Of a DNA stretch of 64,000 nucleotides, positions 1-64,000 are shown one piece after another; the stretch's first letter is position 1; each line of letters opens with the position of its first letter. Both the position numbers and the translations under genes were made by a program. Origin of the DNA: Cellvibrio sp. UBA7671. Lineage in GTDB: Bacteria > Pseudomonadota > Gammaproteobacteria > Pseudomonadales > Cellvibrionaceae. Below the pieces are notes generated by a model. That model worked only from the letters and a program-made list of their open reading frames with translations, was not told the origin of the DNA and made no database searches. The stretch spans positions 186,001-250,000 of the forward strand of contig DLHJ01000013.1 in the NCBI GenBank assembly GCA_002483145.1, written 5' to 3'.

Positions 1-38
1 GCTATAGTGCCCGGCTTTTTTAGGTTCAGGATTTGCTT

Positions 39-530
39 ATGACCAACAATGATATTCTCCGCCGCCTGCGTTTTATTTTTGATTTTGGCGATGCGCAAAT
101 GATGGCGCTGTTTGCATCAGGTGGTTTCAATGCATCGCGCGAGCTGGTGAGCGATTGGTTGAAAGCGGATGATAAACCCGACTACAAAGAGTTGCGCGAT
201 GTGCAGTTGGCTATCTTTTTGAATGGCCTGATCAATAAAAAACGTGGCAAGCGCGAGGGCGAGCAGCCCGAGCCAGAAAAAAGACTCAATAACAATATTA
301 TCCTGCGCAAATTAAAAATCGCGTTGGATTTTAAAGATGAGCAAATTCTGGAAGTGATGGAACTGGCTGGTTTTCCCCTGAGTAAACACGAGTTGAGTGC
401 ATTTTTCCGTAAGCCTGGGCACAACAATTATCGTGAGTGCCAGACACAAGTACTGCGTAATTTTTTAAAGGGCTTGCAATTCAAGATGCGTGGCAGCGCC
501 GTTGATGCAATGGAGCCTGCGTCCGAATAA
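39..530 (+). CDS. DUF1456 family protein (YehS-like)
   Basis: Small soluble protein of about 163 residues made of two copies of the DUF1456 module. The first copy opens with NNDILRRLRFIFDFGD near the N-terminus and the second with NNIILRKLKIALDFKD near residue 85; each copy carries an LRxLxxxxDFxD pattern followed by a helix-rich segment. A charged linker rich in Lys, Glu and Arg joins them. The family (E. coli YehS) is widespread in gammaproteobacteria and its molecular function is unknown. I chose the ATG at 39 over the in-frame TTG at 33 because AGGA at 28-31 sits seven bases upstream and the family starts MTNNDIL. The upstream neighbour is outside the window. Confidence 0.88.
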   Translation: MTNNDILRRLRFIFDFGDAQMMALFASGGFNASRELVSDWLKADDKPDYKELRDVQLAIFLNGLINKKRGKREGEQPEPEKRLNNNIILRKLKIALDFKDEQILEVMELAGFPLSKHELSAFFRKPGHNNYRECQTQVLRNFLKGLQFKMRGSAVDAMEPASE

Positions 531-540
531 CATGTCGCTT

Positions 541-583
541 ACATTCTAAAGTCCGTACTAACGAAATAGTTCGTTCTAAATGT
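541..583. repeat. Imperfect hairpin downstream of the DUF1456 gene
   Basis: AACGAA (560-565) and TTCGTT (570-575) pair around a four-base loop, and the flanking ACATT (541-545) and AATGT (579-583) can extend the structure. No T-tract follows, so this is at best a weak terminator or a structured 3' end. Confidence 0.3.
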
Positions 584-694
584 ATGGCCTCTTCATAACA
601 ATTGCTTCCGTTCCAGACGAGATTGCTGGATTACACTTTTAAGTACCCCTACTTATCACGTGTTGATCCAGTTCATCTGCTGCGAGTCATTGTT

Positions 695-1111
695 ATGCGC
701 ACTTATATCCGCCACCCCACATCGATTCCCATTCAAGTCTGCGCCGGCGGCGACGAAGATTCGCGCGTTCGGGTGCGCAATTTGAGCGCGGGTGGCTTAT
801 GTTTCATCACCGATAAGCCGGTAAAAGTTGGCACCCTGGTCGAATTTGATATTCCGGTCACCAAACCGGATTATCACGGACGCGGTGTAATCGTGTGGCG
901 CCGCGAGCAGTCATCGACGAAATATGAGGTGGGTGTGCGCTTTACCAGCGACGATGAGTTTTTCCGTACGCGCATGGTGGAGCAGGTGTGCCAAATTGAG
1001 GATTATCGCCAGCGCCTGGCGTTAAAGGGTCGGCAGTTGAGTAGCGAGGAGGCGGCACTGGAGTGGATTGAACGCTACTCGGCGAGTTTTGATCATCACG
1101 CGCAGCATTAA
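695..1111 (+). CDS. PilZ domain protein (c-di-GMP receptor candidate)
   Basis: About 138 residues, nearly all one PilZ domain. The two PilZ signatures are present: an RxxxR motif at the start (RTYIRHP, residues 2-6) and the NxSxxG-type motif in VRNLSAGGLCF, about 30 residues later. PilZ proteins bind cyclic di-GMP through these residues and change activity of a partner. The open frame extends 31 codons further upstream to 602, but the extension has no PilZ similarity and the motif would normally lie at the N-terminus, so I prefer the ATG at 695; the ribosome-binding site there is weak. The C-terminal 40 residues are helical and acidic. It is followed at once by a strong terminator. Confidence 0.85.
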   Translation: MRTYIRHPTSIPIQVCAGGDEDSRVRVRNLSAGGLCFITDKPVKVGTLVEFDIPVTKPDYHGRGVIVWRREQSSTKYEVGVRFTSDDEFFRTRMVEQVCQIEDYRQRLALKGRQLSSEEAALEWIERYSASFDHHAQH

Positions 1112-1133
1112 TAAAAGCAGGTTATCAAAAAAA

Positions 1134-1166
1134 CAAAACCCGGCCATGAGCCGGGTTTTGTTTGTT
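1134..1166. terminator. Intrinsic terminator, bidirectional
   Basis: Perfect 11-bp stem CAAAACCCGGC (1134-1144) / GCCGGGTTTTG (1150-1160) with loop CATGA. T-rich sequence follows and A-rich sequence precedes, so it can serve the PilZ gene on the plus strand and the MFS gene ending at 1176 on the minus strand. Confidence 0.9.
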
Positions 1167-1175
1167 GATGGCATC

Positions 1176-2507
1176 TTAGTCGTGTTTTTGATGGAAGGGT
1201 GCGAGCCAGCAAATCAGAAAAGATGGAATAGTTGCTACCATCACAAAAATAAAATAACCGGTATAACCCATCGCTTCCTGCAATACTCCACTCACCATAC
1301 CGGTGAGCATCATGCACAATCCCATTAGCGCTGTGCCGAATGCATAATGCGCTGTCGTGTATTTGCCGGGAGCGAGCTGCTGCATCAAATAAATCATAAA
1401 GCCCACAGAGCCAATACCAAAAAAGAACTGCTCAACTATGACGCCGGTAGCTATCAATGCGTAGCTTTCCGGTTGGATAACGGAAAGCAGTAAAAATGTG
1501 ACATTGGGAATATTAATCGCGCAGCAAAGAGGGAAGAGTGCCTTTTTCAGTCCTTTTTTGGCAACATAAAATCCGCCGATTAAAGAACCAATGATCATGG
1601 CTATCAGGCCAAAGACGGAATAGATAAGTCCAAATTCCTGATTGGTTAATGAAAGTCCTCCATTTTCCATTGAGTCTTTCATAAACAACATGCTGGGTGC
1701 CAACAAAAAACCATAGCTGAGACGGAACAAGAGTGCGAAACCAATCATCATCCAAATTCCTTTTTTCTGGAAGAAGGTGATGAATGCATCAAGCAGAGTT
1801 GCACTTGCTTCTTTCACACTTGTGGGGGTATTTTCAGAGCGCGAGCCATCGGGCATAAATTTCCAGTGCCAAGCTGCCATTGCCAGCATAACGGCACCCA
1901 ATAACGCGAAGGCAATTTGCCAGGATTGAGTCCAGTCAGTGCCATTTACCAAGGGATCGTGACCAAAAACATTTTCATGTAAAAAACCGGTCAAAATAAT
2001 TAAGCCGCCGGTAATTGCCAGTTTTCCAAGGTTCCAGCTTAAGCTTTGCACGCCGCAATACTGCGCTTGCTGTTTGCTGTCCATAGAGGTGACATAAACC
2101 CCGTCGCTGGTGATGTCCTGTACTGAGCCGATAAAAGAAATTACCCAGAACAATACAATCATGGGAAGAAAAAAACTGGGAAGATTCAGTGCCAGGGCAA
2201 CACCGATAAATCCTATACCTTGTATGATTTGGCTGGCGAGTACAAAAAACTTTTTGGTTTTATACATCTCCAAAAATGCAGCGAACAGTGGTTTTATTGT
2301 ATATGCCAAACCGAGGGCGCTGGCATAACCTGCTGCCTCAGCATTACTCATTCCGAGATTGCTGAACATAATTACGGCGGCTGCGGTAAGAATGTTGTAA
2401 GTCAGCGCCATCGTAAAATAACCGGTTGGCACCCAGAGCAAAGGATGTTTAGTTTTGGCGGTCGGCGTTATAACAGAGGCGGAATCAATCGCAGAATCAG
2501 AACTCAT
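1176..2507 (-). CDS. MFS transporter, AmpG/PAT-like
   Basis: A 443-residue inner-membrane protein with about 12 hydrophobic segments and a charged central loop (PDGSRSENTPTSVKE) that splits it into two halves, as in the major facilitator superfamily. The sequence resembles the peptide-acetyl-CoA/muropeptide AmpG branch: GYASALGLAYTIKPLFA after TM2 and SVQDITSDGVYV in TM4-5 resemble the AmpG QD-x-x-x-D-(A/G) signature. AmpG imports anhydro-muropeptides or GlcNAc-anhydro-muropeptides for recycling; relatives in polysaccharide degraders are thought to import oligosaccharides. No glycosidase or ampC/ampD neighbour is present, so the substrate cannot be set. It stands alone between the terminator at 1134-1166 and ppa. 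Confidence 0.8.
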   Translation of the reverse strand: MSSDSAIDSASVITPTAKTKHPLLWVPTGYFTMALTYNILTAAAVIMFSNLGMSNAEAAGYASALGLAYTIKPLFAAFLEMYKTKKFFVLASQIIQGIGFIGVALALNLPSFFLPMIVLFWVISFIGSVQDITSDGVYVTSMDSKQQAQYCGVQSLSWNLGKLAITGGLIILTGFLHENVFGHDPLVNGTDWTQSWQIAFALLGAVMLAMAAWHWKFMPDGSRSENTPTSVKEASATLLDAFITFFQKKGIWMMIGFALLFRLSYGFLLAPSMLFMKDSMENGGLSLTNQEFGLIYSVFGLIAMIIGSLIGGFYVAKKGLKKALFPLCCAINIPNVTFLLLSVIQPESYALIATGVIVEQFFFGIGSVGFMIYLMQQLAPGKYTTAHYAFGTALMGLCMMLTGMVSGVLQEAMGYTGYFIFVMVATIPSFLICWLAPFHQKHD

Positions 2508-2663
2508 GGTCAGTACCTTGTGTTTTTTCTTGCTGTTGTGTTTTTGTGGTAACGGCGACCTGCTCGTGTGTGTTGTTTCAGGTATTGGTTTGCGTTACTC
2601 ACTGCCACTGGTTTTATTTTAGTCGGCGTAATCCATGCCTTGATTGTTACTCCGCTTTGGAAA

Positions 2664-2694
2664 CAGAGGCCACTTTTTCTGAAAGTGGCCTCTG
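2664..2694. repeat. Perfect 13-bp inverted repeat in the ppa-MFS spacer
   Basis: CAGAGGCCACTTT (2664-2676) and AAAGTGGCCTCTG (2682-2694) pair perfectly around a five-base loop. Neither strand has a clear T-tract next to it. The position, downstream of ppa and upstream of the MFS gene (both minus strand), fits a 3'-end hairpin, an attenuator or an operator. I see no gene in the rest of the 2508-2833 spacer. Confidence 0.55.
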
Positions 2695-2833
2695 CGATCT
2701 CTCTCACCTGATCAAGCGGTTGATGCTGCTTTGTTGGGTGTTACTTTTTTTATTGCGATGTTTAATCGCTATTGTTTACAACTATTTTTTTATTGCTGCA
2801 GTGATGCAGTTTTATTTCATAGCTCGCGCGCAA

Positions 2834-3364
2834 TTATTTGCCCGCTTTGTAGGTTTCTGCGGCTTTCAGGATTTCTGCGCGCGCTTCTTCCAGATCACCC
2901 CAGCCAGCGACTTTTACCCACTTGCCTTTTTCCAGGTCTTTGTAGTGCTCAAAGAAGTGTTCGATTTGCTTGAGGGTGATTGCGGGTAAATCTTGCAGGG
3001 TTTTTACCTCGCTGTAGATAGTAGTCAGCTTGTCGTGCGGTACCGCCACGATTTTCGCATCTTCACCGGCTTCGTCGGTCATCTTCAGCACGCCCAGCGG
3101 ACGGCAGCGAATCACAGAACCGGCTTGCACTGGCTGCGGGAATACTACGAGTACGTCTGCAGCATCGCCATCGCCACACAGGGTGTTGGGGATGTAGCCG
3201 TAGTTGCAAGGGTAGTACATGGCAGTGCTCACCAGACGGTCAACAAACAGCGCATTGCTGTCTTTGTCGATCTCGTACTTGATACCGGAATTCATGGGGA
3301 TTTCGATAACTACGTTAAAGTCATCGGGCAGGCTTTTGCCCGCAGGGACAAGTTCAAAACTCAT
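2834..3364 (-). CDS. ppa: Inorganic pyrophosphatase, family I
   Basis: A 176-residue cytoplasmic enzyme, the same length as E. coli Ppa and colinear with it throughout. It hydrolyses pyrophosphate to two phosphates with Mg2+ and so drives biosynthetic reactions forward. Visible signatures are [16 protein letters not shown]-type substrate-binding residues near position 30, [11 protein letters not shown] (residues about 52-62), the family signature DGDAADVLV (about 66-74) with its metal-binding aspartates, [16 protein letters not shown] (about 98-113), and the C-terminal [17 protein letters not shown]. It appears monocistronic. Translation begins at the ATG at 3364, which matches the family N-terminus. 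Confidence 0.97.
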
Positions 3365-3467
3365 GATGCGTTCCTGAAGTCTATTGATTGAAAATTAATG
3401 AATTAAAACGGGTTAATCTGCTGCACCGGGTGGAGCAAGAATTCTTTGAGCTAATAGGCGGCGGATT

Positions 3468-4298
3468 CTACCACAACAAAAAGGCGACGATAGCGGTGAC
3501 CACCAGGGTAGCGGCGATCAGTGCCAACCATGCGTTGCGGCGGCCGTTGCTCAGGCTGGGTTCGATGCGGTTGCCGGGCGAAGTGGGGCGGGTTTTCCAG
3601 CGCTTGGGTTCGCTGCTGGGTAGTTTGCGCTCAACTGGTTTGCTCAGCTCATCGATCGGTTTGCGGATGCGGGTTTTGTTGTCTTCGAGGTCGGGTGCGA
3701 CTATGCGGAAAGTGTAGACATCCAGGCGTAAGCGGTCGCCATTGTTGGCGGTGGCATTGTCGATACGCAATTCATTGAGGAAGGTGCCGTTAGCGGAGCC
3801 AAGGTCTTTAATGCGCAGATGATTGCCTTCGATGCTGATTTCGGTGTGGCGGCGCGATAAATGGGTGCCGGGGATTACAATATCGCACTGGTTGCCGCGC
3901 CCTATCACCGTGCTGCGCTCAGGCAGCAATATAAAATGCTTTCCCGCCAGCCAACTGCTATCGGAGACGAGCCGCCAGGGGGCGCTGTAGGTGTCTTTGG
4001 CTTTATCGGGCAGGCTGCGAGGATCGAGTACGATAATGTCGCTGTTGCCGATTTTGATAATATCGCCAGGCAGGATTTCTTTTTGGGTGATGCGCTGGCC
4101 ATTGATGAAACAGCCGCTGGTGCTGTTGTTATCTTTGAGAAAGTATTTGGTATTTTCCTGAATGACCTTGGCGTGCAGTGGGTCTACACCGTCTTCGTCG
4201 ATGATTAAGTGGTTGTCTGCTGCTCTACCGATAGAGAAGAGTTTTTCGACGACCCACACGGGCGGGCGTCGATTATCCTTAAAATGGAGTTTGAGCAT
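3468..4298 (-). CDS. Double FHA-domain protein with a C-terminal membrane anchor
   Basis: A 276-residue protein with two forkhead-associated domains, at roughly residues 20-92 and 128-206. Each has the FHA core: the first SIGRAADNHLIID ... LHAKVI ... LKDNNSTSGCFING, the second VIGRGNQCDIVI ... LSRRHTEI ... IKDLGSANGTFLNE. The second has the full GR / SRRH / NGT phosphothreonine-binding set; the first has LHAK in place of SRxH and may bind differently. A basic, Pro-rich linker leads to a single hydrophobic helix at the very end (LALIAATLVVTAIVAFLLW), so the protein is probably tail-anchored with its FHA domains in the cytoplasm. No Ser/Thr kinase or type VI secretion gene lies nearby, so the phosphorylated partner is unknown. 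Confidence 0.88.
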   Translation of the reverse strand: MLKLHFKDNRRPPVWVVEKLFSIGRAADNHLIIDEDGVDPLHAKVIQENTKYFLKDNNSTSGCFINGQRITQKEILPGDIIKIGNSDIIVLDPRSLPDKAKDTYSAPWRLVSDSSWLAGKHFILLPERSTVIGRGNQCDIVIPGTHLSRRHTEISIEGNHLRIKDLGSANGTFLNELRIDNATANNGDRLRLDVYTFRIVAPDLEDNKTRIRKPIDELSKPVERKLPSSEPKRWKTRPTSPGNRIEPSLSNGRRNAWLALIAATLVVTAIVAFLLW

Positions 4299-4436
4299 GG
4301 CAGATTCCGTATTTTGTCGTCTGAATCATTATTTGTGCTGCTATCTACCCTGAAACTGCGGATTTTGACGCCGATCCTGTGATCTGAATGACCTTATCAT
4401 CGAATTCTATTAACTCATACCCTAAAGGGCAATCAA

Positions 4437-4772
4437 ATGGCTGATATTCCTGAGTACGTAACTCCTCATGCTCCCCCCCAACCAAAAAATAGAGTGGTTA
4501 TTCACTACTGCAATATGTGCCGGTGGATGCTGCGTTCAGCGTGGCTGGCGCAGGAGTTATTGAGCACCTTTGATGGCGAGCTGGACGAGGTGGCGCTACA
4601 TCCTGGTACCGGTGGAATATTCCATGTGTGGCTCAACGGCCAGTTGATCTGGGACCGGGTTAGCGACGGTGGTTTTCCGGAGGCGAAGGAACTAAAACAG
4701 CGGGTGCGCGATCTACTCTGCCCCGAGCGCTCGCTTGGTCACAGTGATGGACACACGAAAAAGGCAGACTGA
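4437..4772 (+). CDS. SelT/SelW/SelH (Rdx) family thioredoxin-like protein
   Basis: A 111-residue protein with the Rdx fold signature: IHYCNMCRWMLRSAWLAQELL, in which Cys25-x-x-Cys28 replaces the Cys-x-x-Sec of eukaryotic selenoprotein W, followed by the family strand VALHPGTGGIFHVWLNGQLIWDR and the terminal GGFPEAKELKQRVRDLL helix. The family is thought to be thiol redox active; no substrate is established for bacterial members. The start at 4437 has AAAGGG eight bases upstream. It runs away from the FHA gene and ends 160 bases before the RND exporter gene. Confidence 0.9.
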   Translation: MADIPEYVTPHAPPQPKNRVVIHYCNMCRWMLRSAWLAQELLSTFDGELDEVALHPGTGGIFHVWLNGQLIWDRVSDGGFPEAKELKQRVRDLLCPERSLGHSDGHTKKAD

Positions 4773-4934
4773 CTTTTGTAACAAATCGTTTCAGGCGCCC
4801 TGAGTTGATGGCCTTTTTACTGTTTTAAATGGGGGTGGCTGGCATAATGGCGCCACCCTGCTGGCTGATAGACAACTGGCTCGTCCCTCTTAACATCCTG
4901 TCGCTCAGGGAAATTTCACCAACCGGATTTTTTC

Positions 4935-7520
4935 ATGCAGACACTTTCACGTTTTTATCTGTCGCTCAACCGAATTTATCGCGCGCTTGTTATCAACCGT
5001 CCCTATCATGTACTGACGACGCTGGTGTTGCTCACCATAGTTGCTGCGTTTGGCATGACTAATTTCAAATTGGACGCGTCCGCTGACTCACTCACCCTGG
5101 AGCACGATACTTCTATCGATTATCTGCGTGAGGTTTCCAAGCGTTACCAAAGCGGTGATTTTCTGGTGCTCACTTATGCACCTAAAGCCGATATGTTTTC
5201 CGATGAGTCGATTAATACGCTTAAACAATTGCGCGATGAACTGGCGAGTGTTGATGGTGTGGCAAGCGTCTATTCCATGATCGATGTACCGCTGCTATAC
5301 AGCCCAATGCGCCCATTGGCGGAACAAAAGGAATCGACGCGTACCTTGCTTACACCGGGTGTCGATCGTTCGATGGTCAAGCAGGAATTTTTAACCAGCC
5401 CGATTTACCGCGATATGTTGCTGAGTCCCGATGGGACGACATCGGCGATTTTGCTCAACCTAAAAGTGAACAATCAATATATCCAAATGGCGCGCCATCG
5501 CGACGCGCTGCGCATGAAACGTGACAAGGAAGGTTTGAGTGAAAGCGAAGAAAAAGAATTGGCGCAGGTATCGGCTGAGTTTTTGGATTACCGCACTGCA
5601 ACTGCCGCACAGGACGCGGCGCGCGTGGAAATTGTGCGCGGCATAGTTGCTAGATATCAGGATCGCGCGCAAATTTTTCTTGGCGGCGTAAGCATGATCA
5701 CCACCGATATGATTGCCTATATCAAAAGTGATCTGGTGGTATTCGGCGGCGCATTGGTTGCGTTCATTATTTTTATGCTGGCATTTTTATTCCGTCAGTG
5801 GCGGTTTGTGGTGCTGCCGCTCGCAACCTGCTTGATGTCAGTGACCTTGATGCTCGGTTGGCTGAGTTGGATTGATTGGCGGCTCACGGTCATCTCATCC
5901 AATTTTGTTGCGCTGTTATTAATCATGGTATTTGCATTCACCATTTATGTCGTGGTGCGCTATCGCGAAATCCATGCGATTGATCCCGATATGGATCAAG
6001 CCGATATAGTTCTGCAAACTGTGCGCGATATGGCGGTGCCCTGTCTGTATTCGGCATTGACCACGATTGTGGCATTTATGTCGCTGGTGATGAGCGGTAT
6101 TCGCCCGGTAATTGATTTTGGCTGGATGATGACCATTGGATTGGTGGTGGGTTTTATTTTAGTGTTTGTGGTGTTGCCTGCAGGTTTGATGATTCTTCCG
6201 AAAGGCGAGCCCAAAGATCGCGGTGATAATTCCGCAGCGCTCACAGTTCGTTTTTCCAAGCTGGCAGAATTTCACGGTGGCAAAATTTTATTGCTCGCGC
6301 TGATTACGGTGCTTATCAGTGCGTGGGGCATCACCCGGTTGGAAGTGGAAAACCGCTTTGTCGATTATTTTAAAAGTGACAGCGAAATCCATCAGGGTTT
6401 GAGCGTAATTGATCGCCAACTCGGCGGCACAGTCACACTCGATATTATTCTTGATGCCGATAAAAACACTATCGATATTGTTGAAGCCGATGCGAGCGAT
6501 GAAGAAGATCCTTTCGCTGAAGATGGTGGCGATGCTGCTGGTGTTGATGAGTCTGCCGACGAAGAAGATCCCTTTGCCGAAGCGGGCGATGAAGATGCTT
6601 TTGCCGATGATGCCAGCACTCCCACTACCGCACCAAGTTATTGGTTTAGTGTCGCCGGGTTGGATCAAATCAAACAATTACACAATTATTTGGAATCGCT
6701 GCCGGAAGTGGGCAAAGTTCAATCGCTCGCGACCGTTTACCAGTTAGCGCATGACATCAACAAAGGCAAGTTGAACGACTTTGAATTGAATGTGCTGCGC
6801 AACATGCTCTCCGACGATATCAAAAACTTTTTGATTACCCCCTACCTTGTTGATGATGTACAGCAAACCCGCATCACCCTGCGTGTTATTGAAACCACGC
6901 CGGACTTGAAACGTGCCGAACTGGTGGAAAAAATTCGCCAGTATGCGTTAAAGGATGTTGGTCTTAAACCGGAGCAGGTGAATTTCACCGGCATGTTGGT
7001 GCTCTATAACAATATGTTGCAGAGTTTGTTTGCATCGCAAATTGCAACGATCGGCGTGGTGTTTGTGTCAATCATGCTGATGATTATCGGTTTGTTCCGC
7101 TCATTTAAAATTGCGTTGATTTCAATACTACCCAATATCCTGGCGGCGGGAACTGTATTGGGTGCAATGGGCTTAGTGGGCATTCCGCTTGATATGATGA
7201 CAACAACTATTGCGGCGATTGTGGTAGGCGTCGGGGTTGATCAAGCGATCCAGTACTTCTATCGTTACCGGATCGAGTTTGCGCATGACCAAAATTATGT
7301 TGAGGCGATGCATCGCTCACACGCATCGATTGGCCGCGCCATGTATTACACCTCAGTCACTATTATTGTGGGCTTCTCCATTTTGATGCTATCGCAATTT
7401 ATCCCTTCGATTTATTTCGGTGTGCTCACTGCATTTGCTATGTTTATGGCGATTGTTGGGTCGCTAACTTTGTTGCCAAAATTAATTTTGATGCTGAAGC
7501 CATTTGGTCCCGGGAAATAA
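4935..7520 (+). CDS. RND/MMPL-family exporter
   Basis: An 861-residue inner-membrane protein with the duplicated RND layout: one N-terminal helix, a large periplasmic loop, five or six helices (about residues 255-420), then the same arrangement again with helices at about 700-855. The second half carries the intramembrane GVDQAIQYFYRYR motif, and the first VFAFTIYVVVRYREIH. It belongs to the predicted exporters of the MMPL/HpnN type rather than AcrB-type pumps, since no membrane-fusion or outer-membrane partner gene is adjacent. The substrate may be a lipid or hydrophobic compound, but this is inference from family. The second periplasmic loop contains an unusual acidic insertion (see findings). 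A bidirectional terminator follows the stop. Confidence 0.85.
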   Translation: MQTLSRFYLSLNRIYRALVINRPYHVLTTLVLLTIVAAFGMTNFKLDASADSLTLEHDTSIDYLREVSKRYQSGDFLVLTYAPKADMFSDESINTLKQLRDELASVDGVASVYSMIDVPLLYSPMRPLAEQKESTRTLLTPGVDRSMVKQEFLTSPIYRDMLLSPDGTTSAILLNLKVNNQYIQMARHRDALRMKRDKEGLSESEEKELAQVSAEFLDYRTATAAQDAARVEIVRGIVARYQDRAQIFLGGVSMITTDMIAYIKSDLVVFGGALVAFIIFMLAFLFRQWRFVVLPLATCLMSVTLMLGWLSWIDWRLTVISSNFVALLLIMVFAFTIYVVVRYREIHAIDPDMDQADIVLQTVRDMAVPCLYSALTTIVAFMSLVMSGIRPVIDFGWMMTIGLVVGFILVFVVLPAGLMILPKGEPKDRGDNSAALTVRFSKLAEFHGGKILLLALITVLISAWGITRLEVENRFVDYFKSDSEIHQGLSVIDRQLGGTVTLDIILDADKNTIDIVEADASDEEDPFAEDGGDAAGVDESADEEDPFAEAGDEDAFADDASTPTTAPSYWFSVAGLDQIKQLHNYLESLPEVGKVQSLATVYQLAHDINKGKLNDFELNVLRNMLSDDIKNFLITPYLVDDVQQTRITLRVIETTPDLKRAELVEKIRQYALKDVGLKPEQVNFTGMLVLYNNMLQSLFASQIATIGVVFVSIMLMIIGLFRSFKIALISILPNILAAGTVLGAMGLVGIPLDMMTTTIAAIVVGVGVDQAIQYFYRYRIEFAHDQNYVEAMHRSHASIGRAMYYTSVTIIVGFSILMLSQFIPSIYFGVLTAFAMFMAIVGSLTLLPKLILMLKPFGPGK

Positions 7521-7540
7521 TTTGTGCATAGGTTGACAAT

Positions 7541-7573
7541 AAAAAAGGGCGCGAATTTCGCGCCCTTTTTTCT
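7541..7573. terminator. Intrinsic terminator between convergent genes
   Basis: GGGCGCG (7547-7553) and CGCGCCC (7559-7565) form the stem with loop AATTT; six A's precede and six T's follow. It can end the RND gene (plus) and the Ser-linker lipoprotein gene (minus). Confidence 0.9.
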
Positions 7574-7598
7574 TTTGATATCAAGCAATCGATTAATA

Positions 7599-8456
7599 CT
7601 ATTTAGGCTCTAGGCGAACGTTGTCAAAATAGTATCCATCGTTCGTTCCTGCTGGACGATTGAGTCCCATGCCAATTTTGATGGTACCTGTAAGCGCAGC
7701 TCCTTTGGTTGGATCTACGGTCAAGGTGTAGGTTTTCCACACATCAATGTCATCCCAAATAGTGCCAATTTTGGAGTGGTATGCCGGGTTGGTGTCGCCT
7801 GCACCACTAGTGATACTGGTGCCAGCAAGGAAAATAAAGTCCTTGTAGTAGTTGGCTTCTCCATTAGTCAATCCGAGTGTATTTCTGGGGAAGTAAGCGT
7901 CTAATTTCACGTTGTAGTCTGCCAGGGTTTTTCCTTCTGGCAAACTAACTTCCATGATAGGCACTGCATTGTAATTACCTACGACTACTTTTAGCACGTT
8001 CACTGAGCTGCCGTTAGCCGGGAGTCCGGTGACTGAGGCAATGGTAACGACTGTTGCGGTTAGTTCTCCCGGATTCCAGCTAGCGCCTTCATAGGTAGCA
8101 CCAGCGGTATCGCTCTCAAAATCGACACTGAGCTTGGTCGCCGCGGCAGAGCTGGAGCTGCTGGATACTGAACTCGATGCGGGTTCTGATGAGGCGGCGG
8201 GAGTAGAGGAGGCAGGCATACTTGACGCCGGCTCAGATGACGCAGGAGTACTTGATGCCGGTGTAGATGATGCGGGCGTACTTGATGCTGGAGTAGAGGA
8301 TGCCGGTGTGCTTGAGGCTGCAGGAGTACTTGACGCCGCAGGCGAGCTGGAGCTTAGCGCAACGGAGGAGCTGCTGCTGGATTTCTTGTTGTCACTACCA
8401 CCACAAGCAGTCAAAGAGGCCGCCAGTGTAATAATTAATGGAAGATGTTTTAGCAT
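7599..8456 (-). CDS. Ser/Pro/Ala-linker lipoprotein with a CBM-like C-terminal domain
   Basis: A 285-residue lipoprotein. The signal peptide ends in LTAC|GG (lipobox, Cys18). Residues about 26-105 are a low-complexity linker of Ser runs and repeated PASST/PAASS units, a hallmark of secreted Cellvibrio polysaccharide-degrading proteins. The last 175 residues look like a beta-sandwich: SVDFESDTAGATYEG at the start and DVWKTYTLTVD ... YYFDNVRLEP at the end, a pattern seen in carbohydrate-binding jelly-roll modules. I see no catalytic residues. The likely role is binding a polysaccharide at the cell surface; it could also be an accessory domain of a lost enzyme. RBS AGGAG lies before the ATG at 8456. 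Confidence 0.75.
   Translation of the reverse strand: MLKHLPLIITLAASLTACGGSDNKKSSSSSSVALSSSSPAASSTPAASSTPASSTPASSTPASSTPASSTPASSEPASSMPASSTPAASSEPASSSVSSSSSSAAATKLSVDFESDTAGATYEGASWNPGELTATVVTIASVTGLPANGSSVNVLKVVVGNYNAVPIMEVSLPEGKTLADYNVKLDAYFPRNTLGLTNGEANYYKDFIFLAGTSITSGAGDTNPAYHSKIGTIWDDIDVWKTYTLTVDPTKGAALTGTIKIGMGLNRPAGTNDGYYFDNVRLEPK
8134..8392 (-). repeat. Degenerate short tandem repeats coding a Ser/Ala/Pro linker
   Basis: On the minus strand a 15-base unit coding roughly PASST recurs about ten times with silent and conservative changes, flanked by Ser-codon runs. Such tracts can expand or contract by slippage, so linker length may differ between strains. Confidence 0.75.
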
Positions 8457-8683
8457 GTTAAAACTCCTGAGGGTAACGTATCTGCCCGGGTAGGCAGTAT
8501 CGGTAACGCGTTATTGTTAGTGTTGCTGGATATTTGATTGCTAAAAAATATAACTAATTGATTTTTATTTAAATTATTGCTTTTTTAAAAGCCTGCATAC
8601 TTGTATTTCTGCAGTAAATGAAACATAGCACACAAATGTTCTTTGCGACTATAAGTCGAGTGCTTTTTTCTGTGGAGTAAATT

Positions 8684-8717
8684 GGGGGGGGGCAAAGGCT
8701 CTGATCCAGAGCCTTTG
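8684..8717. other. Nine-G homopolymer next to an 11-bp hairpin
   Basis: Nine G's (8684-8692) abut a perfect stem, CAAAGGCTCTG (8693-8703) / CAGAGCCTTTG (8707-8717), with a three-base loop. On the plus strand GGATTTTT follows; on the minus strand (the strand of the esterase gene that ends at 8736) the hairpin is followed by nine C's, which is not a usual terminator tail. The rest of the 8457-8735 spacer shows no gene. Confidence 0.6.
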
Positions 8718-8735
8718 GGATTTTTATCTATCGAA

Positions 8736-9818
8736 TTACCAATCCATCAATGCTTTCAATTGTGGTACCAAATCTTTAGCCATTGCCGCATGTTGTTCTT
8801 TGGTAGGGTGCGCATCCCGCGCATCGCCAGGATAGTGGTTGGACGTAACTTGATGAACGCGTGAGTCGTTCACGCGTGAGATCGCCTCGCGGATATAATC
8901 AATTAACGCTGCTTTTTCTTCGCCATTGAGAATGGCTCCTTCCGTCAGCGCGACATGCGCCTGCGGATGATTCGCGAGCAATTTATTGATTAATTTTACA
9001 TAGGCGGTCACATAGGCTTCGCGTTCGGGAATCCCCCGGCTGAAATCGTTGGTGCCTATGGCACTGACAATTAAATCCGGTTGATACTGCGTGTGATCCC
9101 ATTTCATTATCGGGTCGTTATCGCCCACTGCAAACTCATAAAAATCTGTCAGGTTTGCGTCATCGGTTTTTCCATTCCAGCTGCGTACCAAACCGCGCCC
9201 GCCCCAACACACTAGATTCACCTGCGCATTGAGTGTTTTGCCAGTAAGCATGCCGTAGGATTCGCGCGCATTCCACCAACGGCTATTTTTTTCTTCGCCT
9301 GTTACGCGGTCAATCGCTTCGCCACAAGTAACGGAATCGCCTAGCACCAGCATTTTGCGTTTAGGTAGCAGCGGCGCGGATAAAAATTTCTCGCCTGTGA
9401 GCGTGAATTGTTTGAGCTCGACTTGGCCTTGCCAATTTTCAGTGCGGTGAATAATTTCCACAGAATGTTTGGCATCCTCCGTAAACCTGAATAATTCGAC
9501 AGTTTGCGGTTGGTTGGTAATCTTGATGGCAGTCGGCGAACCATTATCGACAATCACATCGACCCAGGAGTTGCCGGTCGAACTCTGCAAATCGGCAGTC
9601 AGGGATCTGCCCATAACGTCGGCTTTAATGCTGACGCCGGGAAAACCCAACAGCAGGCTTTTATCGCTATTGATATGGGTGCGTCCCATAGTGGCAATTT
9701 CGGTGTTGGCGGCGGGAATGGTGATCATAACGTCGCTGTGTTTTGGCGGGGAACTGCTGCAGCCAAATAATAAAATAGTGGAAAAAAAAAGAGCGGTGGA
9801 AATCGGAAGAAGTTTCAT
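8736..9818 (-). CDS. CE2-like SGNH carbohydrate esterase, lipoprotein
   Basis: A 360-residue putative lipoprotein: the signal peptide ends LLFGC|SS. Residues about 30-140 form a beta-sandwich domain (GRTHINSDKSLLLGFPGVSIKA), and the rest is an SGNH hydrolase domain with block I LVLGDSVTCGEA (nucleophile Ser), a block III Asn in AIGTNDFSRG, and the catalytic His in RDAHPTKEQHAAM. This beta-sandwich plus SGNH arrangement and the GDSVTCGE motif are those of carbohydrate esterase family 2, which deacetylates xylan or gluco/mannan oligosaccharides. It sits in the same strand as a second SGNH esterase 64 bases upstream, suggesting joint action on acetylated hemicellulose at the cell surface. Confidence 0.85.
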   Translation of the reverse strand: MKLLPISTALFFSTILLFGCSSSPPKHSDVMITIPAANTEIATMGRTHINSDKSLLLGFPGVSIKADVMGRSLTADLQSSTGNSWVDVIVDNGSPTAIKITNQPQTVELFRFTEDAKHSVEIIHRTENWQGQVELKQFTLTGEKFLSAPLLPKRKMLVLGDSVTCGEAIDRVTGEEKNSRWWNARESYGMLTGKTLNAQVNLVCWGGRGLVRSWNGKTDDANLTDFYEFAVGDNDPIMKWDHTQYQPDLIVSAIGTNDFSRGIPEREAYVTAYVKLINKLLANHPQAHVALTEGAILNGEEKAALIDYIREAISRVNDSRVHQVTSNHYPGDARDAHPTKEQHAAMAKDLVPQLKALMDW

Positions 9819-9848
9819 GATGGCTACCTTGCTGTAATAATTTGTTGG

Positions 9849-9871
9849 GTAGGCTGGGCAATTTGCCCAGC
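9849..9871 (+). repeat. GTAG-headed REP-like hairpin
   Basis: GTAG (9849-9852) is followed directly by GCTGGGCAA (9853-9861), one T, and TTGCCCAGC (9863-9871), a perfect 9-bp inverted repeat. It lies between the two SGNH esterase genes. Same head and layout as the elements at 12381, 28493, 32225 and 58892. Confidence 0.6.
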
Positions 9872-9882
9872 GCCATGAACAT

Positions 9883-10629
9883 TTATTGCAATAATGCGTT
9901 GATATCTGGTGTCATTGCATTGGCCCAAACTTGATAGCCTTTGGGAGTCGGGTGCAGGTAGTCAGCCATTATGTCGGGCGAAATATTGCCATCTTTTTGC
10001 AGCAACAATGGGCCGTAATCCTTAAAGAAAATCATTTTGTTGTCGCCCAGTTTGGAAATAATCTGGTTGAGCTTTTTGACCTTGCGGCGATTATCCGAAC
10101 TGGGTGCCTGATCAAACGGAAATACCGCATTTAATAATATTTTGCTGTTCGGCCAGGCCAGTTGGAGTTGTTGAACCACTTTGGTTACACCTGCGGCAGC
10201 TTGCTCAGGTGTTTCTTGCAATGCGCCGACATTGTTAACGCCGATTAAGGCCACAATCAATTTCGGCTGGATGTTGCCGATAGCACCATGTTGCAAGCGC
10301 CAGAGCAGATTGCCGGTGTGGTCGCCACCTATAGCAAAGTTGGCCGCTTTCAGTGGCTTAAAATTTTTCTCCCAGATTGACCAATCCCAACCGGCGGTAA
10401 TTGAATCGCCAACAAAAAGCACATCGACTTGATCGTATTGCGCAACCACTACATCTTCGGCGTGCATCTTGTCCCACGCCGAAACAGACATCCAGTCGTA
10501 TTCGACAGTTCGTTTGGTTGGTGTTGTGCCAGAGGGTGGTGTAGGTGATAGGGCGCCACTTAATTGGCACAAGAGTGTAAGTCCGATGCCGACACAGAGT
10601 TGCGCTAGATTTTTTTGATGCAATTTCAT
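9883..10629 (-). CDS. Secreted SGNH/GDSL hydrolase
   Basis: A 248-residue secreted protein. The N-terminus is a signal peptide (KLHQKNLAQLCVGIGLTLLC ... GALS); a short Pro/Thr linker leads to an SGNH domain of the platelet-activating-factor acetylhydrolase type. Block I is VLFVGDSITAGW, block II Gly is in NFAIGGDHTGNLLWRL, block III is LIGVNNVGA and block V is DYLHPTPKGYQVWA, so Ser, Gly, Asn, Asp and His are all present. Enzymes of this layout in polysaccharide degraders are often acetyl esterases (CE3-like or unclassified), but the substrate cannot be read from sequence. It probably shares transcription with the CE2-like gene downstream, separated only by the REP-like hairpin. Confidence 0.82.
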   Translation of the reverse strand: MKLHQKNLAQLCVGIGLTLLCQLSGALSPTPPSGTTPTKRTVEYDWMSVSAWDKMHAEDVVVAQYDQVDVLFVGDSITAGWDWSIWEKNFKPLKAANFAIGGDHTGNLLWRLQHGAIGNIQPKLIVALIGVNNVGALQETPEQAAAGVTKVVQQLQLAWPNSKILLNAVFPFDQAPSSDNRRKVKKLNQIISKLGDNKMIFFKDYGPLLLQKDGNISPDIMADYLHPTPKGYQVWANAMTPDINALLQ

Positions 10630-10665
10630 TGTGACTATTCCTGCTCAATAGTGGTTGAAAAATAT

Positions 10666-10705
10666 CTGCCATTAGTAATCACGTTAGAGAAATGATTATT
10701 GGCAG
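10666..10705. repeat. Imperfect inverted repeat upstream of the SGNH gene
   Basis: CTGCCATTAGTAATCA (10666-10681) is nearly the reverse complement of TGATTATTGGCAG (10693-10705), with a small bulge. It lies 37-76 bases upstream of the esterase start at 10629, a position that suits an operator, or it may be a hairpin behind holA. Confidence 0.35.
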
Positions 10706-10785
10706 AGCGGTATTGCAGGCCGTGTGTTTTTTTGTACTTTTATTTCATGCACGAAAATGCGCTTATATTTTTAGTTTTTCAGATG

Positions 10786-11835
10786 CTAACTTTTTAAGCT
10801 TAGCCTCTCGTTGTGCGCATTCAAACTTTGCACACCAGCGATGTTTAGAATCAAATCGAGTAATTCATCCCAGGGTTCGGCGTTGCGCATGCCTTTTACG
10901 GCCTTGTCTATTCCATTGGCTTTGCGCAATAGCTGTTGTAGCTGTGCCGGCTTTAAACGGCGCAGTGCTGTCTGGATTAACGGCTGGCGTTTATCCCACA
11001 CCCCCGCTTGTTTTGCCGCCCATTCAAAATGTTTACCCTGTGCAACCGCCTGAGAGATTTGCACTAGCGCGCGAATTTCGCGTGTGACTGCCCAGAGGAT
11101 ATTGATCGGTTCAGTGCCTTCGGTTTTTAACCCTTGCAGCGTGCGCACAGCGGCGCGGGCATCGCCATGCAGGGCTTTGTCGGTAAGGCCGAAGACATCG
11201 TAACGTGCACTATCGGCGACGACTGATGCCATCATTTCATAGCTAATGCGATTGTCAGTAGTGAGCAGTTTTAATTTTTCAATTTCCTGCGCGGCAGCGA
11301 GCAAATTGCCTTCAATGCGCGAGGCGAGTAAATCGATCGCATCGCTGTCGGCGTGCAAACCGGATTGCTGTAGGCGCACGCCAATCCAGCGCGGCAATTG
11401 CGCCGGTGTGACTGGCCAGATCTGGATGTGTTGGCCGGCATCTTCAATCGCTTTAAACCATTTACTTTTTTGCGTAGCGCCGTCGAGTTTTTCGGTGACG
11501 ATTAATAACAAATTATCGGGGGCGGGGGATTGCGCATATTCTTGTAGCGCCTTGCCGCCTTTGTCGCCCGGTTTACCTGAGGGCATACGCACTTCGATAA
11601 TTTTTTTCTCGGCGAAAAGTGAGAGGCTGTTGGCAGAGGCAAGCAATTGGCCCCAATCAAAACTGGTATCTATGTGATACAGCTCGCGCTCACTAAAACC
11701 ATTTTTGCGTGCGGCGGCGCGGATCTGGTCGCAGCACTCTTGAATCAATAAAGGTTCATCACCCGACACCAAATAAATCGGTGCCAATTGCTTGGTGAGC
11801 GCAGCCCCTAATTGTTCAGCGCGCAACTTGGGCAT
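10786..11835 (-). CDS. holA: DNA polymerase III subunit delta
   Basis: About 349 residues, near the usual 340-345. Delta opens the beta sliding clamp within the clamp loader. The sequence has the family N-terminus MPKLRAEQLGAALTKQLAPIYLVSGDEPLLI, the clamp-interacting and AAA+-like region (SLSLFAEKKIIEVRMPSG, LLLIVTEKLDGATQKSKWFKAIE) and the C-terminal helical collar domain (YDVFGLTDKALHGD, NILWAVTREIRAL). The open frame reaches 11931, but that extension overlaps lptE; the ATG at 11835 gives the family start and lies one base beyond the lptE stop, indicating translational coupling in a leuS-lptE-holA operon. Confidence 0.95.
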   Translation of the reverse strand: MPKLRAEQLGAALTKQLAPIYLVSGDEPLLIQECCDQIRAAARKNGFSERELYHIDTSFDWGQLLASANSLSLFAEKKIIEVRMPSGKPGDKGGKALQEYAQSPAPDNLLLIVTEKLDGATQKSKWFKAIEDAGQHIQIWPVTPAQLPRWIGVRLQQSGLHADSDAIDLLASRIEGNLLAAAQEIEKLKLLTTDNRISYEMMASVVADSARYDVFGLTDKALHGDARAAVRTLQGLKTEGTEPINILWAVTREIRALVQISQAVAQGKHFEWAAKQAGVWDKRQPLIQTALRRLKPAQLQQLLRKANGIDKAVKGMRNAEPWDELLDLILNIAGVQSLNAHNERLSLKS

Positions 11836-11836
11836 G

Positions 11837-12370
11837 TTATTGCGCCGTGGGTGTTGGAGTGGAGGTTGCTTTTGCGCTGAGATTTTTGATGCGGCGCAAA
11901 ATGGTATTGGCCAGTTCACGACGCATTTCACGCAGAACTAATTCTTCTTCCTGCGCGGCGCTGTTGGCATTGTTGACGTTGTAGTTATAGGTGCGCGAGG
12001 TGCGCGCGCTGGTGTCGAGCGGGGTGATAACACCGCTGGCATTGCTGATACTGTAATCCACGCGCAGGATAATTTCATAAGCGCTGGTGAGTGCATCGCT
12101 ACCGACGCCGGCGGTGCGTTTATCCATCACTTCGCGATTCAAATTGAGCGTGAGTGAGGTTGCGTTGGCTGCAGTTACTTCATTGATTTTGTAGCTGCGC
12201 AGTGCTTGGCGCAACGTGTTAATCAGTGGGCTGTGATCATCTTTGGTGACTATCACCAAATCCAGTGGAGTGGTCATCGCCAGCTTATCTTCACCGGCTG
12301 CCGAGCCGCGCAAATGCCAGCCGCAAGCGGTCAGTGTGAGAACTAATAAGCTGACGATAATTTTTTTCAT
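11837..12370 (-). CDS. lptE: LPS-assembly lipoprotein LptE
   Basis: A 177-residue outer-membrane lipoprotein. The signal peptide ends LTLTAC|GWHLRG; Cys16 is the lipidation site and GWHLRG is the LptE (RlpB) signature. LptE plugs the LptD barrel and helps insert lipopolysaccharide into the outer leaflet. The body shows the expected alternation of strands (LTLNLNREVMDKR, SAYEIILRVDYSI) and a C-terminal helix (EEELVLREMRRELANTILRRI). The Thr/Pro-rich tail is poorly conserved in the family. It lies between leuS and holA, the standard gammaproteobacterial order. Confidence 0.95.
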   Translation of the reverse strand: MKKIIVSLLVLTLTACGWHLRGSAAGEDKLAMTTPLDLVIVTKDDHSPLINTLRQALRSYKINEVTAANATSLTLNLNREVMDKRTAGVGSDALTSAYEIILRVDYSISNASGVITPLDTSARTSRTYNYNVNNANSAAQEEELVLREMRRELANTILRRIKNLSAKATSTPTPTAQ

Positions 12371-12380
12371 AAATAAATCC

Positions 12381-12408
12381 GTAGGGCGGGTTCACGTAGC
12401 AACCCGCC
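12381..12408 (+). repeat. GTAG-headed REP-like hairpin between leuS and lptE
   Basis: GTAG (12381-12384) heads a perfect 8-bp stem GGCGGGTT (12385-12392) / AACCCGCC (12401-12408) with an 8-base loop. It occupies most of the short leuS-lptE spacer and, lacking a T-tract, would be transcribed as a hairpin inside the operon mRNA. Confidence 0.6.
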
Positions 12409-12416
12409 GTTGATGA

Positions 12417-14906
<2,490 letters not shown>

Positions 14907-15027
14907 CTATACTTAGGTTGGATTTTTTACTTACTAAAGGTAAAAAGTTGCGAAAGGCGGTGATTATAGAGGCTGTACTGCCTGTGTGGGTATAAATATC
15001 TTGAAGCGCTAGCGGGAGTTATTTGCC

Positions 15028-15393
15028 ATGAAGCCGACTGACAATGTGACCAACAAATCTGCCAACTATGTAGCCAACAACCCTTATCACGTTATCCAAC
15101 CGGATTTGCCTTTTAGCCAAGAAGAAACCGGTGCATTCGGTGCGCTGAAGCATGAGGTGGACGACCTGGTTAAGCTCGAACTCACTGCTGAGCAGATGGT
15201 AGGTGAGGAGGTTGATCTGGCCAAGGCCTACATCCGTGAGGATGCCCAAGGTATTTGGAGCGATATGAAGCTCGGGCTTGCAGAGCTGGAACTAATCACT
15301 GGGGATTGGCTGTTGCGCGCCGCTGATCCAACCCGCGTCGAGTGGCAACTGAATCATTGGTGGGAGGATGAGGAGTCCCAATTCCGTCATTAA
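15028..15393 (+). CDS. YbeL/DUF1451-like protein lacking the zinc ribbon
   Basis: A 121-residue acidic helical protein without cysteine. The pattern ELTAEQMVGEEVDLAKAYIREDAQGIWSDM followed by LLRAADPTRVEWQLN parallels the helical part of E. coli YbeL (family DUF1451), including the closing D-x-T-x-x-EW motif. YbeL-type proteins normally continue into a four-cysteine zinc ribbon, which is absent here. Position next to leuS, divergent from it, also matches ybeL synteny. Function of the family is unknown. The assignment rests on pattern and context and is not certain. Confidence 0.6.
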   Translation: MKPTDNVTNKSANYVANNPYHVIQPDLPFSQEETGAFGALKHEVDDLVKLELTAEQMVGEEVDLAKAYIREDAQGIWSDMKLGLAELELITGDWLLRAADPTRVEWQLNHWWEDEESQFRH

Positions 15394-15503
15394 CGGATGC
15401 ATAATCCCATTTATACGACAAGTTTGTTAAGCTCTCGTCTGTCTGATCATTGATATCAGTCCTTTGATGCATCATCACTGACAAGAACTAATGAGAGAAC
15501 TCC

Positions 15504-16430
15504 ATGTATGTATCCTCAAGGCGCACGCTGAGTGCGCTTGCCTGCATTTTATTGTCCTGTCTGCCAATCCTTGGAGCTGCCCAGCCTGTGAGCGAATTGC
15601 TTGTCGATCCTATTTATCTGTGGGATGAAAAACCCTTGGTCATTCCCGACCGCGAACATATAAAAGACCAGCGTGTTTACGCGGTGGATAATCCGGCGAT
15701 GATCCCTTATTGGCCCGCTGTCGATAAAGCCAATGGCACGGCGGTAGTGATTTTTCCTGGCGGCGGTTATGTGCGGTTGGCGATCAACCACGAGGGGCAC
15801 GATATCGCCAAGTGGTTTGCGGCGCGCGGTGTTGCGGCCTTTGTGGTCAAGTACCGGATGCAGGAGTACGGCTTTCCTGCCCCTTTACTTGATGGCTTGC
15901 GCGCGGTGCGCCAGGTGCGTAAACACGCAGGTGAGTGGGGAATTGATCCAGCCAAAGTGGGAGTGATTGGTTTCTCGGCCGGCGGCCATCTGGCGGCGAG
16001 CGTTGCCACCCGTTCCGATTTCACCTTTGCACTGGATGACCCGCTCGGCGCTATCAGTGCGCGTCCTGATTTTGCGATTCTTGGCTATCCGGTTATCGCC
16101 CTTTACGGCCCCGATGCGCATGCGGGTTCACGCAAAGCCTTATTGGGCGAAAATCCCGATCCCAAAAAGCTGCATGACAATTCCTTACAATTTCAGGTGA
16201 CGGATAAGGTCCCGCCGGTGTTTATGCTGCATGGTATCGATGATCAGGCTGTGCCTGTAGGCAACAGCCTTACCTTTTTTACCGAAGTGCAAAAACACAA
16301 TAAGCAGTCCGAGTTACATATTTACCAAACCGGAATTCACGGTGTGGGGATGATTCAGGGGCAGGGCAGTGTATCAAGCTGGCCAGACTCCCTTGAGCGG
16401 TGGTTAAAGCAAAACAACTGGATTCATTAG
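15504..16430 (+). CDS. Secreted alpha/beta hydrolase (esterase)
   Basis: A 308-residue protein with a signal peptide (LSALACILLSCLPILGAAQP). It has the alpha/beta hydrolase core: oxyanion-hole motif VVIFPGGGYVRLA near residue 80, the nucleophile elbow GVIGFSAGGHLAASVA (Ser about 160), an acid in FMLHGIDDQAVPVGNS (about 245) and the catalytic His in GIHGVGM (about 285). This is the BD-FAE/acetylesterase-like layout that often removes acetyl groups from xylo-oligosaccharides; actual substrate unknown. It probably adds to the set of secreted esterases earlier in the window. No operon partner; the GGDEF-EAL gene starts 59 bases downstream. Confidence 0.82.
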   Translation: MYVSSRRTLSALACILLSCLPILGAAQPVSELLVDPIYLWDEKPLVIPDREHIKDQRVYAVDNPAMIPYWPAVDKANGTAVVIFPGGGYVRLAINHEGHDIAKWFAARGVAAFVVKYRMQEYGFPAPLLDGLRAVRQVRKHAGEWGIDPAKVGVIGFSAGGHLAASVATRSDFTFALDDPLGAISARPDFAILGYPVIALYGPDAHAGSRKALLGENPDPKKLHDNSLQFQVTDKVPPVFMLHGIDDQAVPVGNSLTFFTEVQKHNKQSELHIYQTGIHGVGMIQGQGSVSSWPDSLERWLKQNNWIH

Positions 16431-16489
16431 CACTATGAACACAAATAGCAGAAGGAATACGAGCGCAACCTTTTGGGAGAGACGCAGTT

Positions 16490-18526
16490 ATGGCGCGCAA
16501 TAGTTTGGCGACAATGCAAGGCATGGTGGAGGTAGAGCAGCAACTGCAGTGTGAAAAAGCAATTGCAATGTATCGCCAACTGCCGAATGTATTGATTTTT
16601 ACCTTTGTCGCTTCTTCGGCTTTGGCCCTTTATTTCCAAGAGGCGGCCAGTCAGTCGTCATTACTCCTGTGGTGGGGGAGTATGCAACTGGTTAGCCTTT
16701 TGCGTCTTGGTGGTTTGTGGTGGTGGCATCAATCCCTGCGGCAGCAGCATCAAAACTATACTCAGATGATCCGGCTATTTATGTTGGGGGCACTGGTATC
16801 GGGTGGTGTTTGGGCGAGCTTTTCGGTTGCCTATTTTAACGATGCACCTGCTGCGCAGCGTTTGGTTATCGCACTGGTAATGGCGACTATCGCGGCGGGC
16901 AGCATCAATGTGCTCATGTTGGTGCCTTGGGTTGGTCGACTATTTATGGCGTTGTTGATCGGCCCGCTAGTGGTGTTGTTTGCAACGACGGGCGCCATGG
17001 ATGATTTGGTTGTGGCAGGGCTGAGCTTGGCACTCTTTATTGGCCTATCAGGTTTTGCACGCGTATCGCGCGATAGTGCGCTTCACCTGTTTGCAGCAGC
17101 GCGCGATAAAGATCGCAGCATCGCTATTGCGCTCAGTCAGCGCGATGAGCTGGCGCGGGCCAAAGATGACTTGGAGCTGCGCCTTGCCGAGCAGATCGAG
17201 ACGCTGCAATTTGAAATCGCCCTGAAAGAGCGCTATGCGCAAGAGCTGGCGCGGGTGGCGTCATCTGATCCGCTTACCGGGCTGTTAAATCGCAGCTCTT
17301 TTGAGCGCGAGCTGCGCCAGCAAATCGAAATGGCGCGCGCCAATAACAGCTGTCTGGGCGTGCTGGCGATTGAAGTACTGCGTTTTGATGTTATCGAGTT
17401 GCAGGGGGCCGTCGTTAGCGAGCAGATATTGCTGGTGCTGGCAGATCGCTTAAAAGGTGCAATGCCACGCGGCAGCCTGATTGCCCGCTGGGGTGGCTCG
17501 GAGTTTGCGGTCACCATGAGCACACAGGGGCGCAAATGGGTGCATGAGGCGGCGCTGCTGCGCGGAGTTTTGCAGCAGCCGATTGAAACCGGCGCGGGGG
17601 TTATGCGCATCGATGTCATGATCGGAATTTCTGCTTTTCCCGGGGAGGCGCGCGATGCCGAGCAGCTTCTCTATCAAACGTCGATCGCTCGCCACAGTCT
17701 GCGCCAGCAGGGAACTGGCGGCGTAAAGCTATTCGATTTAGCTTTGGATGTCGGTATCCAGCAGCGCCAGCGTTTGCGCCGCTCCCTGCATTCGGCGCTG
17801 GAGGCGGATGAGTTATCGCTGGTGTTTCAGCCTATTGAGCCCTGCGGCACCTCAGCCCCGCGCAAAATGGAAGCCCTGTTGCGCTGGGATGAGCCTGAGT
17901 TGGGGGCAATCTCGCCACTCTTGTTTATCCCTGTTGCAGAAGAGAGCGGGTTGATTGTGCCGCTGGGGCGCTGGGTACTTATGTCTGCTTGCAAGGCCGC
18001 AGCGCAGTGGTCGGGCGATGCTGTGGTTAGCGTCAATGTCTCCATCCATCAAATTTTGGGCGGCGACCTGTTGGCTGATGTTAACGCAGCTTTGAAGTCC
18101 TCGGGGTTGGCGCCCGAGCGACTGGAAATTGAAATTACCGAAAGCGTTTTTTCCCACGATATAGATCTGGTGTGCTCGGTACTTGAACAGATTCGCGCAC
18201 TGGGTGTTAGTTTAGCAATCGATGACTTTGGTACGGGCTATTCATCGCTGGCCTATTTGCGACGGTTGCCGGTCAATATCATCAAGATCGACCGCAGTTT
18301 TATCGCCGATCTCGACCATGACGCGCGCAAGTTGCTGCTCGCGATTGTCGGCATGGCGCGCGGTTTGGGTTTTCGCATTGTGGTTGAGGGGGTCGAAACC
18401 GAGCAGCAGCGCAACCTGCTGGTGGCGATGGGGGTGGATTATTTGCAGGGATATTTGATATCCCGCCCCATCTCTGCCCGCAATGTGGCTGGCTGGTTGT
18501 CGGCACCTAACTCGCTCAATGCGTGA
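16490..18526 (+). CDS. Membrane GGDEF-EAL protein (likely c-di-GMP phosphodiesterase)
   Basis: A 678-residue inner-membrane protein. Residues about 25-190 hold several hydrophobic helices forming a sensor region; a short coiled segment (about 200-250) leads to a GGDEF domain and then an EAL domain (about 430-670). The GGDEF active site reads GGSEF (about residue 334), a change that usually abolishes cyclase activity. The EAL domain keeps its catalytic set: EALLRW, NVSIHQI, EITESVF, DDFGTGYSSLAYL, IKIDRSFI, EGVET and the closing GYLISRP. So c-di-GMP hydrolysis is the likelier output, with the GGDEF domain perhaps regulatory. Start at the ATG at 16490 with GGGAGA upstream. PilZ at 695-1111 is a possible downstream receptor but is not linked. 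Confidence 0.88.
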   Translation: MARNSLATMQGMVEVEQQLQCEKAIAMYRQLPNVLIFTFVASSALALYFQEAASQSSLLLWWGSMQLVSLLRLGGLWWWHQSLRQQHQNYTQMIRLFMLGALVSGGVWASFSVAYFNDAPAAQRLVIALVMATIAAGSINVLMLVPWVGRLFMALLIGPLVVLFATTGAMDDLVVAGLSLALFIGLSGFARVSRDSALHLFAAARDKDRSIAIALSQRDELARAKDDLELRLAEQIETLQFEIALKERYAQELARVASSDPLTGLLNRSSFERELRQQIEMARANNSCLGVLAIEVLRFDVIELQGAVVSEQILLVLADRLKGAMPRGSLIARWGGSEFAVTMSTQGRKWVHEAALLRGVLQQPIETGAGVMRIDVMIGISAFPGEARDAEQLLYQTSIARHSLRQQGTGGVKLFDLALDVGIQQRQRLRRSLHSALEADELSLVFQPIEPCGTSAPRKMEALLRWDEPELGAISPLLFIPVAEESGLIVPLGRWVLMSACKAAAQWSGDAVVSVNVSIHQILGGDLLADVNAALKSSGLAPERLEIEITESVFSHDIDLVCSVLEQIRALGVSLAIDDFGTGYSSLAYLRRLPVNIIKIDRSFIADLDHDARKLLLAIVGMARGLGFRIVVEGVETEQQRNLLVAMGVDYLQGYLISRPISARNVAGWLSAPNSLNA

Positions 18527-18667
18527 TTGTCGCTTTTGCTTGCGATTGATTGGCCATTTGGCATACAATCGCCGCCCCTGAAATCAGGTATACGACGCTA
18601 GTCCCAAACGCCAAGGCATGTCGCCCGGCTACTTCGTGTCGTCCAAGCGTTGTTTTTGGAGCAAAGA

Positions 18668-18985
18668 ATGAGCGCATATGCAATTTTTGAAAGCGGTGGC
18701 AAGCAACATCGCGTAGTTGTGGGTGAAACCCTCAAACTCGAAAAAATCGATTTCACCACTGGTGGCGTTGTTGAATTCAACAAAGTGTACCTGGTTGCCA
18801 ACGGCGCAGACGTCAAGATTGGCGCTCCTGTTGTTGAAGGTGCAACTGTTACTGCTGAAGTGGTTGCTCATGGCCGTGCCGACAAAGTGAAGATCATCAA
18901 ATTCCGTCGTCGTAAGCACCACATGAAGCGTCAAGGTCATCGTCAGTGGTTCACCGAAGTGAAAATCACTGCTATCAAAGGTTAA
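18668..18985 (+). CDS. rplU: 50S ribosomal protein L21
   Basis: About 105 residues, matching L21: [20 protein letters not shown] at the start and the basic tail [19 protein letters not shown], which includes the L21 signature. It binds 23S rRNA. The frame opens at 18650 but the ATG at 18668, preceded by GGAGC, gives the family start. It is followed after 16 bases by rpmA with a GAGGAGG ribosome-binding site, as in most bacteria. A TACAAT hexamer at 18564-18569 may be part of its promoter, but no -35 at proper spacing is visible. Confidence 0.97.
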
Positions 18986-19001
18986 TTGAGGAGGCTATAA
19001 A

Positions 19002-19262
19002 ATGGCTCACAAGAAAGGGGTTGGTAGTTCTCGTAACGGTCGCGATTCAGAAGCGAAACGCCTTGGTGTTAAAGCTTACGGCGGTGAATTGATTTCTGGT
19101 GGCAGCATTATTGTTCGTCAACGCGGAACCAAATTCCACGCTGGCGTAAACGTAGGTCTGGGTAAAGACCACACTCTGTTCGCGAAAGTGGACGGTACCG
19201 TTAAGTTCGAAATTAAAGGCGCTTTTGGCCGTCAATACGTAAGCATCATTCCTGCTGCTTAA
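19002..19262 (+). CDS. rpmA: 50S ribosomal protein L27
   Basis: An 86-residue protein with the L27 N-terminus [28 protein letters not shown] and the signature [15 protein letters not shown]. Its N-terminal tail reaches the peptidyl-transferase centre. There is no N-terminal extension needing protease cleavage, unlike in Firmicutes. A terminator follows at 19322-19356. Confidence 0.98.
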
Positions 19263-19321
19263 TATTGCGCTAAAATACTAGCCAAGCTTGCTGCTTGCAG
19301 TGGGCAAAAATGAAGAACAAT

Positions 19322-19356
19322 AAAAAAGCCCTGTCGTCCCCGTCAGGGCTTTTTTA
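19322..19356 (+). terminator. Intrinsic terminator after rpmA
   Basis: A6 then GCCCTG (19328-19333), a ten-base loop, CAGGGC (19344-19349) and T6. It separates the ribosomal-protein operon from obgE. Confidence 0.9.
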
Positions 19357-19422
19357 TATTCAGGACGAATGGTATGTCGCGAGTGCATGGATGCACAGGA
19401 GCGACGATATATTTAAGTTTGA

Positions 19423-20667
<1,245 letters not shown>

Positions 20668-20707
20668 TCGCGGCCAATTAGCGCCAGCAGCAAAATAGTG
20701 TAACCTC

Positions 20708-20735
20708 ACGCCCGGGCACCGCTCCGGGCGTTTTG
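20708..20735 (+). terminator. Intrinsic terminator after obgE
   Basis: ACGCCCGG (20708-20715) pairs with CCGGGCGT (20724-20731) around an eight-base loop, followed by TTT. Confidence 0.8.
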
Positions 20736-20796
20736 TATTGATAGCCCGACTTTTTTATAAAAATTTCATTTATTTCTTCTTGAGCACATCCTATTC

Positions 20797-21921
20797 ATGA
20801 GCAAAAGAAACATCATTCCCCAAGCCAAGCGCTGGGTGGTAAAAATCGGCAGCGCACTTTTAACCAATGATGGCAAAGGGCTGGATGCAGTAGCAATTGC
20901 CGGCTGGGTCAAGCAGATGGCTGAGCTCCGCTTACGCGGAATTGAATTGGTGCTTGTGTCTTCCGGTGCAGTCGCTGCTGGTATGCGCCGCTTAGGTTGG
21001 GCTGCTCGCCCCACTGAAATCCATCAGTTACAAGCCGCTGCTGCTGTCGGCCAAATGAGTTTGATCCAAACCTACGAAGTGGAATTTCAGCGCTACGGTT
21101 TGCTCACCGCACAAGTGCTGTTGGATCATGACGATTTATCGTCGCGCCAGCGCTATTTAAATGCACGTTCCACATTGAAAACACTGATTGGATTTAATGT
21201 AGTGCCTGTCATTAATGAAAATGACACAGTGACCACCGAGGAAATCCGTTTTGGTGATAACGATACCCTTGGTGCGCTCGTTGCGAACTTAATCGAAGCC
21301 GATTTATTGGTCATTCTCACCGACCAAAAAGGTATGTACGACAGCGATCCTCGTTCCAATCCCAATGCGCAATTACTCAGCGAAATCGCTGCTGATGATA
21401 CCCGCCTCGAACAAATGGCGGGTGGCACTGGTGGTGCTTTGGGGCGCGGTGGAATGATTACCAAAGTGCGCGCTGCGCGCGTTGCCGCGCGTTCGGGGGC
21501 CGATACAGTCATTGTTGGCGGTCGCATCGACGATGCCTTATTGCGTATTGCCGCAGGTGAAAACCTCGGTACATTTTTGTGGGCTGAACAGCAACCGCAA
21601 GCCGCGCGCAAGCGCTGGATATCCGGCCAATTGCAAACCCGCGGTACCATTGTGTTGGATGATGGCGCAGCGCGCGTAGTGCGCGAGCAAGGCAAAAGTA
21701 TTTTGCCGGTGGGGGTAAAAGAAGTGCGCGGCGATTTCACCCGCGGTGACATGGTAATTTGCGAAGACCTGAACGGAAAAGAAATCGCGCGCGGATTAAT
21801 CAATTACCACGCCGACGAGGCGCGCAAAATTATCGGCAAACCCAGCAGCCAGATTTTCGATATTTTGGGTTATCAGGATGATAACGAATTAATTCATCGT
21901 GACAATCTGGTTTTAAGTTAA
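20797..21921 (+). CDS. proB: Glutamate 5-kinase
   Basis: A 374-residue enzyme that phosphorylates glutamate with ATP in the first step of proline synthesis. Residues about 1-260 are the amino-acid kinase domain ([61 protein letters not shown], the kinase signature [31 protein letters not shown]) and the remainder a PUA domain ([25 protein letters not shown]). Full length for the proteobacterial form. Position after obgE is the usual pseudomonad-type order. Confidence 0.96.
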
Positions 21922-21960
21922 TAGGTTGGTGTTGAGTTAATTTGTCTTTTGCTTAACGAT

Positions 21961-21993
21961 AAAAAACCCGCGTCAAAAACGCGGGTTTTTTTA
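21961..21993. terminator. Bidirectional intrinsic terminator
   Basis: A6, CCCGCGT (21967-21973), loop CAAAA, ACGCGGG (21979-21985), T7. It lies between proB (plus) and the PEP-CTERM gene (minus). Confidence 0.92.
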
Positions 21994-22003
21994 TTGCGCA
22001 GTA

Positions 22004-22612
22004 TTACTTCTGTGATTGCGACATTTTTGCCCGCAGTGCGATAACTGCCAGCATGCCAAGCAACAACAATAAGCTCGATGGTTCAGGTACGGAAATACTT
22101 GCTACATTTACTGTTGTTCCAGTGATGGTGTCGATCGATAGATCATTGCCGTACGCATCGCCGATTGTATTGACTGTCAGTGAAAAATTGCCGCTGCCAA
22201 TAGCGACGGCATTGAGCAGTACACTAAACAGCGTAAATTCGCCTGCCTGCAATAACTCCAAATCCAATGCATCATCAAAAGAAATTTCCAACGCGCTTAA
22301 CCAGTCCAGTCCGCTGCTGCTGTCTTGCAGGCTACCAAAACCGTTTAGGTCAAGCTGATTGCCCAATGTTGAGTCACCCCACAAAATGCTGCTGAAATTA
22401 AACAGACTGGCATCGTAATTAAAATTCACATCGTAAACGCCGAGTGCTGGCGCGCTGGCGTCACTCAAGCCGCTGATGCGCACCTGCACTTCAATATTGT
22501 CGCCAACATTGACGGCAGTTTGATTGGCGATAAGGTCAATGCTAATGGCATGGGCGTTGAGCGATAAGCTCAGGCCGAGAGCAAGTAAACCGGCGAATAA
22601 TTTTTTCATCAT
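22004..22612 (-). CDS. PEP-CTERM protein with a cohesin-like domain
   Basis: A 202-residue exported protein. After a signal peptide (KKLFAGLLALGLSLSLNAHA) the body resembles a cohesin-type beta-sandwich: VNVGDNIEVQVRISGL, then LGVYDVNFNYDASLFNFSSI, and later AGEFTLFSVLLNAVAIGSGNFSL. The C-terminus is a PEP-CTERM sorting signal: VPEPSSLLLLLGMLAVIALRAK, i.e. Pro-Glu-Pro, a hydrophobic helix and a basic end. Such proteins are cut by an exosortase and passed to the outer surface or exopolysaccharide; no exosortase gene is in the window. Its neighbour on the same strand, 13 bases upstream, encodes a nuclease with a dockerin repeat, so the two are probably co-transcribed and may bind one another. 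Confidence 0.82.
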   Translation of the reverse strand: MMKKLFAGLLALGLSLSLNAHAISIDLIANQTAVNVGDNIEVQVRISGLSDASAPALGVYDVNFNYDASLFNFSSILWGDSTLGNQLDLNGFGSLQDSSSGLDWLSALEISFDDALDLELLQAGEFTLFSVLLNAVAIGSGNFSLTVNTIGDAYGNDLSIDTITGTTVNVASISVPEPSSLLLLLGMLAVIALRAKMSQSQK

Positions 22613-22625
22613 AAACTCCTATTAA

Positions 22626-25139
22626 TTAGTTAATGGCGCAGCCAGTGCGAGTGCACTGCAAGGTGAGTGCGCGTGCGTCATTGGCATTAATGATTCCGTC
22701 GCCATTCACATCGCGTTGGTCAAATGCGGTTGGCGTTACGCCGCGCGCATTGGTCACGAGCTGCACATCGCTTTTATCGACGTCGCCGTCGCCATCCAAA
22801 TCGATAATTAATTTGAGTGAAACCACTAGCGGATCATGATCAGAAGAACGATAGGCATCGGTGCTATAAAAATTCGCAATTTGCGCGGCAGATTTAAATT
22901 CGGTGTTGTAGTCGAGGCTGATAGGTTCGTCGGCGTTGATGTGCCAATCAGCGGCATACAAGACTTGTGGTGTTAATGCATTGCTCGCCAGTCCATGATC
23001 CAGATAGCCGGCTTGTCCATCAAATACATAGGAGTAAGCGGCGTCGCCGCCGAAATGGTTAATCAAATCGGTATAGCCAGCGTTGATAATTTGGACGATG
23101 GGGTTTTCTTTAGCGTAAGCATTTAAATCGCCGATGATTAAATAATCGCGATCATTCACGCCGGTCGGATGGGTGCCCAGCCAATTTACTAATGCAGTGG
23201 CCGCTTGGGTTCGGGTGATATTGCAATTGCCTTGACCATCACCGATATCGAGATCACCTAAATCATTACAATCCGAACCTTTGGATTTCAGGTGATTAAC
23301 GGCGACTGTAGCAATCGCACGGTTGCTATTGGCGCGGAAACTTTGCGCGAGTGCCGGGCGGTTTTTGGTATCGATAAATTGTGAATCGACACTTGAATCG
23401 AGAATCGCTGTCTTACCAATCGCAGTGGCTTTGTCACTGCGATAAATAAATCCAACAGCGATTTCATCGGTACCGATTTTATTCACTCCTGGATTAATAT
23501 ATTTCCATGCGCTGGTTCCGGTAGCGGCATTGACTGCTGCTGTTAATTCGGCGATTGCACTGGTGCTGCCGTAGCCATCGTTTTCAATTTCAATCAGGCC
23601 GATCACGTCGGCGTTCAAGCCCACCAGTGCGCTGACAATTTTTGCTTTTTGCCGTGCAAATTCCGTTGCTGTATTAGCGCCGCGTGAGGTTGGGAAACCG
23701 CCGCCAGTTCCGTTACCGTTGAAAAAGTTCAGCACGTTAAAGCTGGCGATTTTTAAATTCGCCGCCGAATCTGTTACAGGTGCAAGTGGGCGTGCATTGG
23801 TATTAACAAAATTTGGTGTGCTGGTGGGGAGAATGCGGTACACACCAAAATCGTAAGTGATCACACCTTGCAGATTCGCTACTGTATCGCCACTGCGTAA
23901 AGTATTTTCAGCAGACAAACCCGGAGCAGGGAAAATTACCGGATCAGGATTTTGCAGGTTGCTTGCGTCATCCATCATCAACTTATTCAAATTATTTTGC
24001 GCCTGCAACACATTGGCTGCTGCACCGGGTTCGACCACATTGGTTGGTTGTTGCAAACGGCCATTAGCCAGCAATAATTGTCCGTAGCGACCCAATTGAT
24101 AGGTTTCATTGACGGTGAGGGTTTGTGCTATCGCCACTGACATGCCTTCGATTTTTTCAAATGCATCCAGTGATGCAACAGGCCAGGAAATGGTCGCAGG
24201 TGTTGGCAATGTTTGGTTGTTCGCACACACAGTGACAGTGGCGTTATTGAGTTGAGTTAACTCAAATGTTTCTGCCACCACACCACTTACTCGTACGCGA
24301 TCACCCACAGAAACCGGTGTGGTGCTGGCGATATAAATGCCTTCTGAGGTGTTTGCATTACCATCGTTGTCGGCATCTTCTTCCTGAATAAAAAATCCGC
24401 CGAGTTGATTGGCGTTTTGGAAATCGGCCACCACGATGGCTTCGATGCTGATGTTATTGCCGACTAACGCGCTCGCAGTTCCTGATCCTTGAATGCTTGC
24501 GATGCGTGTTGCACTTTCACCGCACTTGCCAGCAGTGCCGCCACCATTATTGTTGCCACCGCCGTTGCTGCTGCCTTGATAAGTGCCGAGGTGATCGACG
24601 GTATCCTGTGCGTAACCTTCCCATTCCAGCGCCGGATCAAAACTATTGTTGATGCTTACGTCGCCGGTGGTGATAGAGGTTTTACGGCGCAAGGTATTGT
24701 CTGCGGTGCTGGTAAAACCTGTGCCCCATTCGCTGCCGGGATCAACGCCGACTTGCCCGATGCTATCCAAAACCGTGTTGCCATTTTTCAACACAATCGC
24801 ATCGTCGCCGTTAAACCAGCCTGAACTATTGGTTTGGTTGGCTGTGGCCAAAATCGTCGCATTGGCACTGCCGTGAGCAAGCACAAACACACCATTGGCG
24901 GGAATGCTGCCGGTGAGGTTGACGGTCAGGCCCGCGCTGTTGCTACCGTTGAAATACATCTCGACTTTGTAGCCACTTAAACTAATTGCGCTAGCGCTGC
25001 TGTTGTAAATCTCCAGCGCTTTATTGTTGCTGCTGCCTTCAATGTATTCGGAAAAGTACAGATCGGCGGCGGCGGGTAGCGCGCTCAGGCTTGCAATCGC
25101 GACCGCCAATAATAGCGGCTTGTGGGTCTTATAGTTCAT
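22626..25139 (-). CDS. ExeM/NucH-type extracellular nuclease with lamin-tail and dockerin domains
   Basis: An 837-residue secreted protein. Order: signal peptide (to about residue 25); a lamin-tail domain (DLYFSEYIEGSSNNKALEIYN ... ALAHGSANA-like, about 26-170); an OB-like region (about 210-315); an endonuclease/exonuclease/phosphatase domain (about 450-775); and a C-terminal dockerin repeat. The EEP residues are visible: IASFNVLNFFNG, GLIEIENDGYG, AVNHLKSKGSDC, IIGDLNAYAKENP and SSDHDPLVVSL. The dockerin part has two calcium-binding loops, DLDGDGDVDKSD and DVNGDGIINAND. ExeM-type enzymes degrade extracellular DNA for nutrition or biofilm turnover. The dockerin beside a cohesin-like PEP-CTERM protein hints at surface docking. 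Confidence 0.88.
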   Translation of the reverse strand: MNYKTHKPLLLAVAIASLSALPAAADLYFSEYIEGSSNNKALEIYNSSASAISLSGYKVEMYFNGSNSAGLTVNLTGSIPANGVFVLAHGSANATILATANQTNSSGWFNGDDAIVLKNGNTVLDSIGQVGVDPGSEWGTGFTSTADNTLRRKTSITTGDVSINNSFDPALEWEGYAQDTVDHLGTYQGSSNGGGNNNGGGTAGKCGESATRIASIQGSGTASALVGNNISIEAIVVADFQNANQLGGFFIQEEDADNDGNANTSEGIYIASTTPVSVGDRVRVSGVVAETFELTQLNNATVTVCANNQTLPTPATISWPVASLDAFEKIEGMSVAIAQTLTVNETYQLGRYGQLLLANGRLQQPTNVVEPGAAANVLQAQNNLNKLMMDDASNLQNPDPVIFPAPGLSAENTLRSGDTVANLQGVITYDFGVYRILPTSTPNFVNTNARPLAPVTDSAANLKIASFNVLNFFNGNGTGGGFPTSRGANTATEFARQKAKIVSALVGLNADVIGLIEIENDGYGSTSAIAELTAAVNAATGTSAWKYINPGVNKIGTDEIAVGFIYRSDKATAIGKTAILDSSVDSQFIDTKNRPALAQSFRANSNRAIATVAVNHLKSKGSDCNDLGDLDIGDGQGNCNITRTQAATALVNWLGTHPTGVNDRDYLIIGDLNAYAKENPIVQIINAGYTDLINHFGGDAAYSYVFDGQAGYLDHGLASNALTPQVLYAADWHINADEPISLDYNTEFKSAAQIANFYSTDAYRSSDHDPLVVSLKLIIDLDGDGDVDKSDVQLVTNARGVTPTAFDQRDVNGDGIINANDARALTLQCTRTGCAIN

Positions 25140-25442
25140 GGTTGGCTCCCTGTTAAACCTGGTGGGTTTGATGATCGTGGAGCGCAGCTTAGGGGGAGTT
25201 TGTTACGGAGCCGTGGCGGGATTTGGTCGTTTGTGTGATGTTTTTGTGACGCCAGAATGCAATTGTCGGATCGCTGGCTATAGCGAATCCTTCTACAGGA
25301 AATGTAAAGATGGGGAACTTGCGGCGAAAGTGGGGAGTCCGAACTGTCCACCCTTTTAATCTAGGCAATCTGACTTGAAACGATAACGCTGTGATCTGTA
25401 CGTCTGCATCTGTGTAGACAAAGACGCTGTATGGAGGTTTTT

Positions 25443-26036
25443 ATGAACACCAGAAACGATCTTTTGCTCGATAAGATTGAACTTCGCACCCCGCTCACCT
25501 CCGATGGTGACGCACTCAAAGGCTTGCTCGCTACCACGCCCGTCCTCGACGGCAATTCCGTGCAGTGCACACTCCTGCAATGTGGCCATTTTGCCAAAAC
25601 TTCAGTTGCGGCTTTTTTGCACGGACGGCTGGTGGGGTTTGTATCGGCTTATTATCCACCCAACGAACCGCAAACTTTGTTTGTGTGGCAAGTGGTGGTC
25701 TCGCAACAATTGCGCGATCTCGGTTTGGGTAAAAAAATGCTGCACTGGTTGGTCGCCCAGCCCGCGTGTGAACAAGCTGTGCGCCTGGTGACGGCGATCG
25801 GCATTAAAAATTCGGTCTCCTGGTCGATGTTCGATAGTTTTGCGCGTGATATAGGCGCCTTACCCATCAAATCCTTTGTGACTCCGCTAACACCGAAAGA
25901 CGGTTACGAGCAAGACGAATACCTGCTGCGTATTTCCCCGCTCCCCAATCGCGCCGAGCAATCTGCAAGCGACCCACTGGAGGATCTCAAAGCCAGCGGC
26001 TCACATATCTCGGCGATGCGTCGCTGGTTGGATTAG
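25443..26036 (+). CDS. ectA: L-2,4-diaminobutyrate N-acetyltransferase (EctA), orphan
   Basis: About 197 residues with a GNAT fold. The run VLDGNSVQCTLLQCGHFAKT ... GRLVGFVSAYYPPNEPQTLFVWQVVV matches EctA (LDxNSxYxYLLLxxxF ... GFVSGY ... P.T.FxWQVAV), and LRDLGLGKKMLHWL is the acetyl-CoA loop. EctA acetylates diaminobutyrate in ectoine synthesis, but ectB, ectC and the EctR regulator are not adjacent, so it is an orphan here. The open frame begins at the ATG at 25431, yet GGAGG (25433-25437) with five T's before the ATG at 25443 is an ideal ribosome-binding site, so I take 25443. The product may serve N-acetyl-diaminobutyrate formation or ectoine made with genes elsewhere. Confidence 0.82.
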   Translation: MNTRNDLLLDKIELRTPLTSDGDALKGLLATTPVLDGNSVQCTLLQCGHFAKTSVAAFLHGRLVGFVSAYYPPNEPQTLFVWQVVVSQQLRDLGLGKKMLHWLVAQPACEQAVRLVTAIGIKNSVSWSMFDSFARDIGALPIKSFVTPLTPKDGYEQDEYLLRISPLPNRAEQSASDPLEDLKASGSHISAMRRWLD

Positions 26037-26153
26037 TTTAGCGGCGACCTTTGGTCGCTCGCCCCCTGCGACAATTTGTCACTATCGGTGGCGCATTAAA
26101 GCGCATAAGGTTTCACCCAAAATACGCAAGCCATGCATATAAGGGTGAGATAA

Positions 26154-28487
26154 GTGAGAAGACTGCAATACCTAAGCGCGATGGTAATCGCGAGCTTTGG
26201 GGCTGTTGGTGTGGCCCAAGCGCATGAAGAGGTGCTGAAAAAATCCAAGCGCGCTAAAAATGCCGAAGTTGAAGAAGTAAAAGTTTGGGGCGAGGCGCGC
26301 GACAGCTCGGCATCCGGTTATACCAATCCCACCAGCGTTCTGACCCAGGAAGATATGGTCAGCATCAACGCGACTACCACTGAAGATCTGGTCAAATACG
26401 AGCCGAGTCTCGTTATCCGCAAACGTTACATTGGCGATTCCAACGGCACCCTGGGTTTGCGTGGTTCCAATATGTTTGCCACGCCGCGTTCAATGGTATT
26501 TGCCGATGGCGTGCCCCTGCATTACTTTTTGCAAACCCGCTGGAGCGGCGCGCCGCGTTGGACCATGGTGAGTGCAAGTGAAATTGCGCAGGTAGAAATT
26601 CTCTACGGCCCTTTCTCTGCCGAGTACAGCGGCAACTCCATGGGCGGTGTGATCCTGATTGAAACCGCGATTCCGCAAGAGCGACAAGTGCATTTGGATC
26701 TGGATTATTTCTCGCAAGATTTTTCTGCGTACGGTTTTAGTGATCGCCTCGACGGCTACAAAACTTTTGTCTCCTACGGTGAAACGTTTGGCGATTTCAG
26801 CTTGTATCTTTCCTACAACCGTTTGGAAAATGAGAGCCAACCCCAGTCCTATTATTTTGACAGCAAGCGCACGCTGAATAACGCCACGCCTGTGACAGGT
26901 ATGGTCACAGACACCGATGTATTTGGTAAACCCGCGTACTATTTTGGCGATACCGGCATAGAGCAGGCGGTTACCGATAATTTCAAAATTAAAGTGGGTT
27001 ACGATTTTGACAACTGGTCGAGCTTGTTAAATATCGCCTATGAAGATCGCAACACCCTGCGCGATACCCCGAATACCTATCTAACCAATGCGGCCGGCAA
27101 TAAAGTCTGGTCGGGCAATTTTATTCAGGATGGTATCGCGATTACCGTTCCCGCATCGCGCTTGGGCGCCAGCGAATTGGATCGTCGCAGTTTGTCCACC
27201 GGCTTGCGGATAAAAGGCGAGTTAAACGAGCAGTTGCGCTTTGAAGGCAATGTGAGTGACTTCCGGATTTTGGAAGACAACTCGCGTGCATCCAGTCATT
27301 CACTGCAAGATCCATTATTCAAAGGTCGCGGACAAACCACTGACTATCAGGACACAGGTTGGCAAACGGCTGAAGGTAAATTTGTTTTTACCGGCATAGA
27401 TGCCATGGAATTGATTTCCGGCGTTCGTTACGAAACCTACGAGCTCAATTTGGACGTATTTAATTCCGCTAATTGGGAGCAGGCGGACAACGCAGGTTTT
27501 GCTAGTCGTTCCGGTGGTGAAACCAATATCGCTGCCGCATTTGTGCAAATGAATTGGGATGTCATTGAGCGTTGGGATTTGGCATTGGGCGGCCGCTATG
27601 AGCAGTGGCAAAGTAAAAATGGTTATTACAGCAAAGATATCGCCGCCACACCGGCTTTTGATCTGGTTGAAGTTGCCGATGCAGATCGCAATCAATTCTC
27701 GCCAAAATTTTCACTGGGTTATGTTCCCGCTGAATACTGGTTGGTGCGTTACTCCTTGGCAAAAGCCTATCGCTTTCCGATTGTGGAAGAATTATTTACC
27801 CAGAGTTCAAATTATTCATCGGTTGTACAAGCACAACCGGATTTAAAACCGGAAAATGGTTTGCATCACAACCTGATGTTTGAAAAACAATTTGATGCAG
27901 GTTATGCGCGCATCAATATTTTTACCGAGACGATTAAGGATGCGATTGAGTCGCAAACCACGTTTTTGCCAAGCGGCTCCACTGTTCCCTCTGTTACTAC
28001 CTTTGCTGCTGTCGATGAAGTGGAAACAGATGGTGTTGAGTTAATTTTAAATCGCTATGGCGTACTGGTACCGGAGTTGGATATACGTTTCAATCTGGCT
28101 TATACCAAATCCATCATCACCGACAACTCAACGGCGGAAGCCAATAATCCAGCCGGCACTAAAAGTTTTGAAGGTAATGAGTACCCCCGCATGCCGCGCT
28201 GGCGTGGCAATTTGATGGCGACTTATCACGCAACCGATCGTTGGGATTTGAGTGCAAACCTGCAATACGCCGATAAAAGTTTTGGTCGCCTCGACAATAC
28301 CGACACTGCTGAGCAAGTGATGGGTGCGCAGGATGGTTACACCCGCGTTGGCGTAAAAACTACTTACGATCTTAGCGACCAAATCGAAGTGGGTTTTGGT
28401 ATTGATAACCTCACCGATGAAGAGAGTTATGTTGCACACCCATGGCCAGGTAGAAGTCTGTATTTAAGTCTCTCTTACGATATGTAA
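26154..28487 (+). CDS. TonB-dependent outer-membrane receptor
   Basis: A 777-residue receptor. It starts at a GTG (26154) with AGGGTGA upstream; the signal peptide ends near VAQAHEE. The plug domain (about 50-180) shows TTEDLVKYEPSLVIRKRY ... LGLRGSNMFATPRSMVFADGVPLHYF ... IAQVEILYGPFSAEYSGNSMGGVILIET, and the rest is a 22-strand-type barrel ending in RSLYLSLSYDM with the terminal aromatic-containing strand. The following gene encodes a PepSY membrane protein, a pairing common in siderophore or metal-chelate uptake. I found no clear Fur box upstream, so the ligand (ferric chelate, other metal, or saccharide) is open. Confidence 0.9.
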   Translation: MRRLQYLSAMVIASFGAVGVAQAHEEVLKKSKRAKNAEVEEVKVWGEARDSSASGYTNPTSVLTQEDMVSINATTTEDLVKYEPSLVIRKRYIGDSNGTLGLRGSNMFATPRSMVFADGVPLHYFLQTRWSGAPRWTMVSASEIAQVEILYGPFSAEYSGNSMGGVILIETAIPQERQVHLDLDYFSQDFSAYGFSDRLDGYKTFVSYGETFGDFSLYLSYNRLENESQPQSYYFDSKRTLNNATPVTGMVTDTDVFGKPAYYFGDTGIEQAVTDNFKIKVGYDFDNWSSLLNIAYEDRNTLRDTPNTYLTNAAGNKVWSGNFIQDGIAITVPASRLGASELDRRSLSTGLRIKGELNEQLRFEGNVSDFRILEDNSRASSHSLQDPLFKGRGQTTDYQDTGWQTAEGKFVFTGIDAMELISGVRYETYELNLDVFNSANWEQADNAGFASRSGGETNIAAAFVQMNWDVIERWDLALGGRYEQWQSKNGYYSKDIAATPAFDLVEVADADRNQFSPKFSLGYVPAEYWLVRYSLAKAYRFPIVEELFTQSSNYSSVVQAQPDLKPENGLHHNLMFEKQFDAGYARINIFTETIKDAIESQTTFLPSGSTVPSVTTFAAVDEVETDGVELILNRYGVLVPELDIRFNLAYTKSIITDNSTAEANNPAGTKSFEGNEYPRMPRWRGNLMATYHATDRWDLSANLQYADKSFGRLDNTDTAEQVMGAQDGYTRVGVKTTYDLSDQIEVGFGIDNLTDEESYVAHPWPGRSLYLSLSYDM

Positions 28488-28492
28488 TTTAC

Positions 28493-28517
28493 GTAGCTCC
28501 CAAGCTCTGCCTGGGAG
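28493..28517 (+). repeat. GTAG-headed REP-like hairpin
   Basis: GTAG (28493-28496) then CTCCCA (28497-28502), a nine-base loop, and TGGGAG (28512-28517); flanking G28496/C28518 extend the pairing. It lies between the receptor and the PepSY gene and is followed by an A-rich stretch, so it is not a terminator for the plus strand. Confidence 0.5.
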
Positions 28518-28563
28518 CGATAAATAAAAACTATAATCTCCCCGAGAAAATGTGAGAGCAAAC

Positions 28564-29853
28564 ATGGCAGAAAATACTAACAATCAAAAAGCCCTTTACC
28601 GCACTATCTGGCGCTGGCATTTTTACGCTGGGATTTTCTCAATTCCCTTTGTCATCATTCTTGCGTTGACCGGTGCAATCTATTTATTCAAGCCTCATTA
28701 CGAGCACTGGCAAGAAAGTGATTATCGCGGGTTGCAAATGAGCGGTGAGGCTCTTGCGCCCAACCAACAAATTGCCGCTGCGCTTGCTGCCATCGACGGC
28801 GGAAAATTATTAAGTTATCGCCTGCCGCAAGCACCTGATGAAGCTGTTTTAATAAAAGTGCAGGGCGATACCAACTGGATGGTCTTTGTAAATCCTTACA
28901 CCGGTGCCGTGCTTGCAAAAGAGCGCAGTGACGAACAATTAATGAATATCGTCAAAACACTTCACGGCGAATTACTGCTCGGCACTGTTGGCTCTATATT
29001 GGTAGAGCTCGCGGCTTGCTGGGCGATTGTCTTAATCGTCACCGGTTTGTATTTGTGGTGGCCGCGCAATGCGCATGGGTTGGCCGGAATTATTTACCCG
29101 CGCCTGCGCGATGGCAGCCGAACATTCTGGCGGGATATTCACGCCGTCACTGGCATCTGGATTTCTGCATTCGCATTATTTTTATTGGTCACCGGTTTAC
29201 CTTGGGCATTGGTGTGGGGTGCCGCATTAAAAGAAGTGCGTGCAGTTGATTTTTCCTCGCAGCAGGATTGGACCCAAAGCCGCGCCCAAGAACACGACCA
29301 TTGGCGTGCACAAGCCAGCGATACATTTAATTTAACCCCGGAAGTTTTAACAGCAGCCCAGCAATTGAATTTGCCTGCGCCAGTTGAGCTGAGTGTGGCA
29401 AGCACCCATCACATCAGCTGGAAAGCCTCATCGCAAACCGGCAACCGCCCGGTACGTGCAGATGTGTGGCTCAATGGCGATGGCAGTATCGAAAAGCAAA
29501 GTGGTTTTGCGGAAAAAAAATTAATCGATCGCGCCATTGGTGTCGGCATAGCCGCGCACGAGGGTTATTTGTTTGGCTGGTTTAATCTGGTGTTGGGTGT
29601 GCTCACCTGTGTGGGATTAATTTTAATTAGCGTTAGCGGATTTATTTTGTGGCGTAAACGTAAACCGGATTCGGTATTGGGCGCGCCTCAACCAATGCCC
29701 GCCCGTATTGGTTTCGGAATAGTTGCGATCACCATAGGTTTAGCAATATTTCTTCCGCTATTGGCTATTTCATTGGTTGCACTTTTGATAATTGAATTTA
29801 TTTTTTTAAGGCGAATCAATGGTGTCAGCCAATGGTTGGGGTTAAGCAAATAG
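28564..29853 (+). CDS. PepSY-associated inner-membrane protein
   Basis: About 429 residues. It has the PepSY_TM layout: a first helix (WHFYAGIFSIPFVIILALTGAIYLF), a periplasmic PepSY segment (VQGDTNWMVFVNPYTGAVLAKERSDEQLMNIVKTLHGELLLG), helices at about 140-165 and 185-215 with the conserved FWRDIHAVTGIWIS, a second periplasmic region, and further helices to the end. Family members are found beside siderophore receptors and several act as inner-membrane ferric-siderophore reductases. The GTG at 28552 is in frame, but the ATG at 28564 with GAGAG six bases upstream fits better. It probably forms one unit with the receptor. Confidence 0.87.
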   Translation: MAENTNNQKALYRTIWRWHFYAGIFSIPFVIILALTGAIYLFKPHYEHWQESDYRGLQMSGEALAPNQQIAAALAAIDGGKLLSYRLPQAPDEAVLIKVQGDTNWMVFVNPYTGAVLAKERSDEQLMNIVKTLHGELLLGTVGSILVELAACWAIVLIVTGLYLWWPRNAHGLAGIIYPRLRDGSRTFWRDIHAVTGIWISAFALFLLVTGLPWALVWGAALKEVRAVDFSSQQDWTQSRAQEHDHWRAQASDTFNLTPEVLTAAQQLNLPAPVELSVASTHHISWKASSQTGNRPVRADVWLNGDGSIEKQSGFAEKKLIDRAIGVGIAAHEGYLFGWFNLVLGVLTCVGLILISVSGFILWRKRKPDSVLGAPQPMPARIGFGIVAITIGLAIFLPLLAISLVALLIIEFIFLRRINGVSQWLGLSK

Positions 29854-29878
29854 CCATGCCACTTTTAATATGAAACTC

Positions 29879-30586
29879 TTATTGTTTTTCCAACAAGCTC
29901 GGCCACAATTGCGCCCAGGTTTTCCAATTATGTTTTCCTGTTTGCGTTACTGTGTGGCCTTGCGGTAAAAGGTTGGCTAATAACCCGTTAGGCGCTGCGA
30001 ATTTATCATTCGTACCGTAAGCAAGATAAATTTTATTTTTTGTTTCGTCGGGCAGCTGTGTTAACCAAGGCCATAAATTGACATCGCGCGGAGCTTGTGG
30101 GGCAGCAGTCTTTTCAAGCAAATAACTGTAGTCTTGTTGGTCGCCAAGATAGGGCGCAAGAATAAATATTTTTTCAATGTCGTCCGGGTATTGTTTTATA
30201 TAAAGCAGTGAGCCAAACCCGCCCAGCGAAGTCCCGCCTAAATAAATTTCACTATAGCCTGCATCCAGTGCGGGTTTGATAATGTCCTGCCGCAACCGGT
30301 CAATGATGGTGCGCGCTTCGTAATATTTAAAATGGGCATCTACCGCAATCACATCCATATCGGGATGGGCGGAGTGAATAAAATCAATCACGCCATGCTT
30401 ATCAAATACCTTAGCCTTGTCACCAATACCGGGCAGCAATACCATCAATTGACGGGCACTTTTATTTTGTTGTTCCGCATGTTGTGTGTAGTGAATTGTC
30501 TTTATCGGTATCGATGTGCTTTGCAGATAGTAACAGCTGGTTAGTAATGCAAGCAGGGGCAAGCTGGCGAGTGTTTTCAGGCGCAT
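29879..30586 (-). CDS. Lipoprotein alpha/beta hydrolase
   Basis: About 235 residues. The signal peptide ends LALLTSC|YY, a lipobox with Cys18. The mature part has an alpha/beta hydrolase core: LMVLLPGIGDKAKVFD near the oxyanion position, the nucleophile elbow IYLGGTSLGGFGSLLYI (Ser about 140), an Asp in YLAYGTNDKFAAPNG, and a His in TGKHNWKTW as the probable catalytic base. Substrate unknown. I chose the ATG at 30586 (GGAAG upstream) rather than 30598 because it gives a normal lipoprotein signal. It is convergent with the PepSY gene and shows no operon partner. Confidence 0.75.
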   Translation of the reverse strand: MRLKTLASLPLLALLTSCYYLQSTSIPIKTIHYTQHAEQQNKSARQLMVLLPGIGDKAKVFDKHGVIDFIHSAHPDMDVIAVDAHFKYYEARTIIDRLRQDIIKPALDAGYSEIYLGGTSLGGFGSLLYIKQYPDDIEKIFILAPYLGDQQDYSYLLEKTAAPQAPRDVNLWPWLTQLPDETKNKIYLAYGTNDKFAAPNGLLANLLPQGHTVTQTGKHNWKTWAQLWPSLLEKQ

Positions 30587-30656
30587 GTATGCTTCCACAT
30601 GATGATGGCGGTCACTTGAGTCTATCAGCTGTGCGTCGCTTTTCCTCCATCCACAG

Positions 30657-30675
30657 ACTATTTTATAAAAATAGT
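30657..30675. repeat. AT-rich palindrome
   Basis: ACTATTTT (30657-30664), ATA, AAAATAGT (30668-30675): a perfect 8-bp inverted repeat 71 bases upstream of the lipoprotein hydrolase gene. It could be an operator or part of its promoter region. Confidence 0.35.
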
Positions 30676-30882
30676 AGTACCGACTGCCGCCATTGCCTTG
30701 ATCTGGTAAATCGCATTGCGCGCTACGTAATAAGCTGTAATATTATCCTCCACCTCCGGGATTAAAACGCATACCCTATTAGGTCTGCCGTATATTTCCG
30801 TATTTATCTAACCGTGTATCCCCGGTTTTATTTGAGTTGGGTTCAGGTTGTTGAATAAACTGTTAGCAAAAGACAAGTAGAT

Positions 30883-31626
30883 ATGAAAATAACATGGAAT
30901 GAATACAAGAATATTGCATCTGATAATATTGAGAAAGATATTTTTTATATGTATCGCGGTCAATCTGACTCGAATTGGACTTTGATTTCATCACTGGTCA
31001 GAACAGGAATAGTTCAATCTCTGGGTGATTTTCAAGCGTATTTTAATTTGGTTTTGCCTCAAGTAAAAGAAAAAATTCAGGCATGGGAAGGGCGTGACTG
31101 GAATCTTGCGGATCAATTGGGTTTGGCTGAATTTGTAGCGTATCTTCAGCACAACGGTTTTCCAACGCCACTCTTAGACTGGACACTTTCCCCATATGTG
31201 GCTGCCTACTTTGCTTTCGAAGGTGTAGACCCTTTCAATGCAAAATCTGAATCCGTGTCTATATACTGCTTTAATGCAGGTGCATGGCGAAATAAATTTA
31301 AACAAGAAAATGATATTGCACATGAACCTTCTCACGTATCATTGCTTCATCCAAGAATTGTCGGCAATCATAAGCTCGCACTTCAACAAGGTTGTTTTAC
31401 ATTTAGCAATGTAATAGATGTTGAAGTTCATATACGTGATTGTGAAACTGAGGCGGATCATTTTTTAGATAAATATATTTTAAAAGCAGATGAGCGGCCC
31501 AAGGTTATGAAAGAGCTTTCGCTCATGGGTATTTCAGCTGTTCAACTAATGCCATCTATTGAATCTGTATGCAAAAAAGCTCTAAATGATTTAATTGGTT
31601 TGTCGCCGATACGAAGATTACCGTAA
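30883..31626 (+). CDS. FRG-domain protein
   Basis: A 247-residue protein with the FRG signature: FYMYRGQSDSNWTLISSLVR near residue 20 (the Phe/Tyr-Arg-Gly that names the family) and AYLQHNGFPTPLLDWTLSPYVAAYFAF near residue 85. A conserved tail LQQGCFTF ... ISAVQLMPSIESVC completes the domain. FRG proteins occur in bacteria and phages; their biochemical activity is not settled, though distant similarity to ADP-ribosyltransferases and links to phage defence have been proposed. The gene is much richer in A+T than its neighbours and stands alone between unrelated genes, which suggests recent transfer. The start at 30883 follows AAGACAAGTAG. Confidence 0.85.
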   Translation: MKITWNEYKNIASDNIEKDIFYMYRGQSDSNWTLISSLVRTGIVQSLGDFQAYFNLVLPQVKEKIQAWEGRDWNLADQLGLAEFVAYLQHNGFPTPLLDWTLSPYVAAYFAFEGVDPFNAKSESVSIYCFNAGAWRNKFKQENDIAHEPSHVSLLHPRIVGNHKLALQQGCFTFSNVIDVEVHIRDCETEADHFLDKYILKADERPKVMKELSLMGISAVQLMPSIESVCKKALNDLIGLSPIRRLP

Positions 31627-31670
31627 GTAAATCTTTGTTAACAGGGGGCTGTGGGAAAAAAACAATCTAT

Positions 31671-31712
31671 TGCTACGCAATGCATTATCGCAAAACGCGA
31701 CTTACAATCTGC
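31671..31712 (+). repeat. Copy A of an imperfect 43-bp repeat behind an accessory gene
   Basis: Shares with 32179-32221 the blocks TGCTACGCA, CAAAAC, CGA, TTACAA and CTGC in the same order and nearly the same spacing. Each copy follows the stop codon of an AT-rich orphan gene, 44 bases after the FRG gene here. The sequence GCCTAACGTTTAGC follows at 31720-31733. Confidence 0.55.
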
Positions 31713-31743
31713 GGCTGAGCCTAACGTTTAGCAGGAAAAAGAA

Positions 31744-32172
31744 ATGACCGTTATCGTAAAACTAAAGTTCTTTTTCTCCGTATTATTAATGTGCTGTCTA
31801 TTTTTTCCACTATCGCAATGCACAACGAGTGACAAACAAGATGCTGAAGCACAATTTGAAAAGGTTGTAGAAAAACAATATGTATTTAAGTCGTCTAAGG
31901 AGGTTGGTTCATGGCTAAATGCTCTGGCTTTAATAGCCCCATTTGCTATGTTTTTTGCAACGCGAAAAAGTCCTACAAAAATTAAAACAGCTGCCGGGTT
32001 CTTGCTTTTTAGCTGTGCTGCACTTTATGTAATATTTAGTGTTACGTTTTGGTCTGAAAAAATACTGCTCGGTGGTTATCTGGCATACGCTAGCTCAATT
32101 TCATTGGTCTTGCTGGCTCTAATTGAGCTATGGACTAGTTTTCGGCATTATCTGAAAACAAAAAAATCATAA
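31744..32172 (+). CDS. Small membrane protein of unknown function
   Basis: A 142-residue protein I do not recognise. It begins with a hydrophobic segment (LKFFFSVLLMCCLFFPLSQC) that may be a signal peptide or a first helix, then a charged periplasmic-looking stretch (TSDKQDAEAQFEKVVEKQYVFKSSKE), then three helices (WLNALALIAPFAMFFAT, AAGFLLFSCAALYVIFSVTF, LAYASSISLVLLALIELW) and a basic tail. Codon use is AT-rich like the FRG gene before it. The two genes lie in the same orientation, each followed by the same degenerate repeat. Confidence 0.6.
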   Translation: MTVIVKLKFFFSVLLMCCLFFPLSQCTTSDKQDAEAQFEKVVEKQYVFKSSKEVGSWLNALALIAPFAMFFATRKSPTKIKTAAGFLLFSCAALYVIFSVTFWSEKILLGGYLAYASSISLVLLALIELWTSFRHYLKTKKS

Positions 32173-32178
32173 TAAATC

Positions 32179-32221
32179 TGCTACGCATAAGTATTCCACA
32201 AAACCACGAGTTACAAACTGC
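32179..32221 (+). repeat. Copy B of the imperfect 43-bp repeat
   Basis: Begins six bases after the stop codon of the small membrane protein and matches copy A (31671-31712) in the blocks TGCTACGCA, CAAAAC, CGA, TTACAA and CTGC. It runs directly into the GTAG-headed inverted pair at 32225. Confidence 0.55.
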
Positions 32222-32224
32222 CAC

Positions 32225-32316
32225 GTAGGGGCGCTGCTTGCTGCGCCCTGTTTTTTTGTTTGATCTTTTTCTTTTATCTGGTGGATTGGGTTGGGCGCAG
32301 CAAGCGGCGCCCCTAC
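32225..32316. repeat. REPIN-like inverted pair of GTAG-headed units
   Basis: The left unit (32225-32248) reads GTAG, then GGGCGC, TGCTTGCT, GCGCCC. The right unit (32293-32316) is its reverse complement with one mismatch in 24 bases. The 44-base interior is T-rich on the plus strand. The left unit alone, followed by TGTTTTTTT, also makes a good intrinsic terminator for the plus-strand gene ending at 32172. Same family as 58892-58973. Confidence 0.8.
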
Positions 32317-32320
32317 AATT

Positions 32321-32692
32321 CTAGTCTGCAGCACTTATAAACTTCACCGGCTTTTCCCACACTGCTAACACCACACAACCTTCCTCGCTAAAAATTTCAT
32401 GGCTACTCGTTGCCGGATTAATTAAAAAAGTGCCTGCGTGATACTGGCCGCGTTCATCGCGTTGGCTGCCGCGCAGGATTAATAAAAATTCCATACCTAC
32501 ATGCAAGTGGCGCGGAATGTGGGCGCCGGGTTGGTAGCGGAGCAGGGCGCAGGAGCATCCTTTCGTTGGGTCCCCGTGGAGGGGCAGCATGTCTACTCCT
32601 TTGCGAAAGTCCTGCCAATGCAATGTGGGTGAATCGAAATCCATTGCTAATAAATCGCTCCACACCAATTTTTTTTCCGCGTGTTCTTCCAT
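32321..32692 (-). CDS. Cupin-domain protein, ChrR-like
   Basis: A 123-residue single-domain cupin. The first cupin motif reads GAHIPRHLHVGMEFLLILRG, giving the His-x-His and Glu ligands of a metal site; the second contributes the His in ATSSHEIFSEEG. The closest recognisable type is the ChrR/anti-sigma cupin fold (RYQPGA-x-x-xxHxHxGxEf). It starts nine bases after the biuret hydrolase stop, and its ribosome-binding site AGGAG overlaps that stop, so it is the last gene of the operon. It may bind a metal or a ligand of the pathway; an enzymatic role is not proven. Confidence 0.8.
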   Translation of the reverse strand: MEEHAEKKLVWSDLLAMDFDSPTLHWQDFRKGVDMLPLHGDPTKGCSCALLRYQPGAHIPRHLHVGMEFLLILRGSQRDERGQYHAGTFLINPATSSHEIFSEEGCVVLAVWEKPVKFISAAD

Positions 32693-32701
32693 GCGTTTCT
32701 C

Positions 32702-33385
32702 CTAGGTTTCCAGTGCGGCGAGTAAATCGGTTGAAGTGGCGACGGCACCAAATACGCCGCCCTGCATGTGGATCATCGCCAATGCAGCCGCATGATTGGC
32801 GGGGTCGGTTGCGGCGCAGCAGTCGCTCAGCAGCACGCATTCAAAACCGCGATCATTTGCCTCGCGCATGGTGGTGTGAACGCACACGTCGGTGGTGATG
32901 CCGGTGAGAATAATATTTTTAATGCTGCGCAGATGCAGCACCATTTCCAAATCCGTTGCATAGAAAGAACCTTTGCCGGGTTTGTCGATAATAATCTCGC
33001 CTGCGATAGGTGCCAGCTCGGGAATAATTTCCCAACCCGGTTCGCCGCGAATTAAAATTTTTCCGCAGGGACCTTCATCGCCAATGCCTGCGCCGATTTG
33101 GCGTGAGCGCCAGCGTTTGTTTGCGGGCAAATCGGCGAGGTCCGGCCTATGTCCTTCGCGGGTGTGGATAATGTGGAAGCCGGCGGCGCGCAGCGCCGGC
33201 AATAATTTCCGCAATGGTCCAATCGGTGCGCGCGTTAAATTGATGTCGTACCCCATGGTGTCCACGTAACCACCTTTGCCGCAAAAATCCGTTTGCATGT
33301 CGATAATAATCAGCGCGGTATTTTCCGGGCGTAGATCTCCATCGTAGGGCCATTTGTAGGGTGTGCTGTTTAAATAAATCGACAT
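32702..33385 (-). CDS. biuH: Biuret amidohydrolase (isochorismatase-like cysteine hydrolase)
   Basis: A 227-residue enzyme that closely resembles the biuret hydrolase of Rhizobium leguminosarum: [58 protein letters not shown]-type [14 protein letters not shown], and [20 protein letters not shown]. The catalytic triad Asp29, Lys135 and Cys168 is in place with the same spacing as in the rhizobial enzyme. It would split biuret to allophanate and ammonia in the cytoplasm. It begins 13 bases after the permease gene and overlaps regulation with it. Allophanate hydrolase is not in this window. High confidence in family, good but not final confidence in substrate. Confidence 0.85.
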
Positions 33386-33398
33386 AATCGCTCCTTAA

Positions 33399-34979
33399 TC
33401 AATGTGCTGGCTCAATGATTTCTGTTTCGTGATCTTCTGCCGGCGCTTTGGTCGATACCACACTGAATTTAGCGCAGGCAAATAAAACACCCGCAACCGC
33501 GAGATAGGCGAAGGCAACCGTGGGTGATTCCGCAATGCCAATCGCTTCACCGTGCATTAATCCGAAAAACGTCAGCACTGCACTGGCGCAGGCAAACCAC
33601 CCTGCCTTGATAAAGTTGCGGTCGATAATAAACGCGGTAATGGCGCCGAGCATCAAGCCGCCGAGAATCGCGCCGCCGCCCAGTACCGATAATCCTTCAT
33701 AGAGCACTCCGTTTTGCGCGAGCTTATCCAGCCCGACGGCGGCGGCGTTGGTGCCCGCTGCACCGAGTACGTTATCGATTTGCAATTTGCCCCAGGCGGC
33801 GAGGTGCGGCATGAGCGAAACAATAATCGCGGGCGCGTGGGATTTGGGGCTTTCCTGAAAAGCTTGCGAACCGATCAGCATGCCGATGTAGAGCAGGATG
33901 GGCGAGATGGCCACCAGCGGAATCGCCGAGGAAAACACCGCAATAATGCCCAGCCAACAGAGCACCAGCACCGCAATGCCCGTCGCTGCGGAATAGCCAA
34001 TGCCGCCGCCCATGGATTTCCAGCCGGGGTGGCCAATGTAAACCGCGTTGATAAAGGGGTTGCCCATGCAACAGCCGATCAGGCTGATCACGCCGTCGGC
34101 CGTGAGCACGCGGGTGGTGGGGTAGCTATCGCCGGCCACGGCGGCGCTCTCCACGTTATCCATAGCTTCGACCAGATCGTAGATGCCGAAGGGGATCGCG
34201 GTGACGAGGATGATCCCGATAAATTCAAACCCGGAAAACACATGGCCAACGGCGGGCACGGGCACCGAGAAGCCAAAGCTGGTGAGCGATTGGGTCAGCC
34301 CCTGCAGGGTGAGTCCGCCAAAATTGAGGCCGATAGCGGTTGAGCCCCAAGCGATTAAAGTTCCCGCTGCAATGGCTACCAGGCCTGCAGGAATACCTTT
34401 GAAATAGCGCACCCCGCCAAACCAGCTCAATAAGATAATGGCAAAACAGACTACGCCAATCACGGGGGTCATAAACATTTCCAGCGCCGGGCGCAGCGAG
34501 ATAAACGCAATGGACACACCGGCCAGAGTTCCCAACAGTGCGGCGCGCGGGGTAATTTTGCGGATATAAGGGGCGATGTAGCCACCGATCATCAGCACAA
34601 AACTCTGCACAAACACCCAGGTCAGACCCGCCTCCCAGCCTTTGATGGGGTCGCCGGTGGTGAGGCTGATGGGCAGCATAATCACAAACACCACCACAAA
34701 CATATGCGGCACGCTAATGCCCGAAGGCAGGGCGCAGACATCGGTGCGCCCTGTTTCTTTCGCCAGCTTGTAGGCGAGGTAAGCGTAATAGAGCGTGCTC
34801 AAACACATCATTAGCCCCACCGCAGGTAGTATTCGGCCAAAGACGATGTCGTCGGGCATCTGCAATACAAAGCGCAGCAGGCCCGTGAGTACCAGCAGGT
34901 TAACTAGGATATTGGTGCCAAAACCGAACAAGGCGTTCCAATCGCCCGGTACCCAAAGCGCGGGTTTGATAGTTTGCAT
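33399..34979 (-). CDS. NCS2-type (xanthine/uracil) permease, probable ureide transporter
   Basis: About 526 residues, 12-14 hydrophobic segments. Sequence features point to the nucleobase:cation symporter 2/solute carrier 23 superfamily, AzgA-like branch: CALPSGISVPHMFVVVF, GTLAGVSIAFISLRPA, a conserved acidic segment YDLVEAMDNVESAAVAGDSYPTTRVLTADG, and GCCMGNPFINAVYIGHPGWKS. Lying between two cysteine hydrolases of ureide type, it probably imports their substrate. The start at 34979 has GGAGGG seven bases upstream, which rules out the in-frame TTG at 34994. The C-terminus is an acidic cytoplasmic tail. Confidence 0.8.
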   Translation of the reverse strand: MQTIKPALWVPGDWNALFGFGTNILVNLLVLTGLLRFVLQMPDDIVFGRILPAVGLMMCLSTLYYAYLAYKLAKETGRTDVCALPSGISVPHMFVVVFVIMLPISLTTGDPIKGWEAGLTWVFVQSFVLMIGGYIAPYIRKITPRAALLGTLAGVSIAFISLRPALEMFMTPVIGVVCFAIILLSWFGGVRYFKGIPAGLVAIAAGTLIAWGSTAIGLNFGGLTLQGLTQSLTSFGFSVPVPAVGHVFSGFEFIGIILVTAIPFGIYDLVEAMDNVESAAVAGDSYPTTRVLTADGVISLIGCCMGNPFINAVYIGHPGWKSMGGGIGYSAATGIAVLVLCWLGIIAVFSSAIPLVAISPILLYIGMLIGSQAFQESPKSHAPAIIVSLMPHLAAWGKLQIDNVLGAAGTNAAAVGLDKLAQNGVLYEGLSVLGGGAILGGLMLGAITAFIIDRNFIKAGWFACASAVLTFFGLMHGEAIGIAESPTVAFAYLAVAGVLFACAKFSVVSTKAPAEDHETEIIEPAH

Positions 34980-35048
34980 AGCGGTACCCTCCAAAGTTGT
35001 AGTAGGCCTGTTAATTGATATTGCGGTAAAAGGCGCCAGCGATAATTG

Positions 35049-35735
35049 TTATGCCGCGTGGTGTGCCCGGTGGATGCCGTTGACAAGGGGTGCGGTGGTG
35101 GCGACCCAGCCGAAAATGCCGCCCTGTGCCGCTATCATCGCAACGGCCACACGGTGGAATTCAGGAAAGTAAGAGGCGCAGGCATCGCTCACCACCACGC
35201 AGCGATAGCCGCGGTCGTTTGCCTCGCGCACGGTGGTATGCACGCAGACTTCGGTGGTGACGCCACATACCAGCAGGTTTTCGATCTTGCGTTCCCTAAG
35301 TAGCTCGCCCAGCTCGGTGTGATAAAACGCGCCCTTGCCCGGTTTATCGACCACAATTTCGCCGTCGATCGGTGCCAGTTCGGGAATAATGCTGTGGCCG
35401 TGTTCGCCGCGGATCAGGATCCGCCCCATAGGGCCGGGGCTGCCGATGCGCAAGGCCGGTGTGCCCCGCTCGATCTTGGCGGGCGGGGCATCGCTTAAAT
35501 CCGGCAGGTGTCCCTCCCGCGTATGGATGACGAGCAACTTCGCCGCGCGCGCTGCCGCCAGTAATTGTTGGCAGGGGGCGATCGCCGAGCGCAGCAGGCT
35601 CACATCGTTACCCAAGCTCGCACCAAAGCCTCCGGGTTCGAGAAAATCGCGCTGCATATCGATAATCACCAGCGCGGTTTTGGCGAATTCCAGCACCAGT
35701 GGCGCTGGTTCGGCAGGCAAGAGGTAGGTCGTCAT
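35049..35735 (-). CDS. Second isochorismatase-like cysteine hydrolase (ureide amidohydrolase candidate)
   Basis: A 228-residue paralogue of the biuret hydrolase in the same operon. It keeps the triad context: Asp26 in ALVIIDMQRDFLEPGGF, Lys in VVDKPGKGAFY, and Cys in CGVTTEVCVHTTVREANDRG, plus the shared IHTREGHLPDLSDAPP and [22 protein letters not shown] blocks. It differs from BiuH in the CGKGGYVD and ANKRWRS segments near the pocket, so its substrate likely differs; triuret, which is converted to biuret by a related hydrolase (TrtA) in Herbaspirillum, is one candidate. It is distinct from RutB. The gene lies 30 bases downstream of the porin and 69 upstream of the permease. Confidence 0.8.
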   Translation of the reverse strand: MTTYLLPAEPAPLVLEFAKTALVIIDMQRDFLEPGGFGASLGNDVSLLRSAIAPCQQLLAAARAAKLLVIHTREGHLPDLSDAPPAKIERGTPALRIGSPGPMGRILIRGEHGHSIIPELAPIDGEIVVDKPGKGAFYHTELGELLRERKIENLLVCGVTTEVCVHTTVREANDRGYRCVVVSDACASYFPEFHRVAVAMIAAQGGIFGWVATTAPLVNGIHRAHHAA

Positions 35736-35765
35736 ACGCGATTCTTCCTGTACATCAGTAGAAGG

Positions 35766-36818
35766 TTAAAAACGGAAGCGGGCGCCGACGCCTAGTGTGT
35801 GGCCGGTCTGCTCGGCCAGGTCGGGGTCATCGCTGGTATAGGCTGAGTAGATATCGAACTGGCTGGTCAGCGGCAGGTTGTAGACCAGGGTGTAGATATT
35901 GCGGTCATACTCGTCAGCTGCGGTGCTGGTTTCGGTCAAGCCGTAGCTGAGGTAGACGGAGCCGGGGCCGGCGGCAATAGAGGCGCTTAGCACTAGCGTG
36001 TCGCGGTCGATATCGCCGGTGGCAAGCTCATCGCGCAGCAATTGGTACTGTGCATAAACCGTGCTTTTGCCGATGGCATAACTCAGCCCCGCAATGGCGG
36101 CGGTCTGGCTGTCATCCATAGGCAAACTGGTTGCGCCCGGCTGGGTACCGGAAACTTTCTGCACGGCGGCGGTCAGGCCAAGATTGCCGGATGTGTAAAA
36201 GGCATTGGCAGCGATTTTGTTAGTGCTGGTATCTCCCTCTTCCTCGCCGAAGGCGTAGGCGACACTGGTAGTGAAATTGCCCATTTTGGGCAAGCTGTAG
36301 ACCACTGAATCACTCCAGCCGGTGTCGCCATAAAGCCCGCCGCCGCCATATCCCATCAGGATCATCGGCGAGAAGGCAAAGGAGTCGCCAAAGGGGTTAA
36401 ACAAAATGGTCGATAAAAAATAGAGGCTGGTGGTGCGGCCCATTTTCACTTCGCCAAAGTCACCCGCCAGACCGACATAGGCGCTGCGGGCAAAAAAGAT
36501 ATCGTCGTCAAAGCGCCCCTGCTCAGCGGAGTCGGGTTGGAAAAACATCTCCACCGCGGCGATGGCGGTCAGTCCGTTGCCCAGTTCATGTTTGCCGTGG
36601 GCGCCCAGCCAGGAGGTGGTCATGCCGTTGGATTGGATGCCTTGGGTGCTTTCCGCATCGTCATCACCGGCTGGTTCATAATCGCTGGCGTAAACATCCA
36701 GCTCGCCCTTGAATACAACGGACGATTGGGCGATGGCGGTGTTGGTGATGAGTATCAGGACAAGGCTGGTGGTACCGGCAAATAGGCTTTTCAGGATTTT
36801 TCTTGGCACTATTATCAT
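35766..36818 (-). CDS. General-type outer-membrane porin
   Basis: A 350-residue porin of the Gram-negative porin_4 type. The signal peptide runs to about residue 30 (SLVLILITNTAIAQS). The barrel starts SVVFKGELDVYAS and ends TGHTLGVGARFRF with the terminal Phe recognised by the Bam machinery; strand motifs such as ARSAYVGLAGDFGEVKMGRTTS (the loop-3 region) are typical. It is the first gene of the ureide operon, with GAGGAG before the ATG, and probably admits the substrate. The palindrome at 36842-36861 lies just upstream. Confidence 0.87.
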   Translation of the reverse strand: MIIVPRKILKSLFAGTTSLVLILITNTAIAQSSVVFKGELDVYASDYEPAGDDDAESTQGIQSNGMTTSWLGAHGKHELGNGLTAIAAVEMFFQPDSAEQGRFDDDIFFARSAYVGLAGDFGEVKMGRTTSLYFLSTILFNPFGDSFAFSPMILMGYGGGGLYGDTGWSDSVVYSLPKMGNFTTSVAYAFGEEEGDTSTNKIAANAFYTSGNLGLTAAVQKVSGTQPGATSLPMDDSQTAAIAGLSYAIGKSTVYAQYQLLRDELATGDIDRDTLVLSASIAAGPGSVYLSYGLTETSTAADEYDRNIYTLVYNLPLTSQFDIYSAYTSDDPDLAEQTGHTLGVGARFRF

Positions 36819-36841
36819 GACTATCTCCTCAGTAATTTATT

Positions 36842-36861
36842 CATCGTTGTATACAACGATG
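36842..36861. promoter_or_regulatory. 20-bp perfect palindrome, probable GntR operator
   Basis: CATCGTTGTA joined to its reverse complement TACAACGATG, 24 bases upstream of the porin start. The core TTGTATACAA fits the FadR/FCD-type GntR consensus (GT-N-AC half-sites). A GntR gene is divergent at 37170. The remaining spacer to 37169 holds no gene; it contains one further short inverted repeat, AAGGC/GCCTT around GCTAGCG (37058-37074). Confidence 0.8.
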
Positions 36862-37169
36862 TGTTTAGCATAAGGTGTGCCAGCTCGAAAAATGAGCTAA
36901 AACCCTAAGGCTAAGCAGATGAATTACTTGAGGAATTTGGTGGGAAGATGCGGAGGTTTCAGCGAATATGAGGTAGGTGAACGGGCAGCGGTCAGCACTA
37001 AACCAATGCTTTGTCTTGGCATCTTGCACCGCCGCAGGGCGATAAGTGCGGTACTTTAAGGCGCTAGCGGCCTTGGTTTACAAGGTGCAGGTGCTCGCCT
37101 ACCATGCAAGTACTACCATGCAACTACCTACGTGTTAGCAAACGCAGATCAGCAAACGGAGCAGGTGTT

Positions 37170-37844
37170 TTGACAACCCCCAAATCAGCGGCACAACTGG
37201 TGTACGACCAGTTGAAACAAAAGATTATCGATTTTGAGATCTACCCCGGCACGCGCCTTACTGAATCTGAAATCGCCGAGGATTTCCAAGTCAGCCGCAC
37301 CCCGGTGCGCGCCGCGTTACAGCGTTTGGAAACTGAAGGCCAAATCACCATCATGCCCAAGCAGGGCTGTTTTGTGCGCTCGGTGGATATAGAAACCATC
37401 AGCCAGTATTACGATGTACGCATCATGCTTGAAGCCAGCGCGGTCGAACTCGCTTGCGATCATATGGAAGATGAGGATCTGGATGCGCTGCAAGAAGATT
37501 GGAATGCCGAGCGGCTGGATGATGAATTGGATATGGAAGAAATAAAGGCGCGCGAAGAAGCCTTTCACATCGGCATCGCCATCGGCAGCGGCAACCCGGT
37601 GCTCGCGAATTATCTGCGCGATATCAACAACAATATCCGCATCCTGCGGCGCTTGGGCTTTCCCGATCGTCAATCAGTAATTGAAACCTGTGAAGAACAT
37701 TTTGCCATCTGCCAATTAATCCGCGCCAAAAATAAAACCCAGGCGCGCAAAGCCATGACCAAACATATCCGCAAAAGCCAGGACCTGGCGCGCAGCGTGA
37801 CACTGAGCCAATTGCAGCAGGCGATCAAGCGGCATAAGTCCTAG
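37170..37844 (+). CDS. GntR-family regulator, FadR/FCD type
   Basis: About 224 residues. The N-terminal winged helix is clear (LVYDQLKQKIIDFEIYPGTRLTESEIAEDFQVSRTPVRAALQRLETEGQI), and the C-terminal FCD domain carries the metal/ligand helices (YDVRIMLEASAVELA, EEAFHIGIAIGSGNPVL, EEHFAICQLIRAKN, the His-rich set). The open frame starts at the ATG at 37104, but that part has no family similarity; the TTG at 37170, with GGAG eight bases upstream, gives the standard start LTTPKSAAQLVYDQL. Divergent from the porin operon, it most likely represses it by binding the palindrome at 36842-36861 until a ureide metabolite is bound. Confidence 0.87.
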   Translation: MTTPKSAAQLVYDQLKQKIIDFEIYPGTRLTESEIAEDFQVSRTPVRAALQRLETEGQITIMPKQGCFVRSVDIETISQYYDVRIMLEASAVELACDHMEDEDLDALQEDWNAERLDDELDMEEIKAREEAFHIGIAIGSGNPVLANYLRDINNNIRILRRLGFPDRQSVIETCEEHFAICQLIRAKNKTQARKAMTKHIRKSQDLARSVTLSQLQQAIKRHKS

Positions 37845-37894
37845 CTGGCGCGGTCTAATGAATTAACACTGAAAAAATTTCTGAGAGACAGCTA

Positions 37895-38362
37895 ATGAGT
37901 TCCGCCCCAGAAGTGATTATGAGCTTTAGCGATGTCGCTCATGCGATTCAGCTCGCGCTTGCGCCGGTATTTTTATTGACCGGTATCGCCGGTTTATTGA
38001 ATGTGATGGCAGCCCGGCTCGCGCGCATCATTGATCGCGGGCGCAGTCTTACCGAACAAGAACTGCCGCTGCATTTGCAAAATAATCCCGATATTTTTCA
38101 AAAAGAATTGAGTCGCCTTGAGCGTCGCCGTCATTACGCTAGCCTGGCAATTACCGCCTGTACTTGTTCAGCATTATTGGTCTGCACTGTGATTGCGGTG
38201 ATTTTTCTGCAAGTGTTATTGCAGGCGGAATTTAAATGGGTAATTAGCTTTTTATTTACCGCGTCAACCCTGACCTTAATTGTCGGGCTGGGTTATTTTT
38301 TGCGAGAAGTTCACCTCGCAACGCGCACCGTGCGAATCCAGATTATCAAACCTGCCGAATAA
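37895..38362 (+). CDS. DUF2721 membrane protein
   Basis: A 155-residue inner-membrane protein of family DUF2721. Helix one is IQLALAPVFLLTGIAGLLNVMAARLARIIDRGR, including the conserved R-(L/I)-x-RIxDR motif, and two more helices follow (ITACTCSALLVCTVIAVIFLQVLL, WVISFLFTASTLTLIVGLGYFL) with a conserved amphipathic end (REVHLATRTVRIQ). Function unknown. It is convergent with cydB, 40 bases away, and is not part of the oxidase operon. Confidence 0.87.
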   Translation: MSSAPEVIMSFSDVAHAIQLALAPVFLLTGIAGLLNVMAARLARIIDRGRSLTEQELPLHLQNNPDIFQKELSRLERRRHYASLAITACTCSALLVCTVIAVIFLQVLLQAEFKWVISFLFTASTLTLIVGLGYFLREVHLATRTVRIQIIKPAE

Positions 38363-38402
38363 TCTGGATTCAATGATCCTACTGAAGGTAAATGCTCCTG
38401 CC

Positions 38403-39422
38403 TCAGTAATACTTCAACTGCGTCGCTTTGCCATGAAATACTTTGTACGAAAAAAAGGTGTAGCCGAGAATAGTGGGCAGTACCACGATTACGCCATACA
38501 AAATAAACATCAGCGACTCCGGCGCGCTGGCGGCTTGCCAGATATCCAATTTATTTGGCACAACATAGGGATAAAAACTGTAAGCCAAACCGATAAAACT
38601 TAACAAAAAAATCATCGCGGCCGACGCAAAAGGAATCCAGCAGCCAAAATCGTTAGGATAAGGTGCGCGTCTTAAGTAGCGATCTGCAATAAAAAACAGA
38701 ACAAAACAAAATACCGGGATCACCCATAAGATAATAACCAAAGGTGTGCCAAACCATTTATCAAAAATAATATCACTGACGAGTGGATTGACTATGGATA
38801 CCGCAACAATTCCCAATAGCATTAACCACGCGCAACGACGCGCCCACCATGCGGCGCGTTTTTGTAAATCCCCTTCTGTTTTCATTACCAACCAGGCGGC
38901 GCCGATAAAAGTATAACCGGCCGTCACACAAATTGCGCTGAGCGCGGCAAATAGATGCGCAGCCAAGGTATCTTCAAAACCCATCACAAAAAGGCCAAGC
39001 ATATAACCTTGTGCCAGGGTGGCGAGCAGTGAACCAACTTGAAATGTGCGATCCCATAATTCCTTGTGATCCTCCGGTGCTTTAGCGCGAAAGTCGAACG
39101 CGACTCCGCGCAGGATTAAACCGGCGAGCATGACCGTTACCGGTAAATACAGATTCAATAAAATCATGCTGTGCGCCAACGGAAACGCAATTAATAAAAT
39201 GCCTATGCCTAACACCAGCCAGGTTTCATTGGCGTCCCAAAAAGGGCCGATACTGGCGATCATGGTATCGCGCTGCGCCTCGGAATCTTTTGGCAATAAA
39301 ATGCCGACACCAAGATCGTAGCCATCGAGAATTGCGTAAATAAAAAATGCGAGCCCCATCAAACCAATAAAAATAACGGGTAACCAAAACGCCTCGCCAG
39401 ATAAAGTGCTGATATCAGTCAT
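38403..39422 (-). CDS. cydB: Cytochrome bd-type quinol oxidase subunit II
   Basis: A 339-residue membrane subunit with about eight to nine helices. Signature regions: ILDGYDLGVGILLPKDSE near residue 30, IGPFWDANETWLVLGIGILLIAFP (about 52-75), and the C-terminal SFIGLAYSFYPYVVPNKLDIWQAASAPESLMFILYGVIVVLPTILGYT block. It pairs with CydA to reduce oxygen to water with quinol electrons without pumping protons. It lies ten bases downstream of cydA. I see no CydX-like small ORF after it. Confidence 0.95.
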   Translation of the reverse strand: MTDISTLSGEAFWLPVIFIGLMGLAFFIYAILDGYDLGVGILLPKDSEAQRDTMIASIGPFWDANETWLVLGIGILLIAFPLAHSMILLNLYLPVTVMLAGLILRGVAFDFRAKAPEDHKELWDRTFQVGSLLATLAQGYMLGLFVMGFEDTLAAHLFAALSAICVTAGYTFIGAAWLVMKTEGDLQKRAAWWARRCAWLMLLGIVAVSIVNPLVSDIIFDKWFGTPLVIILWVIPVFCFVLFFIADRYLRRAPYPNDFGCWIPFASAAMIFLLSFIGLAYSFYPYVVPNKLDIWQAASAPESLMFILYGVIVVLPTILGYTFFSYKVFHGKATQLKYY

Positions 39423-39432
39423 GATTCATTCC

Positions 39433-40800
<1,368 letters not shown>

Positions 40801-40825
40801 GTCGGTTACCTCGATGATGAAACGG

Positions 40826-41392
40826 TCACTTCGTTGATTCTTTTTTACCGCCCAATAAACGGTCTTTCATATCCAATACTTTGCCGATGCTGCTGCCGAG
40901 CTTGAGTAATTTGCCAAGTTGGGCAGAATCGAGGCGCTGGATTTCCTGTGTCCAGAGAGTGAGCATTTCAATTAATTCGTGCATCTCGCGCATGCGCTGC
41001 TGCGCATATTCTTCTTCGGCGTTAGCGGGGGTATCAATCAACAAATTGCGCAGCGTTGATAACGTAGGGTCAATTTCACGTTTGCGACGCTGCTCAATCA
41101 GGGTCTTGGCAATGTCCCACACATCTCCCGGTGCTGAATAAAATTCTTTGCGCTCGCCCGGCCGGTGTTGCAGCTTAACCAGCTCCCAAGACATTAATTC
41201 CTTTAATCCCATGCTCACGTTAGAGCGGGAAATGCCGAGTGCTTCGGTGATGTCATCGGCGCACAACGGCTCTTTGCTTAAGACTAACAGGGCATACATC
41301 TGCCCGACTGTGCGGTTGATCCCCCAGCGGCTGCCCATTTCGCCAAAGTGAAGGATGCAGGATTGGATCATGGGGGTAAGGGGAGTCGTCAT
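40826..41392 (-). CDS. GbsR/MarR-type transcriptional regulator
   Basis: A 188-residue regulator of the GbsR branch of the MarR superfamily. The winged helix shows GINRTVGQMYALLVLSKEPLCADDITEALGISRSNVSMGLKELMSWELVKLQHRPGERKEFY, followed by a helical dimerisation region. It is the first gene of the cyd operon, so it probably controls its own synthesis and that of the oxidase. A 36-bp palindrome ends 16 bases upstream of its start codon, the obvious candidate site. The ligand or redox signal is unknown. Confidence 0.87.
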   Translation of the reverse strand: MTTPLTPMIQSCILHFGEMGSRWGINRTVGQMYALLVLSKEPLCADDITEALGISRSNVSMGLKELMSWELVKLQHRPGERKEFYSAPGDVWDIAKTLIEQRRKREIDPTLSTLRNLLIDTPANAEEEYAQQRMREMHELIEMLTLWTQEIQRLDSAQLGKLLKLGSSIGKVLDMKDRLLGGKKESTK

Positions 41393-41407
41393 ATAGGTCT
41401 TCCGGAT

Positions 41408-41443
41408 ATTCTGTAATTTCAGTATTTACTGAAATTACAGAAT
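41408..41443. promoter_or_regulatory. 36-bp palindrome upstream of the GbsR-cydAB operon
   Basis: Arms of 17 bases (41408-41424 and 41427-41443) are perfect reverse complements around a TT centre; the inner part reads TTCAGTA..TACTGAA. It lies 16-51 bases before the regulator ATG at 41392, where it would overlap the promoter or leader. The rest of the 41393-41693 spacer shows no gene. Confidence 0.85.
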
Positions 41444-41693
41444 TATTTGATTCTGGTCAAGCTTTGCCTGTTTTTAGTTCTTGCGGATGCTTTGCTTCCA
41501 AGGGTGTTGAATCCCTTTTTTATGTTTGTTGCCGCACCGAACCGGGGTGTTTTTCTTTCTATAGTGGGCTTGTTGTATCCCGGACTCGATCACATTAGCT
41601 ATTTAAGCTAGAGGTCGATAAGGGGATAAAAAGGGGAGTTGCTTGTTATCTATGGCTCCCGTATTGAACTTAATTCATAGAGAGATAATCATC

Positions 41694-41861
41694 ATGAACA
41701 AAGATCAAGTAAAAGGCTCAGTGAAGCAGGCTGCAGGTAAAGTGCAGCAAAAAACCGGTGAAGTTATTGGCAGCGAAAAACAGCAAGCCAAGGGCATCGC
41801 CAAACAAGTTGAAGGCAAAGTCCAAAAAGGGATCGGTGATTTGAAAGATAATCACAAGTAA
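41694..41861 (+). CDS. CsbD-family stress protein
   Basis: A 55-residue hydrophilic protein made of repeated Lys/Gly/Gln helices: MNKDQVKGSVKQAAGKVQ, then GEVIGSEKQQAKGIAKQVEGKVQKGIGDLKD. This is the CsbD/YjbJ pattern, a small general-stress protein of unknown molecular function, often very abundant. I chose the ATG at 41694 (AGAGA upstream) rather than the open frame start at 41643, which would add an unrelated hydrophobic leader. Confidence 0.9.
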   Translation: MNKDQVKGSVKQAAGKVQQKTGEVIGSEKQQAKGIAKQVEGKVQKGIGDLKDNHK

Positions 41862-42159
41862 ATGCTCCACCAAAAGTGATGGAAAACTTTGTTCATCCCG
41901 ACGCAATGGATTGCGTTAGTCTCCTGCCCAACGACTAATTCCCTGCATTTTTATGCCCTCCCTTAGATGTTCTTCCGCATGCCCTTCCTTTTCTAATAAG
42001 GTTTTCTTGCGAGCTCCTGCTGATACCCAATGCCGTTTTGTCATGCCTGCTTATGAGCAGCAGCTTTTGTAAGTGGTGAAGTTTATTTAGTGGTGCATGG
42101 GTTGCTGTAGTAAAATTCCCACGCAATCTTTCACTCGCCCCATTTTATTGAGTAATTTT

Positions 42160-43368
42160 ATGATCGATACCAAATCCTCAGCGGAACTGGATAGCTTCCT
42201 CGCTGACTGCCTGCAGGCGTTTACTGCCGGTACCCTGCAGCGCCTGGTGTTATCCAAATACAAGGGCGCAGAGGTGGATTTAAATCGCATCACGATTCGC
42301 CCGGTGCAGATTAAAGACCAGCAACTTCTATCGTTTTTGTACGAGTATCGCACCAACCATGTGACTAAAAATTTGGCTATCGAAGCGGCGATTGTGCAGT
42401 TGCGACAGTGGCTCGGTAGTGAATTTCACAATGCCCACATGATTAGCGACGAATGGGAAACCCAACTGAGTTTTAGCAAAAAAGGCAAAGTGTTGATCAA
42501 TAAAAACCGCAACAAAAATTCAGCACCGACCGGCGATAGCAGGGCTGTGCCGCCTGAGTTGGCGCACAATCGCAATAAGCTGCGCTATGTGGAGCAAGAT
42601 CGCCCTTATCTGCGTGAGCTGGGAATTACAGATGCGAGTAGACAGATCATTCCGGCTATGTCCCGCAAGTGGAAGCAGATTAATAAATTCATTGAGGTGC
42701 TTTCTACCGCAATCCAGCAAACTGGACTTGATAAGCGCGAAGAATTGCATATCGCCGATTTTGGATCGGGAAAAGCCTATCTGACCTTTGCGGTGCACGA
42801 TTATCTGACGGCCAATGTGGGTGTAAAAACACAAGTAACTGGTGTGGAATTGCGACAAGGTTTGGTGGATTTATGCAATCAAACTGCGCAAAAATTATCG
42901 CTGACTGGCATTAAATTCGAGCAGGGTGATGTACAACATTTCTCCGCGCAGAACATCAATATTATGATCGCTTTACACGCCTGCGATACCGCTACCGACT
43001 ACGCGCTCAATATGGGGATTCGCACCGGTGCCGAGATTATTATGTGCTCGCCTTGCTGCCACAAACAAATCCGTCCGCAATTAAAAAGCCCCGTGTTGCT
43101 TGCGCCTGTATTGCAACACGGCATTCATTTGGGGCAAGAGGCAGAAATGCTGACCGATGGCTTGCGCGCGTTATTGCTGGAAGCCAATGGCTATGACACC
43201 AAAGTGTTTGAATTTATTTCGCTCGAACATACCAGCAAAAACAAAATGATCTTGGCGCAGAAGCGGAAAACCGTGCGTGACAATACAGAAGTATTACAGC
43301 AGATTGCAGCGATCAAAACGTTTTACGGAATTGAAGAGCATTGTTTGGAAACACTGCTGCAGAACTAG
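42160..43368 (+). CDS. SAM-dependent methyltransferase (Methyltransf_32-like)
   Basis: About 402 residues. The N-terminal 150 residues are a charged, basic domain (LQRLVLSKYKGAEVDLNRITIRPVQIKDQQLLSF ... KKGKVLINKNRNKN). The C-terminal half is a class I methyltransferase: motif I LHIADFGSGKAYLTFAVHDYL (about 210-230), an acidic residue in VTGVELRQGLVDLC, and MIALHACDTATDYAL with CSPCCHKQIRPQL as the characteristic Cys-rich motif of the METTL25/RRNAD-like group. RNA or protein may be the target; none is established. The start at 42160 avoids a 21-codon extension without similarity. Confidence 0.8.
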   Translation: MIDTKSSAELDSFLADCLQAFTAGTLQRLVLSKYKGAEVDLNRITIRPVQIKDQQLLSFLYEYRTNHVTKNLAIEAAIVQLRQWLGSEFHNAHMISDEWETQLSFSKKGKVLINKNRNKNSAPTGDSRAVPPELAHNRNKLRYVEQDRPYLRELGITDASRQIIPAMSRKWKQINKFIEVLSTAIQQTGLDKREELHIADFGSGKAYLTFAVHDYLTANVGVKTQVTGVELRQGLVDLCNQTAQKLSLTGIKFEQGDVQHFSAQNINIMIALHACDTATDYALNMGIRTGAEIIMCSPCCHKQIRPQLKSPVLLAPVLQHGIHLGQEAEMLTDGLRALLLEANGYDTKVFEFISLEHTSKNKMILAQKRKTVRDNTEVLQQIAAIKTFYGIEEHCLETLLQN

Positions 43369-43385
43369 CTGCGTCGAGGGTTGAG

Positions 43386-43646
43386 TTAGCGTTTGTATTG
43401 CGTCGGGCAGTAGCCGCGATTAATCTCAGGCGAGCGCAGCTGTAGATGTTTGGTTTTTCGTCCGCTAACGCGTTCACGCCACAGGCGAAATGATGCGGGC
43501 TTCAGCTCGCGCCGCATCAATACGCGCACATCCGGCTCGCCTAAACCGTAGAGTGTTTTTATGGCTTCAAAAGGTGTGCGATCTTCCCAGGCCATTTCAA
43601 TAATGCGCGAGATGTCAGCTTGAGTGAGTGATGTGTCGTGATTCAT
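43386..43646 (-). CDS. TIGR03643/DUF2805 family protein
   Basis: An 86-residue basic protein with the family features ADISRIIEMAWEDRTPFEAIKTLYGLGEPDVRVLMRRELKPASFRLWRERVSGRKTKH. This small family appears widely in proteobacteria, often near photolyase-type genes; function unknown. The first 45 residues look like a helix-turn-helix, so DNA binding is possible. Convergent with the methyltransferase gene, 17 bases apart. Confidence 0.85.
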   Translation of the reverse strand: MNHDTSLTQADISRIIEMAWEDRTPFEAIKTLYGLGEPDVRVLMRRELKPASFRLWRERVSGRKTKHLQLRSPEINRGYCPTQYKR

Positions 43647-43710
43647 TGCGGTATCTGTATGGTTTGCTACTGGTACGCGTTTTTGGGATTGTGGATCACA
43701 AGTACAGAAT

Positions 43711-43748
43711 AAAAAGCCCCGATCATCGGCGATGAGCGGGGCTTTTTA
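43711..43748. terminator. Intrinsic terminator, bidirectional
   Basis: A5, GCCCCG (43716-43721), an inner CATCG/CGATG pairing, CGGGGC (43737-43742), T5. On the minus strand it ends the glycerophosphodiesterase transcript. Confidence 0.88.
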
Positions 43749-43766
43749 TTTTCTTATCATTTGTTG

Positions 43767-45023
43767 TTATTTCAAATTCATACAGCTCGCATAATAACTA
43801 ACACTTGCTGGCCAATCAGAGAAGATGCCAATTACGCCGACATCCTTGGCCAACACATGTAACGCATCCATCATGTCGCCGTCGTTATTGATTGCTGGAT
43901 TCACCGTTTGGTAATACCAGCCGCCGCCGTTTTTGAGTGGGCCCGAGCGCTCAAATGACCAAGTAATCATTTTCAGGCCCGCTTTTTTGGCGTTGCGCGC
44001 GTATTCGGATGGGATAATTTTATTGTTGTTGTCCAGTGCCAGCAGTACCCATATCGGTGGAGCGACAATGTTAAATCCCTCGTCGGCATACATTTGTAAA
44101 TCGATTGCCGTTGGTACATCGGCAATGGTGTTGGCATCATCCAAATACACTGCTTGTTTGCCAAATTCCGGTTCGTTGTTTATCCAGTAGCGCACATCCT
44201 GAATGTCGAATGATTGCGACCACACATCGCGTGCTTTTACACCTGCGGCTTTATATTCATTTATTAATTGTTGTGCATACATCGCTTGGGTGTAGGTGCC
44301 TTCAAATGGCATGGCTACACTGGCTGATTTCAGTTCGGGGGTCATTTTCACACCGAGTCTTTTAAATAATTGGATGCTTTCGGCATGAGTAAGCAATGTG
44401 CCTTTGTTTGCGTATAAATCGGTACGCCAATTGGCGGTGCCTTTTAAATATTCATCGACGCTAAGGGCTTTTGGATTAAATGCATCCATTTTTCCTTGCA
44501 GAGTTTTAAATTCGGCTAAGGTGATATCGCTGGTGCAGCAATTGGCGCTTGCCGCTTTACCACTCACTGGATCAAAGGGTGAAAAATTCTGGCTGCATTT
44601 GCTGGCGAGTGGTGTGGCGAGGATATTGGTAGTGGTGTGCAGGTCGCATTGTGAATGACGGCACACAAGTTGTTTGTCTTTGGTGAAGGTGACATCGCAC
44701 TCCAAAATGCCGGCGCCCATTTTGGCTGCAGCTTCGTAAGATTCCTTGGTGTGCTCAGGAAATTGCAAGGGTGCGCCGCGGTGGCCAATTGAGAAATTGG
44801 TTTTTTTTGCTGGGCTGTTAACGCAGCTCTGCAATTTCTTTTTCAGCGCGCTTTCGTCCATATCATTCACTAAAAAATAGGGACGCGGGCCGAGCTGGAT
44901 GCTGGAGTTTTTGTCGTCATCTTTATAGCGTTGGTCGTCCCTGTCGCCGTGGGCACAAGCGGTGAAGGGAATAATAAATGTCAGCATCAAGGCGCTGGTG
45001 AGCAGATGGATTTGGCGCAGCAT
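43767..45023 (-). CDS. Exported glycerophosphodiester phosphodiesterase
   Basis: A 418-residue exported protein. The leader ends FTAC|AHGD, a possible lipobox. The GDPD TIM barrel has its signature residues: [49 protein letters not shown] (His-Arg-Gly, Glu-x-Asp and catalytic His), the metal-site glutamate in [11 protein letters not shown], and MITWSFERS and [13 protein letters not shown] at the barrel end. It hydrolyses glycerophosphodiesters to glycerol-3-phosphate and an alcohol. It carries insertions with Cys pairs (SQCDLH ... SKC ... NCC) not found in short GlpQ proteins. No glp transport gene is adjacent. Confidence 0.87.
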
Positions 45024-45238
45024 GGAAACCTCCTTTAGTGGGTTGGGTTGTATAGATAGCGGTGTAACCCTAGCGCGCTAATATGAAGGTAATTTGCCGA
45101 TTTGATGACAGCTTCGCGATGGCTGATGGTTTTGTGTGCTCTGTCGCATTAGGCTGAAATATCATGAAATACCAAAATCTGCAATTTAGGTTAGGCTAGG
45201 TACAGTTTTTATGATTGCCATTTCAAGGATCCTGACTT

Positions 45239-47239
45239 ATGTCCAACAGCATTCCATTGTTAGTGACCCAATTACTGGCCTGTACCAATGCGGGAGAGGC
45301 AAAACCGGTGGTCGATGCATTGGTGAAGCACTTGTGCGAGATCACCGGCCTGGATTTACATCCGGCACTTTTTCTTGATGAGCATGCAACTATCACTGAG
45401 CAAGGCAAGGCGGTATCGCCCACTACTGCAGCACAGTGTGCGGAGGATGTGCAGCGGACGCGGATTTTTATGCAGGGGGTTTATGCTGCGCTCCAGCAAA
45501 AGCTGCAACAAAAAAATTCTCAACCAATCGAGGTGTTGTACGCGGGGACTGGTCCCTTTGGGTTGTTGTTGATACCGCTCTTGCCGTTATTGGATGCAGC
45601 ACAGGTGCGCGTAACCTTGTTGGATATTCACGTAGAGTCGCTGACAAAATTGCAGCAGCTTATCGACTTTCTGGGTGTTGGTAATTTTATTGTACGAGCG
45701 GAATGTGCAGATGCTTGTGCATGGCAGAGCGAGAAAAAGTTTGATGTGATTATTTCTGAAACCATGCGGCAGGGATTAATACAGGAACCGCAAGTGGCCA
45801 TTTTTAGTCATCTGCAACAGTTTTTGAAAGAGGATGGTTGGCTGATACCGGAAACAATCCGGTTGGATTTGTGGTTGAGTACAGGTGTTGCTCCTGCGCT
45901 GGGTGAGCGTAAAAAACCTGATGTGCATTTAGGTCGGGTATTTCAGTTGGATAAGGCTACGGCGATACAACTAGGCAAGGGTGACAATGGTTGCACACAT
46001 GGCAATCTATGGGTGCCGGATTATGCCGGGGCGTTAAAGGATTTAAAATTAACTACTTTTATTCAAGTGTTTGGCAATTATCAGCTTCATGAAAATCAAT
46101 CGCAGCTCACGCTACCACTTTACGAGCGCAATGCGCGGGTTCAGCCGAATTCACTGCTGCGGTTTCGCTATGAATTTGGGACATATCCCCAATGCGTATT
46201 TGCGTATGAACAATTACCCGAACTTGCCGAATACCCATTGCCTGATAGTTTGGAAAAAAATGTCCAGGGTATTTATCACCTTAAGCGGCTATGGCACAAA
46301 ATCCAATTGCGCAAGCAGGCGGTCTCTTCTGCCAAAGCGCAGCAGCAATTGGCGGATATTCCTGACAGCGAATGGCTGCTGGATCGCATTTTGTTGGATC
46401 AATTGGGCGCAGGGCTTGAGCCCGGCATGCAGCAATTGTATTTCGCCGACACACTGGTGGATGTTGAATACTGGCTCGCCAGTGCGAATGCGGGTGAAAT
46501 TACGGAAGATCAAATTCAGCGCACCAATCGCGCGATAGTCAATTTTATTGAAAATAAAAATGGTGAGTTGGATGCTCAAACCAGATTGCCATTGAATGAG
46601 CAGCAACTCTCCCATTGGGATGAACAGGGCTACCTGATTATTCCCGGTGTGTTATCGGCTAGTGAATCTGCGGCAGCGCGCGCGGCCATTTGGGATTTTC
46701 TACACATGCGTGCAGATGATCCCGCCAGTTGGTATCAATCTTCTACGCAAATGAAAAAAATCATGGTGCAGTTATTTACCCATCCTGCACTTGAGGTTGC
46801 GCGTAATTCGGATTATATCCGCCGTATTTTCCAGCAATTGTGGCAGCGCGATGATTTGGTAATGACAACTGACCGCGTAGGTTTTAATCCGCCGGAAACG
46901 ACACAGTGGCAATTTCCCGGACCGGGCATTCATTGGGATGTGGAATTGATAGCGCCAGTTCCATTTGGTACCCAGGCGTTAATTTATTTAACGGATGTGG
47001 CTGAGGACCAGGGCGCTTTTTGTTGTGTGCCGGGCTTCCATAAACAAATCGATAATTGGTTGGCGGTACAGCCGCAGGGCATTGATCTGCAGCAGCAGGA
47101 TTGGTCGCAATGGCCGGTAAAACCTATCGCTGCGAATGCAGGCGATTTGATTATCTGGCACCAGGCGTTACCGCACGGTAGTAGCCCTAACCGCGCAAAT
47201 TTTCCGCGTATGGTGCAGTATCTCAATATGTATCGTTAG
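45239..47239 (+). CDS. PRMT-like methyltransferase fused to a PhyH (Fe/2-oxoglutarate) dioxygenase
   Basis: A 666-residue two-domain protein. Residues about 60-330 resemble a class I methyltransferase of arginine-methyltransferase type: motif I EVLYAGTGPFGLLLIPLL (about 97-114), an acidic post-I residue in TLLDIHVESL, and SETMRQGLIQE (about 172-182), which matches the PRMT double-E loop (SE-x-M-G/Q-x-L-x-x-E). Residues about 455-666 form a PhyH-like dioxygenase: WDEQGYLIIPGVLSA at the start, HWDVEL (about 565) with the His-x-Asp ligands, a distal His in HQALPHGSS (about 645) and Arg in SPNR for 2-oxoglutarate. A middle region (about 335-450) is unassigned. No partner gene is adjacent; substrate unknown. 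Confidence 0.78.
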   Translation: MSNSIPLLVTQLLACTNAGEAKPVVDALVKHLCEITGLDLHPALFLDEHATITEQGKAVSPTTAAQCAEDVQRTRIFMQGVYAALQQKLQQKNSQPIEVLYAGTGPFGLLLIPLLPLLDAAQVRVTLLDIHVESLTKLQQLIDFLGVGNFIVRAECADACAWQSEKKFDVIISETMRQGLIQEPQVAIFSHLQQFLKEDGWLIPETIRLDLWLSTGVAPALGERKKPDVHLGRVFQLDKATAIQLGKGDNGCTHGNLWVPDYAGALKDLKLTTFIQVFGNYQLHENQSQLTLPLYERNARVQPNSLLRFRYEFGTYPQCVFAYEQLPELAEYPLPDSLEKNVQGIYHLKRLWHKIQLRKQAVSSAKAQQQLADIPDSEWLLDRILLDQLGAGLEPGMQQLYFADTLVDVEYWLASANAGEITEDQIQRTNRAIVNFIENKNGELDAQTRLPLNEQQLSHWDEQGYLIIPGVLSASESAAARAAIWDFLHMRADDPASWYQSSTQMKKIMVQLFTHPALEVARNSDYIRRIFQQLWQRDDLVMTTDRVGFNPPETTQWQFPGPGIHWDVELIAPVPFGTQALIYLTDVAEDQGAFCCVPGFHKQIDNWLAVQPQGIDLQQQDWSQWPVKPIAANAGDLIIWHQALPHGSSPNRANFPRMVQYLNMYR

Positions 47240-47268
47240 TGAGTGGAGGGCGGTGGGCGCCGGGTTAT

Positions 47269-47287
47269 GTAGATAGATTCAATCTAT
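47269..47287. repeat. Perfect 15-bp palindrome behind GTAG
   Basis: GTAG (47269-47272) is followed by ATAGATT, C, AATCTAT (47273-47287). It may be an operator for the operon starting at 47410 or an AT-rich variant of the GTAG-headed hairpins seen elsewhere in the window. Confidence 0.4.
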
Positions 47288-47409
47288 GACCTTTGTCTGG
47301 ACGCGCTGGCGCCTATAGAAGATACTTTCCGCCTGCATCCCAATCAGTATTGGGCAGCGCAATGGATTCGATTCACGCGGACGCTAATTAACAAAATCCA
47401 GGCTGTAAC

Positions 47410-48441
47410 ATGAACCCGATCGATCCTTTATCTACTTATTCTCTCCAGCGTAGGCAGTTACTACTTGGCATGGCTGCTGCGAGCTTACCCTTGGGTGTTG
47501 CCTCCTGTTCCCGTACTGAGGAGAGCAATTTACTGGTGGTTGGCGGTTTGCCTGTTACTTGCAACCTGACCCTGCCAGTTGCTTGCGTTGCCAAAGCGGC
47601 GGCGGGGGCATCGGGTGTGGGGTTCCAATACAGTAAATACAGTGGTTGGCCAGAGATCAAGGAATCGTTGATGACCGGGCGTATTCAGGCTGCCTATATG
47701 CTGGCGCCGCTGGTGATGGATCTCACTACCAAAAAAATTCCGCTTAAAATTGTCTCGCTCGGGCATAGATCCGGCGCGGTGATTATGGTCCGCACGGACT
47801 CTGACTATAAAAGTTTCAGCCAACTGAAAGGCAAGCGCATCGCAATCCCCAGCCGTTTCGCGGTGGATTTTTTGTTCCTGCGCAAAATGCTCGCACAAGA
47901 GGGCATGACCCACACCGATATTGAAATTGTTGAAATGCCTCCGCCCGATATGCCCGCCGCACTCTACGCCAATGCAGTGGATGCCTATTGCACGGGTGAA
48001 CCCTTCGGTGCCGCAGCGCAAAAAGCCGGTTATGCACGCCCGTTACGCATGACGCGTGATGAGTGGCGCAATTATATTTGCTGCGTACTGACCGTGCGCG
48101 AAGAACTGATTCAGACGCAACCGGAAGTTGTGCAAGATCTGGTTAACCATGTGATGGCCGCAGGTGCCTGGTTGGATCAGGGTATGGTGAATCGTGAGAA
48201 AGCAGTTCAAATTGCTGCTGGTCGCCAATTCTTCAATCAAGATCCCAACATTATTCGTTTTGTGATGGAAAACCCTGAAGACCGGGTGACCTATGGCGAT
48301 ATGCGCATGATCAAAGAGGAGTTCAATGAGTTGATGGAGCTGTCTATCGCGGCGGGTACACTGACTAAACCGGTTGCGTTTGAAAACTATGTGGACGAAA
48401 CCTTCGTCAACAACGCCAAACCTGTTGCTATTACTGTTTAG
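47410..48441 (+). CDS. ABC transporter substrate-binding protein, NrtA/SsuA (NMT1) type
   Basis: A 343-residue exported protein. The N-terminus holds a twin Arg (LQRRQLLLGMAAASLPLGVASC), consistent with a Tat signal, and Cys33 in GVASC is a possible lipidation site. The mature part resembles the nitrate/sulfonate-type binding proteins: LRVVGG-like LLVVGGLPVTCNLTLPVACVA, SGWPEIKESLMTGRIQAAYMLAPLVMDLT, QLKGKRIAIPSRFAVDFLFLRKML and YANAVDAYCTGEPFGAAAQ. It heads a five-gene operon with a Sco protein, a cupredoxin, and the permease and ATPase. The ligand is not evident; a copper-related cargo is suggested only by context. Confidence 0.85.
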   Translation: MNPIDPLSTYSLQRRQLLLGMAAASLPLGVASCSRTEESNLLVVGGLPVTCNLTLPVACVAKAAAGASGVGFQYSKYSGWPEIKESLMTGRIQAAYMLAPLVMDLTTKKIPLKIVSLGHRSGAVIMVRTDSDYKSFSQLKGKRIAIPSRFAVDFLFLRKMLAQEGMTHTDIEIVEMPPPDMPAALYANAVDAYCTGEPFGAAAQKAGYARPLRMTRDEWRNYICCVLTVREELIQTQPEVVQDLVNHVMAAGAWLDQGMVNREKAVQIAAGRQFFNQDPNIIRFVMENPEDRVTYGDMRMIKEEFNELMELSIAAGTLTKPVAFENYVDETFVNNAKPVAITV

Positions 48442-48452
48442 TGTCGGGATTG

Positions 48453-49073
48453 ATGATGATTCGATTGATTCTGGTGTTTGCGTTTTGCATAAGCCTTATC
48501 AGCAATGTTGCGGCAGAAAATGTTGCAACAGAAAATAAGGAATTAAAATCCGGTGTGTTTGACCCTCCGCGTATGGCTCCGGATTTTTCCCTCGCCAGCT
48601 CCCTCGATACGCAATTCACATTGAGCGAGCAGCGCGGCAAAATTGTGGTGTTGGGTTTTGGTTTTAGCCATTGCCCTAATGTCTGCCCCATGACACTCGC
48701 GAACCTTGCGCAAACCTATAAAAATCTCGGCGCCATGGTCGATCAGGTACAAGTGGTTTATATGACCGTTGATCCCGAGCGCGACACTCCGGCGCGCCTG
48801 CGCGAATATCTGGCGAATTTTAATCCGCGTTTTATTGGTGTGACAGGCTCTGCGGATGAGTTGGCGTCCTTGCGTCAGTCCTACGGCATAATCGCAAAAA
48901 AAGAAGTGCACAAAAATGGCGGCACCTATGAGGTGCATCATTCCTCTTATATTTATTTAATTGATCGCGATGGTTTGTTGCGCGCGCTGGTGCCGTTTGG
49001 AAAAAGTGCCGCCGACATAACCCACGACATCAACATATTGCTGCAAGAAAAAACGCAACAGGCTGCCCTATGA
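48453..49073 (+). CDS. Sco1/SenC-family copper chaperone
   Basis: About 206 residues with a signal peptide or anchor (LILVFAFCISLISNVAA) and a thioredoxin-like Sco domain. Copper ligands are present: GFGFSHCPNVCPMTL (Cys-x-x-x-Cys) and the distal His in GGTYEVHHSSYIYLID; VYMTVDPERDTPARLREYLANF is the usual Sco block. Sco proteins deliver copper to CuA of cytochrome oxidase or related enzymes and may act as thiol reductases. The open frame reaches the GTG at 48441, which overlaps the preceding stop codon; the ATGs at 48453 and 48456 have GGGA upstream. It shares an ATGA overlap with the cupredoxin gene. Confidence 0.9.
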   Translation: MMIRLILVFAFCISLISNVAAENVATENKELKSGVFDPPRMAPDFSLASSLDTQFTLSEQRGKIVVLGFGFSHCPNVCPMTLANLAQTYKNLGAMVDQVQVVYMTVDPERDTPARLREYLANFNPRFIGVTGSADELASLRQSYGIIAKKEVHKNGGTYEVHHSSYIYLIDRDGLLRALVPFGKSAADITHDINILLQEKTQQAAL

Positions 49074-49489
49074 GAGTAGGTGTTGCCCGTTCGTTATTGA
49101 TTGTATTTGGCGTTGCTATTATCGCGGCTTTGTTGCTCGCGTTTTTTCCCCTGCGAATTGATTCCCGTGAAGAAGTCTTCGAAATTCCCAAGGGTACCTG
49201 GGAGCAGCGTATGTCAGGTAATTCCGTGAGCATTTTGCCTGACCAAATTTATTTGGCGCTGGGAGTGCGCGATCTGTTGGTGTTGCGCAATCTGGATGAT
49301 GTGCCGCAAATGTTTGGGCCGACGCTGATTATGCCGGGGCAAAGTTTTAAGTTGCCATTTGAATTGGCCTCTGAATATGATTTTGCGTGCACTGCCCACG
49401 CGAGTGGGCAAATGCGCGTGGTGGTTGATCCGGAGCCGACACCCGGTTGGTATCGTTTGCAATGGCGGGTTAAAAATTTGTTCCGTTAG
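49070..49489 (+). CDS. Membrane-anchored cupredoxin-like protein
   Basis: A 139-residue protein with one N-terminal helix (ARSLLIVFGVAIIAALLLAFFPL) and a periplasmic cupredoxin-like domain. The C-terminal strand region reads FACTAHASGQMRVVV, giving the Cys-x2-His-x4-Met ligand triad of blue copper or Sco-linked cupredoxins. The upstream fourth ligand normally found in the N-x-G-x-x-x-H strand is not obvious: the matching region reads LVLRNLDDVPQMFGPTLIMPGQ. It could carry copper or electrons between the Sco protein and an acceptor. Start codon overlaps the sco stop (ATGA), so the two are translationally coupled. Confidence 0.75.
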   Translation: MRVGVARSLLIVFGVAIIAALLLAFFPLRIDSREEVFEIPKGTWEQRMSGNSVSILPDQIYLALGVRDLLVLRNLDDVPQMFGPTLIMPGQSFKLPFELASEYDFACTAHASGQMRVVVDPEPTPGWYRLQWRVKNLFR

Positions 49490-49525
49490 TTGTTGTAAAA
49501 ATTGAAATAATAAAAGGTAGTTTCT

Positions 49526-50284
49526 GTGATAAAACTCAAAAAAATATTACCACCGCTTGCGTTGATCACCACGCTAATTGCGGTCTGGTGGATTGTGGTT
49601 GTCAAAACTGGCAGTGTGATTTTTCCTACGCCCTTGCAGGTGGTAACTGGTGCGCTGGAATTAATTGAAGACGGCACTTTATGGGAGCACATCAGCTCGT
49701 CATTAATGCGTGTTGGTGCTGGCTTTTTACTGGCGGTATTAACGGCAATTCCTTTAGGGTTGTGGATGGGACGTGTCGATGGTGCTTATGCAACTTTAAA
49801 CCCGGTGTTTCAAATTATGCGCCCCATTTCGCCAATCGCATGGATTCCGCTGGCGATTCTCTGGTTTGGTGTGGGCAACGCATCGCCGATATTTTTGATT
49901 TTTATCGCCGCCGTATTTCCGCTCATCGTGCAGACAGCTGCCGGTGTACATACCATCGAACCGCGCTATTTAAATGCGGCAGAAAATTTTGGTGTATCGC
50001 GCTATAAGCTTTATCGCCAAGTCGTTATTCCAGCGGTATTGCCAGATTTAATTGTGGGCATGCGCATCTCGCTCGGTGTGGCATGGTTAGTGGTGGTTGC
50101 AGCGGAAATGATTGCACTGCGCTCCGGCCTCGGCTACATGATTATGGATTCGCGTAATGCGGGTAATCGCTACGATTTGGTGATTGCGGGCATGATTATT
50201 ATTGGCGTCATCGGACTTTTGTTGGACGGCTTGATGCGACTAATGGAAGGGCATAAATCAGTAAGGTGGCGCTATGACCGATAA
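49526..50284 (+). CDS. ABC transporter permease, SsuC/NrtB type
   Basis: A 252-residue inner-membrane permease of the nitrate/sulfonate/taurine class with about six helices. The EAA-type coupling motif reads AAENFGVSRYKLYRQVVIPAVLPDLIVGMRISLG (about 150-180). Other family segments are LMRVGAGFLLAVLTAIPLGLWMG and RPISPIAWIPLAILWFGVG. It starts at the GTG at 49526 (GGTAG upstream), 36 bases after the cupredoxin gene, and its end overlaps the ATPase gene by 11 bases. Confidence 0.9.
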   Translation: MIKLKKILPPLALITTLIAVWWIVVVKTGSVIFPTPLQVVTGALELIEDGTLWEHISSSLMRVGAGFLLAVLTAIPLGLWMGRVDGAYATLNPVFQIMRPISPIAWIPLAILWFGVGNASPIFLIFIAAVFPLIVQTAAGVHTIEPRYLNAAENFGVSRYKLYRQVVIPAVLPDLIVGMRISLGVAWLVVVAAEMIALRSGLGYMIMDSRNAGNRYDLVIAGMIIIGVIGLLLDGLMRLMEGHKSVRWRYDR

Positions 50285-51017
50285 GATTGTTATTAAAAAT
50301 ATCAAAAAAAGTTTTTCATCCGGCAGTGAATCAAAAGCCGTAATTGATGGTATTAACCTCACGATTGGCGATGGTGAATTTGTGGCAATTGTCGGCCCAT
50401 CCGGGTGCGGCAAATCCACGCTGATGAAAATGATTGCCGGTTTTTTGCAGCCGGATGAGGGCAGTATTGCGGTTGATGGTGTAGAGCGAAAAGGCCCGAA
50501 TGCGAATGGTATTTTAATTTCCCAGCACGGCTCAGTGTTCCCTTGGTTAACTGTGCAACAAAATTTAATGTTTGGTTTAAATGATGAACACATCGATAAG
50601 GCGGCGGTTGCCGATCACTATGCTGATTTGGTGGGTTTGAAAGGATTTGAGCAACATTACCCGCGTGAATTATCGGGCGGTATGTTGAAGCGCGCAGAAA
50701 TCGCGCGGGCGCTCGCGGTCAAACCGGAAATTCTTTATATGGATGAGCCTTTCTCGGCGCTTGATGCGTTGATGAGTTTGCGCATCCGCACCGAGTTGTT
50801 GCGTATTTTGGAGGAGGAGCGCCACACAGTTATTTTGATTACCCACGACGTGGAAGAGGCAGTGCATCTAGCGAACCGGGTGGTGGTGCTATCCAATCGC
50901 CCGGCCACTATCCAGACTATTTTTGATGTGCCCTTTGCACACCCGCGCAAATTATCGGACCCCGCTTTGCAGCAATTGCGTGATGATATTTTGCGCGAAC
51001 TCGGGATTGACTGTTAA
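50274..51017 (+). CDS. ABC transporter ATP-binding protein, SsuB/NrtD type
   Basis: A 247-residue ATPase with all motifs: Walker A VGPSGCGKST, Q-loop ISQHGSVFPWLT, signature LSGGMLKRAEIARAL, Walker B ILYMDEPFSALD, and H-loop ITHDVEEAV. The signature has a Met-Leu-Lys variation in place of the usual MRQR. It energises import through the preceding permease. A strong terminator follows and closes the operon. Confidence 0.93.
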   Translation: MTDKIVIKNIKKSFSSGSESKAVIDGINLTIGDGEFVAIVGPSGCGKSTLMKMIAGFLQPDEGSIAVDGVERKGPNANGILISQHGSVFPWLTVQQNLMFGLNDEHIDKAAVADHYADLVGLKGFEQHYPRELSGGMLKRAEIARALAVKPEILYMDEPFSALDALMSLRIRTELLRILEEERHTVILITHDVEEAVHLANRVVVLSNRPATIQTIFDVPFAHPRKLSDPALQQLRDDILRELGIDC

Positions 51018-51020
51018 TAA

Positions 51021-51051
51021 AAAGCCGGCATTTGCCGGCTTTGTTTTTTTG
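51021..51051 (+). terminator. Intrinsic terminator after the ABC-Sco operon
   Basis: AAAGCCGGC (51021-51029) pairs with GCCGGCTTT (51034-51042) around ATTT, then G and seven T's. Confidence 0.92.
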
Positions 51052-51073
51052 GGTGCTCTATTTCAATGTTGCA

Positions 51074-51955
51074 TCACTCGGTGAAAGAGTAGGGATCAAA
51101 CCAGAGTGATGCATCATCCACTGGCGTTTTTTTCGGCAGCCCCGGATTATCGAGTTTAATGAGTGTGCGGTTTTTCAAATTGGCTTTGGCCATCACATCT
51201 TTCACGGTGGGGTCATTGAGAAAGTATGCATTAAAACTGCCGTCTTCCATGGCGATGCGTAACCCCCGCTCAATATCTGCCGCCAGTTTGGCGTTGGATT
51301 TATTCACAAAAAAATAAAAAGGATTGGTGTAAGCGATGAGCAAGTTTTGCTCAACATCCAGCGCCAGTTTCGGGTAGCGCTGCATTTCCGACCAGGGTTC
51401 ATGTGCGCCGCGCGGGAAGGCATCAAAGCGGTCGCCATCGAGCATGTAAAACAGCCCTTCATACTTCAATACTTTGACAACATTGAGGTTATTGGCTGTT
51501 AACACATTGGTGTCTGCCCAAAAGCGGCCTTGACCAAGTGATACTCGTTTCAAATCCTCCACAGTTTGAATGGCATCAAATTTATGTTGGGTACCTTTTT
51601 TAATCATCAGCACGCGGTAGCCTAACAGGCCGCGATAGATACAAATGCGGATAGGTTGCAGACGCTCTTCCAGGTCATTGGTGGTGGCATACCAGACAAC
51701 ATCTAACTGGTTGTCCATCAGCATGCTTACCATGCGTTCTTCGCTGTTGCTCGCTATGGTTTGTTCTATTTCATATTTTTCCGGCAGTTTACTAAGCGCT
51801 AGCGTCAAAAGCCCTCTCGCATAGGTTTCTATGCTGTTGCTGCCTTCAACTACGCGCAATGGTTTTGCAGCGATTTCCAGTGACATGCAGAATAAGAAAA
51901 TGATCAGCCAGAAAGCTGAACGCGGAGTGCGAGCTGTTGTGTAAATTCGGAACAT
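51074..51955 (-). CDS. Periplasmic solute-binding-like protein (SBP_bac_3)
   Basis: A 293-residue exported protein. A signal peptide (SAFWLIIFLFCMSLEIAAKP) leads to a type 3 solute-binding fold: PLRVVEGSNSIETYARGLLTLALSKL, ERMVSMLMDNQLDVVWYATTNDLEERLQPI, TVEDLKRVSLGQGRFWADTNVL and GDRFDAFPRGAHEPWSEMQ. No permease is adjacent, so it may be a stand-alone sensor or an orphan binding protein. Convergent with the ABC-Sco operon. The family match is to fold and motifs rather than to a characterised orthologue. Confidence 0.75.
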   Translation of the reverse strand: MFRIYTTARTPRSAFWLIIFLFCMSLEIAAKPLRVVEGSNSIETYARGLLTLALSKLPEKYEIEQTIASNSEERMVSMLMDNQLDVVWYATTNDLEERLQPIRICIYRGLLGYRVLMIKKGTQHKFDAIQTVEDLKRVSLGQGRFWADTNVLTANNLNVVKVLKYEGLFYMLDGDRFDAFPRGAHEPWSEMQRYPKLALDVEQNLLIAYTNPFYFFVNKSNAKLAADIERGLRIAMEDGSFNAYFLNDPTVKDVMAKANLKNRTLIKLDNPGLPKKTPVDDASLWFDPYSFTE

Positions 51956-52040
51956 TGGTAATCACTCGACGAGTATACAATTTCTTTACTCTAGTTGAAT
52001 TTAGCGCAATTGCATGGTGTTTTTAATATCAAAGGACGAT

Positions 52041-52089
52041 AAAAAACCACTGCACCCGTTGAGGTTCCATAAGGAAAAGGTGCAGTGGT
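52041..52089 (-). terminator. Intrinsic terminator on the minus strand, behind yebG
   Basis: Read on the minus strand: ACCACTGCACC, a 22-base loop, GGTGCAGTGGT, then six T's (A6 at 52041-52046 on the plus strand). The stem is 11 bp and perfect. It is 250 bases downstream of the yebG stop. Confidence 0.87.
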
Positions 52090-52339
52090 GAAAGCAGCTT
52101 ATCGCCTGCATCAGCCGTGGCTGACAGCTGGGCAGGGATAAGTGATTGGAAGCAGATGTGCAGCCCAATCATCAAACAACTGCTGGGGAGTAGTTATCCA
52201 ATCATTAGGGAGGCACACCTAAACACGTACAAACCACTGAAGTGGTGATTCAGTTATTTGTCTGCCAAGGGCTGTGTGGGCAACCATTGGCTGCACCGGT
52301 GAGTGTGGGCGCACCGGCACCTACAGCAACTGCCGCTAC
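52090..52339 (-). ncRNA. Structured 3' region of yebG, candidate 3'UTR-derived RNA
   Basis: No protein gene is seen, but several nested or adjacent inverted repeats are. CTTATC/GATAAG (52098-52103, 52137-52142) encloses CCTGC/GCAGG (52105-52109, 52132-52136), which encloses CAGCC/GGCTG (52112-52116, 52119-52123). Next come TGATTGG/CCAATCA (52143-52149, 52165-52171) and ACCACT/AGTGGT (52233-52238, 52241-52246). On the minus strand this would be transcribed after yebG and ends at the terminator 52041-52089. An independent sRNA is equally possible; no known RNA family is recognised. Confidence 0.45.
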
Positions 52340-52642
52340 CTAGTCATCCTTATCCGTGGCTGTGGCAGTTTTACTGTTCAGGGTTACAGGCTTCTCGTAA
52401 GTGAAAGGCTGTAATAATTCATCCGGCTTGCCTTTACAGGCCTTGGCCAGCAGTTCTCGCCGCTGGGCCAGCAAAATACCTATGGCTTCGCTGTACTTCT
52501 CATCGATACCGGGAATATTTTCTTCAATCAATTGGGTGATGTTGGCGGCAAGTTCCAGGTATTTATCGTGCTCTTCTGCGACTTTTTTATCTTCAAACAT
52601 ACTGCCATCCCGATCACATAGCCAAACGGCGATTACTGCCAT
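52340..52642 (-). CDS. yebG: YebG-family SOS protein
   Basis: A 100-residue protein that matches YebG: MAVIAVWLCDRDGSMFEDKKVAEEHDKYLELAANITQLIEENI (compare the MAVxxKYV-x-x-x-GxxKMTFTSKxEADAYDKMLD pattern). YebG is DNA-damage induced in E. coli; its molecular role is unknown. I chose the ATG at 52642 because GAGGA lies eight bases upstream; the in-frame TTG at 52657 would add five residues. A LexA box sits 24 bases before the start. Confidence 0.87.
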   Translation of the reverse strand: MAVIAVWLCDRDGSMFEDKKVAEEHDKYLELAANITQLIEENIPGIDEKYSEAIGILLAQRRELLAKACKGKPDELLQPFTYEKPVTLNSKTATATDKDD

Positions 52643-52665
52643 TGTGTAAATCCTCAAAGTTGTTA

Positions 52666-52681
52666 CTGTTTTTATGTACAG
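52666..52681. promoter_or_regulatory. LexA (SOS) box of yebG
   Basis: CTGT-TTTTATGT-ACAG, an exact CTGT-N8-ACAG match to the gammaproteobacterial LexA consensus, located 24-39 bases upstream of the yebG ATG on the minus strand. Confidence 0.88.
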
Positions 52682-52775
52682 TATTCTGCGGTGCGATTAA
52701 TGTCAACTTTCTTTTTGCGTTTTCTGATGGGAGCCGCTGCTAGGTGGCTATCTCCCGAGCCTGAGACATTGGATA

Positions 52776-54431
52776 ATGCCCGCTCTTTTGCCCGCGCAGG
52801 ATTTGCCCGTGTCTGATTCCGAGTTGCCCAGCCCATCCCCTGAAAACCCCGCTCCTGAGAAAGGCGCCAAGCCCAAAAGCAAAAGCCTGCTGCGCTCCAG
52901 CTTACTCACCGGCTCTATGACGATGGTCTCGCGGGTGCTGGGTTTGATCCGCGATATCGTTTTGGTGGGGGTGCTAGGTGCAGGTGGAGCGATGGATGCG
53001 TTTGTCATAGCCCAAAAAATCCCCAATTTTTTCCGCCGCTTGTTTGCGGAGGGAGCCTTCTCGCAGGCGTTTATTCCAGTGCTGTCGGAATATCGCGAAA
53101 AAGGAACTCATGCGGCAGTGAAGGAGTTGGTCGATAAAGTGGCCGGTTGTCTTGGGTCAATCCTGTTGTTAGTCACGGTGATTGGTGTGGTTGGCGCGGT
53201 CGGTTTTGCCTATATCTTTGGTTATGGCTACGCCGATGAGCCGGAGAAATTTTCCCTGTTGACGGATCTTATTCGCATCACCTTTCCCTATTTAATGCTG
53301 ATTTCGTTGACCGGGCTTGCCGGTGCAATCTTGAATAGTTACGACCGTTTTGCCATCCCCGCAGTTACGCCGATTTTTTTGAATATATTTATGATTGCGG
53401 CGGCGCTGCTGGTGGCGGACTTTTTCCCTAATCCCGCTTATGCATTGGCGTGGAGTATTGTCGCGGCGGGTATTTTTTCGCTGTTGTTCCAGCTGCCGTT
53501 TTTGCGCCAGATCCATCTGTTACCATCGCCCCGGATCGATTGGTCGCACCCCGGCGTAAAGCGTATTTTGGTGCTGATGGCGCCTGCACTTTTTGGTGTG
53601 TCGGTAAGCCAGTTGAATCTGCTGTTGGATTCGATGATTGCCACCATGTTGAGTGACGGCGCCGCAAGCTGGTTGTTCTTGTCAGATCGCTTAGTGGAGT
53701 TGCCGCTAGGGGTCTTCGGTGTGGCGATTGCCACGGTTATTATGCCTGGCCTATCACGCCTCAGCGCCACGCAGTCGGGCGAAAAATTCAGTCATATGCT
53801 CGACTGGGCGATTCGTTTTGTGGTGCTGATCGCACTACCTGCAACGCTCGCGCTGATTATTCTGGCCGAGCCAATTCTCTTCACGCTTTTCTATCATGGC
53901 GAGATGGAGTCAAGCGATATCCTGATGTCGTCATACAGCCTAAAGGCCTACGCGCTTGGTCTGTTTGCTTTTATGCTCATTAAGGTTTTAGTGCCAGGTT
54001 ATTTCGCGCGGCAGGATATGAAATCGCCAGTGCGTATCGGCATTATCGCTATCATCGCCAATATTGTGATGAAGCCAATTGTGGTCATTCCGCTGGTGAT
54101 GCTTTGGGGCTTAGGGCATGTCGGGCTCGCGTTTACCACGGCGATGGCAGCTTATGTAAATGCGTATTTGCTCTATCGGGGCTTGCGCAAAAGTGAGGTT
54201 TACAACCCTGCGAGTAACTGGCCGAAATTGTGGTTGCGCTACGGTGCGGCGAATTTGGCGATGGTTGCGGTATTGCTCGCTTTTCTCTTTTTTTGGAACC
54301 TCTGGTCTGACTGGGGTGTTCTGGAGCGAGTCCTGCGCCTGACAGTGGTCTGTGTGGTGGGGTTTGCGGTTTATCTGGCGGCGCTTTTCGCGGTTGGCGT
54401 GCGCCTGCGCGATTTCAAAGCCCATCACTAA
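52776..54431 (+). CDS. murJ: Lipid II flippase MurJ
   Basis: About 551 residues with 14 predicted helices. MurJ flips lipid II across the inner membrane for peptidoglycan synthesis. Recognisable parts: SLLRSSLLTGSMTMVSRVLGLIRDIVLVGVLG, DAFVIAQKIPNFFRRLFAEGAFSQAFIPVL (with the essential Arg residues), LPLGVFGVAIATVIMPGLSRLSA and ALGLFAFMLIKVLVPGYFARQDMKSPVRI. The N-terminus has a longer, Pro-rich leader than E. coli MurJ; a GTG at 52809 could be the true start. ribF lies 122 bases downstream. Confidence 0.94.
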   Translation: MPALLPAQDLPVSDSELPSPSPENPAPEKGAKPKSKSLLRSSLLTGSMTMVSRVLGLIRDIVLVGVLGAGGAMDAFVIAQKIPNFFRRLFAEGAFSQAFIPVLSEYREKGTHAAVKELVDKVAGCLGSILLLVTVIGVVGAVGFAYIFGYGYADEPEKFSLLTDLIRITFPYLMLISLTGLAGAILNSYDRFAIPAVTPIFLNIFMIAAALLVADFFPNPAYALAWSIVAAGIFSLLFQLPFLRQIHLLPSPRIDWSHPGVKRILVLMAPALFGVSVSQLNLLLDSMIATMLSDGAASWLFLSDRLVELPLGVFGVAIATVIMPGLSRLSATQSGEKFSHMLDWAIRFVVLIALPATLALIILAEPILFTLFYHGEMESSDILMSSYSLKAYALGLFAFMLIKVLVPGYFARQDMKSPVRIGIIAIIANIVMKPIVVIPLVMLWGLGHVGLAFTTAMAAYVNAYLLYRGLRKSEVYNPASNWPKLWLRYGAANLAMVAVLLAFLFFWNLWSDWGVLERVLRLTVVCVVGFAVYLAALFAVGVRLRDFKAHH

Positions 54432-54553
54432 GTAAGTGATCTGCCCGTACTGATTTACCCTCGGGGTAGGCTCAGGCGCTGCCGCTCCTGTATACTGCCC
54501 GGCTTGTTTTTCGGGCATTTTTTCAAGCACTTTGGTAGAGGGCAGTAGTTAGC

Positions 54554-55510
54554 GTGAATCCAGCGGCACATGCGTTTATTCGCGGGTTACATAACCTGCG
54601 CCCCTGGCATCGCGGCTGCGTGGCGACCATAGGCTCGTTCGACGGCGTGCATCTCGGTCATCAAGCTATCTTGCGCCAGTTGATTGCAGTGGGGCAGCAG
54701 CATCAATTACCGGCCGTGGTGATTGTGTTTGAGCCCCAGCCCCACGAATTTTTTTCTGGCGACAAAGCGCCCGCGCGCCTGATGCGCCTGCGTGAAAAAG
54801 TGCAGGCCCTGCTGGCAGCAGGCGTAGCGCGGGTGCTGTGCGTGCAGTTTAATGATGCGCTGCGCAACCTGACCGCCGAAGCCTTTATCGAAACTGTATT
54901 GCTTGATGGCTTGGCGATTAAGCATTTGGTTGTTGGCGATGATTTCCGTTTCGGCTGCGATCGTCGCGGCGATTTTGCCCTGCTGCAAAAAGTCGGCAGT
55001 GAGCGCGGTTTTGGTGTGACAGACACCTGCACACTGGAGATTAACGGTGAGCGTGTAAGCAGTACCCGCATCCGCCAGCTATTAGAAGTGGGTGATTTTG
55101 CCCATGCCGAAACTCTGCTGGGTAAGCCTTACAGCATCAGTGGGCGAATAGCCTACGGCCAGCAGCTCGGGCGCAAACTCGGTGTGCCCACCGCCAATGT
55201 GCATCTGCGCCGCTATCGTTCACCATTGCACGGTGTATTCACAGTCACGGTGAAATTTGCCGATGGCAGTGTGCATCAGGGTGTCGCTAACGTTGGTGTG
55301 CGCCCTACCGTCACTGGCGATAAGAAACCACTGCTGGAAGTTCACCTGTTTAATTTCTCGCGCAAAGTGTACGGCGCGATGATCGATGTGATTTTTCATG
55401 CGAAATTACGCGATGAAAAAAAATTCAACTCATTGGATGAGCTGCAAGCACAATTGCAAATGGATATTGCACAAGGGCAGGATTTCTTCAGGGGCAATTG
55501 GCTCAGCTGA
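54554..55510 (+). CDS. ribF: Bifunctional riboflavin kinase/FAD synthetase
   Basis: A 318-residue enzyme that makes FMN and then FAD. The N-terminal adenylyltransferase domain shows ATIGSFDGVHLGHQAIL and VVGDDFRFGCDRRGDF and VSSTRIRQLL; the C-terminal kinase domain shows PYSISGRIAYGQQLGRKLGVPTANVHL, GVFTVTVKF and ANVGVRPTVTG with LLEVHLFNF. It starts at the GTG at 54554 just after GAGGGCAG. It usually precedes ileS directly; here an mgtC-like gene intervenes. Confidence 0.96.
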   Translation: MNPAAHAFIRGLHNLRPWHRGCVATIGSFDGVHLGHQAILRQLIAVGQQHQLPAVVIVFEPQPHEFFSGDKAPARLMRLREKVQALLAAGVARVLCVQFNDALRNLTAEAFIETVLLDGLAIKHLVVGDDFRFGCDRRGDFALLQKVGSERGFGVTDTCTLEINGERVSSTRIRQLLEVGDFAHAETLLGKPYSISGRIAYGQQLGRKLGVPTANVHLRRYRSPLHGVFTVTVKFADGSVHQGVANVGVRPTVTGDKKPLLEVHLFNFSRKVYGAMIDVIFHAKLRDEKKFNSLDELQAQLQMDIAQGQDFFRGNWLS

Positions 55511-55529
55511 TTTATCGGGAATACTCAAT

Positions 55530-56024
55530 ATGAGCAGTGTCTGGCAACAAATATCCAACACGGTTGTGACTGAGTTTTCTGATCTGAAAGATGTAAGTGA
55601 AATTACCACCCTCATAATTCGCCTGCTGATGGCTGCATTGCTGGGCGGAATCTTAGGGTTTGAACGTGAGCAGCGTGGCAAAGCAGCCGGCATTAAAACG
55701 CATATGCTGGTAGCGATTGGTTCGGCATTATTTGTACTCATTCCGCAGCAAGCAGGACTTTCGGAGCAGGAATTAAGCCGGGTAATGCAAGGCATTATTG
55801 CGGGTATTGGTTTTCTTGGGGCCGGGGCGATTTTGAAAGGGAATGATGAAAAGGATCTTAAAGGTTTAACAACAGCCGCCGGTATTTGGTTGACAGCAGC
55901 CATCGGTGTGGCTGCGGGGTTGGGGCGCGAATCCTCAGCGATCCTCTGCACGTTGTTGGCCTTGGTAATTCTGGTCACTATGCCGAAGGTGGTTGACCGG
56001 CTTGAAGTAAAAGACAAGCAATAA
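55530..56024 (+). CDS. MgtC/SapB-family membrane protein
   Basis: About 164 residues with four to five helices. The MgtC signature is present: IIRLLMAALLGGILGFEREQRGKAAGIKTHMLVAIGSALFVLI, then GIIAGIGFLGAGAILK and LTTAAGIWLTAAIGVAAGLG. Relatives affect Mg2+ homeostasis, membrane potential or phosphate sensing. It lacks the C-terminal soluble domain of Salmonella MgtC and is nearer to the short YhiD-like form. The ATG at 55530 lies 19 bases after ribF; the open frame extends back into ribF but without similarity. A terminator follows at 56031-56050. Confidence 0.88.
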   Translation: MSSVWQQISNTVVTEFSDLKDVSEITTLIIRLLMAALLGGILGFEREQRGKAAGIKTHMLVAIGSALFVLIPQQAGLSEQELSRVMQGIIAGIGFLGAGAILKGNDEKDLKGLTTAAGIWLTAAIGVAAGLGRESSAILCTLLALVILVTMPKVVDRLEVKDKQ

Positions 56025-56030
56025 TTTTTC

Positions 56031-56050
56031 TGGCGGTTTCCGCCATTTTT
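56031..56050 (+). terminator. Intrinsic terminator after the MgtC-like gene
   Basis: TGGCGG (56031-56036), TTT, CCGCCA (56040-56045), then five T's. It separates ribF-mgtC from ileS. Confidence 0.82.
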
Positions 56051-56084
56051 CTAAACATTTTTGTTAACAAGTTGACCGTGAATC

Positions 56085-58883
56085 ATGATCGATTACAAAA
56101 CAACACTGAATCTGCCTAATACCGGGTTTGCTATGAAAGCAAACCTTGCCCAGCGCGAGCCGGACATGTTGAAACAATGGCAAGCGAGCGATCTGTACCA
56201 GCAAATTCGCGCTGCACGTGTTGGCCGCGAGCAGTTTATTTTGCATGACGGCCCACCCTACGCCAACGGCGATATTCATATTGGTCACGCGGTTAACAAA
56301 ATTCTTAAAGACATTATCGTCAAAAGCAAAACCCTGAGTGGTTTTGACGCTCCCTATGTGCCGGGTTGGGACTGTCATGGTTTGCCGATCGAACACAATG
56401 TCGAGAAAAAAATCGGCAAAGCGGGCGACAAAGTAGATGTAAAAACCTTCCGCAACAAATGCCGCGAATACGCCGCCAAACAAGTTGAAGGCCAAAAGGC
56501 TGACTTTGTGCGTTTGGGGGTTTTGGGTGAGTGGGATAAACCTTATCTCACCATGGACTACAAATTCGAAGCAGACATTATTCGCTCGCTCGGTAAAATC
56601 GCTGAAAACGGCCATCTGCACAAAGGTTTTAAACCTGTGTATTGGAGTGTAGTCGGCGGTTCCGCGCTCGCAGAAGCTGAAGTGGAGTATCAGGATAAAA
56701 CCTCTTTCTCAATAGACGTAAAATTTGCGTTTGTCGATCAAGCGGGGATTGCAAAAGCAATTACCGAATTAAGTGGCAGCGGAAAAATCTCTTTAGTGAT
56801 CTGGACCACTACACCCTGGACTTTGCCTGCAAACCAAGCTGTGTCTGCCAATGCGGAAGTTGATTACGCGTTAGTACAAGTTGGTGATGAGCGTCTGCTA
56901 ATTGCAGAAACCTTAATCGGCAGCGTGCTGGCGCGCGCAAAAATTGAAAGCCATGAAATTGTTGGCCGCGTAAAAGGTGCTGCACTGGAAAACTTGTTGT
57001 TGCAACATCCTTTCTATGCGCGTCAGGTTCCGGTAATTCTCGGCGATCACGTAACCACCGATGCCGGTACCGGTTTTGTTCACACTGCACCGGATCACGG
57101 CGCAGATGACTTTAATGTCGGCGTGAAATACGGCATAGGCACCCTGAACTATATCGACGATCATGGCACCTATCGCCCGAACGTAGAAATTTTTGCAGGC
57201 GATCACGTCTACAAAGTCGATGAAAAAGTTATCGCTTTGTTAATCGAAAAAAATGCATTGCTGGCGCAGGCAAAAATTACGCACAGCTTCCCCCATTGCT
57301 GGCGCACTAAAACCCCGCTGATTTTCCGTGCAACACCGCAATGGTTTGTGAGCATGAGCAAAAACAATTTGCGCGATCAGGTTGCGCAAGCGGTGGAATC
57401 GGTTGAGTGGGTGCCGGATTGGGGCAAGGCGCGTATCGATGCAATGCTCGCGACTTCGCCCGATTGGTGCATCTCCCGTCAGCGCACCTGGGGTGTTCCA
57501 ATTGCGTTGTTTGTGAATAAAGAAACGCAAGAGTTGCATCCGGAAACAGCGCGCTTGATTGAAGCAGTTGCCCAAAAAGTAGAGCAGGGTGGAATGGACG
57601 CCTGGTTCGAATTGGATGCCGTAGAATTGCTCGGCGCGGATGCTGATAAATATCAAAAAGTCACCGACACTTTGGATGTCTGGTTTGATTCCGGTGTGAC
57701 CCATTACGCGGTGCTCGCGCAGCGCGCCGGTCTGCGTTTCCCTGCGGATTTGTATCTGGAGGGATCAGACCAACATCGCGGCTGGTTCCAATCATCGCTT
57801 AAAACCTCTATGGCGATGCATGCAGTTCCGCCCTATAAAACTGTATTGACGCACGGCTTTGTGGTGGATGCGCAGGGGCGCAAAATGTCCAAATCAATTG
57901 GAAATGTAATTCCGCCACAAAAAGTGATGAACGATTTGGGTGCTGATGTATTGCGCTTGTGGGTTGCTGCAACGGATTTCAGTACTGAGATGAGTGTGTC
58001 GGATGAAATCCTGAAACGCACTGCTGATTCTTATCGCCGTATCCGTAACACCGCGCGCTTTATTTTGTCCAACCTCACTGGATTTAATCCGGCAGCTGAT
58101 ACTGTGCCAGTTGAAAATATGCTGCAGTTGGATCGCTGGATTGTGGCGCGCACTGCGCAATTGCAGCAAGAAATTATCGCCGCTTATGATAGCTACCAGT
58201 TGCATTTGATTTACCAAAAGCTGCACAACTTCTGCGTAGTTGAATTGGGCGGTTTCTATCTCGATATTATTAAAGACCGCCAGTACACCGTAAAAGGCGA
58301 TGCCCTTGCACGCCGCTCGGCGCAAACCGCATTGCAATATGTGATTGAAGCAATGGTGCGCTGGATTGCGCCGATTTTAAGTTTCACTGCCGACGAAATC
58401 TGGAAAGAAATTGCCGGTGAACGCGAAGCCAATGTGTTTGTCGCTGAGTGGTATCAATTGCCCACAATGCCAGCGGATTCCTTTGCAGACAGCTACTGGG
58501 AATTGATCGCCCAAGTTAAAGATGCCGTAAACAAAGTGCTGGAAGCAAAACGCACTGCGGGTGAAGTGGGTGGCTCTTTGGGCGCGGAAGTAATTTTGTA
58601 TTGCGATGAAAAATTGCAAAGCGAATTGCACAAGCTCGCCAATGAATTGCGCTTTGTATTGATCACATCCACTGCAGAGGTTCGTCCTCTCAGCGAAGCG
58701 CAAGAAGCAGTTGCAACTGATGTGGCCGGTTTACAAGTGGCGGTGAAGAAATCCGAGCATGCGAAATGCGAACGCTGTTGGCATCATCGTGCCGACGTGG
58801 GCGCCAATGCTGCGCATCCAACCATTTGTTTGCGCTGCGTAACAAACGTGGATGGCGCTGGTGAAGCCCGTCAATTCGCCTAA
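56085..58883 (+). CDS. ileS: Isoleucyl-tRNA synthetase
   Basis: A 932-residue class I synthetase. HIGH motif: [19 protein letters not shown] (about 55-73); KMSKS motif: [14 protein letters not shown] (about 598-611). The CP1 editing domain is present ([27 protein letters not shown]). The C-terminus has a zinc-binding set [13 protein letters not shown] ... [10 protein letters not shown] with four Cys, as in the bacterial type. Full length and start ([21 protein letters not shown]) match the proteobacterial family. Confidence 0.97.
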
Positions 58884-58891
58884 TTGCTTTA

Positions 58892-58973
58892 GTAGGGGGC
58901 GTTGCTCGCCGCGCCCTTTTTTGTTTCGATGTTGTATTGAGTGTTTTAATGGGCGAAGCAAGCGGCGCCTCTA
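58892..58973. repeat. REPIN-like inverted pair of GTAG-headed units
   Basis: The left unit (58892-58916) is GTAG, GGGGCG, a loop TTGCTCGC, then CGCGCCC followed by TTTTTT; the right unit (58951-58973) is an imperfect reverse complement (GGGCGAAGCAAGCGGCGCCTCTA). Interior 34 bases. It shares the GCAAGCGGCGCC core with 32293-32316. It lies between ileS and lspA and can act as a terminator after ileS. Confidence 0.72.
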
Positions 58974-59011
58974 TGCGTTGTGAATGATTCAGTCAGGGTG
59001 AAGTGTAAATA

Positions 59012-59521
59012 ATGGCAGAGAAAATTTATCAAAAGCCTTGGTTCTGGTATTTAACGGCGGTGGTTATTTTGCTGTTGGACCAAGCCAGCAAACATGCCAT
59101 AGAAGCGGCGTTTGAATACGGTGAAACAAAAGTATTCACATCATTTTTTAACTTCACCCTGGCCTACAATCCCGGTGCAGCATTTAGTTTTCTTGCGGGA
59201 GCGGGTGGTTGGCAGCGCTGGTTTTTTGCGGTGATCGCCATCGCTGCCAGCGTGCTTCTGAGTGTGTGGATTGCGCGCACGGCACAGCAAAAGCCGCGCG
59301 AGGCGTTTGCGCTGGCGTTTATCCTCGGTGGTGCACTGGGTAATCTTTATGATCGTATTCTACTAGGCCATGTAGTGGATTTTATTGTGGTGCACTATGA
59401 AGATAATTATTGGCCCGCATTTAATCTTGCCGATTCGGCTATCACCTTGGGTGCAGCAGTATTGATCATCGATATGTTGTTCAGTAAAGAAAACAGTAAA
59501 GAGAAGAAAACAAATGCGTGA
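59012..59521 (+). CDS. lspA: Lipoprotein signal peptidase
   Basis: A 169-residue inner-membrane aspartic protease with four helices that cuts prolipoprotein signal peptides before the lipidated Cys. The catalytic aspartates lie in NLYDRILLGHVVDFIVVHY and AFNLADSAITLGA; the N-terminal LLLDQASKHAIE and NFTLAYNPGAAFSFL motifs are standard. It overlaps fkpB by eight bases. The several lipoproteins coded in this window (LptE, esterases) would be its substrates. Confidence 0.96.
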   Translation: MAEKIYQKPWFWYLTAVVILLLDQASKHAIEAAFEYGETKVFTSFFNFTLAYNPGAAFSFLAGAGGWQRWFFAVIAIAASVLLSVWIARTAQQKPREAFALAFILGGALGNLYDRILLGHVVDFIVVHYEDNYWPAFNLADSAITLGAAVLIIDMLFSKENSKEKKTNA

Positions 59522-59963
59522 ATTAGCGATTGGCCCCGGTACTAAAATTACTCTGCATTTTGCCCTGCAGTTAGATAACGGCGATATGGTTGATTCCAAC
59601 TTTGAGCGCGCTCCAGCCACTTTCACTGTGGGTGACGGCAACTTGCTGCCCGGCTTTGAAAAGGCGTTGTTTGGTATGTTGGAGGGGGAGCATAAAACGG
59701 TGGTGATAAAACCGGAGGACGGTTTTGGTCAGCGCAACCCCAATAATATTCAGGAAATCGCCCGCAGCCAATTCAGCCCCGATTTGGAATTAAGTGAGGG
59801 CTTGATGTTGTCATTTGCCGATGCACAAAAAACCGAATTACCCGGTGTAGTGCAGCGCTATGATGATGAGGTGGTAGTGGTAGATTTTAACCATCCACTC
59901 GCCGGGCGCGATATTTTATTTGAAGTCGCTATTATCAAAATCGAACCGGTTCAGGTGCACTGA
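59514..59963 (+). CDS. fkpB: FKBP-type peptidyl-prolyl isomerase (SlpA-like)
   Basis: A 149-residue cytoplasmic prolyl isomerase and chaperone of the SlyD/FkpB group: [62 protein letters not shown], then an IF (insert-in-flap) domain and [18 protein letters not shown]. It lacks the His-rich tail of SlyD. Its start overlaps lspA and ispH begins two bases after its stop, which is the standard lspA-fkpB-ispH arrangement. Confidence 0.94.
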
Positions 59964-59965
59964 TC

Positions 59966-60904
59966 ATGACCCAAATCAAGCTCGCCAATCCCCGTGGTTT
60001 TTGTGCCGGCGTCGACCGTGCGATCGACATAGTTAATCGTGCGCTCGATGTTTTTGGCGCGCCGATTTATGTGCGTCACGAAGTTGTGCATAACAAATTT
60101 GTAGTGGATTCATTGCGCGAGCGCGGTGCGATTTTTGTTGATGAAGTGGAGCAGGTTCCTGACGATGTTATTTTGATTTTCAGTGCCCACGGCGTATCGC
60201 AAGCAGTGCGTAAAGAAGCAGAAGAGCGCGGCTTACAAATTTTTGACGCGACTTGTCCGCTGGTAACCAAAGTGCATATCGAAGTCACTCGCTACAGCCG
60301 TGAAGGCCGCGAATGTATTTTGATTGGGCATGAAGGCCACCCGGAAGTTGAAGGCACTATGGGGCAATACAATACCAGCAACGGTGGCGCAATTTATCTG
60401 GTGGAAGATGAAGCGGATGTTGATGCACTAATTGTGCATGACCCTGAAAACCTTGCATATGTAACCCAGACTACTTTGTCTATGGATGACACTGCCAAAG
60501 TCATCGAAGCCCTGCGCAATAAATTTCCCAAAATTCAGGGGCCGCGCCGCGATGATATTTGCTACGCAACCACTAATCGTCAAGACGCTGTGCGTCAACT
60601 CGCACTTGAATGTGATTTGGTTCTTGTAGTTGGCTCGCCTAATTCATCGAATTCCAATCGTTTGCGTGAGCTCGCCGAACGCTGCGGTACTGAAGCCTAT
60701 TTAATTGATGGTCCTGATGATATTAATCCTGAGTGGATTAAAAATCGCACCAGCATTGGTATTACGGCCGGTGCTTCCGCACCTGAAGTCCTGGTAAAAC
60801 AGGTTATTGATAAGCTCAAAGCCTGCGGAGCCGAAGCGCCAATTGAGATGGACGGCACTCCGGAAAATATTAGTTTTTCTCTCCCTAAAGCGCTGCGGAT
60901 CTGA
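59966..60904 (+). CDS. ispH: 4-hydroxy-3-methylbut-2-enyl diphosphate reductase
   Basis: A 312-residue iron-sulfur enzyme that makes IPP and DMAPP in the last step of the MEP pathway. The three cluster Cys are seen in [13 protein letters not shown] (Cys12), [14 protein letters not shown] (about 96) and [13 protein letters not shown] (about 197). Other conserved blocks: [29 protein letters not shown] and [15 protein letters not shown]. It ends 25 bases before the convergent fimT-like gene. Confidence 0.97.
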
Positions 60905-60929
60905 GTGATCTGCAGTTAGTTTTCAGATG

Positions 60930-61457
60930 TTAGCGGATAGCGTCACAATCCGCGTTAGTAAGCTTCCCCACTCTTGTTCTCCCTCCTCTCGACAGTATCA
61001 AGCTGTAGCCATCTCCTTCCGCTTTGGGGCAAATTTTGATAGTGCCGGCGAGAAAACCACCGATACCGCCTGTGCCCAGTTGCCGCCCTTCACCTGTCCC
61101 GATAAACGCAACATAGCCATTCATCGGTGCCTTGGCGTGCGTGATCACAGCATCCAGCCCATTATTAACGCTAAGGGTTTCATCGTCATTGTCGAGTGTG
61201 CCGTTGTTATTGTTATCTACAAACAGGGTCCAGCCTTGGTGCCATTTTTTGTTGGTGGATTGTAATAACACGTGTTGATTGCGGAATACTGCAGTTGCCC
61301 GCGTGGTTTCTATCGCATCTAGCAGTGCAAGTGCCGCTGTTTTGGTGCGCGACTCACTGATTTGTTTGTTGAAGCTGGGGATGCCTAACGAGAGGACGAT
61401 ACAGAGGATGGAGAGGGTGACAAGTAGTTCCAGTAGGGTGAATCCTTGGGATTTCAT
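60930..61457 (-). CDS. Type IV pilin-like protein, GspH/FimT family
   Basis: A 175-residue minor pilin. The prepilin leader is MKSQG|FTLLELLVTLSILCIVLSLGIPSF: cleavage after Gly5 and Glu at +5, as needed for PilD. The body has the GspH/FimT fold with SESRTKTAALALLDAIETTRATAVFRNQHVLLQ and a Cys pair (KICPKAEG ... TNADCDAIR). I chose the ATG at 61457, preceded by AAGGA, over the GTG at 61517. It runs opposite to the other pilin genes. A FimU/FimT-type minor pilin role in type IV pilus assembly is likely. Confidence 0.85.
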   Translation of the reverse strand: MKSQGFTLLELLVTLSILCIVLSLGIPSFNKQISESRTKTAALALLDAIETTRATAVFRNQHVLLQSTNKKWHQGWTLFVDNNNNGTLDNDDETLSVNNGLDAVITHAKAPMNGYVAFIGTGEGRQLGTGGIGGFLAGTIKICPKAEGDGYSLILSRGGRTRVGKLTNADCDAIR

Positions 61458-61689
61458 AACTGCATTCCTTTGTTGTGATCTAAAGTCCAAATAATATTGT
61501 GTTGCTTTGCGCGTCACACGCCGCCGTTCATTCAGTTGGCTATGCCATATGTCGTACTAGACACAACTCCATCGTGCGAGCGTGATAGGCTAATCCAGTA
61601 TAAATTGGTAAAACAGCGGCGTCTATTCGTTGTGTGATTGATAATGCTGATCTTTGTTGTCCGTGGATCAGGGTGGGAGAGAGGGCTAT

Positions 61690-62232
61690 ATGGTTTATCG
61701 AAATAAGGGCTTTACGCTGGTCGAGTTGATGGTGACTGTGGCTATTGTTGCCATAGGTCTATCCATTGCCGTGCCTAGTTTTCAGGCTCAAATATTAAAT
61801 AATCGTTCGATTGCACTGGGTGAAGATTTTGCGTCAGCGGTTAATTATACCCGCTCTGAAGCGGTTAAACGAGCGGGACGGGTTAGCTTGTGTGCAAGCA
61901 AAAATGGTACGGCTTGTGACGGTGTATGGACCGATGGGTTTATGGCTTTTGTCGATACTGCAGCAAACGATACTGCAACGCCTCCTGTTGTTGGATTGGT
62001 TTTGCGGGTGTGGGAAAGGCAGAATGTGGATGCTCTCATCACTGTGCGGAGTGATGCTATTGATGTGAATTTTATCCGTTACACCAGTTTGGGTACGCTT
62101 GCGCGTGTCAACGAAAAGCCCGTGGTGATTGCGGCAGAATTAAAAAAATGCACAGGTAAAGCGGCGCGTCGAATTGATATAGGCTTGTCTGGTTTGGTAT
62201 CGGTAAACAGTGCTGCTTGTACGGCTTACTAG
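61690..62232 (+). CDS. Type IV minor pilin, GspH/FimT (FimU-like)
   Basis: About 180 residues. Leader MVYRNKG|FTLVELMVTVAIVAIGLSIAVPSFQ with Glu at +5. The body follows the FimU pattern (IALGEDFASAVNYTRSEAVKRAGRVSLCASKNGTAC) and has paired Cys (LCAS ... TACDG; KKCTG ... SAACTAY). It is first in the order fimU-pilV-pilW-pilX, the layout of the Pseudomonas minor pilin operon after ispH. The frame reaches 61654, but GAGGG just before the ATG at 61690 decides the start. Confidence 0.85.
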   Translation: MVYRNKGFTLVELMVTVAIVAIGLSIAVPSFQAQILNNRSIALGEDFASAVNYTRSEAVKRAGRVSLCASKNGTACDGVWTDGFMAFVDTAANDTATPPVVGLVLRVWERQNVDALITVRSDAIDVNFIRYTSLGTLARVNEKPVVIAAELKKCTGKAARRIDIGLSGLVSVNSAACTAY

Positions 62233-62265
62233 CCGGGTAGTGCCTCATGAGGGGGAGATAATTTT

Positions 62266-62742
62266 ATGGGTGTATCTTTAGCTAGAAAAGCGCGGCATTT
62301 TTTTGCTGGCCAACAGGCGGGAGTGGGCTTGATTGAAGTCTTGGTGACACTGTTGATTTTATCTACATCATTGTTGGCGTTAGGCGCTATGCAAACGCGC
62401 TCATTGCAGTTTAATCAAGGTGCATACTTTCGTTCTCAGGCAAATATATTTGCATACGATATGTTGGACCGTATGCGTATTAACGTAAATGCATTGGCCT
62501 CTTACAACTCGGCACTGCTTCATGTGCCTGAGGATGCTGCTCCTGTATTGACACCCCTTGCAGCTGCTGATTTGCATGCGTGGAGGCGCAATATTTCTGC
62601 CGAGCTGCCAAACGGCAGCGGCGGTATTGCTTGTGATGCGGCAACCCGGGTATGCCAGTTAACTATCGAGTGGGATGAACTAAATAGCACAGGAAATGTG
62701 GCAGAAAACAAAACTACATTTACCTACAGTGCTCGGTTTTGA
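62266..62742 (+). CDS. pilV: Type IV pilus minor pilin PilV
   Basis: A 158-residue minor pilin. A longer leader than usual ends QQAG|VGLIEVLVTLLILSTSLLALGAMQTRSLQFN with Glu at +5, the PilV signature. The sequence continues ANIFAYDMLDRMRINVNAL and has a Cys pair IACDAATRVCQLTIEW, all typical of PilV. It helps prime the pilus tip complex. Stop codon overlaps nothing; pilW begins 11 bases on. Confidence 0.87.
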   Translation: MGVSLARKARHFFAGQQAGVGLIEVLVTLLILSTSLLALGAMQTRSLQFNQGAYFRSQANIFAYDMLDRMRINVNALASYNSALLHVPEDAAPVLTPLAAADLHAWRRNISAELPNGSGGIACDAATRVCQLTIEWDELNSTGNVAENKTTFTYSARF

Positions 62743-62753
62743 GGATTACTCTT

Positions 62754-63797
62754 ATGCATTTGCGGCAGGCAGGTTTATCTCTGGTTGAATTAATGATCGC
62801 TATTGCTCTTGGTTTGGTACTGATGACCGGAGTGGTGCAAGTTTTTTTATCAAGCAAAACGGTATTTAGTACACAGCAAGCCATGTCGCGCATTCAAGAA
62901 ACCGGGCGATTGGCAGTCGATTTTTTAGCGCGTGATATCCGCATGGCTGCCTACTATGGTTGTTATCGTCCGCAGGCAGGTGTGCCTAGCGCAGCGCTGC
63001 AAAATGGCGCTATGGTGATTGAGGATTTGCACGGAAATTTTGCTGAGGGCGTGCGGGGCTATACCAGTGTGGAATCACTTCCCGGTGGTGTTAGTGATTT
63101 AGGTGCAGGATTAAAGCCCTTAGTGGGTAAAACTGCCAATGTGCTGGTGTTGCGCACAGCGAATGAAGTTGGTCTGCCCGTATCTAACCCGAATGATTCC
63201 AGTGGGATATATGCCTACAGTCCCGAGCCAGTAAATGGACAGGGTTGCATTGCTGGTATGTGTTTGGGCTCTGCAGTGGTGGTGAGCGATTGTTTTAAGG
63301 CGCGCGTGTTTCGTCTTGCAGAAATACCCTTGGCTGTGGGCGCAAATGTCTTTCACCTCAGGCACAACGACAACTGGGGTGGCGGCATTACTCCCACCCA
63401 AAATTTTAATACAGGCGAAGTGTCGGCAATGAATTCGGTGGTGTATTTTCTGGCGGAAGGACCTACCGGTACGCCAAGTCTTTGGCAGAAAACTAATGAC
63501 GATACAGCATTGGAATTGTTAGAGGGGGTTGAGCATATGCGGATTACCTACGCGACATCCGCCAACCCAGAGGTGTATCGGTTGGCAGAGGTGCTTGCTG
63601 CTGCTGAGTGGGCGCTGGTCACTTCAATTCGGGTCGAATTAGTAGTACGGAGTATTGAAAATAATGTGGTCGATGCAACCCAGCCCTACACCTTTGCTGG
63701 GGCCATTGTGAATCCACCCAATATCAACGGCGCGAGTGATCGTTACCTTCGGCAAGTGTTTAGCACTACTGTCGGTATTCGCAGTCGCATTCAATAA
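62754..63797 (+). CDS. pilW: Type IV pilus minor pilin PilW
   Basis: About 347 residues. The leader MHLRQAG|LSLVELMIAIALGLVLMTGVVQVFLS has Glu at +5, and the SKTVFSTQQAMSRIQETGRLAVDFLARDIRMAAYYGC block is the PilW signature. A central beta-rich region and a C-terminal ITYA ... VVRSIENN segment follow. The open frame begins at the TTG at 62739, but GAGGA (62741-62745) before the ATG at 62754 is the likely signal. Confidence 0.9.
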   Translation: MHLRQAGLSLVELMIAIALGLVLMTGVVQVFLSSKTVFSTQQAMSRIQETGRLAVDFLARDIRMAAYYGCYRPQAGVPSAALQNGAMVIEDLHGNFAEGVRGYTSVESLPGGVSDLGAGLKPLVGKTANVLVLRTANEVGLPVSNPNDSSGIYAYSPEPVNGQGCIAGMCLGSAVVVSDCFKARVFRLAEIPLAVGANVFHLRHNDNWGGGITPTQNFNTGEVSAMNSVVYFLAEGPTGTPSLWQKTNDDTALELLEGVEHMRITYATSANPEVYRLAEVLAAAEWALVTSIRVELVVRSIENNVVDATQPYTFAGAIVNPPNINGASDRYLRQVFSTTVGIRSRIQ

Positions 63798-63805
63798 GGG
63801 CGTCA

Positions 63806-64000
63806 ATGATGAGAAGCAAACGGTTTTATCACAACTATTCTCCTATGCCGGTTAAGCAGGCGGGGGTGGTCTTGATTGTTGGGTTGGTTATGGTGTTGTT
63901 AATTACCATAGTTAGTTTGTCCGCTATCCGCGGAACAGGATTGCAAGAAAATATGGCGGGCAATATGCGTGACCGCAATATTGCCTTCCAGGCAACTGAG
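63806..64000 (+). CDS. pilX: Type IV pilus minor pilin PilX, N-terminal part (cut by window end)
   Basis: Sixty-five codons are visible, in frame to the last base. The encoded start is MMRSKRFYHNYSPMPVKQAG, then GVVLIVGLVMVLLITIVSLSAIRGT, and LQENMAGNMRDRNIAFQATE. This is the PilX_N domain: leader ending in a Gly, a hydrophobic helix with no Glu at +5 but the PilX-type S-A-x-R-x-T-x-L-x-E-x-M-A-x-N motif. It begins nine bases after pilW. pilY1 and pilE probably follow beyond the window. Confidence 0.85.
   Translation, partial: MMRSKRFYHNYSPMPVKQAGVVLIVGLVMVLLITIVSLSAIRGTGLQENMAGNMRDRNIAFQATE

Follow-up and report, generated by a model that had tools for sequence, protein, structure and literature searches.

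Triuret and biuret are nitrogen-rich impurities in urea fertilizer. A 64,000-nt stretch of contig DLHJ01000013.1 from Cellvibrio sp. UBA7671 (the window; all coordinates are positions in it) carries two hydrolase genes together with genes for a porin, a permease, a cupin, and a GntR regulator, which raises the question of whether this bacterium can take up both compounds and break them down. Genes were identified by sequence, active-site residues, and phylogeny; these identities, the conserved gene order, a conserved palindrome, and the complementary distribution of the cupin and AtzE are the observations from which we infer activities, transport, and regulation. The locus is likely to be an inducible operon for the use of triuret and biuret as nitrogen sources. 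Its two key enzymes (TrtA and BiuH) belong to a known pathway, and its permease and cupin look new or uncharacterized.

Gene order and recurrence

Five genes lie on the minus strand in the order porin, TrtA-type hydrolase, permease, BiuH, and cupin (intergenic gaps of 30, 54 or 69, 13, and 9 bases by ORF positions), and the GntR gene is divergent on the plus strand. The original prediction had proposed a cluster of these six ORFs with gaps of 9 to 69 bases, and all six were found where it placed them. The set of TrtA, permease, BiuH, cupin, and divergent GntR recurs in 9/9 other Cellvibrio loci compared (drawn from 10 other permease-bearing Cellvibrio genomes) and in a Ketobacter contig, so it is not a product of chance. 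A literature search on Cellvibrio and biuret gave a sole match, titled on cellulase.

The two hydrolases

The biuret hydrolase BiuH (32702 to 33385, minus strand, 227 amino acids) scored 422.9 bits with the BiuH equivalog model NF050097 (cutoff, 370), is 74% identical to the solved Rhizobium BiuH, and clusters with BiuH in the phylogeny. All 13 positions compared with 6azo (BiuH) are equal, including the catalytic Asp/Lys/Cys, and the BiuH-type residues Y, Y, S, D, T, and V are present at six discriminating sites; Asp29, Lys135, and Cys168, on which the BiuH assignment was originally based, were confirmed. By sequence, this enzyme almost certainly hydrolyzes biuret to allophanate. RutB-like ureidoacrylate enzymes were rejected as an identity for either hydrolase (RutB model, 120.8 and 118 bits; cutoff, 377.95).

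The second hydrolase (35049 to 35735, minus strand, 228 amino acids) is a TrtA-type triuret hydrolase of a permease-linked subclade, as judged from residues and phylogeny. It equals Herbaspirillum TrtA (6xix) at 13/13 compared positions, including the catalytic triad, and has all six TrtA-specific residues (F35, N41, A134, E160, Y187, and I205), at positions taken from excerpts of PMC7948467. In the tree, TrtA forms a clade of 78 rows (support, 100/99) apart from BiuH, within which the window enzyme falls inside a subclade of 70 rows, sister to 8 rows containing 6xix; it is 59.5% identical to the assayed TrtA. The 70-row subclade's own fork is weakly supported (99/48). To our knowledge, only one TrtA has been assayed, and the window enzyme belongs to the sister subclade of that enzyme's. 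A phylogenetic placement away from BiuH and TrtA, which would have counted against the original prediction, was not obtained: one hydrolase falls with BiuH and the other with TrtA, each equal to its characterized enzyme at 13/13 positions. The prediction's suggestion that the second hydrolase acts one step earlier, for example on triuret, is the best reading.

The permease-linked subclade could instead act on a different acylurea (for instance, another uric acid oxidation product or a carbamoyl compound), with the permease importing that compound. Consistent with this are its position as sister to the assayed enzyme's subclade, the presence of BiuH within 10 kb at only 23/96 of its loci (some contigs are short), and an E. 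coli plasmid member that neighbors fdrA, DUF1116, DUF2877, and carbamate kinase genes and a cytosine permease. We consider this alternative quite improbable, given the identity of the window enzyme with TrtA at all compared positions and the enzymes of carboxybiuret and allophanate found within 10 kb at the 96 loci (cupin at 17, AtzE at 12, and AtzF at 16). Furthermore, among 26 whole genomes with a TrtA of this subclade, AtzE occurs together with AtzF in 23, and BiuH together with the cupin in 2 of the remaining 3. Hydrolysis of triuret to carboxybiuret and ammonia by the window enzyme is very likely.

The carboxybiuret step

The last gene of the operon encodes a cupin (32321 to 32692, minus strand, 123 amino acids), in which the metal-site residues His62, His64, Glu68, and His98 are invariant across an alignment of 19 sequences. 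Among 48 genomes, the cupin and AtzE never occur together (20 with the cupin only, 25 with AtzE only, and 3 with neither); these genomes are related and were not randomly chosen (10 are Cellvibrio and many are Bradyrhizobium), so the Fisher value for this exclusion overstates the evidence, and the cupin E-value line of 1e-20 was drawn once the break in the values from 5.8e-21 to 4.9e-15 was apparent. Producers of carboxybiuret co-occur with the cupin, TrtA in 19/20 cupin genomes and AtzD in the other one (G171), where an AtzE-family match stayed below the cutoff (349 versus 425.75 bits). AtzD, BiuH, TrtA, and the cupin stand together in the R. leguminosarum cluster. Searches of the window's genome found neither AtzE (E value, 1e-100) nor AtzD. 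Three genomes (G093, G174, and G433) have neither the cupin nor AtzE, G433 having AtzF and no BiuH above the cutoff, and G435 has TrtA, BiuH, and the cupin with no AtzF at the threshold used; the scheme therefore does not cover every genome.

Because of the invariant His-His-Glu-His set and the lack of co-occurrence with AtzE, we regard the cupin, to which the original prediction gave no role, as probably a decarboxylase that converts carboxybiuret to biuret. It may be the published TrtB, which was reportedly first shown in another Herbaspirillum strain. A search for literature linking a cupin with biuret and cyanuric acid found none. According to excerpts of PMC7948467, carboxybiuret decarboxylates spontaneously with a half-life of about 20 min, so a dedicated decarboxylase is not strictly required. 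Alternatively, the cupin could stand outside the pathway, sensing a ligand or metal in the manner of ChrR or assisting BiuH in general. In favor of this, the solved structures closest to it in sequence are anti-sigma cupins of the ChrR type and cupins of unknown function, and every cupin called at a distance of up to 10 kb from TrtA was accompanied by BiuH. Such a role is nonetheless unlikely: the orthologs read are stand-alone proteins of about 104 to 138 amino acids that keep the four metal-site residues, the 13 BiuH loci mapped in genomes that carry AtzE (L243 to L255) yielded no cupin call, and exclusion from AtzE is not predicted by a BiuH-helper role.

Permease and outer-membrane channel

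The polytopic permease (33399 to 34979, minus strand, 526 amino acids; alternative TTG start at 34994) matched no Pfam or NCBIfam family at an E value of 10 and no PDB sequence, and none of 32 members of its family searched in Pfam gave a match below an E value of 0.018. Its structure model (pLDDT, 82.7; pTM, 0.79; short strands at 86 to 88 and 311 to 313) was matched by Foldseek and VIA to the UraA-type fold, as in uracil, xanthine, and ascorbate carriers. The NCS2-type label that it had been given at the outset thus holds for the predicted fold (NCS2/UraA), whereas sequence family models are unmatched. The permease gene lies within 3 kb of 79/96 TrtA genes in the permease-linked subclade versus 0/7 in the assayed subclade, and the modeled protein is probably a triuret/biuret importer. 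The first gene of the operon encodes an outer-membrane porin, as originally described (Porin_4; 35766 to 36818, minus strand), in a position that is exchangeable, with a Tsx-type channel occupying it in 6/9 other Cellvibrio loci. On balance, we favor passage of ureides through the outer membrane by the porin and across the inner membrane by the NCS2-fold permease.

If the permease imported nucleobases or uric acid, ureides would form inside the cell by purine oxidation, and the operon would serve salvage or detoxification. The predicted fold is that of nucleobase carriers among others, Tsx is a nucleoside channel family, and nucleoside BmpA-type ABC importer genes lie near 5/7 TrtA genes of the assayed subclade (compare the excerpts of PMC12625717). 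This scenario has a low probability, as the permease accompanies the permease-linked TrtA subclade at most loci, and none of the six neighboring window ORFs typed with Pfam is a purine gene by name. Known purine and uracil carriers do match Pfam models, unlike this permease family. Import of triuret and biuret is the preferred function.

Regulation

The divergent gene encodes a GntR/FCD regulator (37104 to 37844, plus strand, 246 amino acids), identified by Pfam and orthologs, several of which are 224-amino-acid ORFs that suggest a start near 37170. A 20-bp perfect palindrome (36842 to 36861; core, GTTGTATACAAC) lies 23 bases upstream of the porin start codon and is kept in 12/16 related loci; its exact form is absent from 4/16 GntR-upstream regions. 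The 10-base core TTGTATACAA showed no enrichment genome-wide (4 sites versus 5 for the reversed control), and a promoter scan gave 6 sigma-70-like sites versus 4.8 expected. There is a good likelihood that GntR binds this predicted operator, and most likely it represses the operon in the absence of a ureide.

Completeness of the route

The original prediction had described a self-contained cluster that lacked an allophanate hydrolase and was thus incomplete. A genome search found AtzF (TIGR02713; 835.3 bits; cutoff, 511.05) elsewhere, its gene adjoining urea carboxylase in a separate operon, so that the route is complete at the genome level; the porin-to-cupin set has its own regulator, as described, and is not fully self-contained, because the last enzyme lies in another operon. 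An operator common to both operons was rejected, as the AtzF operon has a GntR paralog of its own and carries a repeat (CTTGTAT[C/T]CAAG) that is related to the window palindrome but different, present in 16/16 anchored upstream regions (20 loci entered, 4 without an anchor; a 21st locus, L212, was left out).

In the proposed route, ureides would enter via the porin and then the NCS2-fold permease, TrtA would convert triuret to carboxybiuret and ammonia, the metal-site cupin would yield biuret (a job that AtzE/G/H would do in other TrtA-bearing bacteria), BiuH would convert biuret to allophanate, and the allophanate hydrolase whose gene adjoins urea carboxylase in another part of the genome would end the route in ammonia and CO2. 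The divergent GntR, on the palindrome at 36842 to 36861, would keep the operon off until a ureide appears. More tentatively, the permease could represent an undescribed NCS2-fold sequence family dedicated to triuret/biuret and inherited together with one TrtA subclade, the two genes forming a module; the cupin could be an uncharacterized metal-dependent carboxybiuret decarboxylase that is a nonorthologous replacement of AtzE/G/H. The operon would provide triuret/biuret catabolism with candidates for a dedicated permease and for an enzyme acting on carboxybiuret, and it shows two apparently interchangeable solutions for that intermediate (cupin plus BiuH, or AtzE/G/H). It also provides a regulator with a likely operator and places Cellvibrio among the bacteria encoding the route.

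Comparison with known systems

In excerpts of PMC7948467, the triuret pathway TrtA-(TrtB)-BiuH-AtzF is that of Herbaspirillum sp. BH-1 and Rhizobium leguminosarum, with AtzF part of operons in both. The window resembles it in having orthologous TrtA and BiuH together, with the same active-site residues and a route that ends at allophanate hydrolase, and differs in that AtzF is elsewhere and TrtA is in the sister subclade. Unlike the R. leguminosarum WSM1325 stretch, which has a BmpA-type ABC importer and AtzD, it has the NCS2-fold permease and an outer-membrane channel instead. The carboxybiuret route AtzE-AtzG-AtzH-AtzF, given in excerpts of PMC6219798 as the cyanuric acid operon of Pseudomonas sp. 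ADP, shares the carboxybiuret intermediate and the AtzF end, and other bacteria carry AtzE close to a permease-linked TrtA; the window's genome, however, has the cupin and BiuH in place of AtzE. Ammonia-oxidizer biuH contigs, in passages of PMC12625717, carry biuH, trtA, trtB, atzF, and GntR close to genes for transporters. Of these, biuH, trtA, atzF, and GntR have counterparts in the window's genome, whereas the transporters named differ (bmpA-nupABC, and the cytosine permease codB in some archaea); those passages mention neither a cupin nor an NCS2-type route. Carriers with the NCS2/SLC23/SLC26 fold (UapA, UraA, SVCT1, and AZG1) are 11 to 16% identical to the window permease, which their sequence models do not match. 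ChrR-type cupins (Cupin_7) are similar to the window cupin in sequence and fold, from which it differs as a short stand-alone protein linked to BiuH and TrtA.

The predicted ureide cluster is real, and its original interpretation was right in the main. All six genes were found in the window where they had been placed, in a host genome of 5.04 Mb. Five lie on the minus strand in the order porin (35766-36818), hydrolase A (35049-35735), permease (33399-34979; predicted NCS2/UraA fold, without a sequence-family match), hydrolase B (32702-33385), and cupin (32321-32692), with gaps of 30, 54 or 69, 13, and 9 bases, and a GntR/FCD regulator gene (37104-37844, plus strand) is divergent from them. Past the cupin gene, two copies of a 24-base REP-like unit (GTAGGGGCGC.GCTTGCTGCGCCC), inverted relative to each other, occupy window positions 32225-32248 and 32293-32316, with a third, imperfect copy at 58951-58974. 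Window positions 30883-31626 encode an FRG-domain protein, from a family that is a frequent neighbor of mobile or defense genes.

Isochorismatase-family matches in the whole genome numbered two, namely, hydrolases A and B. Hydrolase B, proposed to be BiuH, passed the BiuH equivalog model (422.9 bits; cut-off, 370) and was closest in the PDB to Rhizobium BiuH (6azo), with 73.9% alignment identity to BiuH and 47.4% to TrtA. Hydrolase A, for which triuret had been suggested as a substrate, fell below the same cut-off (264 bits), had Herbaspirillum TrtA (6xix) as its nearest PDB entry, and was 59.5% identical to TrtA and 49.3% identical to BiuH. Residues discriminating TrtA from BiuH are named in the available text of PMC7948467; at the 13 positions compared, hydrolase A equals TrtA at all 13 (including F35, N41, A134, E160, Y187, and I205), and hydrolase B equals BiuH at all 13. 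A hydrolase tree (158 rows thinned to 110; bootstrap not fully settled) separated a TrtA clade of 78 rows from a BiuH side of 32, including five divergent rows, with support of 100/99. Hydrolase A grouped with TrtA, in a 70-row subclade (fork weakly supported, 99/48) whose sister subclade, of 8 rows, contains 6xix. Both assignments were supported.

Allophanate hydrolase (AtzF), described as missing, is instead present elsewhere in the genome, on contig C14 (835.3 bits; cut-off, 511.05). There, urea carboxylase (1923.7 bits) and another GntR gene of the FCD type come after it in one gene run (12473-18714 of locus L007). AtzF was present in 21 of 21 Cellvibrio genomes, whereas the permease was present in 11 of the 21 (and in 0 of 36 other relatives searched), so the triuret/biuret operon looks as if it had been added patchily to a genus-wide urea amidolyase route. 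The cyanuric acid hydrolase AtzD was not found in the window's genome.

The order GntR, TrtA, permease, BiuH, cupin is kept in nine other Cellvibrio loci (from the 10 other permease-bearing genomes, leaving out the fragmented G375), and a Ketobacter contig has an identical layout. In three other gammaproteobacteria (L046 to L048), these genes are clustered together with AtzF, in altered order in L047. The window, L068, L069, and L070 have a Porin_4 protein as the outer membrane channel, and the remaining six Cellvibrio loci and the Ketobacter contig have a Tsx-type one; a Tsx-type channel also lies inside the cluster in L046 and L047. Rhizobial and Methylobacterium loci repeatedly show a "formamidase" gene (L071, 4004-5020) close to BmpA-type ABC genes and to BiuH or TrtA.

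Window positions 36842-36861 form a perfect palindrome of 20 bp, CATCGTTGTATACAACGATG, that precedes the start codon of the porin by 23 bases; its 18-bp core occurs once in the window at up to three mismatches (0.01 expected). Its center, GTTGTATACAAC, was found upstream of GntR in 12 of 16 loci examined: the nine other Cellvibrio loci, the Ketobacter contig, and two gammaproteobacterial loci whose clusters carry an ABC importer (L050 and L058). The exact center was absent upstream of GntR in L046, L047, L048, and L103, and across the genome the 10-base core showed no enrichment (4 sites versus 5 for the control). A separate GntR paralog and, upstream, a separate conserved imperfect inverted repeat, CTTGTAT[C/T]CAAG, belong to the AtzF operon; the two operons are therefore probably controlled separately, by related regulators.

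The cupin (123 residues; Cupin_7) is related to ChrR cupins, and its predicted model (pLDDT, 89.2) matched ChrR and several metal cupins. Residues H62, H64, E68, and H98, which are the usual cupin metal ligands, were invariant across 19 aligned sequences. Genome-wide searches of 48 genomes with TrtA or BiuH relatives found a cupin ortholog in 20 (E ≤ 1e-20, a line chosen after the gap was seen), AtzE above its cut-off in 25, both in none, and neither in 3 (G093, G174, and G433, the first two being fragmented assemblies). With only one Cellvibrio counted, the figures were 11, 25, 0, and 3 (n = 39). Of 103 TrtA genes, scored for neighbors within 10 kb, 21 had the cupin only, 14 had AtzE only, none had both, and 68 had neither; 13 BiuH loci from genomes bearing AtzE (L243 to L255) yielded no cupin call. 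Carboxybiuret is the product of TrtA (PMC7948467, available text), and AtzE with AtzG converts it to dicarboxyurea, from which AtzH yields allophanate (PMC6219798, available text). On the simplest reading, the cupin is a candidate carboxybiuret decarboxylase, which would convert carboxybiuret to biuret and let BiuH act. Genome G171 carries AtzD and BiuH, with a cupin near BiuH, and lacks a canonical TrtA; it also has an AtzE-family match below the cut-off. AtzD is another source of carboxybiuret, beside TrtA. In Rhizobium leguminosarum WSM1325, AtzD, BiuH, TrtA, and the cupin occur together. Two genomes run counter to this scheme, however: G435 has TrtA, BiuH, and cupin without AtzF at E 1e-100, and Methylobacterium sp. 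WSM2598 (G433) has a TrtA-permease pair (L095) and AtzF without BiuH above the cut-off, AtzE, or cupin, which leaves carboxybiuret without a known route to allophanate at the thresholds used. A decarboxylase, TrtB, is mentioned in PMC7948467 and PMC12625717, whose available text does not give its family, so the cupin may be the known TrtB or a different protein.

Relatives also occur on plasmids. The Escherichia coli conjugative plasmid NZ_CP019909.1 (L073, 19944-28122) carries a TrtA-subclade hydrolase with DUF2877, fdrA, DUF1116, carbamate kinase, and cytosine permease genes, perhaps another ureide pathway, and a 37.7% relative of the window permease lies about 20 kb away on that plasmid. 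At E 1e-40, plasmid records with a TrtA/BiuH-type relative numbered 78 for Escherichia, 15 for Klebsiella, and 14 for Pantoea.

PMC7948467, PMC12625717, and PMC5806882 do not use the word "cupin" in their main texts, and neither this permease nor a cupin of the triuret/biuret pathway was described in titles and abstract openings among the matches listed, a scope outside which most subscription papers fall. The available text of PMC12625717 places a nucleoside importer of the ABC type, and also a cytosine permease, near biuH genes. The chemistry of the operon is that of the known pathway set out in the available text of PMC7948467; the import module, the role that the cupin likely plays, and the putative operator are new or unassigned.
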